In this document: positions 1 through 48,520 of the stretch, piece after piece | How the letters are laid out: each line of letters begins with the position of its first letter | How positions within the stretch are numbered: position 1 is the first letter of the stretch | NCBI GenBank assembly: GCA_002867475.1 | Contig: PKTL01000082.1 | Span: 1 to 48,520, forward strand | DNA length: 48,520 nt | Direction: 5' to 3' | From: Candidatus Woesearchaeota archaeon | GTDB lineage: Archaea; Nanobdellota; Nanobdellia; Woesearchaeales; BM511 | Made by a program: the position numbers and the translations under genes | The notes under the pieces: model-generated | What the model was told of the DNA's origin: nothing | Seen by the model: the letters and a program-made list of their open reading frames with translations, nothing else | Databases searched by the model: none

Positions 1-67
1 ATATGCCTAAACAAGTAAAGTCTAAACAAACAAAAAAAAACCATAAACACGGAGGTGTTTAGATACA

Positions 68-2170
68 ATGAAAATGAGAAAAGCAATTAAAAAAGTTGTT
101 GCATTAACAGCAGGCGTAACAATGCTTGGTGCAACACTAATGGGAGCTACTGCAGCTAACCTTGCTGACTATCCAGAACCATTTGTAATGGACGGAAAAA
201 TCGGCGACACAGTTGTTGTAGTAGGAACAAACGCAGCAACATCAGACGTTGTAGGAGCAATCGACATCGCAGCTAGCCTACAAGCAGCAGCAACAAGTGA
301 AACATCAGTATCAGCAACAGGTACAGGCGTAACTGTAACTGGTGGAGAAGATTATGATGACCTTCCACTAAATACTGCATGGCCAGCAGCAGATCTTTCA
401 CTAAAAGAAACAAAGTTAGATGGATTTGTAGACTCATCATTCGATTTCGAAGATGCGGATATTGATTATCACGACGAAGTTGAAATCGCATTAGGTTCAA
501 TGATGCCAGCAACATCTCTTACAGAAGAAGATTTTGATGGCGACGTTTATGTTACAGTAGATGAAGATGCAATTACATACAGGGTATATTTCGATGATGG
601 ATTTGATCGTTCATATGTTGGAGATGGTACTCATGATGATGACATCCAGTTTAAGTTTTTAGGAAAGACTCTTAAAGTAACTTCATTCCCAGCTGATGAT
701 GCAATGAATGTAGAAGCTTCAAAAGAATTCTATATGGCAGAAGGAGACTCAGTAACTGTAGATAACAGACTTGTCACACTAAAAAGAGTTGGAGATGGAG
801 CGGTTCTAGTAGAAGTAGATGGACAGATCAAAACACTTAATTCAATCGGTACTGAAGTTAAATTTGATGATGCAGATGATTTTGAAGTTGAACTTAAATC
901 ATATTTCTATATAGATGGAGCAACAGATAATTCAGCTACATTAAAGCTTGGTGCAGAAATAACTGAATCAGCAGAAAGTGGAAAATCAGCAGAGATGTTT
1001 GGACAATCTTCAGACGAAGACGAAGCAGACTTCTGGTGGGACATTGATATGAGTACTTCAGGTTCACAATATGTTGGTCTAATCCAAAAAATTACAAGAG
1101 ATGACCTTGATGTTGTAGATGCAGAAGACAGAGCAGCTTTAGCAATTGGAGAAGCAATAACCTTCCCAAATGATTATGTATCAGTTGAATTTGCAGGACT
1201 AGAAACCTCAAATTATCAAACACTTGAAATCACAGTTAATGATGATATCAGTAAGTTGAATGATGGTGAAGGAAATATAACAACAGATGCAAATGGTATT
1301 GTTTTTGAAATGGACGGTGATTATCTAGTTGTTGGAACAGAAGAAACATCAAAAGTTTGGTTTGTAGCAGATGGTACTACAGGTAATGATGGAATTTGGT
1401 ATCAAGATGGAGATGATGAAATTTATGCAAGTACTGCAACAGATTTCAAAATCAAGATTGATTCAGAAGAAATTACTGTTACACCTCCAGCTGCAGCAGA
1501 TGCAACACCTACTTTAGGAACAAACACAACAGGATATATAATGGATTTCCCTAATGGAGAACAGGTAGTATTCTATGCTGATTCAAACAACGATTATTTC
1601 GGTGCAGCTGATGATGAAGAAGCAGATGAGCTTACAGTAGATGGTACATCAATCAGTACAAAAGACTATACTTATGTAACTGATTATGGTATGGTTGTAT
1701 CAGTACCAGAAGACCAATTTGGATCAGGAAGCAGCTTTGAACTATCAATTCCAAGTGAACAACAAAAAGCAACAATCGTTGTTAAGTCACAAGGAACATC
1801 AGTTGTTGGTTCAAGCGGCGGAGATGTTACAACTGAACAAGTTAACCCAATCGGTGTTGGACTAGGAGTTCTAGACACAGATGTAACTGTTGGTTCAAGA
1901 AACATGATTGTTGTTGGTGGACCATGTGCAAACATCGTTGCTAAAGAACTAATGGGTAACCCAGTAGACTGCGCAGAAGGTTTCGAAGCTGGTAAAGCTA
2001 TGATTAAGCTTTACGAACAAGGCGGAAAAACAGCTATGCTAGTTGCAGGTTACAGCGCTGTTGATACACAAGGAGCTACAAGAGTTGTTTCACAATACGA
2101 GTCATATGACTTAAGTGGATCAGAAGCTAGCCTAGTTGTAGTATCAAAAGACTCTGTTAGAATCGAATAA
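68..2170 (+). CDS. S-layer protein
   Basis: Major cell-surface lattice protein, secreted and assembled outside the membrane. The 700-residue product starts with a lysine-rich n-region and a hydrophobic core (about residues 9-30), with likely Sec cleavage near GATAA/NLADYP. The mature N-terminus (DYPEPFVMDGKIGDTVVVVG) and the C-terminal block around VGGPCANIVAKELMG and MLVAGYSAVDTQGATRVV match the N- and C-terminal domains of methanogen-type archaeal S-layer proteins. The middle is very acidic (many D/E) and beta-rich. The start is fixed by a strong GGAGGTG at 51-57, ten bases upstream. Codon use is biased as in a highly expressed gene, and a hairpin plus T-run follows. The promoter lies before the window start. 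Confidence 0.93.
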   Translation: MKMRKAIKKVVALTAGVTMLGATLMGATAANLADYPEPFVMDGKIGDTVVVVGTNAATSDVVGAIDIAASLQAAATSETSVSATGTGVTVTGGEDYDDLPLNTAWPAADLSLKETKLDGFVDSSFDFEDADIDYHDEVEIALGSMMPATSLTEEDFDGDVYVTVDEDAITYRVYFDDGFDRSYVGDGTHDDDIQFKFLGKTLKVTSFPADDAMNVEASKEFYMAEGDSVTVDNRLVTLKRVGDGAVLVEVDGQIKTLNSIGTEVKFDDADDFEVELKSYFYIDGATDNSATLKLGAEITESAESGKSAEMFGQSSDEDEADFWWDIDMSTSGSQYVGLIQKITRDDLDVVDAEDRAALAIGEAITFPNDYVSVEFAGLETSNYQTLEITVNDDISKLNDGEGNITTDANGIVFEMDGDYLVVGTEETSKVWFVADGTTGNDGIWYQDGDDEIYASTATDFKIKIDSEEITVTPPAAADATPTLGTNTTGYIMDFPNGEQVVFYADSNNDYFGAADDEEADELTVDGTSISTKDYTYVTDYGMVVSVPEDQFGSGSSFELSIPSEQQKATIVVKSQGTSVVGSSGGDVTTEQVNPIGVGLGVLDTDVTVGSRNMIVVGGPCANIVAKELMGNPVDCAEGFEAGKAMIKLYEQGGKTAMLVAGYSAVDTQGATRVVSQYESYDLSGSEASLVVVSKDSVRIE

Positions 2171-2206
2171 GCTTAACAGCTTATTTTATTTTTTCTTTTT
2201 TTTTTT
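2166..2206 (+). terminator. Hairpin plus T-tract terminator of the S-layer gene
   Basis: An 8-bp stem (2166-2173 with 2178-2185, loop TAAC) overlaps the stop codon and runs straight into about 20 nearly uninterrupted T residues. Archaeal termination normally needs only the T-tract, so a bacterial-looking stem plus T-run fits strong insulation of a very highly expressed gene. Confidence 0.75.
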
Positions 2207-2263
2207 ATAATAAACTTCTAAAAAATAGCAATATTTAAATAAATTTTAATCCTTTTTTAATCT

Positions 2264-2572
2264 ATGGAAAACTTGACAAAAGAAATAATCCTAGAAGAAA
2301 TAGAAAAAAATAAGCAAACTCTAAAGAAATTAGGAGTGAAAACTCTCACATTATTCGGTTCATTTGCAAGAGATGAACAAAAAAAATCAAGTGATATAGA
2401 TTTCTTAGTAGAATTTGAAGAAGGAAGAGGATTATTCGATGATTATATGGGTGCATTGCATTTTCTTGAAGAGCTATTCAATAAAAAGATAGATCTAGTA
2501 AAACCTCATTTAGTCAAAAATGCATTGAAACCCTATATACTAGAAGGGGTAAAATATGATACGAAAATTTGA
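2264..2572 (+). CDS. MNT-type minimal nucleotidyltransferase (antitoxin)
   Basis: A 102-residue minimal nucleotidyltransferase of the MNT/HEPN toxin-antitoxin type. In characterised systems MNT proteins neutralise the HEPN RNase by AMPylating it. The signature GSFARDEQKKSSDIDFLVEF is at residues 32-51, with paired metal-binding aspartates D44 and D46 and a third acidic strand near KKIDLV. The gene looks intact. A TATA-like ATATTTAAATA at 2231-2241 lies about 27 nt before the ATG, so it is probably leaderless. Its last codons overlap the start of the HEPN gene by 17 nt, the usual arrangement for this pair. Confidence 0.9.
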   Translation: MENLTKEIILEEIEKNKQTLKKLGVKTLTLFGSFARDEQKKSSDIDFLVEFEEGRGLFDDYMGALHFLEELFNKKIDLVKPHLVKNALKPYILEGVKYDTKI

Positions 2573-2882
2573 AGTTTACTTAGAAGATATTCTAGATTCT
2601 ATAAATAAGATAGAAGAATATGTTAAAGAAATGAATAAAGATGATTTTTTAGAAAATTCACTAGTATTTGATGCTGTCTGTAGAAATCTAGAAATAATAG
2701 GTGAAGCAAGTTCTCAAATAAGTGAAGAATTCAAAAATGAAAACAAAAATGTTTCCTAGAAAGAAATTAAAGACTTTAGGAATGTTGTAATACATCAATA
2801 CTTTAAGGTAGATAAAGATATTGTTTGGAATATCATAAAAAATAAGCTTCCAGAATTAAAAGAACAAATAAAACAATTATGA
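2556..2882 (+). pseudogene. HEPN (DUF86) toxin with in-frame amber stop
   Basis: HEPN-domain RNase partner of the upstream MNT gene. The reading frame begins at 2556 (MIRKFEVYLEDILDSI) and stops at a TAG at 2757-2759 after 67 residues. The same frame then stays open to 2882 and encodes the missing second half, including the catalytic R-x4-H motif (RNVVIHQYF). Family members usually carry a tryptophan at the stop position (xxWKEIxxxRN), so a single TGG to TAG change explains the break. The full length would be 108 residues, normal for DUF86. As it stands the product lacks its active site. Other readings are a sequencing error or UAG readthrough; no pyrrolysine genes are visible here. Confidence 0.85.
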
Positions 2883-2898
2883 TCTTATCTAAATTAAA

Positions 2899-3264
2899 AT
2901 GAAAAAGAAATTTAATGCATCATATGATCCTGATGGAGATATTTTAACAATCTATGAATCCTCTAAACAAGTTAAAGAAAGTATTGAAGTTTCAGAAGAT
3001 CTAATTATTGATATGGATAAAAATAAGCAATTAGTAAATTTAGAACTTATCGATGCATATAAATTTTTACATACTTTGAATAAAGAGATTTCTAAAAAAG
3101 CATTGATGGAGATGAGTGAAGTAGAATTAGAAGTTAAAAATTATAGGAATTATTTAATTATCACACTTGAATTCACTTATAACAATAAAATAATTAAAGA
3201 AAAATTACCTGCATTCATAAATTCAGATTTCAAAAGCCCTTTAATAGCATCAACTGCCGCATAA
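2899..3264 (+). CDS. DUF2283 family protein
   Basis: A 121-residue protein whose N-terminal half (YDPDGDILTIYESS, then IIDMDKNKQLVNLELIDAYKFL) has the strand pattern of DUF2283, a small family often found beside toxin-antitoxin genes. The C-terminal half (VELEVKNYRNYLIITLEFTY) is an extra beta-rich segment and is not recognised. It follows the broken HEPN gene by 16 nt with no clear ribosome site, so it may share that transcript. The function is unknown; the position between two toxin-antitoxin modules suggests a related accessory or antitoxin role, which is inference. Confidence 0.7.
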   Translation: MKKKFNASYDPDGDILTIYESSKQVKESIEVSEDLIIDMDKNKQLVNLELIDAYKFLHTLNKEISKKALMEMSEVELEVKNYRNYLIITLEFTYNNKIIKEKLPAFINSDFKSPLIASTAA

Positions 3265-3331
3265 TAATTTACATAAATTTAGAATCTTAATCTATGCACT
3301 AACTGCATATTAATCATTTATTCACTAGACA

Positions 3332-3354
3332 TTCACGCGTGAAGCTTTTAAATT
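3332..3354 (+). promoter_or_regulatory. Promoter with perfect 12-bp palindrome before the PIN gene
   Basis: TTCACGCGTGAA (3332-3343) is a perfect palindrome directly against a TATA-like TTTTAAATT (about 3346-3354), which sits some 25 nt before the GTG start at 3375. Its location over the TFB/TBP binding region makes it a plausible operator for autoregulation. Confidence 0.5.
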
Positions 3355-3374
3355 GAATTTTCAATAATTAATAA

Positions 3375-3812
3375 GTGAAAAAAGAATTTTATGTTGATAC
3401 TTGTATTTGGTTGAACCTTTTCAAGAAAGAAGGTGATAATACAAAAGGAGTTCCATATTGGAAAATAGCTGAAGAATTCATAGCAAAAATTATCAGGTCT
3501 AATGATATTATAATTTATACAGGTTTCATATTAAAAGAGTTAAAATATAAGTTAAATCCTATTGAATATGTAGAACGCGAAAATTTTTTAAAAAATGAAT
3601 CAAGTTTTAAATTTATTAAAGCAAAAGAAGAAGATTATGATTTAGCAAGAAAATTCGAAAAAGATTCAAATTATGAAATAAGTTTTTTCGATTGTATACA
3701 TCTAGCAATTTCAATAAGAAAAAATTGTACATTAATAACAAGAGATAATGATTTTATTAAATTCGCAAAAAAATATATTAAAGTTCATAAACCAGAAGGA
3801 TTAATCACCTAG
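3375..3812 (+). CDS. PIN-domain ribonuclease (VapC-like toxin)
   Basis: A 145-residue PIN-domain nuclease. The four acidic positions of the family are visible: D8 in FYVDTCIW, E in ILKELKYKL, D in FFDCIHLAI and D in TRDNDF. VapC proteins cut RNA (tRNA or rRNA) using a Mg-binding acidic centre. The start is a GTG with no Shine-Dalgarno; a TATA box about 25 nt upstream fits a leaderless message. The gene runs head-on into the ribbon-helix-helix gene at 3801-4058 and their 3' ends overlap by 12 bp, whereas most VapBC pairs are co-directional. The pairing is therefore suggested by adjacency only. Confidence 0.85.
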   Translation: MKKEFYVDTCIWLNLFKKEGDNTKGVPYWKIAEEFIAKIIRSNDIIIYTGFILKELKYKLNPIEYVERENFLKNESSFKFIKAKEEDYDLARKFEKDSNYEISFFDCIHLAISIRKNCTLITRDNDFIKFAKKYIKVHKPEGLIT

Positions 3813-4058
3813 CTTATTTATTTCTTCAATGTCTTTAAAACTATTTACATCTTTAGATAGCTTCTTTCTGATTTCTCTTACTTCTTTAACAGAATCACCT
3901 GTGTTAGGAGTAGATCCTATCTGATTCTTTAAAACTAGAGTTCTAACAGCATCTCTAATCACATCAGATCTATTAGAATATAATCCTGTTTCAACTAAAT
4001 TGTCAATTCTCTCAACAAGTCCATGACTTAATCTTATTTGAAGAGTATCCATTACCAT
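3801..4058 (-). CDS. Ribbon-helix-helix (CopG/ParD-like) transcription regulator
   Basis: An 85-residue protein with an N-terminal ribbon-helix-helix fold (residues about 3-45): the strand MDTLQIRL, then helices around ERIDNLVETGLYSNRSDVI and RDAVRTLVL. The rest is a charged helical tail. Such proteins bind short direct or inverted repeats as dimers and commonly serve as antitoxin-regulators; a nickel-responsive or general archaeal RHH regulator is the alternative. Translation can begin at ATG 4058 (TATA about 27 nt upstream, leaderless) or ATG 4052. It converges on and overlaps the PIN gene. Confidence 0.82.
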   Translation of the reverse strand: MVMDTLQIRLSHGLVERIDNLVETGLYSNRSDVIRDAVRTLVLKNQIGSTPNTGDSVKEVREIRKKLSKDVNSFKDIEEINKLGD

Positions 4059-4095
4059 AGTAATGTAAATGTAATGTTAAAATATATAAATCTTT
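4052..4095 (-). promoter_or_regulatory. Promoter and likely operator of the RHH gene
   Basis: On the minus strand a TATA-like TTTATATATTTTA is followed by closely spaced ACATT/TACATT words and by an inverted repeat (ATTAC-CATA-GTAAT, 4052-4065) over the start codon. Short half-sites repeated at this spacing are typical RHH targets, so self-repression is likely (inference). Confidence 0.45.
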
Positions 4096-4106
4096 TCTTT
4101 TAGAAT

Positions 4107-4874
4107 CTATTTTTTTATCTTGCAACCGATAGGTAGAGCTCTGATAAGATCATCAACGTCATCATAATCTAGTAATTTCTTAAGCTTCTTAGCAGTATCG
4201 CTAGTTTTTTCGTCACCTTGGATCAATTCAACATAATTAGAATGCTTTTTAACAGCTTTAACAGGTCCACCCATAGCAAAACCTTCATGAACACAAACAG
4301 CGTAATTCATGGTAGGATCAACATAATTAGTCTTTCCACGTATCATAAAACTACCCTTTTGCAAATACTCACCGCTTTGAGCCTCTTTAGTGACTTGAGA
4401 ACTATCCACATAAAAAACTTTCAATGTGGCTAAACCCATCTTCCAACCTTTACTGTGAGCAGCGGTGAAATCAGCACATTCCTGTAAAGACACAACACCT
4501 GCTTTCTTACCATCTTTCAATACGACAAATGGTGAACCAGCCATGTCAGTATGGAACACTATATCTTCCTTTTCAGCATGTTTCTTCACAATAATTTCAT
4601 TAGTTGTGGCGTCACGACCACCAACGCAAAGAAAGCCTTCACTTGTGATAAACCATCTAAACTTATGGAACCATTGCTTTTTCTTCTCAATTTTAGGCTT
4701 ATCAAGCTCTTTTTCAAGCTTTTCCTGCTTCAATTTCTCCTTTTCAAGTTTCTTCAAGCTCTCAACAAGTGCTTTTTTAGCACCTTCAACCTTTTTCTTA
4801 GCTTTTTTAGCAGCGTCAAAATATTCAGCAGCGTTTTCCTCAACGCTTTTTTTAATCTTAAGCTTTACTTCCAT
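4107..4874 (-). CDS. Stand-alone coiled-coil/NFACT-R protein (RqcH/Tae2 fragment-like)
   Basis: A 255-residue protein made of a basic N-terminal coiled coil (about residues 8-60, KKAKKKVEGAKKALVESL) followed by an NFACT-R (DUF814) domain with FRWFITSEGFLCVGGRDATT and FHTDMAGSPFVVLKDG. Full RqcH/Tae2/NEMF proteins, which add C-terminal tails to stalled chains on 60S/50S subunits, are much longer and begin with an NFACT-N domain and a helix-hairpin-helix region. Both are absent here, so the tRNA-engaging half is missing or encoded elsewhere. ATG 4874 is chosen because AAGTGAT lies six bases before it; a GTG at 4883 is possible. The upstream gene ends at 4888, so the two form an operon. Confidence 0.85.
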   Translation of the reverse strand: MEVKLKIKKSVEENAAEYFDAAKKAKKKVEGAKKALVESLKKLEKEKLKQEKLEKELDKPKIEKKKQWFHKFRWFITSEGFLCVGGRDATTNEIIVKKHAEKEDIVFHTDMAGSPFVVLKDGKKAGVVSLQECADFTAAHSKGWKMGLATLKVFYVDSSQVTKEAQSGEYLQKGSFMIRGKTNYVDPTMNYAVCVHEGFAMGGPVKAVKKHSNYVELIQGDEKTSDTAKKLKKLLDYDDVDDLIRALPIGCKIKK

Positions 4875-4887
4875 AAAAATCACTTAA

Positions 4888-6045
4888 TCAACTGTTTTTT
4901 ATAAGCTTAATCAATTTATGATAAGCTTCATCACTATAATCTTTCTTATATTCTTTAGATAGCTTAATAATTTCTTCCTTATCAATAATAATACCTTTTT
5001 TCTTTAAAGATTCACCAAAATGACTGCTTGTTACAAACTGACAAAAACCAGTCACATTGCTCAAATTATCACTCAACCTACATCTTTCATAGTCTATAAG
5101 ACAGATATTTCCTTTATCACTAACCAAGACATGCTTATGAGGGTGACTCATCTCTTTCTTATCAAGCTTATTAATATCTAAAATTCTTAATTCATCAAAA
5201 ACTTCTCGTAAAACATCAATAACTTTATCCTTATTTTTATCAACAATCCAATCACCAATACTAACACCCTCAAAAAATTCATAAACAACAATGTCCTCAT
5301 TAGACCAAAGAAGTTTTGGACCAACACAAAGCTCATTTACCTTTTTTAGCATGTTCACTTCATTATAAATTGAATCAGTTTCAGCATGGGTATTCTTTAT
5401 CTTTATACCAACCTTTTTACCTTCATAAGAACCTGTGAATATAAAACCTCGTTTACCTTTCCTAAAGAAGACTGGTTCAACACCTAATTTTTTTAGTTGT
5501 ATCAATTCTTTTCTTTTCCTTATTGAATAAACGTAAAGTGTTTCAAAACTCCCAATATATTTCTCCTCAAGAAGCTCACTTTGTAGCATGTTCTTTTCAA
5601 CAATCCTATCAACCTCAACCTTATTTGTCAAGCTTGAAAAAAGAAGAATTAACTCACCACTATCCTTAAGATGAGAAAGCGATAAAGGAATCATTCGTTC
5701 AATATACTCATAACCCTTTTTCCCTCCAAAAAGAGCAGGATCAGAGAAATCTTCATCAGGCAAGTAAGGAGGGTTACAAACAATAAAATCGAACTCATCC
5801 GAAACGTTCTCAAAAAGATTGCTTTCAATATATTCTATCTTCTTATCAGAATTATTTTTTTTAGCATACTCAATTGCTTTAGGATTTATATCGACTCCAA
5901 CGATTTTTTTAACAGAATCTAATCTAGACATCTCTTTTGAAACATATCCCGAACCAACACCAATTTCCAAAACATCACCAAATACTCGTTTCTTAGCAGC
6001 GTCAACAATCAAAAAACTATCTTCTCTAGGTTCATAAACTACCAT
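4888..6045 (-). CDS. HemK/Mtq2-like methyltransferase fused to a COG2112-like protein kinase
   Basis: Two-domain protein of 385 residues. Residues 1 to about 175 are a class I SAM methyltransferase of the release-factor glutamine type: YEPREDSFLI at the N-terminus, SAM motif EIGVGSG (27-33), VDINPKAIEYA, and the catalytic NPPY at 91-94. Residues about 178-385 resemble the archaeal COG2112 predicted kinase: VGIKIK lysine strand, a hinge-like IVVYEFFEG, and LIDYERC as the metal-binding aspartate. A canonical HxD catalytic loop is not evident (HPHKHVLV in that place), so kinase activity is uncertain. Archaeal Mtq2-like proteins normally stop at about 200 residues. Its operon partner is an NFACT-R protein, placing both in translation termination or rescue. 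Confidence 0.85.
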   Translation of the reverse strand: MVVYEPREDSFLIVDAAKKRVFGDVLEIGVGSGYVSKEMSRLDSVKKIVGVDINPKAIEYAKKNNSDKKIEYIESNLFENVSDEFDFIVCNPPYLPDEDFSDPALFGGKKGYEYIERMIPLSLSHLKDSGELILLFSSLTNKVEVDRIVEKNMLQSELLEEKYIGSFETLYVYSIRKRKELIQLKKLGVEPVFFRKGKRGFIFTGSYEGKKVGIKIKNTHAETDSIYNEVNMLKKVNELCVGPKLLWSNEDIVVYEFFEGVSIGDWIVDKNKDKVIDVLREVFDELRILDINKLDKKEMSHPHKHVLVSDKGNICLIDYERCRLSDNLSNVTGFCQFVTSSHFGESLKKKGIIIDKEEIIKLSKEYKKDYSDEAYHKLIKLIKNS

Positions 6046-6098
6046 TTATTTTAGTTTTAATTATATATATAAATAATTATCTAAGAATACTAAAACAA

Positions 6099-6221
6099 TG
6101 AATTATGTAAAATTTTCAACTTTTGCACACAAAAGGTTTACTAATCATTTAGTGTTTACATAATTCAAGTTTACACGCACAAAATATTATATTGTTAAAA
6201 TTTTAACTTTGTGCATGTAAA
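6099..6221. repeat. Structured divergent spacer with nested inverted repeats
   Basis: Between the divergent methyltransferase-kinase and aminopeptidase genes lie two large hairpin-forming units. Unit 1 is a 13-bp perfect inverted repeat (6099-6111 with 6155-6167) enclosing ACTAA-TCAT-TTAGT (6140-6153). Unit 2 is a 14-bp inverted repeat with one mismatch (6170-6183 with 6208-6221) enclosing the perfect palindrome GTTAAAATTTTAAC (6194-6207). The AAAATTTT-AACTTT-TGCA words of the two units also resemble each other as an imperfect direct repeat. A TATA-like TTTAAAAA at about 6232 serves the aminopeptidase. Confidence 0.7.
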
Positions 6222-6261
6222 AACCATAGCTTTAAAAAAACAAAAAGAGTAAGAAAAGACT

Positions 6262-7608
6262 ATGAAGCTGAATAAAAATATCACAGGGATAAAAACAAGA
6301 TTTTTCTATGACAAAGTAGACAAGGAATACAAGGATTTAGTAGATGGAAAATATGGAACTCTTAAACTAATACCAAACAAGGAACTTTTAGTTTGTTTAG
6401 GGAAAAAAAGTGAGCTTAATAATGAGAAACTAAGAAAACTTGGTTCAAGTATATATAATTCTCTAAAAGATGCAGAAAAAAGCGTCATCATAAAAACTCC
6501 ATTAAAAGATGAAGAGAATTATTTTTTGATGGAAGGATTATTATTATCAACCTATGAATTCAATAAGTACAAATCAGAAAAAAAGAAAGCAAAGCTCATA
6601 GAATTTTATTTAGATTATAAGAATGCAGAAAAAGACTTCAAAAAATTAAGTATTATTGTAAAAAATGTATTTATAGTAAGGGACTTGATAAATGAGCCTC
6701 CAAGTGTGATAAATCCAAAAACTTTTGCGGACATCGCAAAAAAATTAGGAAAAGAGCTTAAGATCACAGTAATAGGAAAAAAGGAGCTTGAGAAAAAAGG
6801 AGCTGGCGGAATAATAGCAGTTGGTCAAGGAGCAAGGCATGAACCAAGACTATTAAAACTTGAATACACTCCATTGAAAAAGAAAGAACATATTGCAATA
6901 GTTGGAAAAGGAGTAACATTTGACAGTGGAGGATACAACCTAAAACCAACAGGTTACATCGAAGATATGAAGATGGATATGGGTGGAGCCGCAACAACAC
7001 TCTCAATAATGCTTGCAGCAAGCGAGCTAAAAGTAAAAAAGAACCTGATAGCATACATTCCTTTAGTTGAGAACATGGTAAGCTCAACAAGCTATTACCC
7101 TGGAGACATAATTAAAATGGCAAATGGGAAGACAGTTGAGATAGCAAATACTGATGCAGAAGGAAGAATGATACTTTCAGACGCACTATTTTTTGCACAG
7201 AAAGAAAAGCCAGAACTAATACTCGATTTTGCAACTCTTACTGGAGCTGTAATAACCGCGCTTGGCCATAACATAACTGCTGTAGTAACAAATAAGGATG
7301 AGTTATATTCAGATATTTTCAAAGTATCAAAAAATACTGGAGAAAAGGTTTGGCAGCTGCCTCTTTATGAAGAGCATGAAGAAAGTGTCAAAGGTGAACT
7401 AGCAGATTTTAAAAACTTGGGTTGGGCAAAAGGAGCAGCAGGAACAATAACTGCGGCAGCACTTCTAAAACAGTTCGTAAACGATACTCCTTGGATGCAC
7501 TTTGACATCGCAGGGACAGCATATAGCTATGAAAACAAGGATTATTTCAAGAAAGGTGGCACTGGAACAATGGTTCGAACAGTTCTTGAATGGATCAACT
7601 CAAAATAA
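6262..7608 (+). CDS. pepA: Leucyl aminopeptidase, M17 family
   Basis: Cytosolic dizinc aminopeptidase of 448 residues that removes N-terminal residues in peptide turnover. The C-terminal catalytic domain carries VGKGVTFDSGGYNLKP (metal-binding lysine and aspartate), MKMDMGGAA, and the family signature NTDAEGR with LILDFATLTGA. The N-terminal 150 residues are the variable macrodomain-like part, shorter and more lysine-rich than in E. coli PepA. The conserved WQLPL and DFKNLG stretch near the end is also present. The ATG has a TATA-like box about 25 nt upstream and no Shine-Dalgarno, suggesting a leaderless message. Confidence 0.95.
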   Translation: MKLNKNITGIKTRFFYDKVDKEYKDLVDGKYGTLKLIPNKELLVCLGKKSELNNEKLRKLGSSIYNSLKDAEKSVIIKTPLKDEENYFLMEGLLLSTYEFNKYKSEKKKAKLIEFYLDYKNAEKDFKKLSIIVKNVFIVRDLINEPPSVINPKTFADIAKKLGKELKITVIGKKELEKKGAGGIIAVGQGARHEPRLLKLEYTPLKKKEHIAIVGKGVTFDSGGYNLKPTGYIEDMKMDMGGAATTLSIMLAASELKVKKNLIAYIPLVENMVSSTSYYPGDIIKMANGKTVEIANTDAEGRMILSDALFFAQKEKPELILDFATLTGAVITALGHNITAVVTNKDELYSDIFKVSKNTGEKVWQLPLYEEHEESVKGELADFKNLGWAKGAAGTITAAALLKQFVNDTPWMHFDIAGTAYSYENKDYFKKGGTGTMVRTVLEWINSK

Positions 7609-7672
7609 AACTTTTTTTTCAATAGTTTTATATATTAAAACTTATTATTTTTCATTTAATAGGGGTGGCACT

Positions 7673-8484
7673 ATGAGGATTCTAAAAAAATGGCAGACCC
7701 CTTCAACCCAGACCCATTAAAAGATAAGATTAGGGAAATGATTGGAAGAGCAAAAGAGTTTGAAGACCTAAACTATTTTGCAACAAGTAATTCTATGTGC
7801 TTTCTAAAAGGAGAAAAAGGTGTAGGGAAAACATTTCTGATTCGGAAATTGATAGAAAACCTAAAAAAAGATTATAGGATACTTTACATAGATGCCAATG
7901 GTTTTAGTAAGAATAAGGATATAGAAAAACCAATAGTTACATCAAAGAAGATCTATGAGAAAATAATCAGAAAAAAAGGATTCATTCTGATAATGGATAA
8001 TTGTAATACCTTGACAGACAGGAATCTTGAACGTATAAAATATCATTATGATAAGGATTTCATCACAAGCGTAGTGTTCTCAAATAGTGAATTGCCAGAA
8101 AATGAAAGCATCCAAAGCAGGATAGGTTAAAGAATAATAGATCTAGAAAGATTCACTCCAGAACAAGCCTATAATATTTATCTTTCAAGATCAGAAGGCG
8201 ATCTATCAAGAGTTGATATTGAAGAATTATATGAGAAATCAAAAAACCTAAAAAATTTCATGGAAGAGCTTAGGATAATGCATTCAAAAAACCCAGAGCT
8301 TGAATATATGAAACATGAAATGGATAATAAAGCAAGTGATGTATGTGATTCTTGCGGTTTAAGGCTTGAAGAAGTCTATGGAAAATGGAGATGTAGAAGA
8401 TGCGATACTTATTGCACTTCTTGCGGTGAGAAAGTATCAAAAGATGATAGGGAATGTCCAAGATGTATGGCATTATTTGGTTAA
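7673..8484 (+). pseudogene. Zinc-ribbon AAA+ ATPase subunit, copy 1, broken
   Basis: Decayed paralogue of the gene at 13620-14543. A Walker A motif (GEKGVGKT), the altered Walker B FILIMDNCN and a box ESIQSRIG are followed by an in-frame TAA at 8128-8130. The same frame continues (RIIDLERFTPEQ...) to a double zinc ribbon with four CxxC knuckles ending at 8484. The paralogue reads SRIGNR where this copy has SRIG-stop. A second lesion is near the start: AGGGGTGG (7661-7668) serves ATG 7673, which is one frame away from the homologous reading that is open from 7690; the shift falls in a run of seven A (AAAAAAA before TGG). An A-run contraction plus a nonsense change is simplest. A -1 slip on this heptamer would restore the N-terminus but not remove the stop. 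Confidence 0.8.
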
Positions 8485-8485
8485 G

Positions 8486-9178
8486 ATGAAAAAGAACTGG
8501 TTCGAAAAACATGGATTCAAGTCCAACCCATTATCAATAAAACCTGATTCAGAAATACTGATTGGGTTCACTGAAGAAATAAAAAAACTTCAAAGTGATA
8601 TAGAGCACAAGAAAAGCATATGGGCAATATACGGCGAATTTGGCAGTGGGAAAACAACTCTGATAAAAAAACTTCTTAGAAAATACAAAAACTCAACATA
8701 TTTTAGTCATAGCAGAGTAGACGGATCGATCAGCATAAAAAGATTGATCCAAAAAAGAGTTCCTTTTCTACTTAGATTATTTGGTAAGATGCCAAAAGAT
8801 TCAGTATTATTTCTTGATGAAGCACATGAGATGAATAATAAGGAAGTAAATGAGATAATGAATTATTACAAGTCTGGAAATATCAAGAACCTCATACTAA
8901 TAAATCCTAATTCTTTAATCGAAGTAAAAAATAAAATAAATCTCAACAAAATATCTAAAGAGAACTCGATAGAGCTTGTACATACAAGATTAGATAGTAA
9001 AGACTTGATATCTGTCCAAGCGTTAAGTATGATCTATGATTTTTCAAAAGGTAACCCTCGAAGGTTGTTAGAATATGCGGAACGTGCAATAAAGATAGCT
9101 GATGAGATAGGCGATGGTAGAGCAACAGATAAGCATGCCATACTTTTACGAGAATCATTAAATGATCAGCAGATTTGA
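8486..9178 (+). CDS. Short AAA+ ATPase subunit, copy 1
   Basis: A 230-residue P-loop ATPase of the ExeA/Orc1-Cdc6-like AAA+ group. N-terminal box NWFEKHGFKSNPLSIKP, Walker A GEFGSGKTT, Walker B VLFLDEAHE, and a sensor-2-like KGNPRRLLEYAE in the lid. There is no DNA-binding or zinc domain. The SRIGNR box of its partner family is replaced by NKISKENSIEL, so no arginine finger is evident. ATG 8486 begins one base after the stop of the zinc-ribbon pseudogene, so it was built for translational coupling; an upstream ATG in the same frame would overlap the zinc ribbon and is unlikely. Its substrate is unknown. Confidence 0.8.
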   Translation: MKKNWFEKHGFKSNPLSIKPDSEILIGFTEEIKKLQSDIEHKKSIWAIYGEFGSGKTTLIKKLLRKYKNSTYFSHSRVDGSISIKRLIQKRVPFLLRLFGKMPKDSVLFLDEAHEMNNKEVNEIMNYYKSGNIKNLILINPNSLIEVKNKINLNKISKENSIELVHTRLDSKDLISVQALSMIYDFSKGNPRRLLEYAERAIKIADEIGDGRATDKHAILLRESLNDQQI

Positions 9179-9185
9179 TAATATT

Positions 9186-9359
9186 CTAAAATTTTAGGTG
9201 TTCATGTATAATAAATTTATATAGATACCAAGCAGCAAGAATCAATGATATAAGAAGGATGGATTCAAAAATAAATCTTTGGATTCCAGAAACTCCATAA
9301 ACTATGAATAAGAAACAGATGAGTGCAATCATTATATATATCATTGACCAATTTATCAT
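9186..9359 (-). CDS. Small two-helix membrane protein (57 aa)
   Basis: A short open frame with two hydrophobic helices: residues about 6-22 (MIYIMIALICFLFIVYG) and about 30-47 (IFESILLISLILAAWYLY), separated by a short polar turn and ending in KFIIHEHLKF. A TATA-like ATTTAAATA at about 9381-9392 lies some 27 nt upstream of ATG 9359, overlapping the stop of the Nudix gene, which fits a leaderless promoter. No family is recognised. The clean amphipathic layout and the well-placed promoter are the evidence for a real gene. Confidence 0.6.
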   Translation of the reverse strand: MINWSMIYIMIALICFLFIVYGVSGIQRFIFESILLISLILAAWYLYKFIIHEHLKF

Positions 9360-9380
9360 AAATGGTACACACTTTCTTGA

Positions 9381-9872
9381 TTATTTAAATATTTGTTTAA
9401 AAGAATCGATTATAATCTCAGTATACTCTTTAGGATTTTGTAAGACGTCTTCTTGTAGGTTTTTCATATCTTTAAAATAAGATTCTTCAACCTCATCTTC
9501 TTGATCTATGAAAGGGCCTTTATTATATGTTTTGAAAACAGTTACAAATTTTGGGCTTCCGTCACTTGAACTTTTGAACTTAAACCATTCAAAAAGGTCG
9601 CTTTTACCATTTTCTTCTTCAAGAAATTCTCTTACTGCGGCAGATTTATAGTTTTCTCCACTATTTACATGACCTCCAGGAATACTTAGTTTTGATGGTG
9701 CAACATCACAAAGTTCACTTCTTTTTTGAATCAATAATTTTTTTTCGGTTTCATCTTCAAAACAGAATATCAAGCTAACTCTATGAAGAAGCTGTCTTTC
9801 ATGTGCATCGCTTCTAAGACGCTTTCCAATCACCTCATCATTGTCATTAACAATATCTAGATATTCTTTCAT
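9381..9872 (-). CDS. Nudix hydrolase (IDI/YfcD-like)
   Basis: A 163-residue Nudix enzyme that hydrolyses a nucleoside diphosphate linked to another group. The Nudix box begins at G67 (GHVNSGE, then seven residues to REFLEEENG), with the metal-binding EE pair. The box has one extra residue before its final glycine compared with the consensus. The N-terminus (EYLDIVNDNDEVIGKRLRSD, then HERQLLHRVSL) is typical of the isopentenyl-diphosphate-isomerase-like/YfcD branch; isomerase activity itself is not implied. It lies 3 nt downstream of the unknown gene at 9876-10799 and is co-transcribed with it. Confidence 0.88.
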   Translation of the reverse strand: MKEYLDIVNDNDEVIGKRLRSDAHERQLLHRVSLIFCFEDETEKKLLIQKRSELCDVAPSKLSIPGGHVNSGENYKSAAVREFLEEENGKSDLFEWFKFKSSSDGSPKFVTVFKTYNKGPFIDQEDEVEESYFKDMKNLQEDVLQNPKEYTEIIIDSFKQIFK

Positions 9873-9875
9873 AAA

Positions 9876-10799
9876 TCAAATAGAAAAAAATGGTGCTTTA
9901 TTAGTTTTCCTATTGGCATTTTTAGCTTTCAATCTTACAAGTTCTCTTTTTATAGGATTATTTCCTGTAAATGCATAAGCTTCTCCAATTATTTCAGGAT
10001 CATTTTGATCTATCAAATAATTAAAGTTTAGATCGTTTAGGTAAGTATTACCGCGTATAAAAATCTCATCTAAGTTTGGTTTAGAATCCATAAAGAAAGT
10101 ATCCTTATATTCTTCTGGAGCACAAATAATAACATTTCTCAACCATTTTATATTTAGGTGTCTTTTCATTTCTTTTTGACTGAAATAATTTGTGAGATCA
10201 GATAATTCTTTAAAAAGCTTCGAATAGTATACCATTTCTTTGTTCCCTAAGCTTGGATGCTTTTCAATGTTATTTGTTATTCTTTCTATCAATCTATAGT
10301 AATCTCTGTTTTTTATATTTTTTTCAACATATCTTAATATCTCTTCTGGATTGACTCCTTTGTTTCTTAGATACAAGAAATAACTTGTTTGTGCTTCACT
10401 AATATCAAAAAGTCCTTCACTTATTATCTTTTCACTAACAGGATGAAGAAATAAATTAAGACTTCTTGAGCCTTTTATCTTGGATATGTCTTCAAGTGAT
10501 TCATATTCGGGAATTGGATGTTCTGAATAGTTGTTTCCTTTGTAGATTATTATCCAAGATTCATCAATCTTATCTTCAAGTCTATTTCTTATTATGTCAA
10601 TTGCATGCTTTGATGATTCTCTTTCAGTAAATATTCCGTGAAACCTGATTTTAGGAAAGAGAGGTGATTCAAATATTTCATATTTTGCACTTGCAAGATT
10701 ATCAGGTCTTTTCTTTAGATGTGATTCATAATCAACTAGCTTAGGATTCTCTTTGTTACTATCTTCGGCCTTTTTGAAAGGAAGAATTATGCCGCTCAT
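9876..10799 (-). CDS. Uncharacterised protein (307 aa)
   Basis: I do not recognise this protein. It has no signal peptide or membrane segment. The N-terminal third mixes strands (KIRFHGIFTERESSKHAIDI, then SWIIIYKG) with loops; the middle is helical and rich in aromatic and charged residues (YRLIERITNNIEKHPSL); the C-terminus is very basic (RELVRLKAKNANRKTNK). The gene leads a two-gene operon with the Nudix hydrolase, separated by 3 nt, and diverges from the Kef antiporter across about 108 bp. Possible involvement in nucleotide or RNA processing is suggested only by the Nudix partner and the basic tail. Confidence 0.7.
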   Translation of the reverse strand: MSGIILPFKKAEDSNKENPKLVDYESHLKKRPDNLASAKYEIFESPLFPKIRFHGIFTERESSKHAIDIIRNRLEDKIDESWIIIYKGNNYSEHPIPEYESLEDISKIKGSRSLNLFLHPVSEKIISEGLFDISEAQTSYFLYLRNKGVNPEEILRYVEKNIKNRDYYRLIERITNNIEKHPSLGNKEMVYYSKLFKELSDLTNYFSQKEMKRHLNIKWLRNVIICAPEEYKDTFFMDSKPNLDEIFIRGNTYLNDLNFNYLIDQNDPEIIGEAYAFTGNNPIKRELVRLKAKNANRKTNKAPFFSI

Positions 10800-10907
10800 A
10801 AAGTCATCAAATCAATTCTAATATAAAAGTTTTTTGAAATGTAACTACTAAATAATTATAAACACTTTGCCAAAAACCTTATAAATCCTTCAATCTAGAA
10901 TCAATTT

Positions 10908-12602
10908 ATGGATGAATTTTTTTTTGATATAGGTCTAATAATAATTCTTGCAAGCACGTTTGGTTATGTCGCAAGACTTCTAAAACAACCAATAATACCT
11001 GCATATATCTTGGCTGGTGCAATATTTGGTCCAATCCTTGGAATAATAGATAATGGAGATATAATAAGAACCTTATCAGAGATAGGTATAGCTTTCCTTC
11101 TTTTTACAGTAGGTTTAGAGCTTGAACTAAAAAAATTAAGAGATATTGGAAACGTTGCAACTCTTGGCGGTCTCATACAGTTTGCATCGCTTTTCGGTTT
11201 GGGATTTTTCACAGCGGCACTCCTTGGATATTTCAAGCTTGAAGCAGTATACATCGCACTCATCTTAGTATTTAGCAGTACGATGGTAGTGATAAAGATT
11301 CTTTCAGACAAAAAAGAGCTTGATAGTCTTCATGGAAGGATAATAATAGGTCTTTTACTTATGCAAGACATTCTTGCAATATTTGCAATATCTATTCTTG
11401 GGTCATTAAACGATTTTTCATTACAAACAATGATGCTTTCATTGATAATATTATTCTTGCTCATAGTTTTCGCACTGATTGCTTCAAAAGTGATATTTCC
11501 AAAGATATTCAAGTTTGCAGCAAAAAGTCCAGAACTATTATTCCTTGTTAGTGTAGCAGTGGCATTCACATTTTCTATAATCTTTGAGATACTCGGATTT
11601 TCTATAGCGATAGGATCCTTTGTTGCAGGTGTCAGTCTAGGTAACTTACCTTACAATCTAGAGATAGCAAGTAGGGTTCGAAGCTTAAAAGATTTCTTTG
11701 CAACAGTTTTTTTTGTAGCGTTAGGTGTACAATTGGTATTTGGAGATATATCAAAACTTATAGTGCCAATAATTGTACTGACATTTTTTACGATAATAAT
11801 CAAAACATTGTTCAACTTTATACTTATAGCACTTTTTGGATATGAGAAAAGAACCTCTTTTATAACAGCGATAAGTCTTGCACAGATTTCAGAATTCGCA
11901 CTTATAATAATAGGTTTTGGATATGCACAAGGTCATATAGGTTCAGAATTCTTAAGCCTAACAATAATGGTTGCAACTATCACAATAATGGTTTCAACAT
12001 ATTTTATAAAGTTCAGTGCAGGAATCTATAATTCAATAAGATCTTATTTGAAAATATTCAATTTTTTAATAACTGAAAAACATGTGCTTCATAATTTCAG
12101 TGATGAAAAAAAACATGACGTTCTTCTTATAGGTTATGATAGAATAGGGTATGCAATATTTAAAGGTTTAAAGAAATTAAGTGACCGGATTCTCGTTGTA
12201 GATTTTAATCCGGACATAATAAAGAAACTTGTTAGAAAGCACATAAATTGTATATATGGTGACATTGGTGATATGGAGATACTTGAAAAGATCGATTTTA
12301 AAGATCTTAAGATGGTAGTTTCTACCATACCTGAAATACGTGAAAATATGATGCTTGTAAAAAAAGTGAAAGCAGTAAATGAAGAAACTCCTATATTTGT
12401 AACTTGTATGGATGTCGATGAAGCATTAGAGCTATATGATTCTGGTGCTGATTATGTTATACTTCCTCATTTTTTAGGTGGAGAACATGTAAGTCTTATG
12501 TTAGAGGATATAAGTCAAGATATAACAAAACTGGTCACAAACAAGGTTGAGCACATAAAAGAGCTTCATATAAGAAAAGAGCATCACCATCACAATTACT
12601 AA
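10908..12602 (+). CDS. Kef-type cation:proton antiporter with RCK domain, copy 1
   Basis: Monovalent cation:proton antiporter of the CPA2 family, 564 residues. About 12 membrane segments (residues 1-385) include the family glutamine-proline bend LLKQPIIPAYILAGAIFGP and GLLLMQDILAIF. A cytosolic RCK/TrkA-N Rossmann domain starts near residue 404 (HDVLLIGYDRIGYAIFKGL) and would gate transport by nucleotide binding. The end is histidine-rich (EHHHHNY). A TATA-like ATAAACACTT/CTTATAAATCC region precedes the ATG closely, with no Shine-Dalgarno. MscS follows 33 nt later. A paralogue with the same layout is at 41035-42747. Confidence 0.93.
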   Translation: MDEFFFDIGLIIILASTFGYVARLLKQPIIPAYILAGAIFGPILGIIDNGDIIRTLSEIGIAFLLFTVGLELELKKLRDIGNVATLGGLIQFASLFGLGFFTAALLGYFKLEAVYIALILVFSSTMVVIKILSDKKELDSLHGRIIIGLLLMQDILAIFAISILGSLNDFSLQTMMLSLIILFLLIVFALIASKVIFPKIFKFAAKSPELLFLVSVAVAFTFSIIFEILGFSIAIGSFVAGVSLGNLPYNLEIASRVRSLKDFFATVFFVALGVQLVFGDISKLIVPIIVLTFFTIIIKTLFNFILIALFGYEKRTSFITAISLAQISEFALIIIGFGYAQGHIGSEFLSLTIMVATITIMVSTYFIKFSAGIYNSIRSYLKIFNFLITEKHVLHNFSDEKKHDVLLIGYDRIGYAIFKGLKKLSDRILVVDFNPDIIKKLVRKHINCIYGDIGDMEILEKIDFKDLKMVVSTIPEIRENMMLVKKVKAVNEETPIFVTCMDVDEALELYDSGADYVILPHFLGGEHVSLMLEDISQDITKLVTNKVEHIKELHIRKEHHHHNY

Positions 12603-12635
12603 AAGCTTATAAATATAATTTCATATTTATTTATT

Positions 12636-13496
12636 ATGGTAGATATCTCGTTCTTGATGCAATGGAATATTATTCCTATAGTGTTTGTTCTATTTTTCAC
12701 TTTAATTATTTCAGCAATATTTCGAAAGTGGATGCAAAAACATATTGATATATCTACAAAATTTTTAAAAGTTGATGCCACAAGTTATAGATTCTTTAAA
12801 AATAGTATTACTGGTTTGATATATTTGATTGGTATGGGTTTAGTCATATATCTTGTACCTTCATTAAGATCTCTTGCGGTAAGCGTATTTGCCGGAGCAG
12901 GAATCCTTGCGATAATAATAGGTTTCGCATCACAACAAGCGTTTAGTAACATAGTAAGTGGTATATTCATAGTAATATTCAAGCCATTTAGAGTTGGTGA
13001 TTGGATAAAGACTCAAGGAAATATTTATGGTGTTGTAGAGGATATAAATCTTAGACATACAACTGTTAAGGATTTTGAGAATAAAAGATACATAATACCT
13101 AACAATATTATCTCAAATGAGACTATCGAGAATCTTTCTATTGGTGATGAAAGAATAAGAAAACATGTGGAATTTGGAATAAGTTATGATAGTGATGTTG
13201 ATAAAGCAATAAAAATAATAAGAAGCGAAGTTAAAAAGCATCCTCTTTGGACAGATCAAAGGACAAAAAAAGAGAAAGATTCGGGCGAAGAGGATGTCCC
13301 AATAAAAGTTATATCTCTTGGAGATTTTTCAGTTAATATTAGAGCTTATGTTTGGGTGAAGAATCCTAGTGATTCATGGATAATCTATACAGATCTTTTG
13401 AAAAGTGTGAAGAAAAGATTTGATAGTGAAGGTATTGAAATTCCTTTCCCTTATAGGACAATTGTAATGAAAGATAGTAAGAAAAATAAAAAATAA
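12636..13496 (+). CDS. mscS: Small-conductance mechanosensitive channel, MscS family
   Basis: Membrane channel opened by tension during hypo-osmotic shock. The 286-residue protein has three N-terminal helices (about 8-30, 54-76, 80-112); the third is the pore helix AGAGILAIIIGFASQQAFSN with regularly spaced Ala/Gly. The beta domain FKPFRVGDWIKTQGN and VVEDINLRHTTVKDFENKR follows, then the alpha/beta vestibule domain. Length equals the basic MscS plan. A TATA-like TTATAAATATA lies 25-30 nt before the ATG, so it can be transcribed apart from the antiporter gene. With the two Kef genes and a potassium channel it forms part of the turgor and ion-balance gene set. Confidence 0.94.
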   Translation: MVDISFLMQWNIIPIVFVLFFTLIISAIFRKWMQKHIDISTKFLKVDATSYRFFKNSITGLIYLIGMGLVIYLVPSLRSLAVSVFAGAGILAIIIGFASQQAFSNIVSGIFIVIFKPFRVGDWIKTQGNIYGVVEDINLRHTTVKDFENKRYIIPNNIISNETIENLSIGDERIRKHVEFGISYDSDVDKAIKIIRSEVKKHPLWTDQRTKKEKDSGEEDVPIKVISLGDFSVNIRAYVWVKNPSDSWIIYTDLLKSVKKRFDSEGIEIPFPYRTIVMKDSKKNKK

Positions 13497-13619
13497 TGGG
13501 TGTTTTATCCTCGATTCAACGAATATTGAATTAAATCATCACTTTAAAATAATAAAAAATAATTAACTTTATATATTACTTGTTCTTCAACAATATTATA
13601 TCTATTACAGGTGGTTTAT

Positions 13620-14543
13620 GTGGAAGACAGATGGTACGAACAATATGACTTTGATGATAACCCTTTCTTGATTGATCCAATATCAGATGAGCCAAGGCAA
13701 CTTATTGGAAGAGAGGAAGAGGAAAAAGAGATAATATATAGGATTCTATCAAGCAATATGATCTTTATAGAAAGTGCAAAAGGAAGAGGTAAGACATCAC
13801 TTCTTAGGCACGCAATTGAGAACTTTAGAGGTCATGGCAAAGTTATATATGTCGATGCTAATAAGGTCCAAAAGACAATAAATGTTGAACTCCTTCTAAA
13901 AGGTGCAGCTAAAGTTCGAAGTGGAATCATGGGAAAAAAACCAAAAAATCTGATACTTCTTCTAGATAATATTGAATCAATGACACAGCGAAACTGGGAA
14001 AGGATAAAATATTATTTTGATCAAAACTACTTAAAAAGTGTTGTATTCACAGGAAAAAATTATTCAAAGGTTAAGTTTCCAGAAAGCATCAAAAGCAGGA
14101 TAGGAAATAGAGTAATAAAGCTTCCAAACTTAGAATCTGATGAAGCATTGCAGATAATCCAAGATAGACTTGGTGATGATTATGAAGAAATACTTTCAGA
14201 CGAAGAAATCATGCAATTATACAAAATTTCAAAAGGAGACCTGAAAAATTTTATAACAAATAATTATAGGCTTGCACAATATAAATATGATGCTGGCAAA
14301 TCAGAAATAATGGATCTTGATGAGATAAAAACTGCAACAAGGATGGATGTAACTGAAGTCTATGAAGTTGACGATGAGGATGAAATTGAAGCAAATCTTT
14401 GTGAAGAATGTGAATCTAAACTTGTGAAGATTGGACAATATTACAGGTGCAAGGATTGTGATAATTTCTGTACAAATTGTGGAGCTCTAATTGCTGAGGA
14501 TGATAAGAAATGTCCTGAATGCAATGTGGAATTTGAAGATTAA
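13620..14543 (+). CDS. Zinc-ribbon AAA+ ATPase subunit, copy 2 (intact, likely hydrolysis-deficient)
   Basis: Intact 307-residue partner of the short AAA+ subunit. Order: N-terminal box RWYEQYDFDDNPFLIDP, Walker A SAKGRGKTS, Walker B-like LILLLDNIE, box IKSRIGNRVIKLP, lid, acidic linker (EVDDEDEIEA), then a double zinc ribbon with four knuckles CEEC, CKDC, CTNC and CPEC. Two features stand out: the Walker B glutamate is asparagine (DN), and the lid lacks the NPR sensor motif (GDLKNFITN). ATP binding without hydrolysis is expected, while the arginine-finger-like SRIGNR is kept. GTG 13620 is preferred because GGTGG (13610-13614) lies just upstream; GTG 13611 is possible. The short subunit follows after 11 nt. 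Confidence 0.82.
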   Translation: MEDRWYEQYDFDDNPFLIDPISDEPRQLIGREEEEKEIIYRILSSNMIFIESAKGRGKTSLLRHAIENFRGHGKVIYVDANKVQKTINVELLLKGAAKVRSGIMGKKPKNLILLLDNIESMTQRNWERIKYYFDQNYLKSVVFTGKNYSKVKFPESIKSRIGNRVIKLPNLESDEALQIIQDRLGDDYEEILSDEEIMQLYKISKGDLKNFITNNYRLAQYKYDAGKSEIMDLDEIKTATRMDVTEVYEVDDEDEIEANLCEECESKLVKIGQYYRCKDCDNFCTNCGALIAEDDKKCPECNVEFED

Positions 14544-14554
14544 AGGTGATACTT

Positions 14555-15268
14555 ATGGATATTTGGTATGAACAATTAGGATTTATAGAAAACCCATTTT
14601 CAATTAAGCCAGGCGCATATGATGATGAAATTTTTGGATATTCCAACGAATTGAAAAAAGTTTATAGTGCTATGAATAAAGGCGGTGTATGGTTTGTAGA
14701 AGGTAATTTTGGTGTAGGAAAAACAAGTATGCTAAAACAGATAATAAATAATTTTAAGGGAAGAAAAAGAGTTATATACTACTCAGCTAACAGAAGTGAA
14801 GGTGGTATTAATTTCAAACAGCTTCTAAAGAACAGAAATGGTTTTTTTCAAAGATGGTTTGGTATCCTTCCAAAAAACATGATACTCTTGCTTGATGAAG
14901 CGCACACTATTAATTCTCATGATGCAACAGCAATTGAGAAATATATGAAATCAAAAAATTTCAAGACAATTATCTTTGCAAGCGACAAGGTAAGTGATGT
15001 CCAAATGACTCCTTGGCTAAAGAAAAAGATGGGGGATAAGAAAATATTGAAACTTCAACCTATAACTGAAAACAATGCTATAAAGCTTGTTAGAAATAGG
15101 GTTGGCGATCTGAAATTCCTTCCAAATTCAATCATAAAAAAAGTTTTTGCAAAGTCTGATAAGAATCCAAGAAAGATGCTTGAAAATTTAGAAGATCTTT
15201 GCAGGTATGCTATGGAAATAGGTGCAAAAAAGATTGCTGAAGCACATCTAAAAAAAGTCTTAAAATAA
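14555..15268 (+). CDS. Short AAA+ ATPase subunit, copy 2
   Basis: A 237-residue paralogue of the gene at 8486-9178. N-terminal box IWYEQLGFIENPFSIKPG, Walker A GNFGVGKTS, Walker B ILLLDEAHT with its glutamate intact, and lid motif DKNPRKMLENLEDL with the sensor-2-like arginine. The position matching SRIGNR reads KKKMGDKKILKL, so the arginine finger is absent. ATG 14555 is chosen over GTG 14546 because AGGTGAT (14544-14550) is the ribosome site. It forms a two-gene operon with the zinc-ribbon subunit. The substrate is unknown; DNA remodelling as in ExeA/Orc-like ATPases is one option, membrane-associated chaperone work another. Confidence 0.82.
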   Translation: MDIWYEQLGFIENPFSIKPGAYDDEIFGYSNELKKVYSAMNKGGVWFVEGNFGVGKTSMLKQIINNFKGRKRVIYYSANRSEGGINFKQLLKNRNGFFQRWFGILPKNMILLLDEAHTINSHDATAIEKYMKSKNFKTIIFASDKVSDVQMTPWLKKKMGDKKILKLQPITENNAIKLVRNRVGDLKFLPNSIIKKVFAKSDKNPRKMLENLEDLCRYAMEIGAKKIAEAHLKKVLK

Positions 15269-15296
15269 AATAAAATAAAATAAAAAATAAGACTTT
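15254..15296 (+). repeat. TAAAA tandem repeat inside a 9-bp hairpin
   Basis: The stop region of the short ATPase gene carries about five TAAAA units (15261-15285) enclosed by a perfect 9-bp inverted repeat AAAGTCTTA / TAAGACTTT (15254-15262 with 15288-15296). It may be a transcript-end structure; it lacks a following T-run. Confidence 0.6.
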
Positions 15297-15314
15297 ATCC
15301 ATAAATGCAGGATT

Positions 15315-15959
15315 ATGTCGTTTCATAATAAGATAAAACAAATTGAGAATTCACGTTTTGAATTAGATGAAAAAGTTAATCTTGTTCTTGTTCTTGCAGG
15401 TGTTAAGCCTTCAACTGAATTAGGTCTTTATGAATTGGATGATTTTTCTAATTTTGATTATGATATAAAAAAAGATACTATGAGGTTTAAGCCTTCTTAT
15501 GAGAACCATCTGCGAAGTGAAGTATCAAATCTTCTTGAAGAGCTTGAATTATTTTATGATATAAGCGAGAAGAAAGAGATAGGGTTTCCAGAATTTTTTG
15601 ATATGGAAACAAGAACGATATCTCCAATGGTTGAGTCTATATTTATTAATGTTGCAAAAACAAAAAATAATCTTAATTATTTATTACATGCAAAAAAAGA
15701 TCCTTTATCTAAATCACATCATAGGAGATATGGTTTAGCTGTGGGTTATCCTAAAACTGCGATTTTAGCTTTTGATGGCGTTCTTGAAAAAGAGTATAAT
15801 CTTGAAATAGAAGATAAGGTTCTTAATTTCTTTGCAGATTTTTTTGTTTTTTCAAAGAAATATATGGAAGATGAATTAAAAGTTTCAAGATTATGGAAAG
15901 ACACAATAGAAAGATTAAGTCCAAATCTTTATTCAGAAGTAAAAGATTATGCTGCTTAA
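15315..15959 (+). CDS. Uncharacterised protein (214 aa), possible DUF483-like
   Basis: Soluble protein of unknown function. The central part RRYGLAVGYPKTAILAFDG is reminiscent of the GYP motif of archaeal DUF483 proteins, but without their cysteines, so the link is weak. The N-terminal half is acidic and helical (LRSEVSNLLEELELFYDI). No membrane segment or signal is visible. It follows the AAA+ cassette in the same direction by 46 nt and may be read from the same transcript. The start ATG has a weak upstream context (GCAGGATTATG). Confidence 0.65.
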   Translation: MSFHNKIKQIENSRFELDEKVNLVLVLAGVKPSTELGLYELDDFSNFDYDIKKDTMRFKPSYENHLRSEVSNLLEELELFYDISEKKEIGFPEFFDMETRTISPMVESIFINVAKTKNNLNYLLHAKKDPLSKSHHRRYGLAVGYPKTAILAFDGVLEKEYNLEIEDKVLNFFADFFVFSKKYMEDELKVSRLWKDTIERLSPNLYSEVKDYAA

Positions 15960-15967
15960 AATCATAA

Positions 15968-16291
15968 TTAGTCATTAATTTCTAGAATCTTTATTATAAG
16001 CCATATGATTCCACCAAGGATTATGAGCGGGGCAAATAATACGATAAATATTATTGAGGATATTATTGTTAAGATGAGTCCTATTAGTATAAGAAATCCG
16101 ACCACTACAATTAGGGGAATTGATACTCCAAGACTAATCAAAAATATTATTCCTATAATTCCACCTATTAAAAGGAATAACAACGAGACTAAGGGTGAGA
16201 GTGGTGTTAATAGAAGTGCTACAAAAAATAGTAGTATTACAAGAAAGATTGTTTTCAAGGTCTTATTTATCTTTATTTTCTTTTTTATCAT
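15968..16291 (-). CDS. Small integral membrane protein (107 aa)
   Basis: Almost entirely hydrophobic, with about four membrane helices after a basic N-terminus (MIKKKIKINKTLKTIF), composed mostly of I, L, V and G. No catalytic or transport motif can be seen. It starts one base after the stop of the winged-helix gene at 16293 and is therefore co-transcribed with it. In small regulators of this kind the adjacent membrane protein can be a sensor or target; that role is inference. Confidence 0.7.
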   Translation of the reverse strand: MIKKKIKINKTLKTIFLVILLFFVALLLTPLSPLVSLLFLLIGGIIGIIFLISLGVSIPLIVVVGFLILIGLILTIISSIIFIVLFAPLIILGGIIWLIIKILEIND

Positions 16292-16292
16292 T

Positions 16293-16694
16293 TTACATCT
16301 TTTTATCCACTTTTTCAGCGACTTTTTTTAGGTCATCAAATAGTTTTATGCTATCATTTTTTAATAATTCTATTAGTTCAATTAAGTTTTTACCTCTAAG
16401 AACATAGCCATTATCAACTAATCTGATGATGTTTGAACTTAACATTTTGTTTAGATGGTGCACTACTGTTCCTCTAGAAAGTCCTGTTATGTATGCTAGT
16501 TCATCGCTTGAAAGGATTTTTTGATCTTTAGCATTCTTTAGAAGGGTGATAAATATACGATAACAGCTTTTATCCTTATCACGAAGATTGAAAAGACCTA
16601 AACTTGAACCTATCCATTGTAATTCTTCGTCTATTTGCTCTGGAACATCTCTATTCATTCGCACTATTGTGATCTTGGTAAAACTGTATCTCAT
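16293..16694 (-). CDS. Winged-helix regulator, candidate heat-shock repressor
   Basis: A 133-residue DNA-binding protein. A winged helix-turn-helix occupies about residues 55-100: LSSDELAYITGLSRGTVVHH is the HTH, followed by LNKMLSSNIIRLVDNGYVLRG as helix and wing. The C-terminus is a helical dimerisation-type tail. Start ATG 16694 is supported by a minus-strand TATA (ATTTATAAAT, 16716-16725) about 25 nt upstream. It diverges from grpE-dnaK, whose promoter is packed with inverted repeats, so it is the natural candidate to bind them, comparable in role to Phr or HrcA but not evidently homologous to HrcA. A 13-bp direct repeat (16703-16715 and 16722-16734) flanks its own TATA box. Confidence 0.8.
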   Translation of the reverse strand: MRYSFTKITIVRMNRDVPEQIDEELQWIGSSLGLFNLRDKDKSCYRIFITLLKNAKDQKILSSDELAYITGLSRGTVVHHLNKMLSSNIIRLVDNGYVLRGKNLIELIELLKNDSIKLFDDLKKVAEKVDKKM

Positions 16695-16745
16695 AGTTAT
16701 GCAATATTTTTGAGATTTATAAATATTTTTGAGAAAAAAACAAAA

Positions 16746-16864
16746 GATTTATATATGATTGTCGATTTTAAATCAACAGTTGATTTTAAATCAACGAAAA
16801 TTAGTTATTTTTCGTTGGTCATCAAAAATAAATTTTGATAAATCAACGAAAATTTGGTTGGTGA
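16746..16864 (+). promoter_or_regulatory. Heat-shock operon promoter with operator array
   Basis: A TATA box (GATTTATATATG, about 16746-16757) is followed by four inverted repeats: TCGATTTTAAATCAA (16762-16776, one mismatch), TTGATTTTAAATCAA (16780-16794, perfect 7-bp arms), CAACGAAAA/TTTTCGTTG (16792-16800 with 16809-16817) and ATCAAAA/TTTTGAT (16821-16827 with 16833-16839). AAATCAACGAAAATT occurs twice (16788-16802, 16840-16854). The first two boxes are 18 bp apart, near two helical turns, over the expected transcription start. GGTGA at 16860-16864 is the grpE ribosome site. Confidence 0.75.
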
Positions 16865-16872
16865 ATATTAAG

Positions 16873-17364
16873 ATGAAAGATAAAAAAAGTGAAGAAAAAA
16901 CCAAAAAAACTGGCAAAAAAGAAGAAAAGTCAGAATTAGAAAAATCAAACGAGAAAATAATCGACCTAACAAGCACTCTACAAAGATTACAAGCGGACTT
17001 TGAAAACTATAAAAGAAGAACTGAAACAGAAAAATCAGAATTCATGATCTATTCAAATTCGGAACTAATAAAAAAACTATTACCTCTTTTGGATAATTTT
17101 GAAATTGCACTAAAAAATACAGAAAAGCATGAAGAATTCATTAAAGGTATAGAATTGATATTCTCTCAATTTATAGATATTCTAAAAGACAGAAAAGTAG
17201 AAAGAATAAAAAGTGTCGGCGAAAAATTGGATCCAAATAAACACGAAGCATTAATGGCTCAGGAATCAAATGAAGAATCAAACATGATTCTTGAAGAATT
17301 TCAATCAGGGTATACAATAGGTGAAAAAATACTAAGACCTGCAAAAGTCAAAGTAAGCAAGTAA
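16873..17364 (+). CDS. grpE: Nucleotide exchange factor GrpE
   Basis: Cytosolic exchange factor that releases ADP from DnaK. The 163-residue product has a basic, lysine- and glutamate-rich N-terminal tail, a long coiled coil (DLTSTLQRLQADFENYKRRT) and the conserved C-terminal beta domain with DPNKHEALM and EFQSGYTIGEKILRPAKVKV. Length is slightly short for the family. ATG 16873 is chosen because GGTGA lies eight bases upstream; the frame stays open further upstream but runs through the operator array. It leads the grpE-dnaK-HD-dnaJ series. Confidence 0.95.
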   Translation: MKDKKSEEKTKKTGKKEEKSELEKSNEKIIDLTSTLQRLQADFENYKRRTETEKSEFMIYSNSELIKKLLPLLDNFEIALKNTEKHEEFIKGIELIFSQFIDILKDRKVERIKSVGEKLDPNKHEALMAQESNEESNMILEEFQSGYTIGEKILRPAKVKVSK

Positions 17365-17428
17365 ATCATATTAAAATATTCAAAAATAAATAAAAAATAA
17401 AAAATAATTCGAAAAATAGGAGGAAAAA

Positions 17429-17476
17429 ATGGCAAAAATCAATGAGGTTTTCAACTTCAAGATTTTAGCATTTTAA
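17429..17476 (+). CDS. 15-codon leader ORF before dnaK
   Basis: [15 protein letters not shown], starting at ATG 17429 six bases after a perfect AGGAGG (17419-17424) and ending 11 nt before the dnaK start. dnaK itself has no Shine-Dalgarno of its own. The leader opens with the same bases as dnaK: AAAATGGCAAAAAT occurs at both starts, 59 bp apart. This looks like a small insertion or duplication that separated dnaK from its original ribosome site. DnaK synthesis would then depend on termination and re-initiation. Confidence 0.55.
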
Positions 17477-17487
17477 AAAAGAATAAA

Positions 17488-19380
17488 ATGGCAAAAATAA
17501 TCGGAATCGATCTGGGAACAACATTCTCAGCAGTAGCAGTACTCGAAGGAGGAAAACCAGTAATAATACCAAATAGTGAAGGTGCAAGAACAACACCTTC
17601 AGTAGTGTCAATAACAAAAGAAGGAGAAAGACTAGTTGGTCAAGTTGCAAGAAACCAAGCAATAACAAACCCAGAACACACAGTAAGAAGTATTAAAAGG
17701 TACATGGGCGAAGACTATAAGTCAAAAATATGGGATAAAGATTACACACCTCAAGAAATAAGTGCGATGGTTCTACAAAAATTAAAAAGCGATGCTGAAA
17801 GCTATCTTGGTGGAAAAGTAGAAAAAGCAGTAATCACAGTTCCAGCATACTTCACAGATTCACAACGTCAAGCAACAAAAGACGCAGGAAAAATAGCAGG
17901 ATTAGAAGTAGAAAGGATAATCAATGAACCAACAGCAGCAAGTTTAGCTTATGGGATTGATAAGTCAGATGATCATACAGTATTGGTGTTTGATTTTGGA
18001 GGAGGAACATTTGACGTTTCAATACTTGAATTAAGTGATGGTGTATTCGAAGTAAAAGCAACAAATGGAGACAATCATTTAGGAGGGGATGACGTTGACC
18101 AAGTAATCATAGATTGGTTAGCTGAAGAATTCAAAAAAGAAACAGGTGTTGATTTAAAAGCTGATAATGTAGCACTTCAAAGATTAAAAGAAGCAAGCGA
18201 GAAGGCAAAAATAGAATTATATGGAAAAACAACAACAGATATCAATTTACCTTTCATAACAGCAGACCAAAGTGGTCCAAAACATTTAAACAAACAACTA
18301 TCAAGAGCCAAATTTGAACAAATGATTGGTGACATAATTGAAAAATTAAAAAAGCCAACAGAACAAGCATTAAAAGATGCGAAAATGAGCTCAAGCGACA
18401 TACACAAAGTAATATTTGTTGGGGGAAGCACAAGAATCCCAGCAGTTCAAGAACTAGTTAAAAAAATAACAGGAAAAGATGGAGATAAATCAGTAAATCC
18501 AGATGAAGCAGTAGCAATGGGTGCAGCAATCCAAGCAGGAATACTTGGTGGAGAAGTAAAAGATGTATTACTTCTTGACGTAACACCTCTTAGTTTCGGA
18601 TTAGAAACACTAGGTGGGGTATTCACAAAACTCATTGAGAAAAACACAACTATTCCAACAAAGAAAAGCCAGATATTTAGCACAGCAGCAGATAATCAAA
18701 CAGCTGTAACAATAAGGATAGCACAAGGAGAAAGACCTATGTTTAATGATAATAAATTACTTGGAAACTTTGATCTTATGGGAATTCCACCAGCACCAAG
18801 GGGAGTGCCGCAAGTAGAAGTAGAATTTGACATTGACGCTAATGGAATCCTAAATGTGAAAGCAAAAGATCTTGGAACTGGAAAAGAGCAAAGCATAAAG
18901 ATAACAGCATCAACTAACTTAAGTGATGAAGAAATCGAAAAGATGAAAAAAGAAGCTGAAGAAAATCTAGATGCTGACAAGAAAAAAGCTGAAGAAATAG
19001 AAACAATAAACACAGCAGATACTTTAGTTTATTCTTCAGAAAAAATGTTCAAAGATTTCGAAGGAAAAGTTGACGAAAAAGAAGTAGAAGTTGTCAAAAA
19101 AGATATTGAAGAATTAAAGAAATTAAATGAAGCAGAGACTAAAGACATTGAAGCAATGAAGAAAAAAATTGAAGAAATCAATGAGAAAATTCAAAAGCTT
19201 TCAACAGAACTTTATCAAAAAGCAGCAGCAGAACAACAAGCAGCACAAGCAGCGCCCGGTGGAGCACCAGGTGAAGAAACAAGTGATGGTAAAAAAGAAA
19301 AAGTTGTAGATGCAGAAGTTGTAGATGATGAAAAGTTTGACGATGAAAAAGACGATAAGAAAAAAGAAAAGAAGGAATAA
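17488..19380 (+). CDS. dnaK: Molecular chaperone DnaK (Hsp70)
   Basis: ATP-dependent foldase of 630 residues. N-terminal ATPase domain with [47 protein letters not shown] and [11 protein letters not shown]; the [14 protein letters not shown] linker; substrate domain; and helical lid. The tail is Ala/Gln/Gly-rich then strongly charged ([14 protein letters not shown]) instead of a classical EEVD. The short quadrant ([15 protein letters not shown]) is the Gram-positive form. Archaeal Hsp70 genes are known to be of bacterial origin and this one fits. The start is preceded by a leader ORF that owns the strong ribosome site. Confidence 0.97.
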
Positions 19381-19430
19381 TTTCTTCTAACTTTATTTTT
19401 TTTTATTAAATGAAGTGAATACTCATCTAT

Positions 19431-19684
19431 TGGACATAGTCCAGAGATACAAAACTCTGTTTTAGTATCTTTTAAGGTGAGGATGTGCTATTTTACACAT
19501 ATTCACACAAAGAGAGCTAAGCTCTCTTGTGCCCTGAAGAGTTATACTCTTCATGTGCTTCATGCTCAAAGACCAAGTATGATTTTGCATTTGATGCAAA
19601 ATACATACAAAAATTATTTTTAATAATTTTGTACACAAGAGCTTGCCTCTTGTTGTACTTCGGGATTTAGTCCGGGGTCTTTGA
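19431..19684. ncRNA. Hairpin array, candidate structured RNA
   Basis: This gap of 338 bp holds no gene but about nine consecutive hairpins: 19431-19443 (5 bp, loop ATA), 19445-19470 (11 bp, one bulge, loop TCT), 19477-19506 (4+5 bp), 19506-19531 (11-12 bp, one bulge), 19536-19552 (7 bp, loop TAT), 19582-19602 (9 bp, loop TTG), 19606-19633 (12 bp, one bulge, loop TTT) and 19635-19653 (7 bp). TCAAAGACC (19566-19574) pairs with GGTCTTTGA (19676-19684), closing the last three into a multibranch. I see no RNase P, SRP or tRNA consensus. It could equally be an intercistronic mRNA structure; strand is uncertain. Confidence 0.5.
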
Positions 19685-19718
19685 TTTTTGTGAAATAATA
19701 AACAAAGATGGTGATTTA

Positions 19719-20360
19719 ATGAATATACCTACGGTTCCTGAATGCTACAGATTAATGAGTGAATATAGTTTACCAATAAACATTATTAGACACTCTGAAC
19801 AAGTTGCAAAAATATCTGTGTTTTTAGGTAAAAAATTAATTGAAAAAGGAAAAGAAATAAATCTTGAACTATTAAGGGTTAGTGCTTTACTCCATGACAT
19901 AGCCAAACCAATTGACTTTAAACATTTTAAATTAGATCCTAATTTTACTAGTTTTAAACCATCAAAAAAAGATGTTGAAACTTGGAAAAAATTAAAAGAT
20001 GAAAGTGGAGATTTAAAACATGAACAAGCAGGGGTATTGCTTCTTCAAAAATTAGGTTATGTGGATGTAGCAAAAATAGTTGGAAAACATGGATATTCGA
20101 AAGTAATTGAAGGTTTTGATAATTATGAAGAAAAAATATTATATTATGCTGATAAATTAGTAAAACATGATCAAATAAGACCTATGAAAGAGAGGTTAGA
20201 AGAAGGCCACAAAAGGTATGTGGGAGGACCTCCATATAGTAAAGAAGTTGAAGAAACTGACAAAAAAATATTTGAACTGGAAGAGGAACTCTTAAAAAAG
20301 GCAGGTGTTTCCCAAAAGGATATTATAGAACTAAATAATATCTGTATAGATAAGGTTTAA
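19719..20360 (+). CDS. HD-domain phosphohydrolase in the chaperone operon
   Basis: A 213-residue HD-superfamily protein. Metal ligands: H25 (IIRHSEQVA), H59-D60 (ALLHDIAKP), a later GKHGY and D at YYADKLVKHD. HD proteins hydrolyse phosphate esters of nucleotides or signalling molecules; the substrate here cannot be told. GGTGAT lies directly upstream of the ATG. The gene sits between dnaK and dnaJ and ends 3 nt before the dnaJ start, so the two are co-translated. This is an unusual member for a chaperone operon. A PhoH- or tRNA-metabolising-type HD role is possible but unsupported. Confidence 0.85.
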   Translation: MNIPTVPECYRLMSEYSLPINIIRHSEQVAKISVFLGKKLIEKGKEINLELLRVSALLHDIAKPIDFKHFKLDPNFTSFKPSKKDVETWKKLKDESGDLKHEQAGVLLLQKLGYVDVAKIVGKHGYSKVIEGFDNYEEKILYYADKLVKHDQIRPMKERLEEGHKRYVGGPPYSKEVEETDKKIFELEEELLKKAGVSQKDIIELNNICIDKV

Positions 20361-20363
20361 AAA

Positions 20364-21497
20364 ATGAGCAAGAAGGATTATTATGAATCATTAGGAATCT
20401 CAAAAGATGCATCTAAAGAAGAGATAAAAAAAGCTTACAAAAAGCTTGCAAAAAAATATCACCCAGACTTAAATAAGGGTGATCCAAAATCTGCAGATAA
20501 ATTCAAAGAGATAAATGAAGCCGCAAGCGTACTAACTGATGATAAGAAAAGAGCAAACTATGATCGTTTCGGAACAGCAGACGAACAGTTTCAAGGATTT
20601 GGCGGAGGAAGCGGATTCGATGGTTTTGGAGGATTTGGTGGAGGCGACTTTGGCGGTTTTGAGGACATATTTGAATCATTTTTTGGCGGAGGTGGAAGAC
20701 GAAGCCGAAAAAAACGAGGTGGGCCAATACCTGGAGATGATTTAAGGTTTAGCATGACAATCACTCTTAATGATGCCTATGAAGGTATTGAAAAAGAGAT
20801 AAGATATAATAGGCTTGGAACGTGTACAACATGCAAAGGCAAAGGTGCAGAGAATCCTGATGATATCGAAACTTGTGAAATGTGTGGGGGTGCAGGTCAA
20901 GTCACTCAAGCACAACGAACACCTTTTGGAGTTTTTCAAACAACTAAAACCTGTCCAACTTGCCGTGGCGAAGGAAGAACCATAAAAAATCCATGTAAGA
21001 CCTGTCAAGGTGACGGAAGAGTTGATGAGAAAAAAACTCTGAAAGTTGATATACCTGCAGGAATCGATGAAGGACAATCATTAAGGATAAATAATGAAGG
21101 TGATGCCGGCATCAAAGGGGGTTCATACGGTGATCTTTATGTGCAGATTAGCATAAAAACTCATAAAATTTTTGAAAGACATGGAAGAGACCTTTATATG
21201 GAAATGCCTATAAGCATAACACAAGCAGCAATAGGTGGAACTATTGAAGTGCCGACAATGAAGGGCAAATCAACACTTAAAATTCCAAGTGGAACTCAAA
21301 GCGATACAGTGTTTCGGATGAAAGACAAAGGATTTCCAACTATTGGAGGAAGCGCTAGAGGAAGTCAAATGGTAAAAGTGATTGTGGAGATACCAACTAC
21401 TTTGAACAAGAAGCAAAAAGAGCTTTTGGAAGAGTTTGAGAAAGCAAGTGAAAGTCCACAAAAGAAATTCTTTGATAAGATTAAAAACATGTTTTAA
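20364..21497 (+). CDS. dnaJ: Co-chaperone DnaJ (Hsp40)
   Basis: Type I J-protein of 377 residues that delivers substrates to DnaK and triggers its ATPase. The J domain (1-70) has HPD at 33-35; a Gly/Phe region follows (FGGGSGFDGFGGFGGG); four CxxCxGxG zinc repeats are CTTCKGKG, CEMCGGAG, CPTCRGEG and CKTCQGDG; then come the two C-terminal beta domains and dimerisation end. Length is normal. GGTTTAAAAA before the ATG is a weak ribosome site and translation is probably coupled to the HD gene. Confidence 0.97.
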   Translation: MSKKDYYESLGISKDASKEEIKKAYKKLAKKYHPDLNKGDPKSADKFKEINEAASVLTDDKKRANYDRFGTADEQFQGFGGGSGFDGFGGFGGGDFGGFEDIFESFFGGGGRRSRKKRGGPIPGDDLRFSMTITLNDAYEGIEKEIRYNRLGTCTTCKGKGAENPDDIETCEMCGGAGQVTQAQRTPFGVFQTTKTCPTCRGEGRTIKNPCKTCQGDGRVDEKKTLKVDIPAGIDEGQSLRINNEGDAGIKGGSYGDLYVQISIKTHKIFERHGRDLYMEMPISITQAAIGGTIEVPTMKGKSTLKIPSGTQSDTVFRMKDKGFPTIGGSARGSQMVKVIVEIPTTLNKKQKELLEEFEKASESPQKKFFDKIKNMF

Positions 21498-21536
21498 TTA
21501 GAAAGCTTTATAATTAATTAATCATTTTTAAAAAAT

Positions 21537-21833
21537 ATGGAATTTGGGGATATTAGGAATAATTTAAGATATTTGCAAACAAAGGGATATAAAACTCCTA
21601 GTGCAAGAAGAAGTGCATTTAACTTAGTTATTCGAGGAGATATGGATGATGCTTTTTTATATGATTCATTTAATTCATTGGATGAATTAGCACATTTAGA
21701 TTTTACAAACTTAGATGAAGAATTAAAAATAAAACCTAGAAATATTGGATCTGCTGAGAGAACTATTGGAAAAATTCTATATTCAAAAGGTACTGTTTCT
21801 CATAACTTAAGAAAAGAAGATTCTTATCTTTAA
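21537..21833 (+). CDS. Uncharacterised small protein (98 aa)
   Basis: Not recognised. A soluble, largely helical protein (FGDIRNNLRYLQTKGYKT, then DELAHLDFTNLDEELKIK) with a mixed charge pattern and no cysteines. A TATA-like TTTATAATTA about 29 nt before the ATG and no Shine-Dalgarno fit a leaderless gene independent of dnaJ. It converges on the H1-like gene; a 34-bp palindrome separates them. Confidence 0.6.
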   Translation: MEFGDIRNNLRYLQTKGYKTPSARRSAFNLVIRGDMDDAFLYDSFNSLDELAHLDFTNLDEELKIKPRNIGSAERTIGKILYSKGTVSHNLRKEDSYL

Positions 21834-21886
21834 TGTTTTAATTTATCATTTTTTATTTTAAGTAATTAATAATATTTAAGTTAAGC

Positions 21887-21920
21887 AAATTTGTGGAAAG
21901 AATATTCTTTCCACAAATTT
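21887..21920. terminator. Perfect 34-bp palindrome between convergent genes
   Basis: A perfect 17-bp inverted repeat with no spacer (left arm AAATTTGTGGAAAGAAT) lies between the 98-aa gene (+) and the H1-like gene (-). In RNA it forms a long hairpin from either strand. No long T-run follows on either side, so bidirectional termination or mRNA end protection is likely but not certain; a dimeric regulator site is the alternative. Confidence 0.6.
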
Positions 21921-21927
21921 TAAAAAA

Positions 21928-22419
21928 TCACTTTCTATTTTTATTGTATTCTTTTTGTTTTTCTCTATGATACTTGCAAAGCTTTATACCTTTCACAGCT
22001 TTACGTTTGCATCTAACACATTGTCCAACTTTACTTTGAGACTTGTATTTTGATCTTCGTTCCTTATTGATTCTATCTTTATTTAAGTCATAGAATTTTT
22101 GGAATCTGTTTTCATATTTTGAGCTGGTTTTACTAGAAGTTTTTTTTACAGCTTTCTTTTTTGGTGCTGTTTTCTTAATTACCTTCTTAGGTGCAGCTTT
22201 CTTTACAGTTTTCTTTTTAGGAGCTGCTTTCTTAACCGCTTTCTTAGCTGGTGCTTTTTTAGCAACTGGTTTTTTTACAGCTTTCTTTTTTGGTGCTACT
22301 TTTTTTTTAGCTGGAGCTTTCTTCACTGCTTTTGTTTTTGGCTTTGATACTGTCTTTAAAGCTGTTGTTTTAGCAGGAGTTTTTTTCTTCAGCAAACTTT
22401 TGATTTTTTTTATAACCAT
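21928..22419 (-). CDS. Histone H1-like lysine/alanine-rich protein with C-terminal zinc finger
   Basis: A 163-residue, very basic protein. Residues about 14-100 consist of tandem KKA/APKK-type repeats (AAPKKKTVKKAAPKK) like the tail of eukaryotic H1 and bacterial HctB/AlgP-type proteins, which coat DNA without a fixed fold. Residues about 100-163 are a compact basic domain with C-x2-C-x11-C-x2-H (CVRCKRK to LCKYH), a likely zinc finger that also resembles those in HNH-type and ribosome-associated proteins. GAGGT eight bases before the ATG and a TATA near 22465 on the minus strand are present. It is probably a nucleoid or RNA-binding protein. Confidence 0.75.
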   Translation of the reverse strand: MVIKKIKSLLKKKTPAKTTALKTVSKPKTKAVKKAPAKKKVAPKKKAVKKPVAKKAPAKKAVKKAAPKKKTVKKAAPKKVIKKTAPKKKAVKKTSSKTSSKYENRFQKFYDLNKDRINKERRSKYKSQSKVGQCVRCKRKAVKGIKLCKYHREKQKEYNKNRK

Positions 22420-22571
22420 ATTGAAATACCTCGTTAAGCGAAATTATATGATGTTGGATTTATAAATCTTTCTTTATTTGATAAACGGTTTTTTTAATAA
22501 GTATTAAATATTAGATCTTGATATGGAATTAGTAAGCTTTATATCTATTATAAAAACTCTTCAGATTAAAG

Positions 22572-24641
22572 ATGAGAATAAAAAAATTGGTCCTGGACAA
22601 TATAAGAAGCTATAGGTCAGAAACTATCAATTTTCCAGATGGTTCAATACTTCTCCAAGGAGATATTGGAAGTGGGAAATCAACAATACTTCTATCAATT
22701 GAGTTTGCGTTATTTGGTTTTCGAAGGCAAGACCTTTCAGGAAGCACACTTTTAAGACATGGTGAGTCAAATGGGGGTGTTGAGCTTCATTTTGAGATAG
22801 AAAAAAATAAGATAATCATCAAACGAACCTTGAAAAGAACCAATAACGCCATAAAGCAAGAAGCAGGTTATATAATAATAAACGATTCTAAGCATGACCT
22901 AACGCCAATCGAATTAAAAAGTAAGATATTGGATCTATTAGGATACCCTGAAGACTTATTATCAAAAACAAAAGAATCAATATACAGATACACAGTATAT
23001 ACTCCTCAAGAATCTATGAAACAGATAGTGTTTGCAGATGTACAAGAACGACTTGACATATTAAGAAGAGTATTTGGGATTGATAAATATAAGAGGATAA
23101 AAGAAAATCTAGCAATATATCTCAAAGAGACCAAGAAAAAAATGGCATATCAGCAAGGAGCCTATGAAGGTATGGAAGAACTTCAAAAAGAACTAGCAAA
23201 TCTAGAAAAAGAATCAACAGATGCAAAAAAGGTTTTGATAGATCTCGAATCCAGATCAAAAGAATCAAAAGAAGCTTTAGAAAAAAAAGACCTGGAATTC
23301 AAAGAATACAGTAAAAAGATATCTGAATATGAATCTCATAAGTCAAAGATCGATGTAATAAACCAAAAAATTGTGCAGATCGAAAATATATCTATAAGGA
23401 ACAAAAAGAAAAAAGAAGAATATGTATTAAATCTTGATGCTGAAAAGAAGAAAATAGAAGGTAAAACCTTCGATGTATCAAAATTGAGCAAATTTCTTGA
23501 TGAGCTGAACATAAAGAAAAAAGATTTAGAAGAAAAAAGATCCGAACTATCACAAAAAAAAGCAGTGAGCAACTCAAAGATAAACGACTCAAAAAATCTA
23601 ACTTCAAAAATCGCATCTATAGATAACTGCCCTATGTGCATGCAAGAAGTAGGAAGGGATCATAAAGAATCAATAAGAAATGATTCAAAAAAAATCATAG
23701 ATATCTCAACTGAAAAGATAGTAAAGATTGATTTGACATTGAAAAAGATAGAACATAATCTTGAGATAATATCAAAAAAAGCGATTGATACTCAAGAAAA
23801 AATAAATGGATCAAAAGCTCTTGATATAATAAAAAAAAGTATTGAAGATAAGGAAAAAGAACTAAAAAGCATAATCCATGAATCAACCACATTAGAAAAA
23901 GAAATTCTTGAACTGAAAAAACAAAAAGAAACATTAACAAAAGATTTATCTGAAAAGGACTATGATAAGGAAAAGCTTGCAAATCTAGAATCTGAAAAGA
24001 AAATAACAAACGAAAAATATCAATCTATCATCCTAGAAAAAGCAAGATATGAAGAAAAATCAAAAAATTTCTCCATGCAGAACGAATCCTTGAAAAACCG
24101 TATCAATAAGAAAAAAGAATCAAAGAAAAAATACGAAAGATTAAATTCCCACTATGACATATTAGAATCAAAAATGCTTCCTCTAATAAGCTCAATAGAA
24201 AAACAAGTTATGGGAACAATATACTATGAATTCAATAGCTTATTATCAAAATGGTTCAATCTACTCATTGATGAAGAGCTGTTATCCATAAGAATAGACC
24301 ATGAATTCAGTCCAATACTAGAGCAAAACGGGTACGAAACAACAATAGATAACCTTAGCGGTGGTGAAAAAACAGCGGTGGCATTATCTTATAGGCTCGC
24401 ACTCAATCAAGTAATAAATGACCTTGTAAACACCATAAATACAAAAGATTTCTTAATACTCGATGAACCAACAGATGGATTCTCATCAGAACAATTAGAA
24501 AAATTAAATGAGGTCATAAAAGAGCTTGCAATAAACCAATTGATAATAGTAAGTCACGACCAAAAAATTGAAGGTTTTGTTGAAAATCATATAAATATAG
24601 CAAAATCTAGTCATGAAAGCAGTATCGCATCATTAAATTAG
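22572..24641 (+). CDS. Rad50-like SMC ATPase with zinc hook
   Basis: DNA-repair type ABC ATPase of 689 residues, shorter than most archaeal Rad50 (about 850-900). Walker A GDIGSGKST is in the N-terminal lobe, preceded by IKKLVLDNIRSYRSETINF; two long coiled coils flank a zinc hook C353-PM-C356 (CPMC) that joins dimers; the C-terminal lobe has the signature LSGGEKTAVALSYRLALN and Walker B FLILDEPTDG. Rad50 works with the Mre11 nuclease in end processing, but no mre11 lies beside it in this window. A TATA-like TTTATAT about 30 nt upstream marks a separate promoter. Confidence 0.88.
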   Translation: MRIKKLVLDNIRSYRSETINFPDGSILLQGDIGSGKSTILLSIEFALFGFRRQDLSGSTLLRHGESNGGVELHFEIEKNKIIIKRTLKRTNNAIKQEAGYIIINDSKHDLTPIELKSKILDLLGYPEDLLSKTKESIYRYTVYTPQESMKQIVFADVQERLDILRRVFGIDKYKRIKENLAIYLKETKKKMAYQQGAYEGMEELQKELANLEKESTDAKKVLIDLESRSKESKEALEKKDLEFKEYSKKISEYESHKSKIDVINQKIVQIENISIRNKKKKEEYVLNLDAEKKKIEGKTFDVSKLSKFLDELNIKKKDLEEKRSELSQKKAVSNSKINDSKNLTSKIASIDNCPMCMQEVGRDHKESIRNDSKKIIDISTEKIVKIDLTLKKIEHNLEIISKKAIDTQEKINGSKALDIIKKSIEDKEKELKSIIHESTTLEKEILELKKQKETLTKDLSEKDYDKEKLANLESEKKITNEKYQSIILEKARYEEKSKNFSMQNESLKNRINKKKESKKKYERLNSHYDILESKMLPLISSIEKQVMGTIYYEFNSLLSKWFNLLIDEELLSIRIDHEFSPILEQNGYETTIDNLSGGEKTAVALSYRLALNQVINDLVNTINTKDFLILDEPTDGFSSEQLEKLNEVIKELAINQLIIVSHDQKIEGFVENHINIAKSSHESSIASLN

Positions 24642-24659
24642 ATTTTTACTGAATTTAAA

Positions 24660-24735
24660 GTTTATATGTTGGCTCAGAGTGGGTCATCATCACTCGTTAA
24701 AGACTCATGTTCACGCTTAGGAGTCAGTATACAAA
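24660..24735 (+). other. Candidate small RNA region with own TATA box
   Basis: Between rad50 and the next gene, TTTATATG (24661-24668) is followed by two hairpins: GAGTG/CACTC (24677-24681 with 24691-24695) and GACTC/GAGTC (24702-24706 with 24721-24725), ending near ACAAACA. The downstream gene has a separate TATA (24770-24779). Two hairpins and an ACA could fit an H/ACA-like guide RNA, but no pseudouridylation pocket can be confirmed by eye. Confidence 0.3.
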
Positions 24736-24797
24736 CACTATTATTTTGAAAAGACGTTAAATTAAAGATTTATATATAAAATAGTCTTTCTTTTCTC

Positions 24798-26075
24798 ATG
24801 CTTGAAAAGTTAATTGACCATCCAAAGACCTTGCTGGTTGATGATATGACCTCATTGGACAGATTATCAGATTTCTATTCATTAGTTTTTCCAACCCATA
24901 ATATAGAAACAGTATCAACCACAGAAAAAGCATTAGAAAAAGTAACCTCAACAGGATATGATCTTGTAATAGCAAGCACTAAATTACCAAAATCAGATGA
25001 TGATAAGCAGCTTTTTTCAGAAATAAAGGAAATGTATGGGTTGGGTCTTCCAGTGGTTTTTTTATCAGAAGATAAAAATATAGAAAATGCAAAAAAAATT
25101 ATAAGAGCTGGCGCAGCATCTTACATAAACACTCCTTTGAATCCTATCAAGTTTAAGGAACTTATAAATGGGATAATTCTTTCAGGCAGGAATGATAATT
25201 TAAATAATCTTAACATTTTGAAATTGATTGATGATAAATCAATAACGGGTCATGAACTTGATTATCTTGAAGGTATAAATATGTTTTCTGTAAACACTCA
25301 ATCTGATATGCTTAAATTGTTGAGAAAAAATCTTATCCATGCAATAATAAATTTTTATGGTGACACTCCTTTAGGTGGTTTTTTGGGATCAGCATATCCT
25401 CATTTAAGGATATATGATGGTCCAATAGAAGATATTGATTTATTAAAGGATGAATTGTTAGATCATTCTTATATTCAAAGTCCATATCTAGTAAAGTCTG
25501 CTTATAAAAAACCAAGCATAATTGGCGTAACTGGTCCTAAAGGTGTTGGAAAAACAACAATTGTTAATGGTATAATGAATTCAAGAAGAATTCCAAACAC
25601 CATAAAATATGTGACTCGAGAGCCAAGACCTTATGAATGTAATTCGAAAGATCATATCTTTTGTGATGATTCAAGTCTTGACAGATTAGTAGATGAAAAA
25701 AACATAATTGAATTTACTAATTGGGGTGAAAGGATAGGGATAGATCTCGATGAGATAGATTCATATATATCAGAGGGAAGTGATGTTATTTTTACAATAC
25801 CTAGATTAGACATAGTTAAACAATTAAGGCAAATATATCCTGATATGAAAATAGCAAACATTGTACCTAATAATTATAAAGTCATACAAGATATAATAAA
25901 AGAAAGAGATCTTTTTATTCGTGATGAAAAGCAGGTAATTGATGATTATCAAAGATTCAAGAATGCTTCCTATGAGCTTGCAACTTTTGTTAATAATCAT
26001 TTTGGAAATGAATTCTGTAAAGAAGTATACATCACTGAACTTATGAGGGTTATTTCTTCTAGGTTTGAAATATAA
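24798..26075 (+). CDS. Pseudo-receiver fused to a guanylate-kinase-like domain
   Basis: A 425-residue protein of unusual architecture. Residues about 10-125 follow the receiver fold (TLLVDDMTSLDR, DLVIASTKLPKSD, VVFLSED, GAASYINTPLNP), but the phospho-acceptor aspartate is replaced around IAS-T and the conserved lysine before the proline is threonine, so phosphorylation is unlikely. A 110-residue linker follows. Residues about 240-425 are guanylate-kinase-like: Walker A GPKGVGKTT, TREPRPYE like the GMP-binding RxPRxxE, then KDHIFCDDSSLDRLV. GMP kinase activity is uncertain; GK-like scaffolds also exist. TATA at 24770-24779, leaderless. Confidence 0.75.
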   Translation: MLEKLIDHPKTLLVDDMTSLDRLSDFYSLVFPTHNIETVSTTEKALEKVTSTGYDLVIASTKLPKSDDDKQLFSEIKEMYGLGLPVVFLSEDKNIENAKKIIRAGAASYINTPLNPIKFKELINGIILSGRNDNLNNLNILKLIDDKSITGHELDYLEGINMFSVNTQSDMLKLLRKNLIHAIINFYGDTPLGGFLGSAYPHLRIYDGPIEDIDLLKDELLDHSYIQSPYLVKSAYKKPSIIGVTGPKGVGKTTIVNGIMNSRRIPNTIKYVTREPRPYECNSKDHIFCDDSSLDRLVDEKNIIEFTNWGERIGIDLDEIDSYISEGSDVIFTIPRLDIVKQLRQIYPDMKIANIVPNNYKVIQDIIKERDLFIRDEKQVIDDYQRFKNASYELATFVNNHFGNEFCKEVYITELMRVISSRFEI

Positions 26076-26087
26076 AATAATATTAAT

Positions 26088-27029
26088 TCAATATTCAAGT
26101 GCTGTTCTTGCTTCAATCAAATCAAGCAAGATTTCACATATCTGGAACATATCTGCAAGGATTATAATTTCAATCTCTGAAATGTTTTTAGATATATCTT
26201 TTAGCATTTTTTCAGCAGTATATCTAATATTATTTATCTTATGTATATCTTTATTTTCATATTTATAGAACAATTCATAATACTTAGTGATGCTTTCATG
26301 GATGAGTGAAAGCAGATCTATACTTTTTTTATCAAATTTTTTATCTAATTCCATAGCGTTTCTAGCGGCATATTTTATGATATCAGTTATCCTATCGAGA
26401 AGAGCAATAATGTGATAATAATAACTTGTTTTTTTGGGTTCGATATAACCTTTCTTGTTCAATATTCTTAAGCAATAGCTTACAAATTTGGTTATTGTAT
26501 CATGCTTTGCATCAAAGGTTTCAAAAGAAGCATTATTTTCCTCTTTTGTAGCATTCAAGAATTCTTCAGACATGCTTTTCAATAATAAGAATATCCTTCT
26601 TAATACTTGGTCAAATTCTTTGAAATTTATAGTCTGTAAATCTTTTATCTTGCAGGATCTTTCTTTTTCATCGATTATTTCATATCCTATCAATCTATCA
26701 ATCTCTTTATGGATTACTGATATAACATTGACTTCTTTGTTTTTTCTTTGATAGGTTGTTTTAGTTTCATCAAACCTTACATCTACAAGATCATAACCCA
26801 GTCTATAGAGGCTTCTTAATATATACATTATACTGGTTCTGTCAAGGCCTGTTATATCTATCTTTGTCTCTTCAGAGGGTGATTCGGTTGATGACCTTAT
26901 TATTATATTATCTTCTTCTGTGATTACATCTAGTTCAGATCCTTTGATTATTCCATATTTTTTGACCCAATCAGATGGGAGTGATATGACGTGGCTAGCA
27001 GGTCCATGCTTGATAACTTTTCTTCTCAT
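26088..27029 (-). CDS. AbrB-PhoU archaeal regulator
   Basis: A 313-residue two-domain protein. Residues 1-48 are an AbrB/SpoVT swapped-hairpin DNA-binding domain (RKVIKHGPASHVISLPSDWV). Residues about 110-313 form two helical bundles of PhoU type with the E/D-rich metal-binding pattern (FETFDAKHDTITKF, LLDRITDIIKYAARNAME). PhoU proteins adjust phosphate transport and signalling; this fused form is widespread in archaea, and here no pst transporter is adjacent. It is convergent with the preceding gene and divergent from the JAMM gene. Confidence 0.9.
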   Translation of the reverse strand: MRRKVIKHGPASHVISLPSDWVKKYGIIKGSELDVITEEDNIIIRSSTESPSEETKIDITGLDRTSIMYILRSLYRLGYDLVDVRFDETKTTYQRKNKEVNVISVIHKEIDRLIGYEIIDEKERSCKIKDLQTINFKEFDQVLRRIFLLLKSMSEEFLNATKEENNASFETFDAKHDTITKFVSYCLRILNKKGYIEPKKTSYYYHIIALLDRITDIIKYAARNAMELDKKFDKKSIDLLSLIHESITKYYELFYKYENKDIHKINNIRYTAEKMLKDISKNISEIEIIILADMFQICEILLDLIEARTALEY

Positions 27030-27147
27030 TAGCTTTAGTTATTCTTTTTTATTTAAAAAACTAACCTTTAATATATACATGCATATATATAATATCAAGA
27101 TTAAATATATATTCTTTCTTATCTTATATATCTATGGATGATGGAAT

Positions 27148-27678
27148 ATGAAACAAGATATAAAACCTATAATATTTTTTTTAACAACGATTTGTACAAT
27201 TGTATCTATAATGGTAGGTTTAGGAGTAATTTTTGGGGCTATAGACTATAAGTTCAATAGTGAAGTCTTTATGGAGACAACATCTTATAATTCGAATCTA
27301 TATATGAATAAAGAATTAGCGGACGAATTGAATACCTATTATGCTGATTCAAAAAGAGAATTTTCTGCATGTATAATTATATCCCAAGAAAAAACACAGG
27401 TGTCAAATGATAATCTAAATATTGATTATTACCTAACTGGGATAGAGGGTCAAGTTAAATATTCAGGGTTCGATCATTCAACAAATGAAATGTGTAATTA
27501 TGGAACAATTCACAGTCATCCGAAAGGAACACCTTACTTTTCTATTGCTGACATCACTGCTTTCAAAAGTAGGATAAAAGAAGGAGAAACATTTGCTGTA
27601 ATAATACATGGAGAAAATGAATTCACATATATAACACGAAATGATTTTGAAGAGAAAAAGGTGGTAATCACAAACTGA
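27148..27678 (+). CDS. Membrane-anchored JAMM/MPN+ metalloprotease-like protein
   Basis: A 176-residue protein with one N-terminal membrane helix (about 7-32) followed by a JAB/MPN domain. The complete JAMM zinc motif is visible: E71 (REFSACI), then H122-S-H124 with seven residues to S132 and D135 (HSHPKGTPYFSIAD). JAMM enzymes remove ubiquitin-like modifiers or cut peptides. Archaeal members are usually cytosolic; this one is tethered, and its side of the membrane cannot be decided with certainty, though the basic N-terminus suggests the catalytic domain faces out. No SAMP-like gene is nearby. Confidence 0.82.
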   Translation: MKQDIKPIIFFLTTICTIVSIMVGLGVIFGAIDYKFNSEVFMETTSYNSNLYMNKELADELNTYYADSKREFSACIIISQEKTQVSNDNLNIDYYLTGIEGQVKYSGFDHSTNEMCNYGTIHSHPKGTPYFSIADITAFKSRIKEGETFAVIIHGENEFTYITRNDFEEKKVVITN

Positions 27679-27699
27679 TTTTTTCATTACATACCAACA

Positions 27700-27762
27700 A
27701 TAGGGCACTTTTTAGAATTCCATCTTCCAAACAAATTTCTAGAAGTGCCCTATCTTTTTTTT
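27700..27762 (+). terminator. Large hairpin terminator after the JAMM gene
   Basis: ATAGGGCACTT (27700-27710) pairs perfectly with AAGTGCCCTAT (27743-27753), with an inner TAGAA/TTCTA stem (27713-27717 with 27737-27741), and is followed at once by eight T residues (27755-27762). It is the most G+C-rich hairpin around and insulates the JAMM gene from the AAA+ gene. Confidence 0.8.
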
Positions 27763-27844
27763 AAGCTTATTTTTACGATTAATCGCGTTTAATTTACTCA
27801 TTCTATCGCAACTTATTTAAACCTGCAAAAACTTAAAAAATACT

Positions 27845-28894
27845 ATGACTTGGTTTAAACAACTAAAATTTGTTGAAAATCCTTTAGATATCAGGCCAAG
27901 CACTATTCTTATAGGTCTTGATGAAGAAGAGGAAAGGCTAAAAAATCATATACAAAAAGGAGAAGTTTGCTTCATAAATGGTTTGACAGGAAGTGGAAAA
28001 ACAAGTCTTCTAAAGAAAATACAAGAAGCAATGAAAGATCACGAATTCATATATCTTGATGCACATGACCTTCCAAAGAACTTTAATCTTGAAGATGAAT
28101 TAAAAAGCAAAAAAAGCATTTTTGACAAGATCACATTTAAAGAATGGCCAAAAAAACCACCTGTGATAATAATAGACGAATTTCAAGAAACAGATAGGAA
28201 TCTCGTATTAAAAATAAGAAGTAAATGGGAAAATCCTATACAAAAAAGGATAAAATCAATAATTTTCGCTCAAATCAGTCATCACCTTCATAATGTTACA
28301 GATAGCTTCAAGGAAAGAATAGGAAATAGAACAATAACTTTATCACCTCTTGACAGCGAGAATCTGAAAAGAATGTTATCAGCAAGACTTTTGAAACGAA
28401 AAAGAAGTTATGCAGATAGATTTGCAGATGAAGCACTTAACATGCTTATATACAGTAGTGGTGGCAATCCAAGACGATTCCTAGAGCAAGCAGACCTAGT
28501 TTTTGACTTTCATTATCAAAGATTCAAAGATATAAATCCTATAATAAAAGAAGGTTACAAGATAAATCATTATGCAGTAAAAGAAATACTTGAATTAAAT
28601 GGGATAAATTGTGAAGGATTTAAAGCAAAGACTGATGTTAAGAAGAAATCAACAGGGGACACATTTGAAACATACTTCACAGAAAATGAAAAGAAAGTAC
28701 TTAATTTTTTGATACAGAAAGGTCCATCAACATACTCTCAGATAGCACTTGGTATCAAGATAAAGAAAGCAATGGTCAAAAGGATAGTTCAAGGCTTAAA
28801 AAAGAAAAATGGTGTCAAGCTTGAAGGAAGAACAGATCAAGGGTACACCTGGAATGTTAGTCCTCATGCTAAGCGGATGACAGTAAAGATTTAA
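27845..28894 (+). CDS. AAA+ ATPase with C-terminal winged helix
   Basis: A 349-residue relative of the cassette ATPases at 7.7-9.2 and 13.6-15.3 kb, but self-sufficient. N-terminal box TWFKQLKFVENPLDIRPS, Walker A GLTGSGKTS, Walker B VIIIDEFQE, arginine box KERIGNRTITL, and sensor-2-like SGGNPRRFLEQAD are all present. Residues about 280-349 form a winged helix (FTENEKKVLNFLIQKG, STYSQIALGIKIKKAMVKRI) as in Orc1/Cdc6-type proteins, although the overall sequence is not a clear Orc1. A DNA-binding ATPase is likely. A TATA-like ATTTAAACC about 30 nt before the ATG suggests a leaderless gene. Confidence 0.82.
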   Translation: MTWFKQLKFVENPLDIRPSTILIGLDEEEERLKNHIQKGEVCFINGLTGSGKTSLLKKIQEAMKDHEFIYLDAHDLPKNFNLEDELKSKKSIFDKITFKEWPKKPPVIIIDEFQETDRNLVLKIRSKWENPIQKRIKSIIFAQISHHLHNVTDSFKERIGNRTITLSPLDSENLKRMLSARLLKRKRSYADRFADEALNMLIYSSGGNPRRFLEQADLVFDFHYQRFKDINPIIKEGYKINHYAVKEILELNGINCEGFKAKTDVKKKSTGDTFETYFTENEKKVLNFLIQKGPSTYSQIALGIKIKKAMVKRIVQGLKKKNGVKLEGRTDQGYTWNVSPHAKRMTVKI

Positions 28895-28944
28895 TTAATG
28901 AATTAAAGACACTTTTTTTATAATTTAAATTCTAAAAATTATTT

Positions 28945-29463
28945 ATGGGTTACATACAAACAGATGATGGTATTATAAAGATTCCATTAGTTTTTGTCTC
29001 AGAAAATCCAGATATTGATAGTGTTCAAACAGATATATTATCAAGATTCTTACACATCGCAATATCTCATGGACATAATTCTATAGATGATCTACTAGTA
29101 GGCACTAATAATGAAAAAGAAATAATAACCATATTAGAAGATGCACAGAAACTTTATCTATTATATTCTGATTATGCAAAAAATCATAAGATATGCCACA
29201 AATTAGATGAAGCTAAATTAAAATCATTACATATGGGTGCTAGAAATGGGGGTTTTAAAATGGTAGATACAAAATTATTAGAACTTTCTGAATTCGCTGA
29301 GGATATTGAAAACTATTATTTTCTAAAAGGAGTAAATGTAATAAAACCTAATAAGTATCCTTTAGACTTAACAAGAACAGTTTATACATTATTTACAGGA
29401 ATAGGATTGGATATATATCCAGACCATTTTAGAAGAATAAATTTCAATACAGCAGTTATTTAA
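28945..29463 (+). CDS. Uncharacterised protein (172 aa)
   Basis: Not recognised. A soluble, mixed alpha/beta protein starting MGYIQTDDGIIKIPLVFVSE, with a histidine-bearing helix (FLHIAISHGHNSIDDLL) and a helical middle. It has no signal peptide. A TATA-like box about 25 nt before the ATG suggests its own promoter. The 3' end overlaps the convergent rubrerythrin gene by 8 bp. Confidence 0.6.
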   Translation: MGYIQTDDGIIKIPLVFVSENPDIDSVQTDILSRFLHIAISHGHNSIDDLLVGTNNEKEIITILEDAQKLYLLYSDYAKNHKICHKLDEAKLKSLHMGARNGGFKMVDTKLLELSEFAEDIENYYFLKGVNVIKPNKYPLDLTRTVYTLFTGIGLDIYPDHFRRINFNTAVI

Positions 29464-29878
29464 GCCTTGTAATCTCATTTTTAATCATATTCTTATGTCT
29501 AAGCTCTTCACGTGCAAGATTTTCAAACAATCTTTTAGCTTTTGGATTATTAGTCTTTTTTGATAAAAGTTCATAACCTTTATTTGCTGCATCTTCTTTC
29601 TTTACAGCACTCTTTAGATTTGAAATGAGTTTTCCCATTTCATCAAGAGGTGTCAACATAAGATTTTCAAGCAAATTAAAATCTTTGGATGTACCTAAAA
29701 ATTCAAAATCACTTCCAAAATCAATTAAAGATTTCTTATGGGTAAGCTCTTCATCTGCAAGGGTTTCAAAAAGTATCTTGCTGCTTGTAGTTTTGGCTTT
29801 CTTTGCCATCTCAAGATAGAATTGATATGATTTTTCCTCACTGATTATAGCATCATCAATGACTTCTTTTAGATCCAT
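29456..29878 (-). CDS. Rubrerythrin-like ferritin-fold diiron protein
   Basis: A 140-residue four-helix-bundle protein with the diiron ligand set: E in IISEEKSYQ, ExxH in DEELTHKKS, E in VKKEDAAN and ExxH in REELRHKN. The C-terminal rubredoxin domain of classical rubrerythrin is missing, so this is the erythrin-only type. Such proteins reduce peroxide and protect against oxygen in anaerobes. A TATA-like TATTTAAAC region lies 20-30 nt before the ATG. Confidence 0.88.
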   Translation of the reverse strand: MDLKEVIDDAIISEEKSYQFYLEMAKKAKTTSSKILFETLADEELTHKKSLIDFGSDFEFLGTSKDFNLLENLMLTPLDEMGKLISNLKSAVKKEDAANKGYELLSKKTNNPKAKRLFENLAREELRHKNMIKNEITRLK

Positions 29879-29942
29879 AAATAAAAAAATAGAAAAAGAA
29901 TATTTAAACTTATTCTTTTGCTTAAGGTTTAACTAGTCTATT

Positions 29943-30131
29943 TCAATCTTTCATCCCACACTTTTTCAGGATGATTTCAAGAGGACAAAAGCCGGTAAGT
30001 GAATATTGGAAAAGGTTCAAGCCTACAAACATAGGTAAGAAAACCCAATATTTATTCACAAGAAGTGTGAGTAGGCTTCCAATAAACACTAAGCTTCCAG
30101 CAATCATCTTTATTGCATCTTGTACTTTCAT
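29943..30131 (-). CDS. DUF2892 (YgaP-type) membrane protein
   Basis: A 62-residue protein with two membrane helices (about 8-25 and 28-47) and the family ending GFCPLEIILKKCGMK with two cysteines. DUF2892 domains occur alone or fused to rhodanese in YgaP; the role is unknown but often linked to sulfur or redox chemistry. It lies 13 nt after the COG1361-like gene and beside rubrerythrin, and could be read from the export operon. Confidence 0.85.
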   Translation of the reverse strand: MKVQDAIKMIAGSLVFIGSLLTLLVNKYWVFLPMFVGLNLFQYSLTGFCPLEIILKKCGMKD

Positions 30132-30144
30132 AAGATATCAACTC

Positions 30145-31377
30145 TTATTTCTTCTTTATAAACATACTGTATATTATAAAGATCGCTGCAATAACACCTA
30201 TGGCAATTCCTAGCCTAAGCACATTGTTTGGTGCGACACCATCAACTTCGAATTTAGCTCTTCTGCTGTAAGTATAGATTGTGTCATCTCCTTCATCGCT
30301 ATCTCCTTTTGCTCTTATAAGAACCTTAAAATCATGAACTTTCTCTTCAGCATCACTTTTTATATCAATCTCAAAGAAAGCCAATCCCTCTTCATCAGGT
30401 TCAAGTTCGCCGATGTAGTTGCTTCTCACATCAAAATCAAACGGTTGACTATTTTGTTTGATGATTCGTACATCAACACTTTCAGCAGTCTCATCACCTA
30501 TATTTTTAATCTTCAATACAAGCTCTCCACTGCTTCCAGCTAGGCCGCTACCGCTTGATTCAACAACTTCAATTAAAGGTTTACTTTGAACAAATAAAGG
30601 TAATGTAATCATCTTATTATACTCATTATTATCAAGATCTTTATAATCTATATTGAAAACTAATTCATGCATGCCTGGCTCAAGATCCTCATTAAGATCA
30701 ATGTTGAAAGTTATTTGTGATGAGCTGGACATCGCAACAAGTCCTGCATAAACCTGATTAGTACTATATGAATGATCCATATTTTCAGGCAAGTTAAGTG
30801 ATACCTCAACATTCTTAGCATCCTTTAATCCACTATTCTCAAGATAAAGGTTAAGCTGGACGAAATTATCTCCTGGCTTTATCTGTGCAGGAACAGTATT
30901 AATATTAGTTAAATCAAGAACTATGCCTTCCTTTTTCACATTCATAGTAAAATATTTTTCTTGGATCTCATCAGATAATTTACCATCTACTTCGTACTGA
31001 AACACAGCTTTGAGTTCATATGTTCCAACAGGTGCGTTATCTGCAACTTTAATTCTAAAATTCTTTCTCCAAACATCTCCAGTGAAAAGGTGACCTATGT
31101 TTCTGTCTCCTTCAGCATCAAGAAATGTCACATAATTTTTTGTTACCGTGTCGCTTGGCTCGATCCAGACATGTAACTTATATTCTCCATCATTACTAAA
31201 ATCTGAATTACTACTAAATAATGCACTCATATCCTGGAAGTTCAGGATAATATCTACTTCATCACCTGCAGAGATTATTGCAGGGTCAAAGCTTACTCCG
31301 TCAAGACTGATACTACCATAACTAGATGCGATCAATGTGACGAATATAATTCCAAATAAAATGTTTTTTTCTCTCAT
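30145..31377 (-). CDS. COG1361-like surface protein accompanying RND permease
   Basis: A 410-residue secreted, membrane-anchored protein: N-terminal signal (MREKNILFGIIFVTLIASSYG), three or more immunoglobulin-like CARDB/NEW3-type beta domains (for example LNLYLENSGLKDAKNVEVSL and LVLKIKNIGDETAESVDVRI), and a C-terminal membrane helix with basic stop (IGVIAAIFIIYSMFIKKK). Such proteins follow RND genes in many archaea and are thought to replace the bacterial periplasmic adaptor (inference). GAGGTA lies upstream of the ATG, and the gene starts 9 nt after the permease C-half. Confidence 0.82.
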   Translation of the reverse strand: MREKNILFGIIFVTLIASSYGSISLDGVSFDPAIISAGDEVDIILNFQDMSALFSSNSDFSNDGEYKLHVWIEPSDTVTKNYVTFLDAEGDRNIGHLFTGDVWRKNFRIKVADNAPVGTYELKAVFQYEVDGKLSDEIQEKYFTMNVKKEGIVLDLTNINTVPAQIKPGDNFVQLNLYLENSGLKDAKNVEVSLNLPENMDHSYSTNQVYAGLVAMSSSSQITFNIDLNEDLEPGMHELVFNIDYKDLDNNEYNKMITLPLFVQSKPLIEVVESSGSGLAGSSGELVLKIKNIGDETAESVDVRIIKQNSQPFDFDVRSNYIGELEPDEEGLAFFEIDIKSDAEEKVHDFKVLIRAKGDSDEGDDTIYTYSRRAKFEVDGVAPNNVLRLGIAIGVIAAIFIIYSMFIKKK

Positions 31378-31386
31378 TTTTTTACC

Positions 31387-32499
31387 TCAAATATCATTTT
31401 TCAATTTTTTTTTATCTTCTTTATCAGATTTGAATATCAACACAGGCAAGACTCCTATTGCGACAATGAATGTTAAGAGTATGCCTATTCCAAGGATTAT
31501 CCCTAGGTTCTTCATCGCTGGAAGCACTCCAAAAAGAAGCGCTAAAAAACCTGCGCTTGTAGTCATGCTGGAACCTAAAAGTGCTCTGATAAGCTCCTCT
31601 TGAAGTTTTCCAATTGCCTGTTTTGCTTTATTATTTTTTCTTAACTCATAATATCTATGAACAACATGGATACCATAACTAATGCCAAGGCCCATGATCA
31701 TCGCTGCCGCAACCATTGTAACTACAGTAATTGTAAGTTGCAAGTATCCTGTTATTCCAAGAGTCCATATAAGTGTAATCATAACAACACTTAACGCCAA
31801 CATGGTTTTCTTCACTGTTCTAAAACTTAAAAAAACAAAGAACGCTACTAATGCAAAGCTTATGAGTGTAATCTTAGCAAAATCTGTGATTATAACATTA
31901 AATGTTGCTTTATCAATAGCACCAAAACCTGTGATGCTATACTTAAAACCGGGATTATAATCTTCAAGCGATTCTATAGCGAATTTTGAATCATCAACAA
32001 CTTGCTTTATTCTTGCAGCACTAGCACCAGTATCAGTTCTTACTTGGATAACTGCAACGCTTGAATCATAATTTAACATGGTTTCAGTTCTCGGATCTAT
32101 CTTCAATATGGCTTTTGATTGATCTATATCAATTGGCAAGAACTCATTATAATCTAGTATTATTGTTGAAATGCTAGTGATATCAAGCACATTATCAACT
32201 TCTAGTAGTTTTTCTCCAACTATGTCCATATACCTTAGACTTTCATAGCTTCTTGCGTCAAAATCTCCCTCAAGAACAACATACATCATATCAGCACCAT
32301 ATTGAGCTCTCATCTGGTTCATAAGCATGACTTCCTCAACATCTTGAGGAAGAACTTTTTCAAGGCTTGGTTCAATGTTTCCGATTAGAAAACCCATTCC
32401 TGGAAGTATCGCAAGAGTAACTATTAATGTTGCAATCAAGTATAATGAAGGCTTAGTTGTCTGTGTTTTAGTTAAAAATTTAGCTATTTTTTCAAGCAT
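31387..32499 (-). CDS. RND/MMPL permease, C-terminal half as separate gene
   Basis: A 370-residue protein with one membrane helix, an extracellular domain of about 150 residues and five more helices: exactly one RND half. The ectodomain begins IEPSLEKVLPQDVEEVMLMN. The central helix has MGLGISYGIHVVHRYYE, where RND proton-relay halves often carry an aspartate; here the place is serine. Normal HAE3-type archaeal permeases are single chains of 750-800 residues with 12 helices. The start overlaps the N-half stop by 8 nt (ATGCTTGA) and has GAGGGGT upstream, so the split is a designed operon arrangement. Confidence 0.85.
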   Translation of the reverse strand: MLEKIAKFLTKTQTTKPSLYLIATLIVTLAILPGMGFLIGNIEPSLEKVLPQDVEEVMLMNQMRAQYGADMMYVVLEGDFDARSYESLRYMDIVGEKLLEVDNVLDITSISTIILDYNEFLPIDIDQSKAILKIDPRTETMLNYDSSVAVIQVRTDTGASAARIKQVVDDSKFAIESLEDYNPGFKYSITGFGAIDKATFNVIITDFAKITLISFALVAFFVFLSFRTVKKTMLALSVVMITLIWTLGITGYLQLTITVVTMVAAAMIMGLGISYGIHVVHRYYELRKNNKAKQAIGKLQEELIRALLGSSMTTSAGFLALLFGVLPAMKNLGIILGIGILLTFIVAIGVLPVLIFKSDKEDKKKLKNDI

Positions 32500-33784
32500 T
32501 TTTACCCCTCACATGTTTTTTATAATCTTCTTCTTTCACTCTAAGTCTAGTATTTGTTCCTTCAAGTTTTGCAGCTTTAAATCCTGGAGGACATACCTCA
32601 TCAGAAGTCATAAGCTTTAATTCGCCTTCAATACCAAACTTTAATTTCTTTTTCAGCCAATAGATGACTTTTTCTTCAACTATCAAAAGAGCTGGAAGTC
32701 CAAATATTGAAAATATCAATGAATAGGTTATACCAATACTCATGAGCAATCCAAATCTTCCCATCTCTGGCATTTCACCTATAAGGAACGCTAAGAATGC
32801 TGAAACGGTTGCTAAAGTAGTGAATGTCAAAGCGATACCAATATCAGTTACTGCAAGCTCGATAGATTGCTTTACATCTTTTCCTTTCTTTCTTTCGAAC
32901 TTGAATTTGTTGATCAAGTGGATTGAGAAATCTATCCCTATTCCAATAACCATTGCTGCAACTCCTCCTGCAAGTGTAGAAATAGGAAGTCCTGTATAAC
33001 CCATTGTTCCATAAAGCCAATTAACACTTGTCGTAACAACAATGATTGGAACGATTGCACTAGTGAAAGTGCCAAACAATATCATAACTATAAGAAAAAC
33101 GAATAATGTGCTTATCCATTGAGTGCTTTTCCTGTCGTTTCCAATAAGTTCTCCTAGTTTTTGCTGGATAACTGGTGTGCCTGTCAATTCGATATTCACA
33201 CCAGGGGGGTATCCAGCATCTTCGATTATTTTCTTAACAGCAGTTGCCATGGAATCCATCCTTGGATCATTTGCAGCAACATCGCTAGTAAGTATTATTA
33301 TTGTGTTGCTATAATCATGATTTATGAAATTAGAAAGCTCATTATCAAGTTCATAATTATATATTATCATTTCATAATAATCATCTGGATTAACTTGCAT
33401 GTTATACGCTGCCATGTTCACAACATCAACATAGCTATAAGCATAATGAACATCAGGTTGCTTTACAAGGTTTTCAGTTAGGTGTTTCAAGTATGTATAT
33501 ACTCGTTTGTCCCTCACATCAAAAATTCCTTCTTCATCCATACTATTTGGATCCACAGATATAACTATGGCGATAATGTCCTGACCCATCCCGTTATCTC
33601 GTAAAAGGTTGAAAGCTCTGATCTCTTCAACATCCTTTGGCATCATGTTCTCTAGAGATGCAACTGTCATAACCTTGCTTACACCGCCATAGATCATAAC
33701 AGTTAATACTGCTATAATCAGTAGGCTGATATAAGGGTGGTGGGTTTGAAAATGTGCTAGTTTTTTTAAAAATTTCAAATACAT
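32492..33784 (-). CDS. RND/MMPL permease, N-terminal half as separate gene
   Basis: A 430-residue partner of the preceding half. One helix (SLLIIAVLTVMIYGG), an ectodomain starting with LENMMPKDVEEIRAFNLL, then five helices; the central one holds the relay aspartate (MVIGIGIDFSIHLINKF). A cytosolic C-terminal tail of about 45 residues (VCPPGFKAAKLEGTNTRLRV) is extra. The two halves are recognisably homologous. Substrates of this archaeal RND class are unknown; lipids, proteins or drugs are candidates. First gene of the four-gene export operon running to DUF2892. Confidence 0.87.
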   Translation of the reverse strand: MYLKFLKKLAHFQTHHPYISLLIIAVLTVMIYGGVSKVMTVASLENMMPKDVEEIRAFNLLRDNGMGQDIIAIVISVDPNSMDEEGIFDVRDKRVYTYLKHLTENLVKQPDVHYAYSYVDVVNMAAYNMQVNPDDYYEMIIYNYELDNELSNFINHDYSNTIIILTSDVAANDPRMDSMATAVKKIIEDAGYPPGVNIELTGTPVIQQKLGELIGNDRKSTQWISTLFVFLIVMILFGTFTSAIVPIIVVTTSVNWLYGTMGYTGLPISTLAGGVAAMVIGIGIDFSIHLINKFKFERKKGKDVKQSIELAVTDIGIALTFTTLATVSAFLAFLIGEMPEMGRFGLLMSIGITYSLIFSIFGLPALLIVEEKVIYWLKKKLKFGIEGELKLMTSDEVCPPGFKAAKLEGTNTRLRVKEEDYKKHVRGKNA

Positions 33785-33883
33785 AAGTGCAAGTAAAACG
33801 CACTACCTATATAAAGAAATTGTTTATGTGAAAAAATAAAAAGAAAAATACACTAGTGGAAAAAAAAGAAAAAAAAAGCACAA

Positions 33884-34696
33884 CTAATTATTGAACTCAC
33901 AAACAAATACGCACTGCATAGTACAAACAACTGCATCCGGGTCGTTTCTGCAAGCACTTGCACATTCATTATAATTTCCATTAACAGCTTCGCAAAGGTC
34001 TTTAGTTATACCTTCACATTCATTAGCAGAATCAATAAAAGTTCCACCATTTAAGTTTTCACAAAGTTCTTTATTTGATAATTCATTTGTATAAGTATTA
34101 GTTCCATCACTACACTGTTCAGGATAACTTTCCATAATAGGATTTCCTGCAGCAACACAAGAATCAAAATCAATAACTTCAACTTCAACCATTTCCTTTG
34201 AAACAACTTCAACCAGAACATATCTATATTTATTAGCATCAGCAGGAATAGGTTCACTTTTTTCAATCTTTTCAACTTTTAATTCATAAGTGTAACCTTC
34301 TTCAAAATCAAAGCCTTCAATTTGATCGTAGAAGAATTTTCCGTTCACAACCATGCATTTTTGAGGTGCAACGCCAACACAGTCTTTAAGTTCACTTTCA
34401 ATCTTAAATATTTCGATGTTTGACTCACATTCTCCTTCGATAAATTCATCAACTTTACCTAAACTACAAGCACTGCAAGGATTAGAATAAGTTTCTCCAT
34501 CATCACCACAAACAGGTCTATATTCTCTAGTACACATTATTCTATCTTTTTCTTCTTGTGTGCAAAAATTATCTTCATAATTTATAGGAAGATTATCATC
34601 TTGATCTTGTTCATTTTCTTTATCGTTTTCTATTTCACTGCAACTAGCAATGAATAGAAGTGCTAATATTGATATGATCAGTAATTCTTTTTTCAT
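33884..34696 (-). CDS. Lipoprotein with Kazal and DUF4377 domains
   Basis: A 270-residue surface lipoprotein. The signal peptide ends in IASC with lipidation cysteine C19. Next, C45 to C90 form a Kazal-type protease-inhibitor domain (C45, C55, C63, C74, C77, C90; REYRPVCGDDGETYSNPCSA). A DUF4377-like domain follows (CMVVNGKFFYDQIEGF, YRYVLVEVVSKE). The C-terminal 100 residues are cysteine-rich with repeated C-E-x-x-N/G-G motifs. Kazal domains are mostly eukaryotic but occur in bacteria and some archaea; here it could shield the cell from foreign proteases (inference). AGAGGTAT is the ribosome site. Confidence 0.82.
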   Translation of the reverse strand: MKKELLIISILALLFIASCSEIENDKENEQDQDDNLPINYEDNFCTQEEKDRIMCTREYRPVCGDDGETYSNPCSACSLGKVDEFIEGECESNIEIFKIESELKDCVGVAPQKCMVVNGKFFYDQIEGFDFEEGYTYELKVEKIEKSEPIPADANKYRYVLVEVVSKEMVEVEVIDFDSCVAAGNPIMESYPEQCSDGTNTYTNELSNKELCENLNGGTFIDSANECEGITKDLCEAVNGNYNECASACRNDPDAVVCTMQCVFVCEFNN

Positions 34697-34828
34697 TTTA
34701 TACCTCTTAATAAGTCTTTTAGAAGTAGTTAGATTAGGTTCTTTATAAATGATTATTTTTGCTTCGGTAAAAACCTAAGTTTAGAATATAAGATAAATTT
34801 CTTAAAAGAAAAACTTTTGATATTTATT

Positions 34829-35086
34829 ATGGAAAAAGTAAAAATTGTAAATCTAAAATGTGAAGGCTGTGCAAAAACTATAAGAAAAGCATTGACTAAA
34901 GAAGGATATAGGGGTGTTGAAGTGAATAATGTCGATCTGGCAGTTAGTTTTGAAGGTGATAGAGAGAAAGCTTTAGAAATCTTATCTAGATTAGGATATC
35001 CTGAACAAGGAAGTAAAGAAGCAGACTCACTCTTGAAGAAAGCAAAAAGCTTTGTAATCTGTGCTGTGGGCAAAACTGCTAAATAA
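34829..35086 (+). CDS. Heavy-metal-associated (HMA) domain protein
   Basis: An 85-residue protein with a ferredoxin-like HMA fold: KVKIVNLKCEGCAKTIRKAL with metal ligands C11 and C14, then VEVNNVDLAVSFEGDREKAL and ILSRLGYPE. It is probably a soluble copper or similar metal chaperone. The C-terminal tail (SLLKKAKSFVICAVGK) is extra and hydrophobic. ATG 34829 is chosen over an upstream TTG at 34817 because a TATA-like region at about 34800 fits a short or absent leader. No metal ATPase lies next to it. Confidence 0.85.
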   Translation: MEKVKIVNLKCEGCAKTIRKALTKEGYRGVEVNNVDLAVSFEGDREKALEILSRLGYPEQGSKEADSLLKKAKSFVICAVGKTAK

Positions 35087-35144
35087 TATTTTTTTATACT
35101 ATAGAAATCTTTAAAAAGAATCACCCAATCCTGTTCTCTATTAA

Positions 35145-35267
35145 GTCGGTGTAGCTTAGCGGTTATGGCGCCAGACTCATAATGCTATGAGTGATGAGGA
35201 AAATATATTTTCCAATGATTAAGCATAAGACATCTGGAGGTCGGGGGTTCAAGTCCCTCCACCGACA
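35145..35267 (+). tRNA. tRNA with CAT anticodon and a 50-nt intron (Met or Ile2)
   Basis: Complete cloverleaf: acceptor GTCGGTG/CACCGAC (35145-35151 with 35260-35266), discriminator A at 35267, anticodon stem CCAGA/TCTGG, T-stem GGGGG/CCCTC with loop TTCAAGT. The anticodon CAT is at 35178-35180. An intron at 35182-35231 sits at the canonical site after position 37; ATGAGT in it pairs with the anticodon loop and GGAAAATATATTTTCC forms its own hairpin. The first pair is G-C and the anticodon stem lacks the three G-C pairs of initiators, so this is elongator Met or the Ile2 species. CCA is not encoded. The intron contains GTGATGA, a C-box-like word, without a clear D box. Confidence 0.93.
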
Positions 35268-35275
35268 TCTTACTT

Positions 35276-35668
35276 TTATTTTTTTATGTATAAAATTTTA
35301 GGCTTCCCACTATTTTTTATCAGGTTGTCTATGTGATTATTGTATTCTTTTTCTATATGTTTTATCTTTAACATGCATCGATTTGCAAGCTCTATATTTT
35401 TATTTTGGAAATTGACTGCTGCACTCATTGCAAACCTTTCAATAATTGTGTTATGTGAACCAAAAGCGATGTCATATTTATGAGTTTTAGAGAAATCATC
35501 ATATAAATCATCAATTCCTTCATGAGATACTATTATTTCTTTATACATCTCAGGTGTGAAATGCAAATTGTAATCATCTATTATATCTAATGCTGTTTCA
35601 TCAGAAAAACCTTCATAAGGATCTTCATTAACCATTCCTTCAAGGATATCAACAATTTCTTCCATCAT
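35276..35668 (-). CDS. Uncharacterised acidic protein (130 aa)
   Basis: Not recognised. An acidic, helical N-terminus (EEIVDILEGMVNEDPYEGFS) followed by helices with histidines (KEIIVSHEGIDDLYDDF, FGSHNTIIERFAMSAAVN) and a basic end. There is no signal or membrane segment. It is convergent to the tRNA gene, with only 8 bp between them, and has its own TATA-like region near 35700 on the minus strand. Confidence 0.6.
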   Translation of the reverse strand: MMEEIVDILEGMVNEDPYEGFSDETALDIIDDYNLHFTPEMYKEIIVSHEGIDDLYDDFSKTHKYDIAFGSHNTIIERFAMSAAVNFQNKNIELANRCMLKIKHIEKEYNNHIDNLIKNSGKPKILYIKK

Positions 35669-35789
35669 ATCTTTTTTGGAGTGTTCTTATTTTTTATAAA
35701 TCTTTAGATTTTAATCATTTTAAAGTAGTATTTTTTCTTTTTTTTAACAATTAGTTTTAAATATATTATTCATTTCCTATTAGGTCATA

Positions 35790-36500
35790 ATGATTGAGGA
35801 TTATATTGCAGAGATAATGGATTCTGAACCGGGCATTATTGAGAAAGTCAGATTTAATTTCAGAAATCTTTTCATAAATGAATCAGTAGAAGAATATTTG
35901 ACCTCAAAAGTTAAAAAAAGACTAAGGGAGAAAGGAAAAGATATATCTTCTACATCTATAAGGGATAAGGTAGGTATAAATCCTTATAATATGGTTTATA
36001 TTATTGAAGATAATGTTAGTGTTGGTTATAGGGTCAATAAAAAAGGGATATATGTAAAATCTCCCCCATTTAAAAGATTAAGAGGTGATTATTCATTATG
36101 TAGGAAGTTTATACATAAAGATGATCCTTTGTTTAAAGATAAAAAGGTTGATATCTATCCAGAATCTGGTGTGATGGCAGCAATAGATCATGATAATCAA
36201 AGATATCTTCTTTCCACTCATGCATTTAGAAAATTTGAAACAAGGGCAAAAAATGCTTCTTCAATAAGTGAAGAATGCAATACTAGTAGAGAATATTTAG
36301 ATTTATTGCATCGAATATTCTTAAAATCAAAACCTGCAGTTAGAAGAAACAATGTTAGGCAGATAATTGAACATGGATTTCAAGCTGCAGATTATAGGAT
36401 TACTAAAAATTGGATTTTTGTCGTTATAAGAGATAATAATGTTATAAATACTATTTATGAAAAAAGTTGTGGAAACGCTCTTTATCGAAGAGTGTCATAA
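35790..36500 (+). CDS. Uncharacterised protein (236 aa), C-terminal half DUF4258-like
   Basis: The first 110 residues are unrecognised, basic and helical. The second half fits the pattern of DUF4258-like small RNase-fold proteins: LLSTHAFRKFETRAK, a helical insertion, RQIIEHGFQAADYRITKNW and FVVIRDNNVINTIYEK. DUF4258 is a poorly known family sometimes associated with toxin-like genes. TAGGTCATAATG is the start context, with a weak ribosome site. I hold the family link with low confidence. Confidence 0.6.
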   Translation: MIEDYIAEIMDSEPGIIEKVRFNFRNLFINESVEEYLTSKVKKRLREKGKDISSTSIRDKVGINPYNMVYIIEDNVSVGYRVNKKGIYVKSPPFKRLRGDYSLCRKFIHKDDPLFKDKKVDIYPESGVMAAIDHDNQRYLLSTHAFRKFETRAKNASSISEECNTSREYLDLLHRIFLKSKPAVRRNNVRQIIEHGFQAADYRITKNWIFVVIRDNNVINTIYEKSCGNALYRRVS

Positions 36501-36541
36501 ATCATAAAAATATTTAAACAACTTCTTTAACAAATCATTAT

Positions 36542-37414
36542 ATGAAGAAATATATTCCTTTGGAAGCTTTGAACCCTTTCGTTAAAAAAAGAAAACTAGA
36601 AGTCTTTCTTGATAAGGTAAGCTTTAGAGTATTATTTCTTACATGGTTCATAATAATCCTTTTCATGGGTTTTGTATTCTACAATTTTCAGACAGAAAAC
36701 ACTTACTTGTACCATGTTCAGATGCAGGAAAGGCCTGACTTGCTTGATAGTATATATTATAGTTTCATAACAGCAACAAGTACGGGTTATGGTGATATAA
36801 TACCTTATGGTTTCAATAAGATATTTTCAATATTTGAAGTTATTCTTAGCTTGACAATATTTGCTCTTGCAACATCTAAGCTTATAGGATTAAAGCAGGA
36901 AACAATCTTAAGTGAGATATATGAGATAAGTTTTAGTGAGAAGATAAACCGGATAAGAAACACTCTTTATCTGTTTAGGGTTGATTTGAATAAAGTCATA
37001 TTCAAGGTTGAGGAGAATCGGTTAAAAAAACGAGAGGTTGCAGAGCTTTGGACTGTCTTTCATTTCTTTGAAAACACTATAGGTGAGATACGAACATTGG
37101 TTGCTGGAAAAGTTGATAAGGATTTCATAAAAAGGATAGATCCAGTTGACCTTGGACTTCTTCTTAATGGAATAAACTTGTCAATATCAAGAATAAAAGA
37201 TACTTTGATAGTTTTGAATAACAGTAAATATGATTGGGAAAAAAATATTACTATTAAAACAATTGATAAAGCGCTTTCTAAAACAGAAAAACTTTTTGAG
37301 AAAATAGATAAATTATATGATAAGGCAGAGATAAAATCTGTTATCGAAGAATTTAAGGTAAAAAAGAATGAAGTCTTGAACGAGATGATAGATTTAGAAA
37401 AATTAGAAGGATAA
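36542..37414 (+). CDS. Two-helix potassium channel
   Basis: A 290-residue ion channel of KcsA/Kch type. TM1 at about 27-47, pore helix and selectivity filter TGYGD at residues 81-85 (SFITATSTGYGDIIP), TM2 at about 94-116. The rest (170 residues) is a cytosolic helical region without an RCK Rossmann motif (KINRIRNTLYLFRVDLNKVI, then coiled-coil stretches), so gating is probably not by the usual RCK domain. A TATA-like ATATTTAAAC about 30 nt before the ATG fits a leaderless gene. Confidence 0.9.
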   Translation: MKKYIPLEALNPFVKKRKLEVFLDKVSFRVLFLTWFIIILFMGFVFYNFQTENTYLYHVQMQERPDLLDSIYYSFITATSTGYGDIIPYGFNKIFSIFEVILSLTIFALATSKLIGLKQETILSEIYEISFSEKINRIRNTLYLFRVDLNKVIFKVEENRLKKREVAELWTVFHFFENTIGEIRTLVAGKVDKDFIKRIDPVDLGLLLNGINLSISRIKDTLIVLNNSKYDWEKNITIKTIDKALSKTEKLFEKIDKLYDKAEIKSVIEEFKVKKNEVLNEMIDLEKLEG

Positions 37415-37447
37415 AATATTTAAACGAAACCTAAATCCTAAGTTATT

Positions 37448-37687
37448 ATGGCATTCGACAAAAGTTTAGATAAGGAAATTTTCGGCGAAGAAGTAAAATT
37501 CGAAGTTACAAAGATTAGAGTAAGTGTTATGAGCTATAATGAAGGACAAAAAAAGCTTCAATTAAGCAGAGAAAACCTAAACACTAACAGTGGCGAGTAT
37601 GGTTTTGCAAAGCTTGGAAGAATGACAAAGGACGAAGCAGAAGCAGTTTTACCACTTTTTCAAAAGGCGTTAGAAAATATGGATTAA
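37448..37687 (+). CDS. Small PC4-like protein (79 aa)
   Basis: A 79-residue soluble protein with the strand-strand-strand-helix layout of PC4/YdbC-type single-strand nucleic acid binders: KFEVTKIRVSVMSYNEGQKK, LQLSREN, YGFAKLGRMTKDEAEAVLPL, ending in a helix. The sequence match is weak and rests on layout. A TATA-like AATATTTAAAC (about 37415-37425) is some 25 nt before the ATG; leaderless. It stands alone between the channel and a Nudix gene. Confidence 0.6.
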   Translation: MAFDKSLDKEIFGEEVKFEVTKIRVSVMSYNEGQKKLQLSRENLNTNSGEYGFAKLGRMTKDEAEAVLPLFQKALENMD

Positions 37688-37704
37688 TTTTTAATCCGAT
37701 TCTT

Positions 37705-38256
37705 TTATTTCTTTACACTAGAATTATTCATAATTCTGTGTGCCAAAGAGCTTACTCTTTGAGCATATTTTTTTAATAAGAAAAGATCTCTTGCACCCAT
37801 AAATTCTGCATGGTAATCTGTTGGTTTATCTTTTTCACTTAGCTTGATTGCATCGTCAAGGCTTAACCATTCTAAGTAAAAACCTTGTTTAATCTCTTTT
37901 TCAGTAAAAGAAGGTATTCCAACATTATCAATTTCTTTTCCATAGAAACAGTAGGATATCAATTTTTTCTTGATATCATCTCTATATTCAATAGTCATTC
38001 CTAATTCTTCAAACTCTTCAACAACTGAACCTGATTCTTCCATGAGTTCACGCTTCAACCCATCAATAATATCCTCTCCTTCATCAAGTCCGCCACCAGG
38101 AATCTTATGGATACCAATATTTTTAGCATGAAGAATTGCAAGCTTGCCATCGTCTCTAACAACTACACATCTAGCAGCTCGCCTTACTGAATAATCAATA
38201 TTTTCAATATTATCATAACCAAAATCGCTATTCCTAAATTCTTTTATGAGCTCCAT
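37705..38256 (-). CDS. Nudix hydrolase
   Basis: A 183-residue Nudix enzyme with a textbook box GGLDEGEDIIDGLKRELMEE plus SG, preceded by AARCVVVRDDGKLAILHA and IHKIPGG. It is of the general NTP-pyrophosphohydrolase/ADP-ribose type; the substrate cannot be named from sequence. The C-terminal 40 residues (DYHAEFMGARDLFLLKKYAQ) form an extra helix region. It has its own TATA-like TATTAATATATG on the minus strand. Confidence 0.9.
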   Translation of the reverse strand: MELIKEFRNSDFGYDNIENIDYSVRRAARCVVVRDDGKLAILHAKNIGIHKIPGGGLDEGEDIIDGLKRELMEESGSVVEEFEELGMTIEYRDDIKKKLISYCFYGKEIDNVGIPSFTEKEIKQGFYLEWLSLDDAIKLSEKDKPTDYHAEFMGARDLFLLKKYAQRVSSLAHRIMNNSSVKK

Positions 38257-38339
38257 CGTGATTAATATATGAATATTATTTATTAATATATACTACAAAA
38301 TCGAATTTTTTTTAAAGAAATAAATAAATACTGTTGTTT

Positions 38340-38939
38340 ATGATACCAAGTATAATCGGTTTTTTAGCGATGCTTAACCCTTTCGCGTTATTTTTATATC
38401 TTCAACCTATAATGAAAGAGCTTGATGACAAAACCTTTAGAAAAGTATTGTTCAAAGCATCTCTCATCTCATTTTTAATTTATGCTTTTTTCTTATTATC
38501 TGGGGAATTTATATTTAAGGAGGTTCTTCAGATACATTTTGAATCGTTTAGGATATTTGGTGGAATAATAATATTTAGTTTTGCTTATGTATTTATAATG
38601 AAAGGACAAAAAGCATTGATACATATGAAAGGAGATCTTGATGATCTAGCATCAGAAATAGCACTTCCTTTCATGGTAGGTGCTGGAACAATATCATTAA
38701 GCATATTGCTAGGTAGAAATTTTAGTATGTTAGTTAGTATTTTTCTTTTAATTCTCATAATGGGAATAAATTTTATATTCGTGATGTTACTTAAAAATTT
38801 TAGGGAACAAATAGAAAAGAAAAAATTTAGGATAGCGTTCGATAAGAATATGGAGATTCTTCTTAGGTTAAACGGATTTTTTGTAGGAGCTATAGGAGTT
38901 AATATGGTTATAACTGGTTTGAATAATGTATTTTTTTAG
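38340..38939 (+). CDS. MarC family membrane protein
   Basis: A 199-residue integral membrane protein with six helices. Family hallmarks are the early NPFALFLYLQPI (usual NPxGxxPxF) and the mid-protein ALPFMVGAGTISLSILLG, matching the PLAxPLxxGPG motif. MarC proteins (UPF0056) were once linked to multiple antibiotic resistance, a role later withdrawn; the function is unknown. ATG 38340 is preferred to a TTG six bases upstream. The 3' end overlaps the convergent hemolysin III gene by 4 bp. Confidence 0.88.
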   Translation: MIPSIIGFLAMLNPFALFLYLQPIMKELDDKTFRKVLFKASLISFLIYAFFLLSGEFIFKEVLQIHFESFRIFGGIIIFSFAYVFIMKGQKALIHMKGDLDDLASEIALPFMVGAGTISLSILLGRNFSMLVSIFLLILIMGINFIFVMLLKNFREQIEKKKFRIAFDKNMEILLRLNGFFVGAIGVNMVITGLNNVFF

Positions 38940-39574
38940 ATTAAATATTTTAGCATAACCCAGAAATGGGAGAATGAACCGATCATCACAAATATATGAA
39001 ATATTTCATGATGACCAAAAAGAACTCCTTTTTCTTTCTTTGTATCAATATAATAAAAAACTGCGCCAATAGTATAGGCGATACCTCCAATCAAGAGCCA
39101 GAAAAATGCGAGAATTCCAATGTTCTCAAGCAAAGGCTTTATGGCAAAAATTATCAACCAACCCATCAAAACATAAAGAAGAGTGCTGAACCATTCCTTC
39201 ATATTTATTGTGGATTTCAAGACTACTCCAAGTATTGCAATTCCCCAGATGATTCCAAAAAGCGTCCAACCAAGAGCGCCACGTAAAGGAACAAGAAGTA
39301 TAGGTGTATAGGTTCCAGCGATCAAGACATAGATCATTGAATGGTCGATTCTTTCAAACAATTTCTTTGCTTTAACATCTCTTCTGATAAAATGAAATAT
39401 TGTACTAGCAAGATAAAGGAGAATAAGGCTAGTTCCAAAAATGCTATAACTAACAATATGCCAAACAGTGCTTTTGATACTAGCAAAAACAATCATTAAT
39501 ACAAGAGCAGCAATAGATAAAAGCGCACCGATAAGATGTGTCCAAGCACTAAGCGGCTCATTATTAAATCTCAT
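38936..39574 (-). CDS. Hemolysin III / PAQR family membrane protein
   Basis: A 212-residue protein with seven membrane helices of the hemolysin III/progestin-adipoQ-receptor family. Zinc-site residues are visible: ASTIFHFI and FERIDHSMIYVLIAGTYTP in the first half, and FGHHEIFHIFVMIGS at the end. Relatives act as ceramidase-like hydrolases or membrane-lipid regulators; hemolysis is not implied. It starts 12 nt before the end of the fibre gene (its stop is at 39587), so it is probably downstream of that gene in one transcript. Confidence 0.93.
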   Translation of the reverse strand: MRFNNEPLSAWTHLIGALLSIAALVLMIVFASIKSTVWHIVSYSIFGTSLILLYLASTIFHFIRRDVKAKKLFERIDHSMIYVLIAGTYTPILLVPLRGALGWTLFGIIWGIAILGVVLKSTINMKEWFSTLLYVLMGWLIIFAIKPLLENIGILAFFWLLIGGIAYTIGAVFYYIDTKKEKGVLFGHHEIFHIFVMIGSFSHFWVMLKYLI

Positions 39575-39586
39575 ATTGAAATTGAT

Positions 39587-40819
39587 TTAAGAATTTTTTA
39601 ATTCAGATATGTCTTCTTCAAGTTGTTTTATCCTTTCTTCTTGATTTTTGACAACTTCTAAAAGAGGTACAATCATTTTTGTATAGTCAAGTGATTTGAT
39701 TCCCTCAGTATCAGTATAAACTAAGGTAGGAAAATATTCTTCAACTTCTTGTGCAATAAAACCAATCTCTTCTTTACCATTTTTTTTCAGATTATATTTA
39801 ACACCATCAATTTCTAATAGCTTATTAGATTTTTCAATAGGTATTTGAACAATGTTTTCTTTAAGATTTATGTCTGAAGGAACTGAGGATCCATCACTTA
39901 ATATAACTGTTGATTCCATGATTATTTCACCTGTTTCAGAATATAGATTTACATTTCCACCATTATAAGCATATAATCTTAAATCATTCTCAATAGCTCC
40001 AACATACATATTATTTGTATCTGAGTATATGTATCCTGTATCGGTTGATTCAGATTTGAATGCGATACCTGTATATCCTGATCCTGTTTGTAATATTATT
40101 CCTGGAACATAATAAGATGAGCCATCACTATATATAGATAATCCATCTATGTGAATAGGTATTCCATCAACATTTTCGGTAGTGCCTACTACATTTCCCA
40201 TCTTTATCTCCATGCCTCGTGAAGAATCTTTTAGGTGGAATTTTTCTAATGGGTTCACATTACCTATTCCTAATTTATTTATTTTGGTTGTTCCATCCGG
40301 ATCAATATAATAGCTTATATCATTATAATCAATTAATTTATTTGATAATATATCTCCAATAACTCTCATATTACCACCTATAACATCTAATTTGTATGAT
40401 GTTGATGGACTTGTAGTTCCTATCCCTACAGTTCCAGTAGTGTAATAAATATTAGATCCTGAAGTTGTCCATTGACTTGTTGACGATGGCGGGTCTGAAG
40501 TGCAAGATAGAGTTGTTGATGAAGTTCCAGTGCACCATTTTCCGCTTGTAATTGATCCTACTTGAGGGTCTTGTTCAGTTGTTACAGGTTGGTCCGTGTT
40601 GCAATTAATCTTGCTACCGTCGCTAGTGCACCATTTGCTTGATGTTAATGTTCCAACTTTGTTAAGGTTTGAGTCGATTGCTTGCTGTAGTGTTTTTTCA
40701 TCGCTTACTCCAATCTTTACCCAGATCTCGTCACCGGTGTGTCCAGGATCAATGTTATAGCTTGTGTAAGTGGTAGAATAAGTTATTGCACTGATAATAA
40801 GAATGGATATTAGAAGCAA
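39587..40819 (-). CDS. Fibre-like surface protein with S74 intramolecular chaperone domain; start frameshifted
   Basis: A 410-residue secreted fibre-like protein: hydrophobic N-terminus, a DPGHTGDEIWVKIG adhesion-like segment, beta-rich repeats with YTTGTVGIGTTSPSTSYKLD, and a C-terminal peptidase S74 domain (SDINLKENI with the Ser-Lys self-cleavage pair, IGFIAQEVEEYFPTLV) ending in a coiled coil. S74 domains fold phage tail spikes into trimers and then cut themselves off. The frame opens only at TTG 40819, inside the signal peptide. The expected ATG at 40839 lies about 28 nt after a TATA box but one frame off; adding one A to its A4 run would give MKKVFYTLLLISI, matching the 47-kb paralogue. 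Confidence 0.82.
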   Translation of the reverse strand: MLLISILIISAITYSTTYTSYNIDPGHTGDEIWVKIGVSDEKTLQQAIDSNLNKVGTLTSSKWCTSDGSKINCNTDQPVTTEQDPQVGSITSGKWCTGTSSTTLSCTSDPPSSTSQWTTSGSNIYYTTGTVGIGTTSPSTSYKLDVIGGNMRVIGDILSNKLIDYNDISYYIDPDGTTKINKLGIGNVNPLEKFHLKDSSRGMEIKMGNVVGTTENVDGIPIHIDGLSIYSDGSSYYVPGIILQTGSGYTGIAFKSESTDTGYIYSDTNNMYVGAIENDLRLYAYNGGNVNLYSETGEIIMESTVILSDGSSVPSDINLKENIVQIPIEKSNKLLEIDGVKYNLKKNGKEEIGFIAQEVEEYFPTLVYTDTEGIKSLDYTKMIVPLLEVVKNQEERIKQLEEDISELKNS

Positions 40820-40946
40820 TGTGTAAAAAACCTTTTCATCTTTTTTTTTTTATTAATTTAATATTTTATAAATCTTTTTGTACAGTTTCCTTTTAAAATT
40901 AGGTATATCAATAAAATTTAAAAAGTCTAAATTCAAATGTTTGATT

Positions 40947-41030
40947 ATGGTAAAGAAATTTTCTGAAAAGATAAAAACTAGGGGTTTGATAACTCCAAGT
41001 AGCATATTAAATGCTCTTGAAAAAAGGTAA
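40947..41030 (+). CDS. 27-aa leader or small protein before Kef antiporter 2
   Basis: MVKKFSEKIKTRGLITPSSI and seven more residues, ending LEKR. A TATA-like AATTTAAAAAG (40915-40925) lies about 25 nt before ATG 40947, so the transcript probably begins at this small gene. Its stop is 4 nt before the antiporter ATG, and AAAAGG at its end can act as the antiporter ribosome site. Basic and helical; it may be a regulatory leader or a small subunit. Confidence 0.5.
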   Translation: MVKKFSEKIKTRGLITPSSILNALEKR

Positions 41031-41034
41031 TTAA

Positions 41035-42747
41035 ATGGCTTTAGATATATTTTTAGAGATAAGCATAATAATAATCATCGCCGCATTTTTTGCAGGATTG
41101 ATGAGGGTTCTAAAACAACCTTTGATAATTGGATATATATTAACCGGGATAATTATCAGCCCTTATTTCTTGAATTTTATTGATTCAACGCCTACAGTAA
41201 GCACTTTTTCACATATTGGAATCTCGATACTGCTTTTCATGGTAGGATTAAATCTTAATGTTAAGATGGTAAAAAGTGTTGGAGCAATATCTGTAATAAC
41301 GGGTCTTGGTCAAATATTATTCACTTCTCTAATTGGTTTTACAATTGCAAGTTTTCTTGGTTTCTCTCCTATTAGCGCAATATATATTGCTATAGCTATA
41401 AGCTTTAGTAGTACTATAATCATAATGAAGCTTCTTTATGATAAAAATGATGTTGATAGCCTTTATGGTAGGATCTCTATAGGTTTTTTGCTTGTTCAAG
41501 ACATAGTTGCAGTTTTCATAATCTTGATGATAAGTTCGATGGATGTTACAAACGATTATACCTCTCTTGTTATAAGGTCTATCGTTTCATTGATTGCTTT
41601 AGTTTCAATAATCTTCTTGGTAAATAAATATGTTATAGAAAAAATCTTGAATAGCATTGCAAAATCTCAAGAGTTCTTGTTATTATTTTCTATTGCTTGG
41701 TGCTTTCTTCTTGCAAGTGTCTTTAATCTTTTTAATTTTTCAATAGAATTTGGTGCTCTTCTTGCAGGAATAACCTTAGGATCCACAAATTATAAATTTG
41801 AGATAAGTAACAAGTTAAAACCTTTGAGAGATTTTTTCATAATACTATTTTTTGTGATGCTTGGATCTCAATTAATATTTGAAAATGTAGCATCTTACAT
41901 AATTCCAATCCTGATATTTTCATTATTCATATTGATAGGCAATCCTATAATTGTTATGACTTTAATGGGTTTTTTTGGGTACTCGAAAAGAAATGGTTTT
42001 TTGGCAGGATTGACTGTTTCACAAGTAAGCGAATTCTCATTAATTGTTATCACCATGGGAATAAGCATGGGTCATATAAATCAAGATGTGCTATCTTTAC
42101 TTACAGCAATAGCTCTTTTAACAATAACAGGTTCATCATATACTATTACTTTTTCAAATAAGATATATCCAAAAATTTCACGATATTTAACAATTTTTGA
42201 AAGAAAAAAAATTCCGAAAGTAGATGAAATGAAGCACCATAAAGGAAAAGAGCATGAAGTATTGCTTTTCGGATATAATCAGATAGGAACAGACCTTTTG
42301 AATTCTTTAAAAAAATTAAAAAAAGAATTCTTGATTATTGATTATAACCCTGATAAGATAATTGATCTTTCAAGACAAGGATTTGATTGCAAGTTTGGTG
42401 ATGTTAATGACTCAGAACTTTTAGGTGAACTTGATTTATTTTGTGTAAAATTAGTTATTTCAACAATTCCTGATACTGAATTAAACTTATTTTTGATTGA
42501 AAAGATACGAGAAATTAATAAAGAAGCCATTATAATTATAATTTCTCATCAAATTGATGATGCTATAACGCTTTATGAGAAAGGTGCAACTTATGTAATA
42601 CTGCCTCATTTTTTAGGAGGATATCACGCATCAACCATGATTGAAAAATATGGTTTGGACATAGAACAGTTTTTAGAGCAAAAAATAAACCATATAGAGT
42701 ATCTTAATAAGAGAAAAAACTTGAAAAATCATAGCAAACATTTATAA
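41035..42747 (+). CDS. Kef-type cation:proton antiporter with RCK domain, copy 2
   Basis: A 570-residue paralogue of the gene at 10908-12602 with the same plan: about 12 membrane helices (MRVLKQPLIIGYILTGIIIS; GFLLVQDIVAVFII) and a cytosolic RCK domain from residue about 402 (HEVLLFGYNQIGTDLLNSL), ending with the shared YVILPHFLGGYHASTMIEK. The pair differ enough to be old duplicates and may have different ion preference. The start codon is coupled to the 27-aa ORF upstream. The L15e promoter overlaps the last codons. Confidence 0.93.
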   Translation: MALDIFLEISIIIIIAAFFAGLMRVLKQPLIIGYILTGIIISPYFLNFIDSTPTVSTFSHIGISILLFMVGLNLNVKMVKSVGAISVITGLGQILFTSLIGFTIASFLGFSPISAIYIAIAISFSSTIIIMKLLYDKNDVDSLYGRISIGFLLVQDIVAVFIILMISSMDVTNDYTSLVIRSIVSLIALVSIIFLVNKYVIEKILNSIAKSQEFLLLFSIAWCFLLASVFNLFNFSIEFGALLAGITLGSTNYKFEISNKLKPLRDFFIILFFVMLGSQLIFENVASYIIPILIFSLFILIGNPIIVMTLMGFFGYSKRNGFLAGLTVSQVSEFSLIVITMGISMGHINQDVLSLLTAIALLTITGSSYTITFSNKIYPKISRYLTIFERKKIPKVDEMKHHKGKEHEVLLFGYNQIGTDLLNSLKKLKKEFLIIDYNPDKIIDLSRQGFDCKFGDVNDSELLGELDLFCVKLVISTIPDTELNLFLIEKIREINKEAIIIIISHQIDDAITLYEKGATYVILPHFLGGYHASTMIEKYGLDIEQFLEQKINHIEYLNKRKNLKNHSKHL

Positions 42748-42766
42748 AGACATCCAAATTTCTACA

Positions 42767-42801
42767 GTTCAGCTTGGAATGTAGGCGTAGCTTGCCTGAA
42801 C
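42767..42801 (+). promoter_or_regulatory. Structured 5' leader of the L15e mRNA
   Basis: A TATA-like CATTTATAAAG (about 42740-42750) lies in the end of the antiporter gene. The expected transcript then begins near a hairpin closed by GTTCAG/CTGAAC (42767-42772 with 42796-42801), with an alternative AGGC/GCCT stem. The leader is about 75 nt, long for this genome, which suggests feedback control of a ribosomal protein (inference). Confidence 0.45.
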
Positions 42802-42843
42802 CTTGCAAATAATAAATAAAATAATATTATAGAGGAAGCGAAA

Positions 42844-43422
42844 ATGGGATTATACCAACAAATAAGAGAGGCTTGGAAAAAGCCAAAAACAACCATCGGA
42901 GACGAATTGAAAAATTACTTGATCCAATGGAGAAAAGAACCAGTCACAATAAAACTGGAAAGACCAACAAGACTTGACCGAGCAAGAAGCTTAGGTTATA
43001 AGGCTAAGCAAGGAATCGTTGTTGTTAGGCAAAGAGTGTCCATCACAAGAAGGATGAGAGAACAACCAGCTGGTGGTCGAAGACCAAAAGCAAACAGAAG
43101 AAAAAAGGTTGTTGCAAAAAACTTCCAGCAAATCGCTGAAGAAAGGGCACAAAAAAAATACGTTAACTTAAGAGTTCTAAACTCATACTGGGTAGCTAGT
43201 GATGGAAAGAATCACTGGTACGAAATAATATTCGTAGATACTGAACACCCAGTTATCAAGAGTGATAAAAATTTATCAGTCCTTGGAGCTAAACAGCACA
43301 AGGGAAGAGTGTTTAGAGGTCTTAGTAGCGCTGGAAAAAAGTCAAGAGGACTAAGAAATAAAGGTAAAGGCGCAGAAAAAATAAGGCCAGGACAAAGAGC
43401 AAACAAAAGACTTGCTCATTAA
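42844..43422 (+). CDS. rpl15e: Large-subunit ribosomal protein L15e
   Basis: Component of the archaeal and eukaryotic 50S/60S subunit (not found in bacteria), 192 residues. It starts [14 protein letters not shown] and contains [37 protein letters not shown] and the closing [16 protein letters not shown], all typical. Length matches the family. AGAGGAAG lies before the ATG. Codon use is that of a highly expressed gene. It has its own promoter and a hairpin terminator. Confidence 0.98.
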
Positions 43423-43478
43423 TTTGTCAATTAAAAAAATTATATAATTTTTTTATAATTATTTTTTCTACTTAAAAT

Positions 43479-43500
43479 AAAGAGGTAAAACTCTTTTTTT
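43479..43500 (+). terminator. Hairpin/T-run terminator after L15e
   Basis: AAAGAG-GTAAAA-CTCTTT (43479-43496) continues into a run of T residues (to 43501). Two more small hairpins lie downstream (AAAGATT/AATCTTT and ATTTCTT/AAGAAAT) before the helicase start. Confidence 0.6.
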
Positions 43501-43564
43501 ATCAATTAAAGATTAGAAAATCTTTAACAGTTGTACTTTTATTTCTTAACGAAAAAGAAATAAA

Positions 43565-44830
43565 ATGAAATTTGAAGAATTAAATATAAGTAATGAAATC
43601 CTAATGAGTCTTAAGGACCAGGGTTTCGAGAAACCAACAGAGATACAAGAAAAATCAATACCTTTAGTATTGAAAGGAAAAGATGTAGTTGCTGGATCAG
43701 CTACTGGAAGTGGAAAAACGTTAGCATTTGGTGCTGGCGTAATAGATAATGCAATTCCTGGAAAGCTAAATGCGATAATTCTTACACCAACAAGAGAGCT
43801 TGCTGAACAAGTAAGTAAAAGTTTAAAGCTTTTTGCTAAATATAAAAAAGTAAAAATTACAGAAGTCTATGGAGGGGTATCACTCAATCCACAGACTGAG
43901 AAATTAAGAACTGCACAGATAGTTGTAGGAACACCTGGGAGAGTTCTTGATCATATGGAGCGAGGTAGTTTAAGATTAGATAATATCGACACTTTTGTAC
44001 TCGATGAAGCAGACAGGATGGTTGATATGGGTTTCATAATCGATGTTGAAAAAATAATTAAAGCATCATCAAACAAGAAGCAGATGTTGATGTTTTCAGC
44101 AACGCTATCAAAAGATTTGAAGTATATCATGAAAAAATATATGAATAATCCAGTAAAAGTAAATGCTGAAAAGCAAGTAGATCCAAAAAAGCTAAAGCAG
44201 ATATATTATTCAGTTGATGACAGGCAGAAATTCTCACTTCTAGTACATTTATTACATGAGGAAAAATCAGACTTGGTCATGGTTTTTTGCAACACTAGAC
44301 AACAAGTGGATTTCATAGCAAAAAATTTGAAATTCAATAATGTCAAAGCACAACCAATCCATGGTGGATTAACTCAAGCTAAAAGAAATGCTATGCTTGA
44401 CGAATTCCATAACAAGAAAGCACATGTACTTGTTTGTACTGATGTTGCAGCTAGAGGGCTTGACATAAAGGAAGTTAGTCACGTCTATAATTATGACCTT
44501 CCAAATGATCCAAAGGAATATATTCATAGAATAGGAAGAACTGCAAGAAGCGGCCATGATGGTGTAGCTGTGAATATTCTTTCTGACAGAGACCATGATA
44601 ATTTCAATAGGATTCTTGATGAGCATAGAGGCGTAAATATTGAGAAATTGGATGTTCCTGAAGTTAAACGTGCAAATATGAAGATTGAGAAGAAAAGCCC
44701 TAAAGGCAGAGGAAACTCAAGAAGTCATAAAGGAAGAGGCAGATCACAAGGACAATCATCTGGTTCTGGAGCTGGTAAGAAAAAGAAGTTTTTCAATCCA
44801 TCAGTTTGGGGAGTCAGAAGAAGCGATTAA
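43565..44830 (+). CDS. DEAD-box RNA helicase
   Basis: ATP-dependent RNA helicase of 421 residues. Motifs in order: Q motif GFEKPTEIQEKSIP (20-33), I ATGSGKT (46-52), Ia PTRELAE, Ib TPGR, II DEAD, III SAT, V DVAARGLDI and VI HRIGRTAR. A basic Gly/Ser/Arg tail (KGRGNSRSHKGRGRSQG) follows, as in cold-shock and ribosome-assembly helicases. Its place after L15e suggests a role in ribosome assembly or RNA handling (inference). The start has no clear Shine-Dalgarno. Confidence 0.96.
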   Translation: MKFEELNISNEILMSLKDQGFEKPTEIQEKSIPLVLKGKDVVAGSATGSGKTLAFGAGVIDNAIPGKLNAIILTPTRELAEQVSKSLKLFAKYKKVKITEVYGGVSLNPQTEKLRTAQIVVGTPGRVLDHMERGSLRLDNIDTFVLDEADRMVDMGFIIDVEKIIKASSNKKQMLMFSATLSKDLKYIMKKYMNNPVKVNAEKQVDPKKLKQIYYSVDDRQKFSLLVHLLHEEKSDLVMVFCNTRQQVDFIAKNLKFNNVKAQPIHGGLTQAKRNAMLDEFHNKKAHVLVCTDVAARGLDIKEVSHVYNYDLPNDPKEYIHRIGRTARSGHDGVAVNILSDRDHDNFNRILDEHRGVNIEKLDVPEVKRANMKIEKKSPKGRGNSRSHKGRGRSQGQSSGSGAGKKKKFFNPSVWGVRRSD

Positions 44831-44856
44831 TTTTTTTATTTTTTTATTTTAAAGTA

Positions 44857-47094
44857 TTAAACTAGTCTACAACAAGTAACATAACAGGTTACAGTTTGTC
44901 CTCCGCTATAACACTGCCATCCATTAGTACCATATGGTTTAGAATATTTTGTTCCGCTGCTTATAGACATACTAAAACCCCCTCCTGTTCGGGTATAACC
45001 AGCATCACAATAAACTGTTGTTGTGCTTGCAGCAACTGCTTCTTTATATGTACAGTCTAATGTTTGAGTAGTTCCCCCTCCTGCTGCTGAAACAATTTCT
45101 GATGCTGTGTAGCAGTTATTATCCCCTGCTAAAACAGTTTGACCTGTACATTTTAGATCACTTCCAGTTATGGAATTATCTGCTATTTCTGAACTTCCAA
45201 CGGCACCTGTTGCAATTTCTGCTGCTCCGACTGCATTTGTTGCTATTTCTGATGCACCAACACTATCTGCTGCTAGGCTTATCGCTGTTAGGCTATTATC
45301 TTGTATTTCACTATCATCTAATATGTTTTGAGCTATTTCATTTTCGGTTATGGATGTTCCAAGGGTTGCGCTTATAGAGTCTGCTGAGACTGTTATTCCT
45401 GTTCCTGCTCCTACATTCAATGTTGCTGTTCCGCTTGTTGCTGTTCCTGTGAGTCCATTTCCTGCTGTGACTCCTGTTATATCTCCAATTGTAGGTTCTC
45501 CGCTTATCGCACTCCAAGGTATGCTTGATTCTGTACAGCTTACTTGTGATCCTGTTCCTTTACACCAATATCCATTTGTTGTGCTTCCTACTTCATCAGT
45601 TATTCCTGAGTCCCATCCTGTGCTTAGGTCTTTGCAGTTTGCTCCGTTTTCGTCGCATAAATAATATGTGTTTATTTTGTTTACTCTGCTTGTGCTTGCT
45701 GGGTCTAGATAATAAGTGGTTGTTGTGTCATATATTTTTTGTACTTGCATTTCTCCATTGACATCTAATGCATATGATGTTGATGCTAGTCCTTTTATTC
45801 CTACGTTTCCTGTGCTATAATATATGTTTGATCCACTTATTATCCAAGGGCTTGTTGTTCCTGAGTCCCATCCTGTACTTACATCTTTGCAGTTTGCTCC
45901 GTTTTCGTCGCATAAATAATATGTGTTTATTCTGTTTACTCTGCTTGTGCTTGCTGGGTCTAGGTAATAGTTTATATCTGAGTCATATATTTTGTTTGCT
46001 TGCATTTCACCGTTGACGTCTAGTAGGTAGCTTGGTGTGCTTGTTCCGATTCCTATTTTGGTTGCAGTTGATGAGCTGTATATTGTGCTTGTTCCTGTGC
46101 TCCAAGGACTTGTTGTTGTTGATGGAAATATTGTGCATATTATATCTCCATCTGAGTCTGTTTTGAGAACTTCGCAGTTTGGTTTTCCTTTAAGTTTTAT
46201 ATCTTGAAGTGAAGAGATACTATTAGGGTCTAGGTAATAACTTGTTGAATCTTTGTCATAAATTATTCCAGATCTAATGTTTCCATTTACATCTAATTTG
46301 TATGTTGTAGATGGTGAGGAGGTACCTATTCCTACAGTGTTTAGATAATATATTGTGCTTGTGCCTGATGTCCAAGGGCTTGTTGTTCCTGAGTCCCATC
46401 CAGCACTTAAGTCTTTGCAGTTATCATTATTTTCATCACATAAATAATAAGTATTTATTCTGTTTACTCTGCTCGTACTTGATGGATCTAGGTAATATGA
46501 TGTTATTGTATCATATATTTTTTCTACCTGCATTTCTCCATTGACATCTAATAAGTAGCTTGGCGAACTTGTTCCGATTCCTATCTTGGTTGCAGTTGAT
46601 GAGCTGTATATTGTGCTTGTACCTGTGCTCCAGACACTTGCTGTTCCTGAATCCCATCCAGCACTTAAGTCTTTGCAGTTTGCTCCGTTTTCATCACATA
46701 ATGTATAAGTTCTTATTTGATTTAATTTAGATATGCTATTAGGATTTAGATAATATGCTGTTGAGTCTTTATCATATATGGTTCCTGCTCTAATATTTCC
46801 ATTCACATCCAATTTAAATGATGTTGAAGGTGTGCTTGTACCAATACCTACTGTGTTTAAATAATATATGTTTGTACTATAAGGATTCCAGTAAGATATT
46901 AAATCACCATCTTGTATTGCTCTTTGTAATGTTTTGTATGTTGTTCCTATTTTAACTGTGATCTCATCTCCATGGTGGCCTGGATCAGGTATGTCTCCAA
47001 GTGAAAATGATGTGCTTGAAGAAGTGTAACTATACGTGAAAGCACTAACTACTAATATTGAAATGAATGCTAATGTATAGAAATTCTTATTCAT
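44857..47094 (-). CDS. Repetitive fibre-like surface protein (745 aa)
   Basis: Secreted protein with signal peptide (NFYTLAFISILVVSAFTYSY), then the segment DPGHHGDEITVKIGTTYKTL shared with the S74 fibre at 39.6 kb. The body is built of repeats of about 85 residues (NTVGIGTSTPS, LDVNGEMQ, YDxDxxYYLDP, YYLCDENGANCKDLSAGWDS). Before the end comes a bacteriophage-like stretch of SEIATNAVGAAEI and related short repeats. The C-terminal domain is cysteine-rich (CDAGYTRTGGGFS, CYVTCCRLV) instead of S74. It is probably a trimeric adhesin or host-contact fibre. A TATA (about 47115-47125) 27 nt upstream indicates a leaderless gene. Confidence 0.8.
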   Translation of the reverse strand: MNKNFYTLAFISILVVSAFTYSYTSSSTSFSLGDIPDPGHHGDEITVKIGTTYKTLQRAIQDGDLISYWNPYSTNIYYLNTVGIGTSTPSTSFKLDVNGNIRAGTIYDKDSTAYYLNPNSISKLNQIRTYTLCDENGANCKDLSAGWDSGTASVWSTGTSTIYSSSTATKIGIGTSSPSYLLDVNGEMQVEKIYDTITSYYLDPSSTSRVNRINTYYLCDENNDNCKDLSAGWDSGTTSPWTSGTSTIYYLNTVGIGTSSPSTTYKLDVNGNIRSGIIYDKDSTSYYLDPNSISSLQDIKLKGKPNCEVLKTDSDGDIICTIFPSTTTSPWSTGTSTIYSSSTATKIGIGTSTPSYLLDVNGEMQANKIYDSDINYYLDPASTSRVNRINTYYLCDENGANCKDVSTGWDSGTTSPWIISGSNIYYSTGNVGIKGLASTSYALDVNGEMQVQKIYDTTTTYYLDPASTSRVNKINTYYLCDENGANCKDLSTGWDSGITDEVGSTTNGYWCKGTGSQVSCTESSIPWSAISGEPTIGDITGVTAGNGLTGTATSGTATLNVGAGTGITVSADSISATLGTSITENEIAQNILDDSEIQDNSLTAISLAADSVGASEIATNAVGAAEIATGAVGSSEIADNSITGSDLKCTGQTVLAGDNNCYTASEIVSAAGGGTTQTLDCTYKEAVAASTTTVYCDAGYTRTGGGFSMSISSGTKYSKPYGTNGWQCYSGGQTVTCYVTCCRLV
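45607..46735. repeat. Tandem coding repeats in the fibre gene
   Basis: Near-identical DNA of about 90 bp containing GTCTTTGCAGTTTGCTCCG recurs at about 45607, 45870, 46389 and 46648 (spacing about 260 bp, with one unit replaced by a different segment between 45.96 and 46.39 kb). High identity makes the gene prone to copy-number change by recombination. Confidence 0.75.
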
Positions 47095-47176
47095 TACTTT
47101 AAATTCTGAACTATTTAATATTTAAATATTTCCAATACCAAAAGACTTAAAAAAAGTCTTCATATTTTTTTTATTT

Positions 47177-47827
47177 ATGGTTTTATTAGTGATTGATGGT
47201 CCTGATGGGAGTGGTAAAAGCACTCAAGTAAAATATTTGGTGACTCGGCTTCAAAACGAAGGAAAAAAAGTTGAATTGATAAAATTTCCTCAATATGGGA
47301 AAGCTAGCGCTTACTTTGTTGAAAATTATCTTAATGGACAATATGGCTCAAGCGATGAAGTTCCTGCTGAATTAGCATCGATGTTTTATATGCTTGATAG
47401 GTTTGATGCGAGTAGAGATATAAAGAAAAAACTTGATAAAGGAAAAATCATAATTCTTGACAGATATGTTAGTAGTAATATGGCACATCAAGGTGGAAAA
47501 TTTTTAGATGATGAGAAACGAGAAAAATTTCTTTCTTGGCTTGAATGGTTAGAATTTGACTTGGCAAAGATTCCAAAACCTGATAAAGTAATTTATTTGC
47601 ATGTTCCTATAAAAAAAACTCATGATTTGATTGATACAAGAAATCTTAAAAAAGATATTCATGAACAAGATAAGAATCATTTGTCTAATTCTCAAAAAGT
47701 TTATTTGGACTTAGCTGAAAAAAAAGATTATTTTACAAAAATAATCTGTACTAATGAGTCTGGAGAGATGCGAACTGTTCGGGAAATAAATGATGATATC
47801 TATTCTGAACTGCTTAAGCTTTTGTGA
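47177..47827 (+). CDS. tmk: Thymidylate kinase
   Basis: Phosphorylates dTMP to dTDP in DNA precursor synthesis; 216 residues. P-loop DGPDGSGKST at about 7-16, DRYVSSNMAHQGGKF as the DRY/substrate region, and a lid region near HVPIKKTHDLIDTRN. An arginine-poor, lysine-containing lid (LKKDIHEQDKNH) resembles the human/archaeal type more than E. coli. A small hairpin (47142-47160) is in the leader. The 3' end overlaps the convergent radical SAM gene by 28 bp. Confidence 0.95.
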   Translation: MVLLVIDGPDGSGKSTQVKYLVTRLQNEGKKVELIKFPQYGKASAYFVENYLNGQYGSSDEVPAELASMFYMLDRFDASRDIKKKLDKGKIIILDRYVSSNMAHQGGKFLDDEKREKFLSWLEWLEFDLAKIPKPDKVIYLHVPIKKTHDLIDTRNLKKDIHEQDKNHLSNSQKVYLDLAEKKDYFTKIICTNESGEMRTVREINDDIYSELLKLL

Positions 47828-48516
47828 GTTTCTATGAACATATTTGGGAAGAAGTCTTCAAGAAGTATGGAAAACTCATTCAATTTTTCATCATTTAAGT
47901 TTTCGTTTGCTTCAAGAATCCAAGTGTTTGTCAAGCTTTTTATTTTTTCACCAATTTCTTTTAAGATTTCTATATCATCATTTATTTCAGGAACAATTAT
48001 GGTTCTTACACCAATATCAATGTGTTTTCCATGAAATTTTAATGTGTTGAATGTTTCATATACTGATTGTATTATGGAATCGGTTGGTTTGAAAAAATTT
48101 TTTGACTTGGTAGCTTTCTCAAAAATTTCTTCATCAAAATTTGTCTGTATCTTTAGTTCTAAGAAATCAAGAAGTTTCTCATTAAGTAAGCTTTTGATAG
48201 TATGAGGATTTGTTCCATTTGTTTTCAATCCAATCTTTAACCCAGCAGTTTTTGCGTGTCTTGCGAGTGATAGAAGTGCTTGTCTTTGAAGACAAGGTTC
48301 TGCACCAAAAAAGAAAACACTATCAATGTTTGATGAATGATAGGTTATCTCTCTTTTTATATCTAGAATATTTGTTAAAAAGTCTTCTTTGAATTCCTTT
48401 ATTTCAGTTTTGTCACAGTTTGGACAGTTGAAATCACATCCCGCAAGGGAGATCCCCATAGAGGAATTCTTCTTCCAACCTACTGAATATGTAGGGGCTG
48501 TTCCAGCCATATACAC
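47800..48516 (-). CDS. Radical SAM activase-like protein (possibly partial at window edge)
   Basis: Radical SAM enzyme of 238 residues in this window with the 4Fe-4S motif C-x3-C-x2-C (GCDFNCPNCD) near its start, FFFGAEPCLQRQ as the SAM-binding GGEP-like strand, and a half TIM barrel. It resembles activases for anaerobic ribonucleotide reductase or pyruvate formate-lyase (NrdG/PflA type), which generate a glycyl radical on a partner. The frame remains open to the window end, so the true start may lie outside; ATG 48510 and GTG 48516 are candidates. No partner enzyme is visible. It converges on tmk with 28 bp overlap. Confidence 0.83.
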   Translation of the reverse strand: MYMAGTAPTYSVGWKKNSSMGISLAGCDFNCPNCDKTEIKEFKEDFLTNILDIKREITYHSSNIDSVFFFGAEPCLQRQALLSLARHAKTAGLKIGLKTNGTNPHTIKSLLNEKLLDFLELKIQTNFDEEIFEKATKSKNFFKPTDSIIQSVYETFNTLKFHGKHIDIGVRTIIVPEINDDIEILKEIGEKIKSLTNTWILEANENLNDEKLNEFSILLEDFFPNMFIETHKSLSSSE

Positions 48517-48520
48517 TTGC

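Follow-up and report, generated by a model that had tools for sequence, protein, structure and literature searches.

The window analysed here, that is, the whole 48,520-nucleotide stretch of contig PKTL01000082.1 from a Candidatus Woesearchaeota archaeon, carries five members of an AAA+ ATPase family, with none elsewhere in the 1.67-Mb genome. They are organized as two adjacent pairs, A1-B1 and A2-B2, and a single gene, C (Table 1). A preliminary description had recognized a two-gene cassette occurring twice, with the catalytic motifs split between its members. The motifs are indeed present in A2, B1 and B2, but A1 is interrupted by an in-frame TAA that had been overlooked: it directly follows SRIG, where an SRIG(NR) box had been proposed. 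Moreover, the ATG at 7673 taken as the start of A1 belongs to another frame, the coding start being 7690. When A1 is compared with an intact relative from genome G001, protein identity is 58/145 before the stop and 43/117 after it, and this similarity on both sides suggests that the TAA arose recently, stems from an assembly error or is read through. The two cassettes are separated by genes for a Kef-type exchanger, which has a TrkA-N domain, and for an MscS channel (10908-13496; compare L096:11551-13269); in G001, an exchanger likewise sits between the two pairs.

Table 1. AAA+ genes and motifs in the window, with examples of the membrane-protein gene at other loci
Feature	Coordinates	Strand	Remarks
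A1 (finger-type AAA+ subunit)	7690..8130	+	146-aa ORF; Walker B IMDNCN 7990-8007; TAA 8128-8130 directly after SRIG
A1 continuation after the stop, same frame	8131..8484	+	lid without NPR; double zinc ribbon, all eight cysteines kept
B1 (cis-type AAA+ subunit)	ORF 8366..9178; likely true start ATG 8486	+	FLDEAH, GNPRR
B1 motifs	Walker B DE 8798-8827; lid NPR 9047-9064	+	finger Arg absent
A2 (finger-type AAA+ subunit)	13611..14543	+	P-loop intact; C-terminal double zinc ribbon
A2 motifs	Walker B LLLDNIE, Asn 13968-13970; SRIGNR, finger Arg 14097-14099	+	
A2 lid	KGDLKNF, Lys 14244-14246	+	sensor-2 Arg absent
B2 (cis-type AAA+ subunit)	14546..15268	+	Walker B LLLDEAH, Glu 14897-14899
B2 motifs	NPR lid (sensor-2) Arg 15170-15172; finger position, Lys 15026-15028	+	KKKMGKK at finger position
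C (single-chain relative)	27845..28894	+	Walker-B Glu 28178-28180; finger Arg 28316-28318; lid Arg 28472-28474
Membrane protein, examples	L106:5617-11394; L197:5493-6254; L199:4780-5007		

Relatives of these genes were found in 80 genomes, out of 288 when the order was searched and out of 378 when the class was searched, and a scan of genome contigs with the A8 alignment gave 22 loci, with Woesearchaeota, Nanoarchaeota and DPANN among them. From Woesearchaeota and their relatives, 77 adjacent pairs were taken, in which the upstream gene was called A and the downstream one B by order alone. The finger arginine is present in every A subunit and the lid (sensor-2) arginine in only 8 of the 77, while B subunits carry the Walker-B glutamate (DE) in 77/77 cases and the lid arginine in all 75 whose sequence reaches it; since the pairs share kinship, these counts are not independent, and p-values drawn from them overstate independence and serve only as a guide. 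An arginine occupies the finger position in 7 of the 77 B subunits, the B2 relative of G001 (LRRRIG) being one of them, so that the lack of a finger arginine claimed for the short subunit holds for B1, B2 and most B subunits, but not for all. The P-loop Lys/Arg and Ser/Thr are kept in 53 of the 54 A subunits of the first set. The partition is maintained among A subunits that, the closest relative excepted, are only 28-49% identical to those of the window, a conservation far beyond what chance would be expected to leave at such divergence. A split arisen by chance was considered and rejected. The complementarity of finger and lid thus belongs to the family as a whole.

The same survey changes the weight of two features on which the preliminary description had relied heavily. 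The Walker-B DN attributed to the zinc-ribbon subunit is present in A1 and A2, but it is not general among A subunits (DN 54, DD 14, DE 7, EN 1, DG 1; n=77); the DD and DE states are dispersed through the A tree and Asn is merely the commonest one. The zinc ribbon, in turn, was discarded as the defining mark of the finger subunit, given that most A subunits are devoid of it. Regarding the possibility, raised at the outset, that zinc-ribbon subunits might commonly have DE, this is not so for the zinc-ribbon forms, the DE and DD states being found in some ribbon-less A subunits.

A column scan, in which no motifs were preselected and 226 shared columns were ranked by their divergence between A and B, led to a concordant picture. 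The top eleven columns include the Walker-B glutamate, the finger arginine, the lid arginine and the second arginine of RIGxR. If a column counts as subunit-specific when its conservation reaches at least 80% in one subunit and stays below 25% in the other, seven are specific to A, among them the finger column and four within or close to the helix that follows Walker B, and seven to B, including the Walker-B glutamate, the lid arginine and an N-terminal lysine. None of the 226 columns revealed a B-specific arginine substituting for the finger, and the short subunit thus has no conserved interface arginine of its own on the finger side, another point on which the initial proposal could have failed.

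Of sixteen unpaired genes, L200 and L077 are halves truncated at contig ends, and the remaining ones combine DE, finger arginine and lid arginine in one chain in 14/14 cases. Among them, f111, which has no partner gene, has the A state at 7/7 A-only columns and that of B at 6/7 B-only columns. The tree places it with A (support 0.997), so that close kinship with B does not account for its B states. The coexistence of both column sets in one chain is what a partition into trans and cis faces predicts, and it speaks for a composite A/B ATP site.

The third relative in the window, C, had been described as having all these elements in one chain plus a winged helix, and so it does: its chain combines IIDEFQ, ERIGNR and GNPRR with a winged helix that is TrmB-like (PF01978, E 1.4e-5, just below the cut-off). 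C belongs to a separate clade, outside the heteromer, whose members carry DE in 27/27, the finger in 27/27 and the lid arginine in 26/27 cases. A gene for an SbcC/Rad50-like ATPase lies near C in the window (22572-24641) and adjacent to it in L095, L096 and L099; given this neighbor and the winged helix, C may be a DNA-repair factor. Directly before C, a membrane-anchored JAB-like protein is encoded (27148-27678; PF14464, just below the cut-off), and 24798-26075 encodes an unusual protein in which a guanylate-kinase-like domain comes after a receiver-like one.

From a structural perspective, A and B belong to the AAA+ superfamily both by their matches to Pfam AAA, AAA_14 and AAA_22 and by their fold, the full motif set being held by the pair jointly and not by either subunit alone. 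In the AlphaFold model of B2 (62 alignment rows; pLDDT 92.4, pTM 0.86), finger position 161 ends alpha4 (156-162), ahead of beta5 (167-169), and lid Arg 209 stands at the start of alpha7 (208-224). It has been described that in AAA+ proteins the arginine finger lies between alpha4 and beta5 and sensor 2 at the start of alpha7 (PMC5039278), and the match of these modeled positions supports their assignment as AAA+ finger and sensor 2. The closest solved structures in Foldseek were Orc1/Cdc6, RFC and RuvB, with a best TM-score of about 0.65-0.7 and no close family. An A-B fusion, modeled from L096 with stops read through, gave two well-folded halves and a pTM of 0.53, too low to define the interface, with only 5 paired rows, corresponding to the five pairs that are in frame once stops are read through.

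Beyond the ATPases themselves, the preliminary description had missed a neighbor of the relatives' pairs. Directly upstream of A, and often overlapping it, there is a gene whose product crosses the membrane once and has a conserved helical hairpin on the cytosolic side, in which an A and an H are invariant and a G, a Y and an R nearly so. This gene accompanies 48 of the 77 pairs and the five f111 singles that were fetched (5/5), and none of the 27 C genes. The outer part of the protein varies: it may be missing altogether, or extend to giant Ig-containing proteins and Cys-rich repeats; in f102, a separate transglutaminase-like protein is encoded upstream (L228). Among 378 genomes, 49 carry the membrane gene and 47 of these also the ATPases (Fisher 1e-35, a value inflated by relatedness), and it was not found in the genome of the window (best E 0.05). 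Furthermore, a long charged tail on A or B is present in 38 of the 48 pairs with the membrane gene versus 6 of the 29 without it, although kinship among the pairs makes these numbers non-independent. These tails often end in acidic and aromatic residues (...AEKYY, ...EYKVFVFDN, ...DEQYY). The charged, aromatic-ended tail is borne by A in some families and by B in others (L199, L206 and L213 versus L115, L118 and L119), as if it had moved between subunits. In the window's family, devoid of the membrane gene, A carries the double zinc ribbon, and across pairs the two traits mostly alternate.

Altogether, we favor, with a probability of roughly 80%, an explanation in which A and B form an obligate heteromer that joins the pocket of B to the finger of A, arose by duplication and is probably, for the most part, held at the membrane. 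Each subunit is devoid of the half-site that the other retains, and hence it is very likely that neither works without the other. ATP would be hydrolyzed in the pocket of B, to which P-loop, Walker-B glutamate and sensor-2 arginine all belong, and the site would be completed by the arginine finger and neighboring trans residues from A. Having kept its P-loop, A probably binds ATP structurally, and in most lineages it would be unable to hydrolyze it, with Asn or Asp in the place of Glu, no sensor-2 arginine and no finger offered by B; the DE kept in seven A subunits suggests that A may hydrolyze ATP in some lineages. As for its origin, a self-sufficient gene would have been duplicated and its two faces then partitioned. 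Where the pair is present, the single-pass protein probably anchors the machine to the membrane in most lineages; its cytosolic hairpin may be the docking site for the acidic-aromatic tail at the C-terminus of A or B, and the machine would act on envelope proteins, remodeling or exporting them. The window's family has no such anchor, and there the zinc ribbon on A may replace it. As far as sequence evolution can show, the partition in 77 pairs and the reunion in f111 lend good support to the heteromer itself, in which B would hydrolyze ATP with the arginine of A as had been anticipated. Against the explanation as a whole count the pTM of the fusion, the seven B subunits whose finger position holds an arginine, the missing membrane gene in the window's genome and the interruption of A1.

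It could be argued that A and B are co-transcribed paralogues that build separate homo-oligomers, B using some other trans residue and A acting as an ATP-binding switch, as the P-loops of both subunits and an A-B interface that drew no confident prediction would allow. Nevertheless, adjacency and order are invariant in the 77 pairs, B offers no conserved specific arginine to replace the finger, and both halves are restored in unpaired forms, which makes such an arrangement very improbable. A different question is whether the heteromer could act in replication or repair as an ATPase similar to clamp loaders or ORC, its zinc ribbon binding DNA. This is suggested by the nearest solved folds (Orc1/Cdc6, RFC, RuvB), by the capacity of zinc ribbons to bind nucleic acid, and by relative C, with its winged helix and the SbcC/Rad50-like gene nearby in three loci besides the window. 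However, A and B are devoid of a winged helix and most A subunits of the zinc ribbon, the conserved neighbor is a membrane protein and no replication gene, and the fold likeness is generic at such TM-scores, so that we consider this role unlikely. A role in defence was rejected, with no support from the neighborhood and PADLOC and PHROGs matches only to generic ATPases.

The functional half of our favored explanation, that is, a remodeling ATPase recruited to the membrane, loosely in the manner of Torsin-LAP1 or of Vps4 and its adaptors, by receptors whose outer parts differ and whose cytosolic hairpin is conserved, is tentative and has somewhat less than an even chance of being right. Gene overlap or adjacency in 48 pairs, co-occurrence in genomes and the correlation of tail and hairpin point to it. 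On the other hand, the anchor gene is absent in the window's family, the docking of the tail on the hairpin is something that we infer, and the hairpin has only sub-threshold Pfam matches (DUF1771 in 26/40, TPR_8 in 18, MIT in 5), none of which places it in the DUF1771, TPR or MIT families. It is conceivable, and more speculative, that the family represents a membrane-anchored DPANN AAA+ remodeling machine with interchangeable receptors, in which varied outer parts are combined with one hairpin that docks the tail of the two-subunit ATPase, and whose lineages show an enzyme dividing into cis and trans halves.

Heteromeric AAA+ assemblies with non-hydrolyzing or finger-only subunits include ORC, RFC, the polymerase III clamp loaders, Pex1/Pex6 and the magnesium chelatase ChlI/ChlD. 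The complementary loss of cis and trans elements that defines composite sites of this class is found in A and B; unlike in those systems, there are here two subunits, with losses almost exactly complementary, a living single-chain relative and sequences that are far off. Orc1/Cdc6, RFC and RuvB share the core AAA+ fold with A and B, which in contrast have neither a winged helix nor a clamp-loader collar and show only 13-20% identity; A and B give only weak matches to TIGR02928, and C reaches 20.4 bits against a cut-off of 181.3, which leaves them outside the Orc1/Cdc6 family. The best recurring NCBIfam match is the ExeA-like or XrtA PEP-CTERM-associated ATPase (TIGR03015; 22 of 62 B subunits, E down to 3.6e-10), but B1 of the window falls outside this family, with 32 bits against a curated cut-off of 324.5, and A and B are paired and partitioned. 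The closest working analogue is the Torsin-LAP1 system: Torsin, without a finger, is activated by membrane-bound LAP1 or LULL1, partners of AAA+ fold that provide the arginine, and an alternating ring has been proposed (PMC4358337). The likeness lies in a cis-only AAA+ subunit, a partner supplying the arginine and membrane anchoring. However, LAP1 is devoid of the P-loop, as activators of this type are of nucleotide-binding motifs, and is itself a membrane protein, whereas A has a P-loop and is a soluble, close paralogue of B, the candidate anchor being a third protein. No curated subfamily for the pair appeared in NCBIfam, Pfam and PDB profile searches, no relatives were found in the viral collection, and the open literature yielded no description of a comparable pair from Woesearchaeota or DPANN. 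Thus, the principle of the split site is already known, while the A-B family and the membrane protein beside most relatives' pairs seem to be undescribed.

The coexistence of the single chain f111, of pairs whose A subunit has DE or DD and of pairs whose A subunit has DN makes the transition from homomer to obligate heteromer directly testable by mixing or mutating a few small proteins. Furthermore, the presence of the pair strongly marks a cellular function that has no name yet and is conserved in Woesearchaeota and archaea related to them; the neighboring membrane gene offers a first way into it.

Follow-up and report, generated by a model that had tools for sequence, protein, structure and literature searches.

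The window analysed here, a 48,520-nt stretch of a Candidatus Woesearchaeota genome, carries on its forward strand the genes for the chaperone DnaK (Hsp70; 17488-19380; Pfam HSP70, 807 bits), an HD-domain protein (19719-20360; Pfam HD, 45.7 bits) and DnaJ (20364-21497; Pfam DnaJ and DnaJ_C). Of 118 genomes searched, 34, including the genome under study, have a homologue of the HD-domain protein, often between dnaK and dnaJ, and the dnaK-HD-dnaJ order is conserved. The stop codon of dnaK is followed by a T-rich tract (19392-19406, forward strand), which is probably the archaeal terminator of this gene, and directly downstream of the tract lies the hairpin element that is the subject of this report. 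Beyond the gene cluster, the intergenic region at 21887-21920 contains a perfect 15-bp palindrome, AAATTTGTGGAAAGAATATTCTTTCCACAAATTT, which does not belong to the family of hairpin pairs described below and is possibly a bidirectional terminator.

The first-pass annotation recorded a run of about nine hairpins between dnaK and the HD gene, and refolding confirms it. The 254-nt region 19431-19684 reaches -89.9 kcal/mol on the forward strand (shuffled sequences, -53.7 kcal/mol, sd 4.7; z -7.8) and -88.8 kcal/mol on the reverse strand (z -8.9), and none of 200 shuffled sequences equalled the real fold on either strand. Many of the hairpins indeed have three-base loops, and the 9-bp closing stem, TCAAAGACC/GGTCTTTGA, lies at exactly 19566-19574/19676-19684. 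The 3' end originally given to the run stands, whereas its start has to be moved upstream from 19431 to 19410, where ATGAAGTGAATA (19410-19421) forms the 5' arm of another long-range stem. A search of a 701-base region against Rfam returned nothing above the gathering score and three sub-threshold matches only. We compared the dnaK-HD gaps of 29 relatives, of which seven had no usable dnaK or HD match, four had gaps that were too short and 18 could be folded, some of these gaps containing other genes. Strong structure was found in two of the 18 (G003, z -6.0; G058, z -4.6), and the gaps of G001 and G002, which belong to the same family as our genome, are not strongly structured. This sparse occurrence suggests that the structure is an occasional guest of the dnaK-HD gap rather than a conserved part of it. 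The two structured gaps (L364 in G003 and L390 in G058) contain other hairpin stacks, and a CTTTAG loop is common to several hairpins across different genomes.

The region resolves into a composite, putatively mobile hairpin element of 275 bp (19410-19684, no strand assigned), in which two long-range stems, A and B, are joined by a GC dinucleotide and each hosts a nested pair of hairpins, hereafter a doublet. The 5' arm of stem A, ATGAAGTGAATA, is the perfect complement of a 3' arm that is split into TATTCA (19500-19505) and CTTCAT (19558-19563) by doublet 1 (19506-19557). When 19506-19557 is removed, the two halves join and stem A is again a perfect helix of 12 bp; in a set of 90 × 14 = 1,260 trial excisions, 46-59 nt in length, none but this one and its one-base shift has that effect. 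Doublet 1 has the layout CAC-a-[8-bp hairpin]-GTG / CCC-[8-bp hairpin]-t-GTG and matches the covariance model of the family with 63.0 bits (E 4.9e-12), being itself one of the 13 sequences from which this model was built. The GC linker (19564-19565), shared with other copies of the same type in the genome, leads into stem B, which is the 9-bp closing stem given above (5' arm TCAAAGACC, 19566-19574; 3' arm GGTCTTTGA, 19676-19684) and within which lies doublet 2 (19608-19657; 35.3 bits, E 2.8e-5), a weaker match to the model than doublet 1, with an end uncertain by one base. Doublet 2 is missing from a related element, X, described below. After removal of both doublets, the remaining 173 bp still form stems A and B, and their alignment to X scores 130, compared to 96 for the full element, which suggests that the nine hairpins represent an older element and two guests. 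A third doublet of the window (37716-37765; 40.8 bits, E 1.3e-6) sits at the 3' terminus of an open reading frame on the minus strand (37705-38256), the last residues of which it would encode.

The BLAST search for further copies recommended in the first-pass annotation proved productive within the same genome, where it recovered partial copies of the window element. Resolving these yielded element X (136 bp), ATGAAGAGTATA...TATACTCTTCAT-GC-TCAAAGAC...GTCTTTGA. The genome has two copies of X that are nearly identical, with halves on four contig ends (C7/C17 and C65/C21, where either left end may belong to either right end), as would fit an assembly breaking at the repeat. A deletion derivative of X is carried by C5. 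The linker motif TTCATGCTCAAAGA occurs at nine places in the genome with at most one mismatch, compared to none for the reversed pattern, and led to additional copies at C21:2344, in which both stems are simple hairpins, C65:24655, which by eye lies within an open reading frame, C82:21601 and C21:78066. Across the copies in this genome, the sequence of stem A varies with pairing kept, and the GC linker and a TCAAAGA arm recur. By eye, a T-rich run directly precedes each of the four copies whose left side can be seen (window, C7, C65 and C5). The GC-linker hairpin pair in the C82:21600 region (L024) appears by eye to adjoin a duplicated tRNA 3' end; ARAGORN detected no tRNA in eight loci, including one overlapping the C82 copy (L081).

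Outside the genome of origin, BLAST with the window element against 59 relatives produced chance-level matches only, because the stems are not conserved by sequence. The linker motif occurs in 144 relatives at roughly background frequency, and by eye no such hairpin pair is present at four places in relatives with an exact match. Used as a 15-mer against viral contigs, TTCATGCTCAAAGA gave matches of which those listed were taken as chance, and the same loci were reused as the negative control of the covariance model. A one-mismatch look-alike of the window linker region, ATGAAGAG...CTCTTCATGCTCAAAG, is found in an intergenic region of a distant relative (G043:C37:55258, L253). Furthermore, G228 carries a nested hairpin element of 168-287 bp (L326-L336), mostly intergenic and with the right end TCAAG...CTTGACA, which shares its stem-GC-stem layout with the window element.

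The base unit of the family is the doublet, that is, two back-to-back hairpins, in its commonest form about 52 bp long. In this form, one base is left unpaired in each hairpin, three pairs above the foot; hairpin 1 has it on its 5' side and hairpin 2 on its 3' side, which gives both strands of the doublet the same shape. Many pairs share a plan consisting of a foot triplet, an unpaired base, a stem of about 8 bp, a loop of 3-5 nt and the closing foot, followed by the mirror image; the feet, inspected by eye, are CAC/GTG, CCC/GGG, CGC/GCG, TGC/GCA and similar. A census of short, perfect hairpins yielded 19 tandem pairs in 440 kb of the genome under study (0, 0, 2 and 0 in four shuffles), 19 in 336 kb of G228, from stretches partly picked around known copies (1, 2, 1 and 1), eight in 316 kb of G003 (2, 2, 4 and 0) and nine in 329 kb of other relatives (1, 1, 0 and 2). 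Mirrored bulges were present in 16 doublets (five in our genome, two in G003, nine in G228 and none in the others), compared to a single doublet, in our genome, with the opposite arrangement (none in G003, G228 or the others). Because a single repeat accounts for seven of the nine G228 doublets, the independent count is about 10 versus 1.

In the 13 doublets of the model, 96.3% of the cells are paired, a figure favoured by the choice of some of these sequences for forming hairpins, and two-sided changes affect 16 of the 23 pairs. Cells changed on both sides number 71, compared to a mean of 20.9 after shuffling and to 5 to 10 when the structures are slid by 1-3 columns. Among 62 distinct matches to the model, in which 50 different hairpin-1 arms occur, we counted 1,307 Watson-Crick, 20 G-U and 58 mismatched cells. 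The G-U cells account for 26% of the non-Watson-Crick cells, which is not above our expectation from single mutations. The compensatory changes whose absence from relatives would, according to the first-pass annotation, have refuted its reading are present, but their pattern points to DNA palindromes rather than RNA, since G-U pairs, which a structure selected at the RNA level should tolerate, are rare. We read the doublet stems as palindromes kept in DNA, and, judging from its covariation, the family seems to conserve its shape and not its sequence.

Several comparisons of filled and empty sites indicate how doublets enter their targets. For instance, a DinD-like gene on C16 of our genome (G000:C16:43578-43630, L257) is broken by a 53-bp doublet, the removal of which restores a frame of 271 aa with a Bro-N domain; the restored frame has a collinear DinD match across the junction, albeit a weak one (19 bits, below the curated cut-off). 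In G228, a long repeat occurs with and without a 54-bp doublet, its copies differing by precisely that unit, and in G182, two doublets occupy two places of one repeat, each place being empty in other copies, as judged by eye with some flanks read as N. No target duplication was found at the window, dinD (C16), G228 or G182 sites. The filled/empty comparisons, in which the empty sites are paralogous or reconstructed and none comes from the orthologous locus of the same species, agree with the doublet ends defined by the model. Among 65 places matched by the model, eight are in reading frames: six doublets have lengths divisible by three and keep the frame, one of these open reading frames (L443) being doubtful, and two (53 and 50 bp) break it. 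As a case in point, the gene for a Bud32 kinase (L438, G094:C25) contains near its start an in-frame 54-bp doublet encoding 18 extra residues; without the doublet, the family model aligns from position 1 (197 bits) instead of position 13 (194 bits). In three of the 65 places, the flanks, once joined, make up one arm of a palindrome around the doublet, compared to none or one when the cut is shifted, suggesting that doublets enter other hairpin elements. Across 120 flanks, A is preferred at position -3 (70 of 120), and there is no fixed word. At the level of sequence comparison, these data show doublets to be dispersed, multi-copy units that insert precisely into genes, into intergenic regions and into other elements of this kind, in their arms or loops.

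The doublets are widespread. A search of 287 genomes with the pattern CACT-N-GTGCAC-N-WGTG, which also produces many chance matches, identified multi-copy doublets, e.g., at 13 places in G228 and five in G221. With the covariance model, matches at E <= 0.01 were obtained in at least 116 of the order's 193 genomes, with E reaching about 1e-13 for the best match; each place is counted on both strands, and the E-values are rough. Owing to the model filters and to the scoring of at most 30 candidates per genome, the genome counts are lower bounds. Applied to 1.27 Mb from 93 sources, chosen partly for carrying matches, the model produced 122 matches that correspond to the 65 places, three of them in the window, and it gave no match at E <= 0.1 in the 779 kb of viral contigs used as control. 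A strict A-rich doublet pattern, representing one subtype only, was found in a single record among 84,980 genomes, a set from which records near our own genome were possibly left out, and in none of the viral contigs; the record is from archaeon SI037_bin40 and has the same coordinates as G171:C36. Several identical doublet copies each are present in G100, G182, G228 and G038. Searches of the open-licence literature brought up no description of such elements in DPANN or these archaea.

Taken together, we consider it likely that the hairpin run consists of nested, tiny mobile hairpin-pair DNA elements and is not a control element of dnaK. A hairpin-based mobile or capture element had been among the candidates of the first-pass annotation, and this one is backed by the genomic repeats, the nested precise insertions and the filled and empty sites. 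An older, longer stem A-GC-stem B element probably received doublet 1 into stem A and doublet 2 into stem B, giving the nine hairpins. An enzyme acting in trans would recognise the unit in its folded, single-stranded form and move it as such, comparable to the proposed movement of REPINs by RAYT. Intra-hairpin template switching or conversion would gradually rewrite the stems while leaving Watson-Crick pairing intact. Counting against mobility, no Y1 transposase was found in our genome or in G228, G043, G100 and G171, and the stems of most copies in our genome differ from one another, unlike those of recent transposons. A later, putative effect of the inserted stack on transcription is possible.

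The ends of IS200/IS605 transposons form hairpins with unpaired bases, and these transposons use single-strand chemistry and generate no target duplication. Doublets could be MITEs of an ordinary IS200/IS605 (Y1 TnpA) transposon missing from the assembly: their hairpin ends and insertion without target duplication fit peel-and-paste movement, and Y1 genes are present in some relatives (G221 and G114, with a fragment in G001). We consider this origin unlikely, however, given that a search with PF01797 (Y1) gave no match in our genome, the assembly being 95% complete, or in four of the six carriers tested (G228, G043, G100 and G171), including G228 with its 13 places of one doublet, and that no doublet pattern was found at three loci around the Y1 genes of relatives. 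The absence from our genome and from most tested carriers argues against a Y1 transposase as partner. A search for an autonomous form between neighbouring doublets covered three loci and turned up one open reading frame, in G013, which by eye has no transposase features. The integron integrase IntI recognises folded attC hairpins via their extrahelical bases, and an analogous tyrosine recombinase acting on single-strand sites might be considered, as the covariation suggests recognition by shape and an extrahelical base rather than by sequence; yet the doublets are isolated, symmetric and nested and are not gene cassettes, which makes this alternative improbable.

Template switching is known to perfect quasi-palindromes, and replication errors of this kind could generate hairpins in A+T-rich spacers without involving any mobile unit, as the perfect stems, their differences from copy to copy and the rarity of G-U pairs would have it. 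This origin is very improbable in view of the narrow size of about 50 bp, the mirrored bulges, the exact insertions with clean empty sites and the identical copies in G100, G182, G228 and G038, but template switching may well be the source of stem diversity after insertion. Finally, the stretch between dnaK and HD could act as structured RNA in the chaperone operon, whether by attenuating, by offering a processing site or by stabilising the mRNA. The strong fold on the transcribed strand, the position among co-oriented genes and the structured gaps of G003 and G058 could be cited for this role, yet it is highly improbable, because only two of 18 foldable relatives share a structured gap and same-family G001 and G002 lack it, the opposite strand folds equally well, G-U pairs are few, and copies occur at unrelated loci, two parts of the structure being insertions. 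The chaperone-operon candidate of the first-pass annotation is thus not supported, and neither is its structured non-coding RNA, for which Rfam offers no match above the gathering score and the stems vary by Watson-Crick changes with few G-U pairs.

As a tentative extension of the mobile-element interpretation, the heritable identity of the doublet might be its DNA shape: an archaeal enzyme other than RAYT or IS200 transposases would recognise the two-hairpin, mirrored-bulge fold and move the doublet without target duplication, the stems being rewritten. If so, the family would spread through most of an order while being largely invisible to sequence searches, and its self-nesting into its own arms would build 'hairpin trees' like the one at dnaK. 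Present in at least 116 of 193 genomes and even in conserved genes, such as that for Bud32 kinase, the doublets would constitute a large unannotated source of change in the spacers and proteins of small archaeal genomes. As the stems vary with pairing kept, they possibly provide a natural record of palindrome rewriting at the DNA level. The doublet family turns the search for the mobilising enzyme into a defined problem.

Among known systems, doublets resemble IS200/IS605 elements in inserting without target duplication and differ from them in the lack of a Y1 match in our genome or in G228. Having no target-site duplication at any of the four sites compared (dinD, G228, G182 and window), they stand apart from TIR-type MITEs, and the likeness to integron attC sites is by analogy, in shape only. 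Mitochondrial double-hairpin and repetitive hairpin-forming elements are reported to be short and dispersed, with some in genes, and those of sponges to have conserved stems and variable loops (PMC2800124); on this comparison by description only, the archaeal doublets differ in that their stems vary with pairing kept. Rickettsia palindromic elements reportedly form families of about 150 bp and make frame-keeping insertions in protein genes (PMC10969869, PMC3733652). Doublets are likewise palindromic and found in protein genes, keeping the reading frame in six of eight cases, and differ in being about 50 bp long and conserved by shape more than by sequence. The closest parallel is offered by REPINs and BIMEs, miniature units of two short inverted hairpins that are described as dispersed and mostly intergenic, with compensatory changes, REP dimers inside larger palindromes and a CGTC class without known transposase (PMC3116915, PMC3733652). 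Doublets similarly combine two hairpins in mirrored arrangement into one dispersed unit; they differ in that no GTAG/CGTC foot was recognised by eye, stems differ between copies, our genome has no RAYT (Y1), and the hairpins abut (GTGCAC or GC), most REPIN hairpins being reported as 20-100 bp apart. A survey of 172 archaeal genomes reports only the IS200-type Y1 subclass 1.1 and no RAYT class (PMC6006769). Because no Y1 was found in our genome and in four of six carriers, the doublet is not established as a REPIN; it works like one, as its shape, insertion without target duplication and nesting fit the single-strand hairpin transposition proposed for REPINs (PMC3116915).
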